A stretch of 25,670 nt of DNA from assembly GCA_036939755.1 (NCBI GenBank), contig JALLAZ010000226.1, positions 1 through 25,670 on the forward strand. The letters run 5' to 3'. The notes under the pieces were generated by a model. That model was not told where the DNA came from. It was given only the letters and a program-made list of their open reading frames with translations, and made no database searches. This DNA comes from Stephanodiscus triporus (lineage: Eukaryota; Bacillariophyta; Thalassiosirophyceae; Thalassiosirales; Thalassiosiraceae). Below, one piece after another: positions 1 to 25,670 of this stretch (within the stretch, counting starts at the first letter, position 1; every line of letters starts with the position of its first letter). The position numbers were made by a program, and so were the translations under genes.

Positions 1-160
1 CAGATTCGATATTACATGGTATCCTTGCCATGTCATATCGAATCTGGAAATTTTAGGCATTTTTCCGGTATGTAGATTCGATTCCACATAGCAGCGAAAT
101 CATGTGGAATCGAAACTACGCATGTGAAATCGAAACTCCATAGATTCGATTTTAGCTGCG
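1..160. repeat. Cluster of palindromes sharing a TTCGATT core
   Basis: Three inverted repeats follow one another. Bases 1-12 pair with 35-46, and 14-19 with 28-33, giving a near-continuous hairpin. Bases 72-89 pair with 102-119 (18-bp arms, one mismatch). A shorter one lies at about 127-153, where AAATCGAA faces TTCGATTT. All arms carry the same AGATTCGAT-type core. The block begins at the window edge, so it may continue to the left. It could be a MITE or foldback element, or the end of a palindromic array. No coding function is visible. Confidence 0.7.
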
Positions 161-306
161 ACAGATCAACTCCCGGGCTGCCATTAATACAACTTGGTCC
201 ATAACCTTGGTCACACTGCAGCTGTGTCCAGAAGGGACATGAATATTGACAAGATAATGGTGGCTCTTCTGCCAAACGGTAGGATCAAGGATTGTACCAC
301 AAATGT

Positions 307-346
307 GAATGGATTGACACCATGATGAATGGATTGACACCATCGT
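307..346. repeat. 20-bp tandem duplication
   Basis: Two consecutive copies start at 307 and 327 and share the first 17 bases. They lie in the 161-535 interval, where I see no recognisable gene. A 120-codon minus-strand frame there (152-514) matches no family I know. Confidence 0.75.
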
Positions 347-535
347 CTTCAGTATTCTCTCCGTTAAGAGGTTGGACGCTCTTGACTTTGTTCTGCGCCA
401 GCTGTGGTGGTCATTTGAGTCACCTTTGCAGCAATGAGGAGGCCAAAGAAAGTGAACTTCATGATAAGCATGAATGGGGTGCAATGAGAAAATGGTGGAA
501 AGGGAGGCAGGCATTGTAAGACCAATGCAAAGGTG

Positions 536-650
536 CTTTGAATAGAGATCTAGGACTTGACTTAAGTTGATGGTAAAAAGTGATCTTTAATCTGTTATTG
601 GTAAATGTTTAAATAAATAAAACTGAATAAAACTTGTAATTTAGCATAGG
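536..650 (-). repeat. LTR, 3' copy of the gypsy element
   Basis: This 115-bp block recurs at 5031-5145 with about seven mismatches and no gaps. Since the element is read on the minus strand, this is the 3' LTR. Inner TG...CA ends can be drawn (TGAATAG to TAGCA), but similarity extends a few bases beyond them on both sides, so the true termini are uncertain by 3-4 bp. It is short for an LTR. Confidence 0.88.
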
Positions 651-653
651 ATA

Positions 654-662
654 TCCTCCCCC
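654..662 (-). other. Polypurine tract of the gypsy element
   Basis: On the minus strand this reads GGGGGAGGA and lies immediately upstream of the 3' LTR. That is where the plus-strand primer of an LTR retrotransposon belongs, so it supports the assigned orientation. Confidence 0.65.
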
Positions 663-689
663 ATGGAATTTGAGAATTGAAAACAAGAA

Positions 690-1967
690 TTGTATCAATG
701 CCATGATTGATAACTGTTCACGTTGGATGTAGGGAGTGATCCATTGGATACTGACGATATCCACATAAGCACCGCACTGAATCTTGACAGTGCCATTCGC
801 AATCACCTCAGTGATAGCAAAGGGGCCTTGAGCATATGTTGAGGGTGAAATCTTACCACTGCCGCATGGTTCATATGACTTCTTGAGTACCAAGAGAACT
901 TTGTCTCCGTGCTTGTACTCATGAACCACATGCTTTTTATTTTCCTCGGCGTTGTTCTCCTGCGCCAGTTTGAGATGTAGCACTTTGATGCACTCCCAAT
1001 CAACCAACACCTTCTGTCAAAAAAGCATATTGTATCCAAATGCTAACTGAGCTGGTGAGTAAGTTCTTCTGGCCGGTGATGCTGCACGAAGAGCAAAAGC
1101 ACACACTTGAATCAGTGTGAGCTCCAAAGATTGTGGCACAAAGTTGTTCTCCAAGAATGCCGTGGATGCGGTCAACAACCGTGTTGGCCGTCGGATTTTT
1201 GATTGTTGTCAGTTTGCTCTCAATTCCATAGCTGTCAAGCATCTCCTTACATTCACAACCCATGAGTCAGGACAGTTGTCATGTACGACCTTCCATGGGC
1301 GAGGGTAGCAGCATAGCCATTCTTTGTCAAGTGCAGTAGCAGTCACAATTGACGACACAGTTTTGATCCAAGCAAACTTGCTCCATCCGGTGCATGCATC
1401 CACCATCGATAATAGGTTGATTTTGAACGTTTTAGTTTCTCCCTTCTCCTCATCAAATCATCTGACTTTCCAGGGTCTGCATCAATCGACATGAACAATC
1501 TCCCAAGGATCTTTATCATGAAGGACTGAAGTGAGTGGAATTATTTTGTAAGACTTTTTGTTGGTATTTTTGTTGCGTTGACATTCTTTGCAACTGAGCA
1601 CGTGCTGCTCAACCATTGGACACAAACCCTTCCAAGTAAACATTTGATCAATCGAATTGATAATCCTGGTGATTCTGGCATGTTGCAAGTTAGAGTGATA
1701 CCCCTCAACAATCCGTTGTTGGATGTCCTTTGGGACCCAAACAAGGCCGTTGATAGTGGTGACTTTGCCGCCGTCAATAGATTTGGCTCCAAGTCTCTCT
1801 AGCATTTTTCCAGAATCAATCCATTGTTGGAGTTTCGCATCGCTTCTCTGAGCAATCATAATGCATTTCATGTCAAGGGGGAAGTGGTTGCATTCCTCCC
1901 TGTCCAGATTATTCTGCAAAATCAAAAAAAGCTCTTTCACAATTTCCATTGGTTTGTTGTCCACCAT
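690..1967 (-). pseudogene. Integrase remnant of the gypsy element
   Basis: Integrase pieces lie in several frames. The segment 1967-1482 holds an H2C2 zinc finger (GYHSNLQHAR, then CKECQRNK). The catalytic core continues at about 1406-1209 with VDACTGW (first Asp) and VHDN (second Asp). It then runs into the 1263-1000 frame with NPTANTVVDRIHG, where the usual catalytic Glu of the NPxANxxxERxH motif reads Asp. A GPY/F-like C-terminal module (YAQGPFAITEV, then WITPY) lies at about 860-725 within the frame 1010-609. The frame changes between modules make this a dead gene. Confidence 0.83.
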
Positions 1968-2094
1968 TTCAAGTCAACTAAGACTGTCCGCTGCAGTGTT
2001 GTCCGTCCCTTTGATGTGGATGAATGTTGCGCCGTATTCTGAATCCAGTAAAATTTGTGCTCTTTGCTCTCTCAAATTGACGTGGACCATGTCA

Positions 2095-2405
2095 TCGCAA
2101 GTGAGGTTTTGATGATCCATGTAGATTCAAATTTTGCACCTCCAAATAATCTGTTCAAAGTGCTTGCACGCTTTAATCGCTGCTAAAGATTCCTGACCTG
2201 TGACCTGTATTTTAGTTGGGTGACATTGAACTTGCGTGAAAAGGTACTGATTACTGATGATGTTTCCATCTTGTGCCAGCACCGCTCCCATAGCATATGT
2301 GCTGCTCGCGTCAGGGTATATATCATATGGGCAAGAGAATCACTTCCAAAACCACTGCTTTTAGCTTGTCAAATGCTTGCTGCTGTTCCTCCCCCCAGAT
2401 GAACT
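2095..2405 (-). pseudogene. RNase H remnant of the gypsy element
   Basis: Reading the minus strand through stops gives, in order, WGEEQQQAFDKLK, PDASSTYAMGAVLAQ, a QESLAAIKACKHFEQIIW segment and MDHQNLT. This is the succession typical of the RNase H domain of Ty3/gypsy polyproteins (AF-LK, DAS-GAVL, E-LA, DH-NL). At least two in-frame stop codons interrupt it. It lies between the RT and integrase remnants, as expected. Confidence 0.78.
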
Positions 2406-2539
2406 TAACATCCTTCTATGTGAGTCGAGAAATGGGTTCGCAAATCTCAGCTTGACGCGGTATGTGATTCTTAATGAAATTGACCACACCAAGAAGACTG
2501 TGCACTCCCTTAAGGATGGATTGAGTCAGAGAATCACAC

Positions 2540-3300
2540 TCACTCGTGATGGGAGAGGTTCGTATCCTGTCCAATCAATTGATATTCAAGGTATTCAATG
2601 GACTCCTGGCAAAAAGGACTCATGTCTGCACTGACCTGTAGCCCATGCTCTCCTATCTTTTTGAGAATCTCATCCAGAATTGCGAGATGCTCCTCGAATG
2701 ATTCTCCCTTGAAATGGAGAATATCGTTGATGTATGGGAACGGGCATTGCTCTCCCATGTCCGCAAAAATATGAGCTATTCTTGCCTGGAAGAGGTTCGA
2801 TGCAGGCATTACCCCCATGGGCAATGTGAGGCACTCGTAAGCACCAAAGGGCACGACAATTTTGAGTTTCTTTCTTGCCTCATCATTCAGCGGGATCAAC
2901 GGGTAGCCCATGTTGAGATCAATGCTCAAGCATACAGAAATCCCCTAATCAAAGTGAGAATCTCTTCTGTCGTCCAGCGAGGAAATTCACAACAAACGAG
3001 ATTTGCATTAACTTGACAGAAGTTGATAACAAATCAAACCGTACCATTTTTCTTCAGCACTCGGAAAGCTGGGAAGGCCCATTTGCATTCTTCAAATTCT
3101 TCCAGTGTGAGGTGACCGAGGCATTCAATCAAACACTGCCAAGCGACCTTGAGCTCCACGACCTCCCAAATTTTGTAGCAAAATCAGGTAAGGTTTTGCA
3201 TGGTGTGGAATTCCATCATCTTTCAAACGTATTTCAACCAGTGTGCCATTGTAATAGCCGCATCCACCTTTGAAAACGTCCTGGTTTTTGACCAGAATGT
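2540..3300 (-). pseudogene. Reverse transcriptase remnant of the gypsy element
   Basis: The upstream frame (3544-3125) contains DVFKGGCGYYNGTL followed by AKPY, the typical entry to a gypsy RT. The palm then appears in the frame 2929-2540: MSIDLNMGYPLIPL (motif A), FGAYECLTLPMGVMPAS (motif B region) and YINDIL (motif C). The catalytic pair normally reads YxDD, and here the first Asp is Asn. A frameshift separates the two pieces. Loss of the catalytic Asp plus the frame breaks makes this RT inactive. Confidence 0.85.
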
Positions 3301-3480
3301 TAAATAACAATGCTTGCTTTGCGGACGTTAGTTTCGTCCCATCGTGCTTCGGGACCTCCAATAGATCGGGCATTTCATAAACAGCCTTTAACAAGTTTGC
3401 TTTGGTTGGTTTGGTTAGAAATAGATCTTCAGCAAAGCTGACGGCTGGCATGATTTTCGAAATTCCTGCCTTTTCTGCTT

Positions 3481-3870
3481 CTATCTTGGATTGCTTGCAA
3501 ATACTTTGAATGCATGCATCAGGCCAATATCCACTAGGGACCATTGGAACTTCAATATCGGGTCCCCAGGTAATTGTTTTGTTTGTTCATGATAGATCGA
3601 TTCAAGCACATCCATCATACCAACTCCCATGATGATGCCATATCCAAAATCTCCCGATTCTGGTGGGGCCACTTCAAATGTTGCTGTGAAAGTCCGATTA
3701 CGACTAAGTGCTGGGAGTCAAACAAAGTCAATTGTCACTGAGATATTCATCTCTATAAGTCCATTTGCTGTAAATATATGATTCTCCCTTTTGATGTTGG
3801 AATTCGTAGCCAAGTGTGTTTGCAAAAGGATGTGACATCATTGCAAATCCTGTGAAACTATTATCAATTT
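3481..3870 (-). pseudogene. Protease-region remnant of the gypsy element
   Basis: The C-terminal half is visible as RTFTATFEVAPPESGDFGYGIIMGVGMMDVL. This resembles the Ty3/gypsy aspartic protease pattern ending in YDIIIGRDLL, with the loop to the next domain following. The catalytic DTG/DSG box cannot be found in a clean frame; the corresponding stretch (about 3720-3860) has several stops. The assignment rests on position between gag and RT and on this partial motif. Confidence 0.5.
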
Positions 3871-4930
3871 AGACAGTTGTTGCATGGCGTGTTCCTTCCT
3901 TCCCTGGATCTTCAAGGATGGTGATGCCATTCACCTGCTTGTTGTTAGATGCTTGAACCATCATGGCCAAGCCGTCATCAGATTCAAGGTTGAGATCCTC
4001 GTAATGATTGTTGTTGATCTCAGACGTCTTTTTGGATGTTGAGTTGCTCCCCTTGGTGATTCTTGTTATCAGGGCAATCATGCCATTCATGTTTGCCGTC
4101 ATGTTTGCGGCAGAGCATTTTCTTATCGTCTTTCGATTTTCCACCCTCTCCCCCATTGATCTGTTTTCCATTGTTCTTATCTGACTTGTGATCCGAATTG
4201 TTATGTTTCGGATTCTCCTTCCTCTCTAGGAATGCAACTTCAGCTTTAAGGTCAAGCTTTGTGTTGATAATCGACAATAATTTGAGAATCTCATCTTCAT
4301 CATCAAGATTGTCACCGCCGTCCACAATATTTTCCATAAGCTTTGGGCAGAAGACTTTTTGTGACGACCTTATTTTACTCCTCAATTATGTACTCATGAG
4401 CAAATTTGCAATGGTACGGTAACATCGAATTGATTTGGAAGAATCTTTGGGCACCATTTTGAAGGGTGGAGTTGGGAGGAATTTTAATCTTTTCTTCGTT
4501 CAACACTTTGCACTGTTGCTTATAAGCTTTTGGACCAAACGTCTTTGTGCTTAATCTTTTCAGCAACCAAATGAATCCATCTTTATCAATGTTATTCCAA
4601 TCCGCTACATCTCCCATGATATTCAGCCAACCTTTCTTAGCCTGACCAGTAAGTGCTCGATGCATTGATTGTCCAAGTTATTGCGAATCGCCATTGTTCC
4701 ACATGTCACATAAATCGCCTAATCCAACGATTTGATCCATGAGAATCACTAGGCTTGCATTAATATCTCCAGTTTTGAAGCACATGATTTGTTCGGAGAC
4801 TTCAGAGTAATCCGCTTCATAGAATATGGCTTTGATTTTGCTATCATTTAGTTTGGGATCCTTAAAATGCAGGATGCATTTGAGTTGAGTTGAGGTTTAT
4901 TTTGTTGCTGTGCTTGGTTGCCACCACTTT
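3869..4930 (-). pseudogene. Gag remnant of the gypsy element
   Basis: The first part (about 4870-4670) reads FKDPKLNDSKIKAIFYEADY and onward, is interrupted by a TAA near 4680, and resumes at 4665 with MHRALTGQAKKGWLNIM. This is the helical, tryptophan-containing capsid-like pattern of diatom gag proteins. A second frame (4385-4020) is lysine-rich and ends in a zinc-knuckle-like CRKHDGKHEWHDC, where His replaces the second Cys of a CCHC knuckle. An acidic stretch precedes it. Stops and frameshifts break the gene. Confidence 0.75.
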
Positions 4931-5030
4931 TCAAAGCTGGTTTCTTCAATGGCCATTCTTTGCCATTGCGCACGAAAGAACTTAATTGATCTCCTATTAA
5001 ATTTGAGTTATTTTGAACAAAATGTCCTAT

Positions 5031-5145
5031 CTTTGAATAGAGATATAGGACGTGACTTTAGTTGATGGTAAAAAGTGATCTTTAATCTGTTATTGGTAAA
5101 TGTTTAAATTAATAAAACTGAATAAAACTCGTTATTGAGCATAGG
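5031..5145 (-). repeat. LTR, 5' copy of the gypsy element
   Basis: This is the partner of 536-650 and the 5' LTR on the minus strand. The bases just inside it read ATAGGACATTTTGTTC on the minus strand. That does not match the initiator-tRNA type of primer binding site (which starts TGG), so the primer is unknown. Confidence 0.88.
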
Positions 5146-5559
5146 TTGCGCGTGGACGGAGGCAATCGATGGAGGCACGAGCATCGTCGTTGAGTATTTA
5201 TGAGGAGATCGGGGGCAAAAAATGAATAACATCATAATACATGGGGGGCGATTAAAAAAGCACAAGAGCAAGGACCCTGCACATTGAGTTTAGGGGCTTC
5301 TTTTTGTAAATAGCATTAGGAGTTTGTTTGAGCATTACTATTCAGAAGCATCAACCATTGAACGCATGCATCGATTTCCGGCTTTGATTTGCTTGAACGC
5401 TTATTAAATACCCTGAACAGTCGCTGGTTTTCGATGCCCTTTCGCACCACGGCCTCCCCCATCCAGGACACAGGGGAGGAGTTTGTTGGAGCGAAATGAG
5501 CGGTTCGGTTCAAGTGCTCTCGTCACTTGCGGGATTGTATATATATCTAGTTTAGGAAG
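5146..5559. other. Spacer between the two retroelements
   Basis: About 0.4 kb without a recognisable gene. The right part is probably the 3' untranslated region of the LINE to the right. An alternating TA run sits at 5537-5546, just past the LINE stop codon. No poly-A or poly-T tail marking the LINE 3' end is obvious; the best candidate T-run is the short one near 5301. A 65-codon minus-strand frame (5513-5316) is not recognised. Confidence 0.5.
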
Positions 5560-8500
5560 CTACATACGTACCAAGTAAGTATCTTCATCAGTGAGGAATG
5601 AGTAGAGGTCGAAGCTAGGGGCGGTTGGTGGTAAGTTGAAGGTACGTGTGGCCGAGCATAATAAAGAACTAAACGCTTTTGAAATTCCAAGTCCCAGGAG
5701 TTGCATTGTGTGTATACTTGGTGTGGGTGCAGTGTATGAGTTTCCAAAAAAGGTCCGTTTAGTTGGGGACGTAGATTCACTCCAATTTATATCTGCTGTG
5801 GTGAGTATCCCAAGTGGACATGGGGGGTTAGATGCTCGAGAGTACATTAGGTTTGCATTTGGGCGATGGTATTTTGTGTTAGAGTGTGATGTTCGCCATG
5901 GTTTCTGTGGCGGATGAGTGGATGTCGTAAGGAAAGCTTGTAACATAGGACCAAAGCGGCCATGTGGGTCAATGGCGAAGGGGATGAGGACCATGTTTTT
6001 GTTGTAGATCTCTCCGATGACAGTGTCACCATGAATAAATGGGGATGTGTTAGAAGATGGCTTGTGCATACGTCCAAGTTTACCGCGTTCATGACGTTGA
6101 AGATTGTTATCTGCATTGGCAGTTATAATATTTAAGATGTCTTCAGTTGGCATGGTTTTTGGCGGAAGAGGAGAACCAGTAATATTAATGTCTGCGCCAA
6201 CGGTAGTGTATGGGCATACATGTGATGATGTGGGGTCAGGCGAGAAGGAAAAGTCAAATGGCCTGGCTGTTGGGTCAGAACGGAGGTGAAGGAGTGGTTC
6301 AATAGTGAGTTGTGTGTTTGGATGTATATAGCCGGCCTGTGCTAACACTGGGGATAAAGCAAGGGCAAAATCTTGAGCAATGACATTATGAGCGCGTTTC
6401 TTGTTTCCTCTTTCACAACTGAAGGCATGGTCTCCGAATTCGTCGTGAAGTTTATGACCGCAGATGCATGGGGTATTGTGGGGGAAGATTGGAAGTCTGA
6501 GTTTGCGTCTGAGAGATAAGAGAAAGGTCAGTGGTGTGAGGCGATTCTTGATAGGGCATCTTGACATCGCAATCAATGGGTATGACATAGCAGGAGATAG
6601 GAGGCTTGGGAGGAGGTGGAAATGTTCAGGATGATGCGCGAACATGTGATTGTATAAGTCGGCTTTGACAATTAAAGCGACATGTTTTTTTATGCGACTG
6701 CGTGCACTGTGAGGAGAGAGGGTGGTGAGAAAGTACTGCGCGAGATCTGGCCTTGGGATGGTGGGTGGACATGCTGTGGATGCGAGTTCCGGTAGAATGT
6801 GATTGTATCGTTGGAGGATGAGTGATTGTGGGTTGGTCTGTGTGGAGTATAAGTCGGAGATGGTGCTGTGGAGGGGGACGTTGTGGAGGTACTTGTTGAG
6901 TCGTATTCCCCCTATGGCATGTCGTGTCGATGTTGTAAATGTTAGCATAAAATCTGGTATTGCTCTTGAGCGAGGGTCAATGATGCCAAGGCCGCCTGCT
7001 TGGAGGTGTAGTTGTGCTATCAGTAAAGCATGGTGGGGTAAGGTAGGGCAACCAATGAGATCAGAGATGAATTTGGCAATAATATGATTTGTTGCGGATG
7101 TTAAGGGGCCATTCCAGTCAGTCCATGTAGGTGGGGGGTTGTTTGTGTCGTAATGATATAGGACATCACTTCCGAGAAGATGGGGTAGTTTTTGGATTAA
7201 ACATTGCGCAAATAAGCGCAGTCGAGTGTGTGGGTCGGAGATATTTGTAGTCATGAGTTCAATAGCGTCTTGAACAGCAGTCAATTGTGTGTCAAAATAG
7301 TCTTGAGAGAACTCTGGAGATCCTACCGGTGATCCGAGAAGGCGAAAACCCATTGTGAGTTCAACAGGAAGAGGAGGTTGAGTGGAGTCGATGGTATTAG
7401 GTTTGGTGGAGTATGTGTTGATTGTGTTGGAGATGGACGTTGCAAGCAAGGGGTTGAGGGTGGCAATGGTTGGCAGGGGGGAGTGTCCTGATGTTGAGGT
7501 GAGTATTCTTGTTTTCATAGGGTTAAGGAAACAGCCTAATGGTGCGCCAATACAGTTGAAGTTGTCGCAAAGGAATTGGAGGTCTTCGAGGGGCACACAA
7601 GCCGAAACATCGTCAACATAACCAAGAAGGTGGGTAATGCCTCCATTGCCATCATCACCAAAATCACCAGCAAGGAGACGTGCTTGAGCGCGTTCCCTAA
7701 GAAGTTTATCGAGGGGTTGGAGAAGGCGTGCAACAACGAGTGAGGCGAAAATTGGTGAAAGAGGGCAGCCTTGGCTTACCCCTTCTTCCATTAGTAGAGT
7801 GCGCCAAGTTCCGTCAGCCCATTTGTGGTGAACCGTTCCAGGATGGTCGTAGAAAAGTGATGTTAAAGGAAGGATTTCAGGGAAGGATTCTTTGATAACG
7901 TCAAAAAAGGCTTCACGGGAGACGCTGTTGAATTGATTAGTTAAATCGAAGAATACCGCTGCTCGTGTAGGAATTGAGCCTTGGGATTGGGGAACAGTGA
8001 TGTATTTTTCAATTTGAAGCTGCATGGTATTGATAATAAGGTTTGTGCCATTTGGTGTTCCGACAGCGTAGTTAAAAGGAAGCATGTGACGAGCAAATTT
8101 TTCTCGGAATGTATGGGCAACATGACTTGCAATGAGGCGACGTATGGCTGTAGGGATCCCTAGTGGGCGTAGTTTAGTTTTATCAACTGGATCCTTGTAG
8201 AGGCAAAAGAGGTAGACATCAGTGAAGTATCGTGTGATTGGGGGTGGGATGTTGTTGGTGTAAATTTGATTAAAGATAAAGTTTAGATGTTCAGAGATGT
8301 TGGGTAGCTTAGCTTGGACAAGGTCTATAAAGATGTCGATGGAGTCAGCGTTGACTCCTGCACCTTTGTGACGGCTGGCGTGTAGGATGGTGGTGCAAAT
8401 ATCCCCAGGTAGAGAGTATATTTGTGGTGGTGTTGGTTTAATTGGATAGTTCTGGGGTGGGACTGGTGGTGTGTAAAGTTTTCGGACAATATGGATATTG

Positions 8501-9342
8501 GTGTTGTCAATGGGAGCAATGGGAGTGGAGGTGGTAGATCGGGCTATCGCCGTACGGTATTGGTCAGAATCTGCAGCTTGTTGGGCAGGTGACATGTAAG
8601 AAGTGGACGTAGGATTAGCATTTTGGGAGTGGCGTGAGCAGGTCATGGCGGCGTTGTAGACGTATTCAATGTCGCCTGAAAAGATGGAATTGATGCGGTC
8701 CCGTATGGTGTGTGGGATTGATTTGTTAAGACGTTCAGCCGTAGTAGAAGGGGCAAGGATGAGCATGTCAAGATGAAAAAGAAGCCACCAAAAAGGTGTG
8801 GAGTCAATAGAATGGGTATAGGCTGCAGAGATGGCGTGAATTGTAGTGGCTTGGAGTTGGAGGAATTTGGATTTATTCTTCTTACGGAGATGCCTTCGCC
8901 AGGTTGACCGAAAATCTGGAGGGTGATGGGTCGTGTGAGTCATGATGAAGTTAATGCCGTGGTGCCATAAGTTGTAGGAGCCGTGATCTGCATTGGAGTG
9001 GAAGTGGGTGGTACAAATGTCGAGTGGTGTTGATAGCAAAATGGGAGGGTTAGTGAACTGGAGGTCAGGTAGAAGGGGTGGTGGGGGGTGATGTGTGATG
9101 TTGTGCATAGAGAGTTCATCATGTGAACGGAAGAATCGTGTTGGGGCCGTAGGGCAAGATGTGTGGCAACAGGAGTATATGTTTGCTTCATGACATATTG
9201 TCTGATCAGCGAGGTGGAAAGTGTGTTGGTGGTCTTCATGGTTGAGGTGACGGAGGAGGGTGGATTTGGTATTAAATCGTCGGGTAGTGTGAAGGCCGTA
9301 GTGAGTACAACCTGGAATTGGGCATGAGAAGGAATCAGACAT
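5560..9342 (-). CDS. LINE ORF2: zinc fingers, reverse transcriptase, putative endonuclease
   Basis: A 1260-aa protein predicted to nick the target and reverse-transcribe the element RNA. Two C2H2-like fingers lie at about residues 7-40 (C7, C12, H32, H35/38) and 58-85 (C58/59, C63, H80, H84/85). The RT domain spans about 370-620, with LRPLGIPTAIRR (391-402), motif A FFDLTNQFNSVSR (D467), motif B GVSQGCPLSP (521-530) and motif C YVDD (575-578). A thumb-like region follows. CICGHKLHDEFGDHAFSC (959-976) resembles the CCHC knuckle before the RLE of R2-type elements, and HN follows at 985-986. Candidate RLE acidic residues are D1030 (RPFDF) and D1051 (GADINITG). The ATG overlaps the ORF1 stop as ATGTCTGA, in the +1 frame relative to ORF1. 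The RT call is firm; the endonuclease call is inference from layout. Confidence 0.92.
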   Translation of the reverse strand: MSDSFSCPIPGCTHYGLHTTRRFNTKSTLLRHLNHEDHQHTFHLADQTICHEANIYSCCHTSCPTAPTRFFRSHDELSMHNITHHPPPPLLPDLQFTNPPILLSTPLDICTTHFHSNADHGSYNLWHHGINFIMTHTTHHPPDFRSTWRRHLRKKNKSKFLQLQATTIHAISAAYTHSIDSTPFWWLLFHLDMLILAPSTTAERLNKSIPHTIRDRINSIFSGDIEYVYNAAMTCSRHSQNANPTSTSYMSPAQQAADSDQYRTAIARSTTSTPIAPIDNTNIHIVRKLYTPPVPPQNYPIKPTPPQIYSLPGDICTTILHASRHKGAGVNADSIDIFIDLVQAKLPNISEHLNFIFNQIYTNNIPPPITRYFTDVYLFCLYKDPVDKTKLRPLGIPTAIRRLIASHVAHTFREKFARHMLPFNYAVGTPNGTNLIINTMQLQIEKYITVPQSQGSIPTRAAVFFDLTNQFNSVSREAFFDVIKESFPEILPLTSLFYDHPGTVHHKWADGTWRTLLMEEGVSQGCPLSPIFASLVVARLLQPLDKLLRERAQARLLAGDFGDDGNGGITHLLGYVDDVSACVPLEDLQFLCDNFNCIGAPLGCFLNPMKTRILTSTSGHSPLPTIATLNPLLATSISNTINTYSTKPNTIDSTQPPLPVELTMGFRLLGSPVGSPEFSQDYFDTQLTAVQDAIELMTTNISDPHTRLRLFAQCLIQKLPHLLGSDVLYHYDTNNPPPTWTDWNGPLTSATNHIIAKFISDLIGCPTLPHHALLIAQLHLQAGGLGIIDPRSRAIPDFMLTFTTSTRHAIGGIRLNKYLHNVPLHSTISDLYSTQTNPQSLILQRYNHILPELASTACPPTIPRPDLAQYFLTTLSPHSARSRIKKHVALIVKADLYNHMFAHHPEHFHLLPSLLSPAMSYPLIAMSRCPIKNRLTPLTFLLSLRRKLRLPIFPHNTPCICGHKLHDEFGDHAFSCERGNKKRAHNVIAQDFALALSPVLAQAGYIHPNTQLTIEPLLHLRSDPTARPFDFSFSPDPTSSHVCPYTTVGADINITGSPLPPKTMPTEDILNIITANADNNLQRHERGKLGRMHKPSSNTSPFIHGDTVIGEIYNKNMVLIPFAIDPHGRFGPMLQAFLTTSTHPPQKPWRTSHSNTKYHRPNANLMYSRASNPPCPLGILTTADINWSESTSPTKRTFFGNSYTAPTPSIHTMQLLGLGISKAFSSLLCSATRTFNLPPTAPSFDLYSFLTDEDTYLVRM

Positions 9343-12300
9343 GGTTGACGTTGGTAGTCGCAGTGTTGTTCGCAGGAGTGTTGTTCCGGTTCTTGTGGTC
9401 TAGGTTCCATTGTGAAACTGTCATCAAAAGATGGGGAAGGACGGTGGAGGGATCAGCGAAGTCGTCGTTGTTATTGATGATGGTGTTGAGATCGGTGTAT
9501 TTGTCAAGAGGACAAATATTGAAAGCGATAGCCCAGGTGGGATCGGTGGAGAAATCATGGACTTGAGCTTGGGTGGGGTTGGATGTAGCCCCCGCCGTAG
9601 TATCTGTGGTCGACGCGATAAAAGTAGGACATTGAGTTTGATGTACGGTTAGCTGGTTGGTTGCCGTGAGGAAAAGATTAGGGCAAGATGAGCAACATCG
9701 AGACCATCCAATGTGAAGGAGGTGGTCAGATGTGAGGGAAAGGAAAATATTGTTGTGGATGTGTTGGACATGCATTTGAAGTATCTGCATTCCATCAGTG
9801 GAGTTGGGGAGGAATGGGTTACCGTTGTTATACATGGGACAAGAGGTGACTTGACAATATCTTGGCCATTCGTGTGGGTGGATTGGGGTCATAGAGATAT
9901 CGGAGGGAGTGTAAGTTGTTGGGTTGTTTGTAGTGCATGTGGGAAAGGAGTCGGTCCAAAGAGAAGAGATGATGGTAATGATACGTTTGATGGTTGGGGG
10001 TGTTGGTTGGGGTATTTCAAGGAAGATCTCTTTGTGGTTGATGAGTTTTGGGTGGGGAGGGGAAGTCGGGATGAGGTGGTGATTTATTTGGAGGGGAGTT
10101 TGATCAGATGGTTCGGAGTCAAGTTCATGTAGGAGTGTAGTGGTGATGGTGGCAACATCTTCATCGATCGGGACTGTGAATGAGATGAAAGTTTTTGATG
10201 GGGTAGTGTGGCGTCGTTTGTGGGGGGAGGGGTTGTGGGAGGAGGCTTGACTACCAAGGAGTATACCGGAATGAAGGGATTGGTCATCGTCATCGTTGGA
10301 ATCGTCAATGGGGCAATGTGTTGTGGTAATGAGTGTTGGATGGGGGTTGGTACATTGGATGTTCGGTGGGGGTTGGTCAGCAAGTGTGTCGTTCATGGTG
10401 GCATCTGTTTCCGGAGGTAATTTTTCTTCAAACGTATAGGAGTCGGTAATACATCGACCTTGACTGGTGCGACGTTCAGTGGCAGCCAAGCGGAGGGCTT
10501 TGGCGTCAGGTGATAAGGTGTCGAAGTAGAAACATTCGTTGTGGGAAGAGTTCGTGGGTGGGTAGGGGCCGACGTGAGCGATAATACGTGGGCTGGGGTT
10601 GTTAAGGTTGCTTGTGTCATGACAGCAATTGGCATTCATGTGGTCGAGGTCGCCTTGGGAACGGATATGTGGGTAGAAGAATTGAAGGTGGTTAAAAGCT
10701 TGTGACCAAGTGTCAAAGGCATGATGGATAACGAAGGAAACGCCTGAAGTAAGGTGGCGGAGTCCCCCGCCGTCGAAGTCAATGTGATATACGTTGGCTG
10801 AGGCGATGCCTCCTGCGGCGTTAACGATGGCATGATATCGTTTGGTAGGTGTGATGTTGAGGTTGAGAACGTTGCGGACCGTAGGCCGAAGGTGTCCAAG
10901 GCTGCGATCTGTGATGATTTGGTGTTGGGGGTTAAGGAAGGGGAGGGGGTTAACAGTGCCACGTCCGCGACCACGGCCAGGGATGTTTATGGAGGAACGG
11001 CCTGGAGGAGATTGGTAAGGGTTTTTCCTTGTTTTAGTAGCATATGTTGGGTTTGTGTAAGGACTGAGAGGTGGAGTGGTAGGGGTGGAAGGGGAGGATG
11101 GGGGGAGCGTGGAAGGTGTAAGGTCAACGACGTGACGTAAGTTTTCGACGATCTTGGATGTGATAGTGCTTGCATTGAGGTAGGAAGTGGTGCGGCCAGT
11201 GGTGAAGATCGTAGTAAGGAGAAGATTACTGTGACCAGCAGAGAAGTCACAAAAAATTGCGAGGCACTCGTCGAGGCATAGCACAGATTGGGTGATGTGG
11301 CGGTGGTATTGGAGAAACTTGGGGTGTATGCGGACGTTGCGGACTTGCTTGAATTGATGTTCTTGGTGGAGTTGATGGTTGTGAGTGTTAATGGTGCGGC
11401 CAAGGGTGAATCGCGTCTGGTCGTTGGTGTCGGGAAAAGCGTGGAGGTGGACCTCGAATGGATTGAGGATGCCAAAGAGGTGGAGAGGGTGCTTGCGTGT
11501 GATACAAAGCTCTGTGAAGGCATCACGGAGGATAGAAGCGTGAGGTTCAGTCATCGTTAATACGACGCCAAGCATATTGTGTACCTTTGGAGTGTTTTCT
11601 GGAGTTGTCATTCGCACTTTTTTGGTGGAGATGATGTGGAGGATTTGAGTTCGCGTTTGTAGGCGGTGTATCTCGTCAGGTAAAGGTCGTGTGGGCATGT
11701 TGCGTTTCCAGCAGTCCTTTAATGCCATGAGGATAAGGTATCCAAAGTGACGATAGGTATCGGTGTTATCCCACTCGTTGGGGCCTAGAATCGTTCGTGG
11801 GCCAACACCGTCGATTAAGAACATGAGGCGTTCGTTCATATCGTTAATGTGTGGAGTCGTGAATGTGAGAAATTTTGAGATGGGAGGTAGTGTGGAAATG
11901 GTTCGGATGGCTTGATTGGGGCTCATGACAAGGTCTGCTAGGCGGGCGTAAAGAAGGGCGTAGTCATGGCTCGCTGTATTCGTGAGTTTGTTTTGTGTAG
12001 ATCGAGGGGAGAGGTATACAAAGCTGTAGTATGTGCTGGTGGTTCGTTTTGGGTTGTTGATGGGTTTGTCATAATTGAAGAAGGCGACAATGTCGACCTT
12101 GAAGGGGAAGGCGAGGAAATCAATGATGGCATCGATTACTGGTTCAAGAGTTGACGTAGTGGGGGCTTGGTCGGAATTTGCGGAGGCGGGGATGGCAATC
12201 TTGAGGATAACATGCATGCGTTTATTGGCGTCGGTAGGGTTGTAGACGCGGCCTTCCGCAATTCTGCGGGATTGCATGGCTAAATCATTGTTGTGGAGGG

Positions 12301-13858
12301 TGCGCGTTTCTTCAAGGAAGGAAGTTATGATGCCGCGTGAAGAATTGATGCGGGTAGTAGAAATTGGGGGAGAGAACGTGGGAGGGAGGACTTCAGATTG
12401 TGAAAGGATGAATGTATCTTCGGGGTCATCTTCGTCGGTGGCGGCCACCGGGGCCGTGGTTATTGGAGGGGGAGGAGGAGGGGTTGTAAGGTAAGGTGGA
12501 GGAGGAGTAATGTGTGGGGTGTGTTGGTTGTGGAGAAGAGCTTGAAGGAGGGTGGTGCGAACGTTGGGATCCGTATTGTTGAGAAGAGAAGTGAGTGCGG
12601 TTGAATCATTATTGCCGACGAGAGTCGTGAGAAGAGTGGATAGGTCGGTGAGGGAGTCCTTGGAAGCGGGATCCGTCATTGAGAGAAGCGTGTGTAGGTA
12701 TTGTAAGAAGGATGGTCTCGTCAACGTAAAGGAGCAGTGGGAAGCAGAATCGGGCGTGATGTGGGAGGAGGGGGAGGGAGAGTCTGGTGTGATCTGGGAT
12801 GGTGATAATTGCTGTGTCGTCGACGTAGGTGTGGATGGTGGAAATACCGAATAAGACGCCGAGGGTGATGGTCCATCGATTGCGTGGGAGTATGATTGAG
12901 GTCGTTGTATTATCGTGGGATAAGATAATGGTGAGGGTGGGAACGGGAGAGGTCGAGTTGGTGTAACTGGATTGTGATTGAGTAAGCATTGTGGTTGGTT
13001 TAGGTTGTGTGAGGTTGCGGTGTGATGGTGTGTTTGCGGTGTTGGTGGATGGAGAGTAACTTCAAGGTAGGAGATGTTTTGTGTTATTTTTGTTTCGCGT
13101 TTCTTGGTTTTTGTGAGTTGTGCGGGGCGTAATGCAGGATCGGAGGCATAATCGGATAATAGTACGGGGAATATATTGGAGAAATATGTCGTCCATGCAG
13201 TTTTCACGTTCTTTGAGGTGTCGGTTGATAATAGTGGAAATAATATTTCGGAGGAATGTTCGGAGGAATGTGTGTTCCGTGCAATCTGGGCGGTCTGGGC
13301 GGATAATATTGGAAGTAATATTTCGGAGAAATGTGTGTTCCATGTAGTCTGTGCGGAGAATACTTCAAATAAGAGTCCGGAGTAATATATAGTCTGTGCT
13401 GTCTTGGAGGTCATCTGCATGGGAGTTGGTATGGGAAGGGTTGTGTACGTGGGGGGTGGGAGGAGGGGGGTTGGCGGTGTGGTTTGACCATGATGGAGTC
13501 GATGGGCGGAGGTTGTGGTAGGTAAGTAAGGCGATGTGAGTGTTGTATTAAGTAGTGGGTGGGGGGGGGGGTGGTCGATGGCGATTGGCGTGGGTTGTTG
13601 TTTTTCGCGGAGGAAGGGGGTGAGTAGTGTGCGAGAAAAGGCATAAGGAGTCAAGGCAACGAGGGGCGGTGTGAAAAGGGGTGGTTGCACGAAGGCAGTG
13701 GCGATTAGCCAAGCAATAAAGATGGGGACGAAATGGCGACGGGAGAAGGTGTGTGTTGAGACGTGTATCAAAGGAGTATGGTTTTGGTTTGGCCAAGGTG
13801 GTGGTTCGATGGGCGGAATGCCGACGATGCGGGGGGTGGGTGTAGTTGTTGTCTGCAT
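9335..13858 (-). CDS. LINE ORF1: giant gag-like protein of unknown fold with C-terminal fingers
   Basis: A 1507-aa protein with no family I recognise. Residues 1-500 are Pro/Thr/Ser-rich with a degenerate repeat at 152-235. About 505-912 looks globular, with regular hydrophobic spacing and no P/T runs. A Pro/Ser linker and a basic RGRGRG patch (962-967), possibly RNA-binding, follow. A second folded segment (about 1005-1080, YHAIVNAAGG to DHMNANC) comes next. Two zinc-finger-like clusters lie at 1335-1368 (C1335, C1340, H1363, H1366/1368) and 1388-1410 (C1389, C1392, H1406, C1410). By position it is the ORF1 nucleic-acid-binding protein of a LINE. It is several times longer than the ORF1 of L1-type elements (300-400 aa). 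The extreme N-terminus may be 5' UTR that happens to be open; internal Met codons could be the real start. Confidence 0.8.
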   Translation of the reverse strand: MQTTTTPTPRIVGIPPIEPPPWPNQNHTPLIHVSTHTFSRRHFVPIFIAWLIATAFVQPPLFTPPLVALTPYAFSRTLLTPFLREKQQPTPIAIDHPPPHPLLNTTLTSPYLPTTTSAHRLHHGQTTPPTPLLPPPTYTTLPIPTPMQMTSKTAQTIYYSGLLFEVFSAQTTWNTHFSEILLPILSAQTAQIARNTHSSEHSSEILFPLLSTDTSKNVKTAWTTYFSNIFPVLLSDYASDPALRPAQLTKTKKRETKITQNISYLEVTLHPPTPQTHHHTATSHNLNQPQCLLNHNPVTPTRPLPFPPSPLSYPTIIQRPQSYSHAIDGPSPSASYSVFPPSTPTSTTQQLSPSQITPDSPSPSSHITPDSASHCSFTLTRPSFLQYLHTLLSMTDPASKDSLTDLSTLLTTLVGNNDSTALTSLLNNTDPNVRTTLLQALLHNQHTPHITPPPPYLTTPPPPPPITTAPVAATDEDDPEDTFILSQSEVLPPTFSPPISTTRINSSRGIITSFLEETRTLHNNDLAMQSRRIAEGRVYNPTDANKRMHVILKIAIPASANSDQAPTTSTLEPVIDAIIDFLAFPFKVDIVAFFNYDKPINNPKRTTSTYYSFVYLSPRSTQNKLTNTASHDYALLYARLADLVMSPNQAIRTISTLPPISKFLTFTTPHINDMNERLMFLIDGVGPRTILGPNEWDNTDTYRHFGYLILMALKDCWKRNMPTRPLPDEIHRLQTRTQILHIISTKKVRMTTPENTPKVHNMLGVVLTMTEPHASILRDAFTELCITRKHPLHLFGILNPFEVHLHAFPDTNDQTRFTLGRTINTHNHQLHQEHQFKQVRNVRIHPKFLQYHRHITQSVLCLDECLAIFCDFSAGHSNLLLTTIFTTGRTTSYLNASTITSKIVENLRHVVDLTPSTLPPSSPSTPTTPPLSPYTNPTYATKTRKNPYQSPPGRSSINIPGRGRGRGTVNPLPFLNPQHQIITDRSLGHLRPTVRNVLNLNITPTKRYHAIVNAAGGIASANVYHIDFDGGGLRHLTSGVSFVIHHAFDTWSQAFNHLQFFYPHIRSQGDLDHMNANCCHDTSNLNNPSPRIIAHVGPYPPTNSSHNECFYFDTLSPDAKALRLAATERRTSQGRCITDSYTFEEKLPPETDATMNDTLADQPPPNIQCTNPHPTLITTTHCPIDDSNDDDDQSLHSGILLGSQASSHNPSPHKRRHTTPSKTFISFTVPIDEDVATITTTLLHELDSEPSDQTPLQINHHLIPTSPPHPKLINHKEIFLEIPQPTPPTIKRIITIISSLWTDSFPTCTTNNPTTYTPSDISMTPIHPHEWPRYCQVTSCPMYNNGNPFLPNSTDGMQILQMHVQHIHNNIFLSLTSDHLLHIGWSRCCSSCPNLFLTATNQLTVHQTQCPTFIASTTDTTAGATSNPTQAQVHDFSTDPTWAIAFNICPLDKYTDLNTIINNNDDFADPSTVLPHLLMTVSQWNLDHKNRNNTPANNTATTNVNHV
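13153..13405 (-). repeat. Degenerate coding tandem repeat in LINE ORF1
   Basis: About four imperfect units of 15-25 codons, each ending in a pattern like SEILLPILS or SNIFPVLLS and beginning with AQT or TDT. On the plus strand the repeated DNA appears as TTCGGAGGAATGT and similar words. It covers about residues 152-235 of ORF1. Confidence 0.6.
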
Positions 13859-14067
13859 TTATATTATGGTAGAGGTAGTAAGTGGCAAGGCGAATCGCAG
13901 ATCGAAGTGCTAAAATAGTCAAATGTTCCTCGCGACCACTCGAGGCAAATCCTTCGGTCTTCTCAATCAACGCAGCGCAAAGAGATAGACATCAGAAGAA
14001 AACAATACCCACCGAACCCCTCGCCGCCCGTCCGTTCCATCCTCGACCATATACACTTCATCGTAGG

Positions 14068-14679
14068 ATGCTTCGCCCTCGTCACTCTAGAGATAGAGAG
14101 GAAGAGAACGCCATTTTCAACCCGGCCAACGTCAACACCAGGAAACGAAAGACACTCGATTATCACTCCGTCGTGGGATGCTTCACCACCCTCGTCTTCC
14201 TCCTGGTCTTACTCCTCAGCGCCTACGCGTACGTTACTGTCCCCGGCGCCTCCTCCCTACGCGCGGGATCGCCCTTCGCGTCCGTCTCGAAGGAAATCCT
14301 CGACGAGGCCAAGAGGGAAGTCGATGCCGCGAAGGACATGCTCGCGAGGACGACTGCGGAGGTCGAGACGGCAGTCCGCAAGGTCGACGACCATTTGAAG
14401 GAGAAGAAGATGGCCGAGGCCGCGAATAGCGACGAGAAGCCCGCGACCATCGTCGAAACCCCCAACGAGTCGATGATGATGCAGGAGAAATTGAAAAAAG
14501 AGAAAATCGTCGTCGAGGCCATGGTCGAGACGGCATTGGGCATCGACAAGTGGTGCGGCACGTGCATATGGAAGAATTATTGCTCTTGCGACAGGCGGAA
14601 GGATTGGTTGATGGACAGATACAGAATCACCGAGGCCGTGGCCAAGGAGGCCAGCAAAACTTTTTGCGTCAAAAAATGA
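14068..14679 (+). CDS. Hypothetical single-pass membrane protein with coiled coil and Cys-rich tail
   Basis: 203 aa from the chosen ATG. A basic N-terminus (RKRK) precedes one transmembrane segment at about residues 35-56 (VVGCFTTLVFLLVLLLSAYAYV). A charged Glu/Lys/Ala-rich helix with coiled-coil character follows (about 73-165). A compact tail carries five cysteines (CGTC, CSC and a final C near the C-terminus) with tryptophans. With positive charge before the membrane segment, a type II (tail outside or lumenal) orientation is likely. The frame is open upstream to an ATG at 13882, only 24 bp from the LINE ORF1 start, so a 265-aa form is possible. I prefer 14068 because the upstream part is low in recognisable structure. 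I do not recognise the family. Confidence 0.6.
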   Translation: MLRPRHSRDREEENAIFNPANVNTRKRKTLDYHSVVGCFTTLVFLLVLLLSAYAYVTVPGASSLRAGSPFASVSKEILDEAKREVDAAKDMLARTTAEVETAVRKVDDHLKEKKMAEAANSDEKPATIVETPNESMMMQEKLKKEKIVVEAMVETALGIDKWCGTCIWKNYCSCDRRKDWLMDRYRITEAVAKEASKTFCVKK

Positions 14680-15702
14680 GGGCTTGGGGAGGGAGGAGCG
14701 TTTTTGCATTCGACTCCGAAATGGAATTGGAATATCCTTCCATCGGGTGCGGGTGCGTGGGGTTGGATGGGGATGCGGAATCGCCGGACACACGGGACTG
14801 AAATATCCGGCTCGAGGTTTGGGCCTGTCCAGCAGCGACGGCGTCGAATTCCGAGAAAAGGTGGCGGATAAGCGAGAGATGCGCGACGTGGACCTCGATA
14901 TGCCTGGCTCGTCGATCGTTCGTCTCGACCCTCTTTCGTGCCGGCCTCTCTCGTGCCTAGCGCCAGCTGATGGCATTCTTCGGGTGCGGGAATTCCCCCA
15001 CGACGACGACGACCCTTCTCCGCCGTCTGCGGGGCAAAAAGGAGAAGAGGCATCCCCAGAAAGGAGCTCTGCGGACAATCCGCGCACAATCCCGAATGCT
15101 CGTGCCAAGTACCTTGCCAACTCGGCGGCTGAAGATATGTCGCAAAATACTCATCAATCGGTGGGTATATCGAGAGCGAGCGGAGGGCGGTATGGCACTC
15201 GGATCCTTTCAGCGCGTTCGTCGGTTGCGGGGCTACGGTAGTTGCGACGAAGAGGGTCTACATACCCCTAAGTTTACTGAATCAACGTCAACACAACAAA
15301 CCCGGAGCGCGAGTACACGGGGCGCACCCTTGTTCTAAGAATGTCCACGAGCTCGTGTGAAATTTCAGCAATCAATGGCACGACTATATACGTAATGCAA
15401 TGATTCATACGAGAGAACATTTTTTCTGAGTATGCGCTATGAATTTTTGGGCTGGGACATTCAATTTCGTTTGAGTGTCTGCGTAAAAAGAGTATGCAAC
15501 ATATTTTATCATTTCCTCGATGCTTATCCGAGTGTGGTATGAGCAGATCCGGCGTTGGTCGAGTCGCCAAACGGGTAGCATCGTTTCCAAACAAATGACG
15601 AGCCAGTCCAGGCCATAACAATTAAGAGCACTAGTTGGCCACCAGTCCGAGTAACCATTATCGCATTCTCTTGACCTCTGATAGCAAATTTGTTTATGGG
15701 TC
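14680..15702. other. Intergenic, no supported gene
   Basis: Long overlapping frames exist here on both strands, for example 14684-15241 (+) and 15120-14257 (-). They have arginine/serine-rich, shadow-like compositions and no motif I recognise. The GC-rich left part (to about 15240) probably holds the 3' UTR of the membrane protein gene. The more AT-rich right part probably holds the 3' UTR of the DUF6824 gene, which converges on it. Confidence 0.5.
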
Positions 15703-16523
15703 CTATACGGATACATGCGCGCGCAAGATTGGTAACTCCTTGACAAGGACGGTGGCAACAGACACAGGACTGGGATGACGTAATTCATTGCCATTTTCGG
15801 CATTGTGCAGAGATTCTAGCAATTGTACAGAATTTCCAAAATATTCCTCCTCGGGGAGTGGTATGGAGGGAGATCCAATCATGGTTGCGTGATGTCTAGA
15901 ATGGTGGTGGTCCGCCAACAACTTGGAGTAGATCTTCTTCGATAGGCCGTCACGCAGAGCTTGGCGGGTTTTCTCCACTGCCTTCCTGTCGCCAACATCA
16001 TGATACTCTTCAGATCCCTCATCGTATTCTAAGAATCTGCCACCGAATTCGCGGATCGCAGCAACAATGCCCTAGTAGATGGATGTAATGTTAATTGATG
16101 GAGAACAATTGAGCAGGACCGAAAATCAGAACAAATAAAATAATCTGCATGATGATTCATCGTTGATACTGCCTCACCTTGGATACTTTTACCTTATCGT
16201 GTTTATGGCATCTGGCATAAATTTCCTATCAGAGGCGATTGAATACAACAAGTCGATGAGCTAAAACAAACGAAATCTGTACGATACTTCTATTTAAATT
16301 ATCAATATTAGTAACGCACCTTATTCATAGATATCAATGCGCGGTACTTTTCATTCCCAGGAAGTCGCTGAACGCCCTGCCCACGACCACCGACGACATC
16401 GAAGCAAGTGGTCTGACTGGCAAGCGTTACTGGAGAAGACTGACCGGCCATTGGTGTCGGTGTGTAATGTGGACGATTCCACGGGAGCGGTTCGATGAAT
16501 TCCATAGCGCGGAAGGGCTCCAT
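15703..16523 (-). CDS. DUF6824-domain protein, three exons
   Basis: I reconstruct exons 16523-16320, 16225-16178 and 16071-15703, joined in phase 0, for a protein of about 206 aa. Both introns are GT-AG on the minus strand (16319-16226, 94 bp; 16177-16072, 106 bp). The splice restores a full DUF6824 domain at about residues 41-127: FDVVGGRGQGVQRLPGN, KYRALISMNKEIYARCHK, KVKVSKGIVAAIREFGGRF and the following YHDVGDRKAVEKTRQALRDG. The family is known mainly from diatoms and often occurs in putative nuclear regulators; its biochemical role is not established. After the domain the protein is short, with a His-rich HHHSRHH patch. The start at 16523 has an AAAAATGG context; an upstream in-frame ATG at 16571 would add 16 residues. 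Confidence 0.85.
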
Positions 16524-16822
16524 TTTTGATTTGTGAACTCCTCGCAAATGATTTTCTATCGAGACACACAATCAACAGTCGACCAATATCAATATCAAGA
16601 CCTCTACTCTGTAACAACCAGGCGACCTTTCTACTTACTCCACGTACCAACTATTCACTCCTACGTATCGTAGATACATAGGAGTTTCGAACAGGTTCAA
16701 GACCAATATTATGGTCTTGTGGGGCACCGTCGGCCAATGCCGCGATCCTCGTCACCTTCAACACATGAATCATATCACCCACCCCCACCCGACGAACTCG
16801 AATTCGCATACAGCCCTCAGTT
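16524..16822. promoter_or_regulatory. Divergent intergenic region with a hairpin
   Basis: About 300 bp between two head-to-head genes, so promoters for both should lie here. An inverted repeat sits at 16658-16684 (CTCCTAcGTAT against ATACaTAGGAG). It could be a binding site or a small cruciform. No clear TATA box is visible. Confidence 0.4.
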
Positions 16823-17371
16823 ATGGTAACGCTTTACTCGGCGGCAGTGATTAAGATGAAATCCAGCGGCGGCAGGACCGTCGACAGCCACGATGACTCC
16901 AACCATGTGTCCTTTCTTGGCGCCATCGGACAAATCATCAAAAGCTGTTCGACGATCCACACCCATCACGAATCATTGAATAATCAGTCGACGTCGACTC
17001 ATTCGGATCTGAATCGAAGTGTGCGCTTCCACACAGTGGAGTTTCGAGAGTACCCGATCATCCTGTGCGATAACCCATCTGCATCCGGTCCTCCTGTCGG
17101 CCTCGGATGGGGATACGACCCGAAGAATACGCTCCAAGCTCAAGTAGACGCCTATGAAGCAAATCGAGAAGGTCTTCGACGAAGCAAGAGCGAGCTTCGA
17201 ATCCCTCCCTATGTGCGAGAATTCATACTTCTTGAGAATGGGTATACTCGTTCCGAGATTAGATCGATGGTCAAAATGTTAGAGAAGGTGAAGGAAAGGC
17301 GACGCAAAGAAAATCTTCGTCAACATAATATCATCGAGAGATATTATTGGTACTGCTGCTTTATTCCGTAA
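16823..17371 (+). CDS. Diatom-type conserved hypothetical protein (REYPI-core family)
   Basis: 182 aa, or 171 aa if the ATG at 16856 is used (AAGATGAAA context). The core at about residues 66-165 reads SVRFHTVEFREYPIILCDNP, then GPPVGLGWGY, a polar stretch, RIPPYVREFILLENGYTRSEI and a basic KERRRK. I recognise this layout from many diatom hypothetical proteins, where REYxxxLGDNP and GPPxxxGW are the fixed points and a basic helix ends the domain. The function of the family is not known to me. Here Cys replaces the usual Gly before DNP. It is transcribed divergently from the DUF6824 gene. No signal peptide or membrane segment is seen. Confidence 0.75.
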   Translation: MVTLYSAAVIKMKSSGGRTVDSHDDSNHVSFLGAIGQIIKSCSTIHTHHESLNNQSTSTHSDLNRSVRFHTVEFREYPIILCDNPSASGPPVGLGWGYDPKNTLQAQVDAYEANREGLRRSKSELRIPPYVREFILLENGYTRSEIRSMVKMLEKVKERRRKENLRQHNIIERYYWYCCFIP

Positions 17372-17539
17372 TAAAAATCATCTTAGCATCACAAATAAGT
17401 ACAATAAACCAAGTATCTAGAGTAGAGCTGCCATTATCTTTCCGCTGAGATAACGTCTTTGCAACATTCAAAATCATCTCACAAATAATGAAGAACTCTG
17501 AAGCCAGCATCATCAACAGAATAAGAAACGCAGCCATGA

Positions 17540-17886
17540 AAACTTTCAACAGAGTCTACTGTGACGTGCCACGACTATCTCACTCCTCAGGTTGATGCGA
17601 CTCATCGAAAGCTGATGGTCGACGGGTGTTTTACTGTCGCGGAAATATTCGCCTGAACAGGGAGACGTTTGGCGTGGCCGTGTCGATTTTCGATCGTTAC
17701 CTCAGCTCGGGAACCGGCAATCAAAAGTTCCAGTTGGTGGCGATCGCCTCCTTCTTCGTACCGACGAAAATCCGCGAAGCTCAACCTTTTCCGATTGGTA
17801 TACATTCGCTCGTGAACTTGTGCCGAGGAGTATACTCAACAAATGCCGATGCTGTCAGGCTCGAACACAAGACTGTGGAAGTTTAA
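17540..17886 (+). pseudogene. Cyclin-box fragment with a frameshift
   Basis: In one frame (17540 to about 17656) the DNA reads HDYLTPQVDATHRKLMVDG and then CFTVAEIFA before a stop. In the next frame, from about 17653, it continues LNRETFGVAVSIFDRYLSS, FQLVAIASFFVPTKI and HSLVNLCRGVYSTNADAVRL, ending at a stop at 17886. Together this is the N-terminal cyclin box in correct order: R-M-DW-like entry, RET, DRYLS, QL-A--F-A-KI. A one-base loss joins the frames. The Trp normally after D is Gly, and the Ala of the usual A-KI stretch is Pro. No C-terminal fold or intact N-terminus is found nearby. It is most likely a truncated duplicate of a diatom cyclin. Confidence 0.72.
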
Positions 17887-18966
17887 GACACCACAAATGA
17901 GAAATGCGGTAGCCAGCGTTTCATCGACAATGACCTTTTGCTGCTGACGTTTTGGTCTATTCCTGACCGAAGTATCGGCGTCTTCATATTGTCATCAAGT
18001 GTCGTGCCCATATTACATGTTAAGCTATTGAAATCAAGATTGCCTCAAATCAAGGGCGGCCACTTCTTAAGTATCGGAATGGTGCATATCGCCACTAAAG
18101 GTCAAAGCTAGTTTACTTTTGACAGCTTAATCCTTTCCGTTGTGTGTTGCTGAATTTTTTTTCCGTTGGAGTCAGGACTTATCTCGTCTCTTGCAAAGAT
18201 GTCAACATGACCATCGTGGGGACGATCTGCAGCGGCGGTGGCGGCGATGACATTCGTTTCCTTTGACACCACCGTTATCGTGCCGCCAGGAAGCGATGTT
18301 CGCTCCTCCTCCTCCTCCTCCTCCTCCTCCTCCTCCTCCTCCTCCTCCTCCTATGCGTCGCTTTTTCAAGACACCATCCAGAGGTGAAGGATGCATTCGT
18401 CGATTCGATTTCATCATCACAACAAAGGTCGTTAACCTCATAGTGATCAGCACCGCTAACGATTCTTTGACCGTTGTCGTCGGCGAGATTCGACCTATCA
18501 ACATGACATCTCCCAAAATTAAGCGCTTCCAATCAAACATGCCATTCTCTCTCACCTCTCTCCCCCTTGGCGCTCGATTTTACGAGAAGATCGTCACGAC
18601 AGCTAAATGATGGTAGTGCTTTACCGACGCAGTCGACGCAGACTGTCGTCGCCCCTTGATCCCCCCCCGCCGACGTTACAGCAGCTTGACGAGGAGGAGC
18701 GTAGGACCGAAAGCAATCTTGGCAACGCCAGGGCAGGCAGGGGTGCAGTAATCGCTCGATGCCGCGGCCCACGATGCTGCTTCGTACTCGAGTGAATGAA
18801 GATCGATTGAGTATTTTACTACTACCGTCAGTCCATCCCGAAATCGGCTCACAAGGTAGGACGATGCATCGTCTAGTTTTTCCATCCTCGACGGGCAGAA
18901 AGAGAGAGTCGGGACTTTCACGGGGAGTAGAAACTTAATGATAGTGCAAGACCCCTCGCGCAAATT
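17887..18966. other. Intergenic, no supported gene
   Basis: About 1.1 kb between the cyclin remnant and the 3' end of the kinase gene. Frames such as 18263-18610 (+) exist only because a triplet microsatellite keeps several frames open. Nothing in their flanks matches a family I know. The right end probably holds the kinase 3' UTR. Confidence 0.5.
18303..18352. repeat. (CTC)n microsatellite
   Basis: Fifty bases of perfect CTC/TCC repeat, about 16.7 units. Read as protein it gives poly-Pro on the plus strand, and poly-Gly or poly-Arg on the minus strand, but no real gene is evident around it. Confidence 0.95.
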
Positions 18967-20736
18967 TTAGCAGGAGAGTTTCGCATCATTATCGTTCGAC
19001 GGAGGCCACGCGAGGGATTTGGCACCGGAGCCCCCGGCCGCACCCCGCGACGAGGGGGCGACGGAAATATGAAATTTCTCGCCGAGGGCGGAAGACAGGG
19101 AGGCGTCGAGCGTCGCCTCGATCGCTTCGCAGTTCGACAACGATCCAACGTCGTCGCAATGACTGTGGTCGAAGCTGCCATCGAATCCCCCCCGATCGAA
19201 GGATGCGAAATCTAGAAAGACGTCGTCGTCGCCGACCCCCACGGAACTGGGACGAGATTCGAGCGGCGGCGCCGCCCGCGACGACGACGACCACGACGAC
19301 GTCGTCCTGTCGCGGTCGTTGTTGTGCCTTTGCACCACCTCGCTCGCCTTCTTCCGCTTGGCTGCGGCCGAGTTCGGGTTGAGCTTCTTCGCCTCGACGA
19401 CCTTCCTCGGTTTGGTCGGGGGAGATTGACTTCGTACGATGCCCTGCCCGTCCGTCCTGTACGAGCCCCCCCCCATCCTGACGACCTCCCCCTCCCCCTC
19501 CCCCCCCCTCCCGCCCTCCCCCTCGTCCCTCGTACGATCCGACCGCCTCCTCCTCCTATCGGGAAGCGGCCGATTCGAGTACAGCGCGCTCAGGCAAATG
19601 ATGACCTCGGACATGTCCGCCCTATCCCTGTAGTCCAGAGCGAGCATCCTGTCGATGAGATCGACTAGGCCCGTGCCGTACGGGTTGTCGTCCGGGACCT
19701 TGTACCTACGCGACAGTATGGCGAGGTTGGACCCTTCCTCGAAGCAATCCCGACGATACGCGAGGGAAAACAACGAGCATCCCAGGGCCCATACGTCCGT
19801 GCTCTCGGTGAGCCTCCTCGTCATGTACAGGTCGACCATCTCCGGCGCGCGGAACATTTGCGTCGTTGTCCTGGACACGACCTCCTCGGCCCTCCTACGT
19901 TCCTCCGGCGTGCGCAAGTCGGTGTGCCCGACCACGGCCGAACCGAAGTCGCATAGCTTGTACGATCCCCCGGCCTTGATCAGGAAGTTCACGGGCTTCA
20001 AGTCCCTGTGTATCACCGGCGGACGCTGAGCGTGCAGGTACGACACGGCGTTGCATATCTGCCCGAACGCGATGACGAGGGAGGGCAGGTCGAACCCCCC
20101 CGCGCACGACGACGACGCGGCGGCGGCGGTACCGCGGTACGACGACGACGACGACGACGACGACGACCTCATCCGCCTAATGGCGTCGAACGCGGTGCCC
20201 CCCTCGCAGTACTCCATGAGTATGAGATGCTGGGACGATTTGACGTCGCCGTTGACGACGTTGTTCGTCGTGCAGGCATCGTATACCCGAACGATGCTGG
20301 GGTGGGACAGCACCCGCAGCAGCCTCGCCTCCTTCTCCGCCATGTGCTGTTGGGCCGCGTTCGAGATGGACGTTATCTTGAGAACCATGTGACCTCCCGA
20401 TGACGACGACGATGATGATACGGACATCGGCGACGGGCTCATCATCTGTCGATGTCGACCGCCGCCGCTGCCACCACCACCCTCCAACGGCGACGACGAC
20501 GACGGCGACGCGTTCGAATCAGAATCCAACGCATCGCCGCCGCAGCCGCCGCCGACGAAATTATTGACCCCCCCCCCCCCGACGGCGGCGGCGGCGGTCC
20601 TGGTCCGGACCAAGTACACGAAGGAAAACCCGCCCTCGCCCAACTGCTTGACGATGTCGAGGCTTCGTCCACGGACGGCGATTTGCCTCCCGACGAGATG
20701 CGGACCGAGTCCGAGGCTGTGGTCGACGTTTTCCAT
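18967..20736 (-). CDS. NAK/AAK1-like serine/threonine protein kinase
   Basis: 589 aa with a complete kinase domain at about residues 25-390. Visible motifs are the glycine loop GEGGFSFV (33-40), VLKI Lys (K120), the C-helix Glu (EKEARLL, about 134-140), HRDLKPVN (243-250), DFGSA (263-267), TTQMFRAPEMVDLY (291-304) and DVWALGCSLF (314-323). The activation segment and CFEEGSNLAIL match the Ark1/Prk1/AAK1/GAK family, which phosphorylates endocytic adaptor and actin-patch proteins. A Gly/Ser/Ala insert of about 75 residues separates the glycine loop from the catalytic Lys, and a poly-Ser insert occurs at 191-210. The C-terminal tail is disordered and basic, with repeated Phe/Asp motifs (DFASFDRGGFDGSF) that could bind adaptors. 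The start ATG has a GCAGCATGG context. It appears intron-less and lies head-to-head with the OTU gene. Confidence 0.9.
   Translation of the reverse strand: MENVDHSLGLGPHLVGRQIAVRGRSLDIVKQLGEGGFSFVYLVRTRTAAAAVGGGGVNNFVGGGCGGDALDSDSNASPSSSSPLEGGGGSGGGRHRQMMSPSPMSVSSSSSSSGGHMVLKITSISNAAQQHMAEKEARLLRVLSHPSIVRVYDACTTNNVVNGDVKSSQHLILMEYCEGGTAFDAIRRMRSSSSSSSSSYRGTAAAASSSCAGGFDLPSLVIAFGQICNAVSYLHAQRPPVIHRDLKPVNFLIKAGGSYKLCDFGSAVVGHTDLRTPEERRRAEEVVSRTTTQMFRAPEMVDLYMTRRLTESTDVWALGCSLFSLAYRRDCFEEGSNLAILSRRYKVPDDNPYGTGLVDLIDRMLALDYRDRADMSEVIICLSALYSNRPLPDRRRRRSDRTRDEGEGGRGGEGEGEVVRMGGGSYRTDGQGIVRSQSPPTKPRKVVEAKKLNPNSAAAKRKKASEVVQRHNNDRDRTTSSWSSSSRAAPPLESRPSSVGVGDDDVFLDFASFDRGGFDGSFDHSHCDDVGSLSNCEAIEATLDASLSSALGEKFHISVAPSSRGAAGGSGAKSLAWPPSNDNDAKLSC
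20141..20167. repeat. (GAC)9 run encoding poly-Ser in the kinase
   Basis: Nine perfect GAC triplets on the plus strand encode serines on the minus strand, inside the kinase N-lobe/C-lobe insert. Such runs are length-unstable, so alleles may differ. Confidence 0.9.
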
Positions 20737-21431
20737 GCTGCCTCCTCGTGTGTATCGTATCGTACTTATTCTCTTTTAGCTTGCTGGTGTGTTGTTCTGC
20801 CATCATTCATTCTGGCCTCTTGGCCATTCATTGGCGGGCGTAGTTGCGCGGGCTGCCCCCCACACATGCCCGAAAAAAACAAAAGGTGTGTATGTAAAAG
20901 AATGTCTGAGGTTGGGTGAGACTGCGACACGTTGTAAGTTCAAGTACCTATCTTCTGGTGTATGGTACTCTCTTGTGTGTATTACGTCACTCATCCGCCG
21001 GCCGCCCCACACAATACAACGAAAAACACTTCCGCGCCGCCGCGGCCGTCGCCTCCTCCTCAGTCCTTCCTCCACCCACGATCTACGATCTATATACGAT
21101 ACCTCCACCCCGGGCGAGCGAACTCGACCGTCGACGCCGTCGTCTCTCGTTCGCCACTTGTCGCCACCGCCTCTATCTAGGGCGCCGCCGTCCGCGCCGC
21201 AGCCGTCCCCCGGAAGTCCCAGCCAGCAAGCCGTCCGTCCATCGCGCTTCCGCCGTGTTCGACTACCCCGTTGGCGCATTCCGACCAGTGATAGATCGGG
21301 GGGGCGATAGATGTCGTAATCCTCCCACCCAAACTTTGGGTTTTTGGGGCCATCGGGGGGGGTTCGCACTCTCTCCTTGCTCGCATTGAATATATATATT
21401 ATATCGAATCGACCAACCCCCCCTCGCCGCC
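20737..21431. promoter_or_regulatory. Divergent promoter region between kinase and OTU genes
   Basis: About 0.7 kb, probably holding both promoters and 5' UTRs. An AT-rich ATATATATATTATAT tract at about 21389-21403 lies roughly 30-45 bp before the OTU start codon, within an otherwise GC-rich stretch. That is close for a TATA box unless the 5' UTR is very short. Shadow frames of 150-200 codons occur here but carry no recognisable motif. Confidence 0.4.
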
Positions 21432-23152
21432 ATGGCGCCGAATACGAGGGGGAAACGCACACGGAAGGATGCTACCGCCGCCGGGAGAAGGAACGATTCT
21501 CCGCCCTACTCCTCTCCGCTCCTCCTCGGTCCGCATCTCAGGAGGCTCGTACTGCTCCTCCTCGCATCCTGGTTCGTCCTCCACGATTCGCCGGCCGCGA
21601 AGGGGGGGGCGTCGCGGATACGCCGCCGCCACCACGAGGTTCGCGCCGAGCAACAACAACATCATCGTCGTCCCACCACCATCCCGCGGTCCAACAATCG
21701 CTACGCCCACTACCGTTACAGCGGCTCGTCGTCGTCGTCGTCCGCCGACGGCGCGTCGGAGGCCAGCGGCGTCGTCGGCGGCGACGAATCGGAAACCCCC
21801 CCCCGCTTCCATCCTCCTTGGAATCCCTCCCCGAAGATCGATCCGAACGGCTTCCTGTCGGACGCGTACGCGCGTTGTCCCGGGGAGTGGGAGTCGCTTG
21901 CCAACATACGAGGCAGGCACGGGCCGAGGGCGGGGGGAGGGGGAGGACGGCGCGGCGGGGGGGGCATCCTCCTCCTCAACGGCGGCAACAACAAAAACAA
22001 CAAGAAGGACCGACGACGGGCCGACGACGACTACGACGACGACGACGACTACTACTTCAACGAATTGCTGAACGTGCCGGTACTGGTCAGGCAGGTACCC
22101 GGCGACGGGAATTGTCTCTTCCACAGCATATCCGCCTGCCTGCACCACGCGGCGAACGGCACGCACCTGCCGATGAACTCGCACGAGCGCGTACGGAGGC
22201 TGCGGGAGTCGTCGCTACGTCTGCGCAACGCCGCCGTCGACGTGCTGCAGCAACGACAACGACGTGGGAGGACGTGGGGTGGTGGAGGAGGAGGTGGTGG
22301 CTGGACGATGATGATCGGCGGCGGCGGGGGCGGCGGCGGGAGGCGATTGTTCCTGCAGGGGGAGGAATATCTCGACGCGTCCGAGCTTCTATCCGCCGCG
22401 GCCGCGCAGTTCGATCTCACGGGGGAGGAATATTGCGAGTTGATGAGGAAGGAGTGCTACTGGGGCGGAGGACCCGAGATCGTTGCCCTGTGCAACTATT
22501 TGCGAAGGCCCATACACATGTTGAGTTGGTTCGCCTTTTTTTATTTTTTTTGCCGATGGTGTTTCGTCGAGGACGATGATGATGATGAATGCCATTCTCT
22601 CTCTTCTCAAAGCCCCGAGTGGATCGGATTCCTTGTTTGTGTTTTTTCTCTCTTTCGACATATCCCGCGTCCTAACTTTTTCGTCGTCATCGTCATTCTG
22701 TAACGATCCCCCCCCCCCTCGCTCATCGTAGATACGAGGTCATACCGGTCGACGAGTCCGCCGCGCATCGGCGAGTCAACGGCCGGGGCAACTCCAAATA
22801 TTCGTTGTTGTTGCCATCCTCGCGCCGCGGCGGCGGTAGCAACAACGACGATGTCGATGTCAAAAAATTGTCAACCAACAAACAGTTCGCGCTGCGTCGC
22901 ATGGCGTGTTTCGGCTCGCCGAAGTTCGACCGTCGCGAGCCGTTGCACATACTCTCGGCCGACTCGCGCTTCCCGGACGTGGACCCGCATCGCATCCGTA
23001 GGGTGGGGAATCACTTCATGGCATTGTTCCCCGTCGTGGACTTGTCGTCGTGCAAGGTTGATACCGGAGGCGACGGCGGCGTTCGTCGTCGGTTTGCGAG
23101 GCATGCATTGATTGGACGGGGCGGCTGTCGCACGGGATCGGGGGTGCGGTAA
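21432..23152 (+). CDS. OTU-family cysteine protease, two exons, probable membrane anchor
   Basis: I reconstruct exon 1 as 21432-22519 and exon 2 as 22732-23152, giving 502 aa. The intron (22520-22731, 212 bp) starts GTTGAGT and ends in a C-rich tract plus CATCGTAG. Splicing turns the codon after RRPIH into Ile and continues IYEVIPVDE in the right frame. OTU deubiquitinases cleave ubiquitin chains. The active-site box PGDGNCLFHSI (Cys228) is in exon 1. The catalytic His is in exon 2, GNHFMALFP (His457), preceded by EPLHILSADSRFPD. A hydrophobic stretch (about residues 37-51) behind a basic N-terminus suggests a signal anchor. Long Gly- and Asp-rich inserts occur at 167-207 and 283-303. The start codon has a GCCGCCATGG context. 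Gene family is firm; location is inference. Confidence 0.88.
22520..22731 (+). other. Intron of the OTU protease gene
   Basis: GT-AG, 212 bp, phase 2. It contains a T-rich left half and a C9 run close to the acceptor. The exon 1 frame stays open through the intron to a TAA at 22701-22703, so a retained intron would give a 423-aa protein without the catalytic His. Confidence 0.85.
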
Positions 23153-24159
23153 CTGATGGCATCTGAGATCCAGTCGTAGCGGGGGGTGGGGGGGGGGGGG
23201 TAGGAAAGCAATGGGTCGTCCCATTTTTGACCCGGGGGTAATTGTACGGAATCGATTGCCGATGACAAGCTACTTGAAACTGGTTCCGAGGCTTTGTTAA
23301 TTCTATGAGGATGATGAAAAGGCTTTGTAAATTCTATGAGGATGACGAGATTTCTTGCTGTCCCGATGTGGCTGCCAACATGCTATGGTACTGATGTCCT
23401 AACAATTGTTGCACTAGCAGTTACACCTGCTTACCTTAAGCTTACCCTCTAAGCATAAGTAGATACTCGCACAAGCCTTCCATTCCTTAGGCGTGCCTAT
23501 TCTTGTCAGCACTAGAACAAGAATGCGACCACTAGGAAGATCGCCAGGATTGTCATTGATGCGATGATGAGAGCAACTCCCCGACACAGCAATCATAGCA
23601 GGGTCGTTATGTTCCTTGGGGCAAGACCACCATACAGGATAGTGAGAGGCGGTGGCACCAGTGTTTGATATCAGGTATAATTTCTTGATGGCGGGAGCAA
23701 AGAAACCATTGTACCAAGTAGCAAGAGAAACTTCAAGGAAATAAAACAATGTACAATTCTTGGGTATACATGAATTCTGAAGGAGGAAAAGAGGCCGCCC
23801 GGCGGCCATGGCATCTGCTGTTGTCGCATGATCAACATACCCCCCTCCCCATGGCTCTGTGGCATGTGGTATATTAGTAGTAGTACAGCAGCTAGCCAAT
23901 ACACATCAAATCAATATAAGTTACTAATACTGTACATTTGACCTCAATTTACTATCGAGTCCCTGCTGCGACTACTGTTAGGCATGTCAAAAAAGAAGAC
24001 GTCCAGCCTGGGGCGTTGCCTGGTGATCATTATTGGCTGAGATATGATTGATCATAGTTTACTTAAGAAAAAGCATCTTTACTTAAACAAAAGTTCATGT
24101 TTAGTTTCAACATACTTAAGCAGATTTCTACTTAAGTAAATATAACCACATGTCTCTCA
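23153..24159. other. Intergenic, AT-rich, no supported gene
   Basis: It begins with a G-rich tract (about 23180-23202) downstream of the OTU stop. A 161-codon minus-strand frame (23899-23414) is the longest open stretch, but no motif or family can be recognised. Several ACTTAAG words cluster at about 24059-24141. Confidence 0.45.
23290..23349. repeat. 31-bp tandem duplication
   Basis: Two adjacent copies (from 23290 and 23321) beginning GGCTTTGT and containing ATTCTATGAGGATGA, with few mismatches. No gene overlaps them. Confidence 0.85.
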
Positions 24160-24335
24160 TTAATCCGACCTTCTAATTCAGGGCAAATCCAGGGCCAACA
24201 TCCAGTGGTGCTGGCATATTTTATGGTTGCATTGACTAGTTCACTCATTAAACTAGTCAATGCAAACATAAAATATGTTTGGTAGTCCACCAGGGTTTGC
24301 GGCAGTGAATTTGCCTTCAATCCGGAGGTGGTGAA
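24160..24335. repeat. Long imperfect inverted repeat
   Basis: The core arms 24215-24241 and 24251-24277 are 27 bp with one mismatch around a 9-base loop. Similarity continues outward, less perfectly, to about 24160 and 24335 (GGCAAAT in both arms, then further matches). Both arms read outward-in as a related peptide (YFMVALTS on plus, YFMFALTS on minus). This suggests an inverted duplication of one older sequence rather than a simple palindrome. It could be a MITE or a source of hairpin RNA. Confidence 0.8.
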
Positions 24336-24834
24336 TTGAGGTTACTAACCGTACAGTAGATGGATGTAAAATGCTGAAACTAGCGTGGATTTTATGTTAT
24401 TAATATTTATAAGTCTGTTTACCTTGCCGGTTGCTGCAGCAACAAGCCGTCAGTGCCTGCTTTGCCTCCCACCACAGCTGCAGGTCAAAAATGTCAGTCT
24501 CTTGCTGCTGCTGCTTGCCACATAGCTTTCAATGATTCCACGAAAATGCAATTTTCAGATGCAGTGTCATGTGCAATGGCTCGCCATCTAAGGATTGTAT
24601 ACAAACCCCGATTGGCTTTTGATACTTAATCCATAATTTGATATTAGGGGTGGCACCAGTAAAAATGTGATTTTTTCAAATAGCCCCAATTGCACATTTG
24701 AATGTTCTAATTTGCTCTAATAGGTGTCAATAAGATGTCTGAAAAGTTTTGTTGAAAAAAATTGACTGGAACCTACCTGTTGGCATCGCCAAACATTGAA
24801 ATGCCCCACGCAAACAAAATGCCCCATTTTACAT
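24336..24834. other. Intergenic, no supported gene
   Basis: AT-rich DNA without a recognisable gene. It holds a perfect 14-bp palindrome at 24430-24443 (GTTGCTGCAGCAAC). The right part may be a more diverged continuation of the satellite-like array that follows. Confidence 0.45.
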
Positions 24835-25600
24835 GCTATTATGAGCCTGTGTTGTAATTACCAAACTAAATGCATATGGGGCCTAAAAAGTATAGACATT
24901 GTCCCAATGTATGGGTTGAAGATGCCTGCAAAGTATTGGGATGTGGTTTCAACTTAAAGGGGGCCATTGGGGATGCTAAAGGGGTGACTGACGATGGCAT
25001 CACCTACTAACAACATATCTCGTGTTATTATACCATGTCTTGTAATTTCCAACCCAAATTAATGAAGGATGTAAAAAGCATGGGCATTGTTCCAATGCAT
25101 GATTGGAAGATGCCCCTAAAGTATTGGGGCATGCTTTCATCTCAAAGTGGCGGTTGGGGCTACCATGGTATAGATAGCACCGGCTAACCTAACAAAATGC
25201 CTCATTCATCTAGTGTTATTGTACCATTTGTAATTTCCAAACCAAATCAATGAAGGATGTAAAAAGCATGGGCATTTTCCCTATGTATGATTGGAAGATG
25301 CCCCTAAAGGTCAACCTAAAGTGTTGTGGCATGTTTTTATCTCAAAGTGGATGAGCTAGCATCGGCTAACAGAATAACATTCCCCGTCATCTAGTGCTGT
25401 TATTACTTTGTATTGCAATATTCAAACTACTGGCAGGTGAGACATATAAATCATGGGAATTGTTCCCATGCACTTGAGGAAGATGCTGCTAATGTTTTGG
25501 AGCATGGTTTCATCTTTAAATGGGCCGCTGTGTCTACCAAGTGTCGGACACCATGGTCAGGGGGGTTATTACAAAATGGCGGGAATAAAATTGAAGGTAG
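24835..25600. repeat. Satellite-like array of about 185-190 bp units
   Basis: Four diverged direct repeats start near 24836, 25023, 25215 and 25399, a spacing of about 184-192 bp. Each contains GTTATT near its start, a TGTAATTTCCAAAC-like word, GGGCATTGTTCC-like and GGAAGATGC words, then GGGGCATG or similar, TTTCATCTCAAAGTGG, and a final CATCTAGTG. Units two and three are closest to each other; the outer two are more diverged. Within a unit, ATGCCCC and GGGGCAT form a small inverted repeat. No coding potential is seen. Confidence 0.82.
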
Positions 25601-25626
25601 GAATTAAGTACATTCTACGTAGGAAT

Positions 25627-25653
25627 GTCATCGTTGTCATCGTTGTCATCGTT
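25627..25653. repeat. 9-bp microsatellite, three copies
   Basis: GTCATCGTT is repeated three times in a row directly before the adapter-like end. A short hairpin (ACATTC...GAATGT) sits just to its left at about 25610-25628. Confidence 0.9.
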
Positions 25654-25654
25654 G

Positions 25655-25670
25655 AGATCGGAAGAGCACA
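25655..25670 (+). other. Illumina TruSeq adapter sequence at the contig end
   Basis: The last 16 bases, AGATCGGAAGAGCACA, equal the start of the standard Illumina TruSeq adapter. They follow a microsatellite at the very end of the window, a place where assemblies stop. This is a sequencing artefact and not part of the genome. Confidence 0.93.

What the first reader, a model, noticed from the sequence alone, without database searches (positions are those of the whole stretch)
5560..13858. Giant, apparently intact two-ORF LINE with zinc fingers and an RLE-like end
Two uninterrupted ORFs of 1507 and 1260 aa fill 8.3 kb. ORF2 carries the R2-like order of fingers, RT and CCHC knuckle plus endonuclease region, but R2 elements have a single ORF. 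RLE-type ends with a very large separate ORF1 are unusual. All RT motifs are intact, so the copy may be recent or active, unlike the dead gypsy element beside it.
Basis: partly seen in the sequence, partly recalled or inferred. Interest (0 to 1): 0.75.

Follow-up and report, generated by a model that had tools for sequence, protein, structure and literature searches.

The report
Diatom retrotransposon with restriction-like nuclease
This is an unbroken copy of a "copy-and-paste" mobile element from a diatom that appears to cut DNA with a restriction-enzyme-like nuclease, yet carries a large separate first gene and probably a small overlapping third one, an unusual plan for elements of this kind.

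Summary
In detail: open frames of 1507 and 1260 codons lie head to tail on the minus strand, overlapping by 8 nt. The element spans 5538-13858: five copies from two subfamilies begin at the ORF1 ATG, and copies end 22 nt after ORF2 in a TA tail. ORF2 has two C2H2-like fingers, an intact RT, a CCHC knuckle and a C-terminal restriction-like endonuclease (RLE). A confident whole-protein model (pLDDT 88) has R2 proteins as its seven best Foldseek matches, and the RLE residues are nearly invariant; the RLE region alone was not folded and finds no PDB sequence match. In the sampled, unrooted tree the RT groups (100/99.7) with a large family of 553-1144 aa proteins with the same RT-knuckle-RLE order; grouping with R2 alone or with the host's own APE-type LINEs is rejected. 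ORF1 needs correcting: strong protein constraint starts at Met394, although the upstream frame stays open with mostly in-phase indels. A third frame, "ORF0" (12609-12989), overprints that region under purifying selection (core pN/pS 0.19). No CRE, NeSL, Ambal or other named-clade reference could be placed, so the clade is open. A new variant of a known kind.

The parts
5538..13858 (-). Whole element, ORF1 ATG to TA tail, 8,321 nt
   Evidence: 3' border: similarity of other copies stops at 5538. 5' border: similarity of C126 and C1021 starts at the ORF1 ATG; the distant pair C360/C113 starts within 1 nt of theirs.
9335..13858 (-). ORF1 open frame, 1507 codons, possibly used from Met1 and/or Met394
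   Evidence: No Pfam family. AlphaFold of aa 395-1170 failed (pLDDT 33 with 9 sequences).
12680..13858 (-). ORF1 N-terminal arm / leader (aa 1-393): weak protein constraint, frame kept open
   Evidence: win/C126 pN 0.277, pS 0.328. Indels multiples of three in 6 of 6 (win/C126) and 5 of 7 (C360/C113, the other two of 8 and 7 nt restoring the frame). Shuffles open: 0, 0, 52 and 166 of 1000 for win, C126, C360, C113.
9335..12679 (-). Strongly constrained part of ORF1, from Met394, 1114 aa
   Evidence: win/C126 aa 394-815: pN 0.118, pS 0.636 over 419 codons. Of 8 database homologues, P0063 and P0064 start at about this Met, 4 start upstream and 2 downstream.
12609..12989 (-). ORF0: small third frame (126 aa, stop included in the coordinates), overprinting the ORF1 arm and running past Met394
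   Evidence: also in C126 and partly in C1318. Core aa 17-99 pN 0.091, pS 0.472 (ratio 0.19); whole ORF0 read in the shifted frames 0.9 and 1.4, in its own frame 0.36. Codon-position test p 5e-7.
9620..9868 (-). Two putative zinc fingers near the ORF1 C-terminus (aa 1331-1413)
   Evidence: C-x4-C...H-x3-H and CC-x2-C...H-x4-C in the 7 sequences aligned. Profile match to the ORF2 finger pair not significant (P 0.1).
9335..9342 (-). ORF1 stop / ORF2 start overlap of 8 nt
5560..9342 (-). ORF2, 1260 aa
9088..9324 (-). ORF2 N-terminal pair of C2H2-like fingers (aa 7-85)
   Evidence: First finger kept in the 12 rows chosen; among the 21 rows several distant ones (P0034, P0039, P0042, P0053, P0056, P0062) lack it as aligned
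7498..8181 (-). Reverse transcriptase (RVT_1, aa 388-615), motif A D466 and YVDD D577/D578
   Evidence: D466 in 38 of 38 rows with a letter, D577 and D578 in 39 of 39
6415..6468 (-). CCHC knuckle (aa 959-976)
   Evidence: C959, C961, H972, C976 in 37 of 37 rows with a letter, of 39
5941..6402 (-). Restriction-like endonuclease region (about aa 981-1134)
   Evidence: K981, E1015, P1028, D1030 in 37 of 37, D1051 in 36 of 36, E1085 and K1088 in 34 of 35 rows with a letter. Model: helix, two strands, long helix, short helix, strand. No PDB sequence match for the region alone.
5538..5559 (-). 3' UTR of 22 nt ending in a TA tail
   Evidence: Of 13 copies whose 3' end I read (window and C360 included), 11 end in a run of TA; C142 and C547 have a shorter tail

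Best explanation
[quoted passage not shown] ORF2 binds DNA through its N-terminal fingers and knuckle, nicks it with the C-terminal RLE, and copies the element RNA from the nick (inferred from likeness to R2; RT, knuckle and RLE residues shown, RLE fold supported by the model). Copying starts at the short TA-rich 3' end (inferred from the shared 3' end and variable TA tail). ORF1, a separate large protein with C-terminal fingers, probably coats the RNA or aids binding (inferred). ORF2 is probably translated after termination on ORF1, through the 8-nt overlap (inferred). A small overlapping frame, ORF0, is under purifying selection and so probably encodes a third protein of unknown role. The RT belongs with a lineage other than R2, whose nearest sampled relatives have the same RT-knuckle-RLE order and no separate ORF1 known to me.
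Confidence: 0.79

Rival explanations
1. It is an R2-clade element that gained a second ORF.
For: R2 proteins are the best solved matches by sequence and by Foldseek; same order of fingers, RT, knuckle, RLE.
Against: Diatom family + R2 without the P0062-type family is rejected (AU p 0.0005). The 28S insertion expected of R2 is not seen: one Rfam match in 17 sources, a 5S gene about 400 nt from one copy. The tree is unrooted, so R2 as an outer sister of both families is not excluded.
Confidence: 0.05
2. It belongs to an already named RLE clade that I could not sample (CRE, NeSL, Ambal, R4 or Hero), and only the host and the ORF plan are new.
For: Those clades are in Repbase's list (PMC5753468, table passage read). 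No reference sequence of them was available to the tools, so cannot exclude them. CRE elements of T. cruzi were once described with two ORFs (PMC12278014, passage read).
Against: No positive evidence either; no Rfam target gene such as U2, tRNA or rRNA lies at the junctions scanned, and the flanks read differ from copy to copy.
Confidence: 0.5
3. ORF0 is not a gene: the frame-2 signal comes from an RNA element or from chance in a low-complexity leader.
For: Seen in three copies (window included) of one subfamily, the C1318 one partial and followed by stops; no significant match in C360 or C113; role unknown; no protein search was left to test it outside this genome.
Against: Core pN/pS 0.19; shifted frames 0.9 and 1.4; position test p 5e-7; an ATG opens the frame in window and C126, and its stop lies 66 and 14 nt beyond the Met394 ATG. 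An RNA element would not be expected to spare one codon position.
Confidence: 0.2
4. The upstream 393 codons are a plain 5' UTR and ORF1 starts only at Met394.
For: No codon-position signal over nt 75-869 (p 0.43); pN/pS 0.85; 2 of 8 homologues start there.
Against: Frame open in 4 of 4 elements, beyond shuffles in window and C126; indels mostly in phase (but the same C360/C113 alignment also shows gaps of 13 and 1 nt in the coding part, so alignment error is present); first 25 codons p 0.036 and C360/C113 nt 0-360 p 0.0014. 4 of 8 homologues start upstream.
Confidence: 0.45

Closest known systems
R2 retrotransposons (R2Bm, R2Tg, R2Pm; PDB 8gh6, 9nl3, 9nl2)
   Same: N-terminal fingers, RT, CCHC knuckle and C-terminal RLE in one protein; R2 is the best Foldseek match
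   Different: R2 has one ORF and an rDNA target; its RT groups elsewhere in the sampled tree; here there is a large separate ORF1, probably ORF0, scattered insertions and a TA tail
Unnamed widespread family around P0062 (2690 proteins at E<=1e-5 to a mixed profile among 7990 candidates scored)
   Same: RTs on one side of a branch with the diatom family (100/99.7); knuckle C-x-C-G...D..G.H...C, then E, RP, D and K motifs in the same order
   Different: The 120 listed are 553-1144 aa; the 20 that I aligned have another N-terminal finger (C..C...HGP...C) and an LKRIP.SR segment; RPDG instead of RPxD; no separate ORF1 known to me (not searched)
CRE clade (SLACS, CZAR, CRE1/2, MoTeR, FoTeR)
   Same: RLE LINEs with fingers; two ORFs were reported for T. 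cruzi elements, since questioned (PMC12278014, passage)
   Different: Targets are spliced-leader genes or telomeres (PMC12278014, PMC12857005, passages); not placed by phylogeny here
NeSL/Utopia
   Same: RLE and fingers; Utopia occurs in oomycetes, also stramenopiles (PMC4640811, abstract and sections 3, 9, 10 read)
   Different: Utopia generally has one protein and a U2 target; no U2 gene was found in the sources scanned
APE-type LINEs of the same genome (C332, C385, C1218, C1302, C589, C1176, C1295)
   Same: LINE RT
   Different: Exo_endo_phos lies upstream of the RT; RT separate

Membership tests
RLE-encoding non-LTR retrotransposons | LINE-type RT with intact catalytic motifs | tested here: met
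   RVT_1 E 9.4e-10; D466, D577, D578 conserved
RLE-encoding non-LTR retrotransposons | CCHC knuckle followed by the RLE residues in order | tested here: met
   Residue counts; spacing is a variant (C-x-C-x10-H-x3-C, RPxD-x20-D)
RLE-encoding non-LTR retrotransposons | Restriction-like fold of the C-terminal domain | tested here: inconclusive
   Whole model matches R2 best in Foldseek, but L1 is level in VIA; the domain was not folded or searched alone; no PDB sequence match for it
RLE-encoding non-LTR retrotransposons | No LTRs, no APE | tested here: met
   No repeat family frames the element; no APE domain in the proteins or elsewhere on C226
R2 clade | RT closest to R2 | tested here: not met
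   AU p 0.0005 against diatom family + R2; three partial R2 rows; unrooted
R2 clade | Single ORF | tested here: not met
   Two long frames in two subfamilies
R2 clade | Insertion in 28S rDNA | tested here: not met
   Differing flanks; no large-rRNA match in 17 sources, some overlapping
APE-type LINE clades | RT inside an APE clade | tested here: not met
   AU p 0.0007 for grouping with 8 LINE RTs of the host, 6 of the 8 with an APE match upstream; other APE clades not sampled
CRE, NeSL, Ambal, R4, Hero | RT inside the clade | not testable with these tools
   I found no way to fetch reference sequences of these clades
NeSL/Utopia | U2 snRNA gene target | tested here: not met
   No U2 match among the 17 sources
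Unnamed P0062-type family | RT sister or member | tested here: met
   100/99.7 with the diatom rows against R2 + host LINE rows; diatom rows 100/97, P0062-type rows only 73/72 as a group
Unnamed P0062-type family | HGP-type N-terminal finger | tested here: not met
   Different fingers

The most novel reading that the evidence does not exclude
Diatoms carry a distinct lineage of RLE LINEs with a three-gene plan: a long ORF1 that opens at the very first codon of the element (no 5' UTR in any of the five copies with a full 5' end), an overprinted small protein ORF0 in another frame, and ORF2, the genes being linked by stop-start overlaps. With almost no untranslated sequence of its own (none at the 5' end, 22 nt at the 3' end), the element would depend on transcription from outside or on a promoter inside its coding sequence, and would be the first LINE that I know of with a sense overprinted gene (recalled, not searched).
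Probability: 0.35. Interest if true: 0.72.

Novelty: new variant of a known kind. Interest (0 to 1): 0.52.

Why it matters
RLE LINEs such as R2 are studied as DNA-writing tools and are held to be the earlier-branching LINEs, and are usually described as one-protein elements. An RLE lineage with a large separate ORF1 asks whether a gag-like ORF1 arose with APE LINEs or more than once, and offers an ORF2 whose overall fold is predicted with confidence. If ORF0 and the absent 5' UTR are confirmed, they make translation and 5'-end formation in a LINE directly testable.

Tried and rejected

The tree holds 34 rows: 13 of the 'diatom family' (window, C360 and 11 of the 62 hits; P0060 dropped as gappy; only P0045, P0055 and P0057 among the 62 bear a diatom name), 10 of the P0062-type proteins (P0062 and 9 others of the 120 listed), 3 R2 and 8 host LINE RTs. 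It warns of long branches meeting. The profile of the third protein search was dominated by P0062, so its 2690 hits say little about diatom relatives.

Full report
What is there. On the minus strand, ORF1 (9335-13858, 1507 codons) and ORF2 (5560-9342, 1260 codons) are both open and overlap by 8 nt. The host assembly has 21.65 Mb in 1324 contigs. Of 62 ORF2 homologues, two bear Thalassiosira names, one a Cyclotella scaffold name, and one is an MMETSP transcript, so the host is most likely a centric diatom (inference). A search with the last 2,441 nt of ORF2 found 36 places (self included); the others are 66-90% identical. ORF2 as protein matches 49 places, and one other place, C360, has both frames open. 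The copy is intact, but no long near-identical copy is held; with a fragmented assembly this cannot show age.

Ends. Where I read the 3' end, similarity stops at window 5538, 22 nt after the ORF2 stop...CCTAAACTAGATATATATA. Thirteen copies were read (window, C142, C782, C1112, C525, C161, C970, C1024, C1137, C560, C547, C713 and the distant C360); 11 of 13 end in a run of TA, while C142 and C547 have a shorter tail. In C863 similarity ends 32 nt earlier. Flanks differ from copy to copy. At the 5' side, similarity among the window, C126 and C1021 (39 nt at a contig end, 97%) starts at the ORF1 ATG, and the distant pair C360/C113 starts within 1 nt of theirs. So the five copies found with a full 5' end begin at the start codon. 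Of six copies with both ends readable (window, C360, C782, C970, C1024, C560), only C360 shows a convincing flanking repeat (GTATCGTA, with 12 further nt before the ATG) (judged by eye).

Kinship. The RT tree of 34 rows puts the diatom family (13 rows, 100/97) with a widespread family found through P0062 (10 rows, 73/72 as a group) on one side at 100/99.7, and R2 (3 rows) with 8 LINE RTs of the host (6 of the 8 with Exo_endo_phos upstream) on the other. Holding the diatom family with R2 alone, or with the host LINEs alone, is rejected (AU p 0.0005 and 0.0007). The tree is unrooted, long branches meet in it, and the R2 rows are partial segments from printed alignments, so it says what the family is closest to among the rows, not where R2 stands to the whole. 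No CRE, NeSL, R4, Hero or Ambal sequence could be obtained, so the clade remains unnamed.

ORF1 and its start. Between the window and C126, codons 1-393 show pN 0.277 and pS 0.328, while codons 394-815 show 0.118 and 0.636 (later codons dropped because C126 changes frame). Strong protein constraint thus begins at about Met394. Of 8 database homologues, two start at about this place, four upstream and two downstream. The upstream frame is not simply a UTR: it is open in 4 of 4 elements (shuffles open in 0, 0, 52 and 166 of 1000 for window, C126, C360 and C113); its indels are multiples of three in 6 of 6 cases (window/C126) and 5 of 7 (C360/C113, the remaining 8 and 7 nt restoring the frame), although the same C360/C113 alignment has gaps of 13 and 1 nt further on in the coding part, so alignment error is present; the first 25 codons and C360/C113 nt 0-360 carry a position signal (p 0.036 and 0.0014), nt 75-869 of window/C126 do not (p 0.43). 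The most hydrophobic 19-residue stretch starts at aa 30-44 in all four. I leave both starts open.

ORF0. In nt 917-1166 of the element the variable position is that of another frame (3, 30 and 14 differences at ORF1 positions 1, 2 and 3; p 5e-7). That frame, window 12609-12989, encodes 126 aa and opens with ATG in the window and C126; its stop lies 66 and 14 nt beyond the Met394 ATG. Its core (82 codons) has pN 0.091 and pS 0.472; over its whole length the ratio is 0.36, and 0.9 and 1.4 in the two other frames. A partial copy on C1318 gives 0.36 against the window and ends in a stop before ORF1. Three places in the genome match, window included; C360 and C113 gave no significant match.

Mechanism. 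Shown: gene order, RT, knuckle and RLE residues, shared ends, dispersed insertion. Inferred from R2: nicking by the RLE, priming at the TA-rich 3' end, copying by the RT. Inferred: ORF2 translation coupled to ORF1 termination; ORF1 as RNA-binding partner. Unknown: promoter, 5'-end formation, role of ORF0.

Novelty. RLE LINEs are described as single-ORF in PMC5678591 (passages), and Utopia generally as one protein (PMC4640811, abstract and sections 3, 9, 10); trypanosomatid CRE elements were once given two ORFs, a single one being verified in most species (PMC12278014, passages). For diatoms, PMC2806351 (one passage) mentions an RTE-like family; PMC8147415 had no occurrence of the LINE terms searched. 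My eight paper searches listed no report of a diatom RLE LINE, but the library holds open papers only, I read passages of few, and Repbase itself was not searchable.

Noticed in passing
window 536-650 and 5031-5145: 115-nt direct repeats, 94% identical, with an RVT_1 match at 2579-2944 between them: a degraded LTR element beside the LINE; similar repeats recur in the genome.
   Followed up: partly
window 13880-13934: Host-side stretch 22 nt beyond the element's 5' end that recurs on C1011 (89% over 56 columns) and C339 (93% over 41): part of a host repeat or gene family, or a target-site feature.
   Followed up: partly
P0067, P0066, P0068 (ORF1 homologues): P0067 carries an ORF2-like RT motif-C stretch (GGITH-LLYVDDISACVPL) inside ORF1, and P0066/P0068 a SYVDDIAAS stretch in the ORF1 N-terminal part: the RT motif-C coding stretch may have been copied into ORF1.
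   Followed up: partly
L031 (C126) just upstream of the element ATG: An inverted piece of about 28 nt of another copy's 3' end lies next to the 5' end of the C126 copy.
   Followed up: no
window 5538-13858: Strong strand asymmetry: sense strand C 36%, G 13%, falling off at the element's borders; also in the leaders of C126, C360 and C113.
   Followed up: no
window 13210-13388: Three imperfect 50-nt repeats in the ORF1 arm, spaced by 75 and 54 nt.
   Followed up: no
window 24852-25494: Four copies of an 82-nt repeat at 185-188-nt spacing, and an inverted repeat at 24215-24277.
   Followed up: no
window 18967-20736 (-) and 21432-22703 (+): Probable host genes: a protein-kinase-like ORF of 589 aa, and an ORF with an OTU-protease-like stretch (DGNCLFHS); names recalled, not searched.
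   Followed up: no
P0062 and the proteins listed: A very large family (120 listed, 553-1144 aa) with RT, knuckle and RLE-like end, on contigs up to several Mb; I could not attach a clade name.
   Followed up: partly
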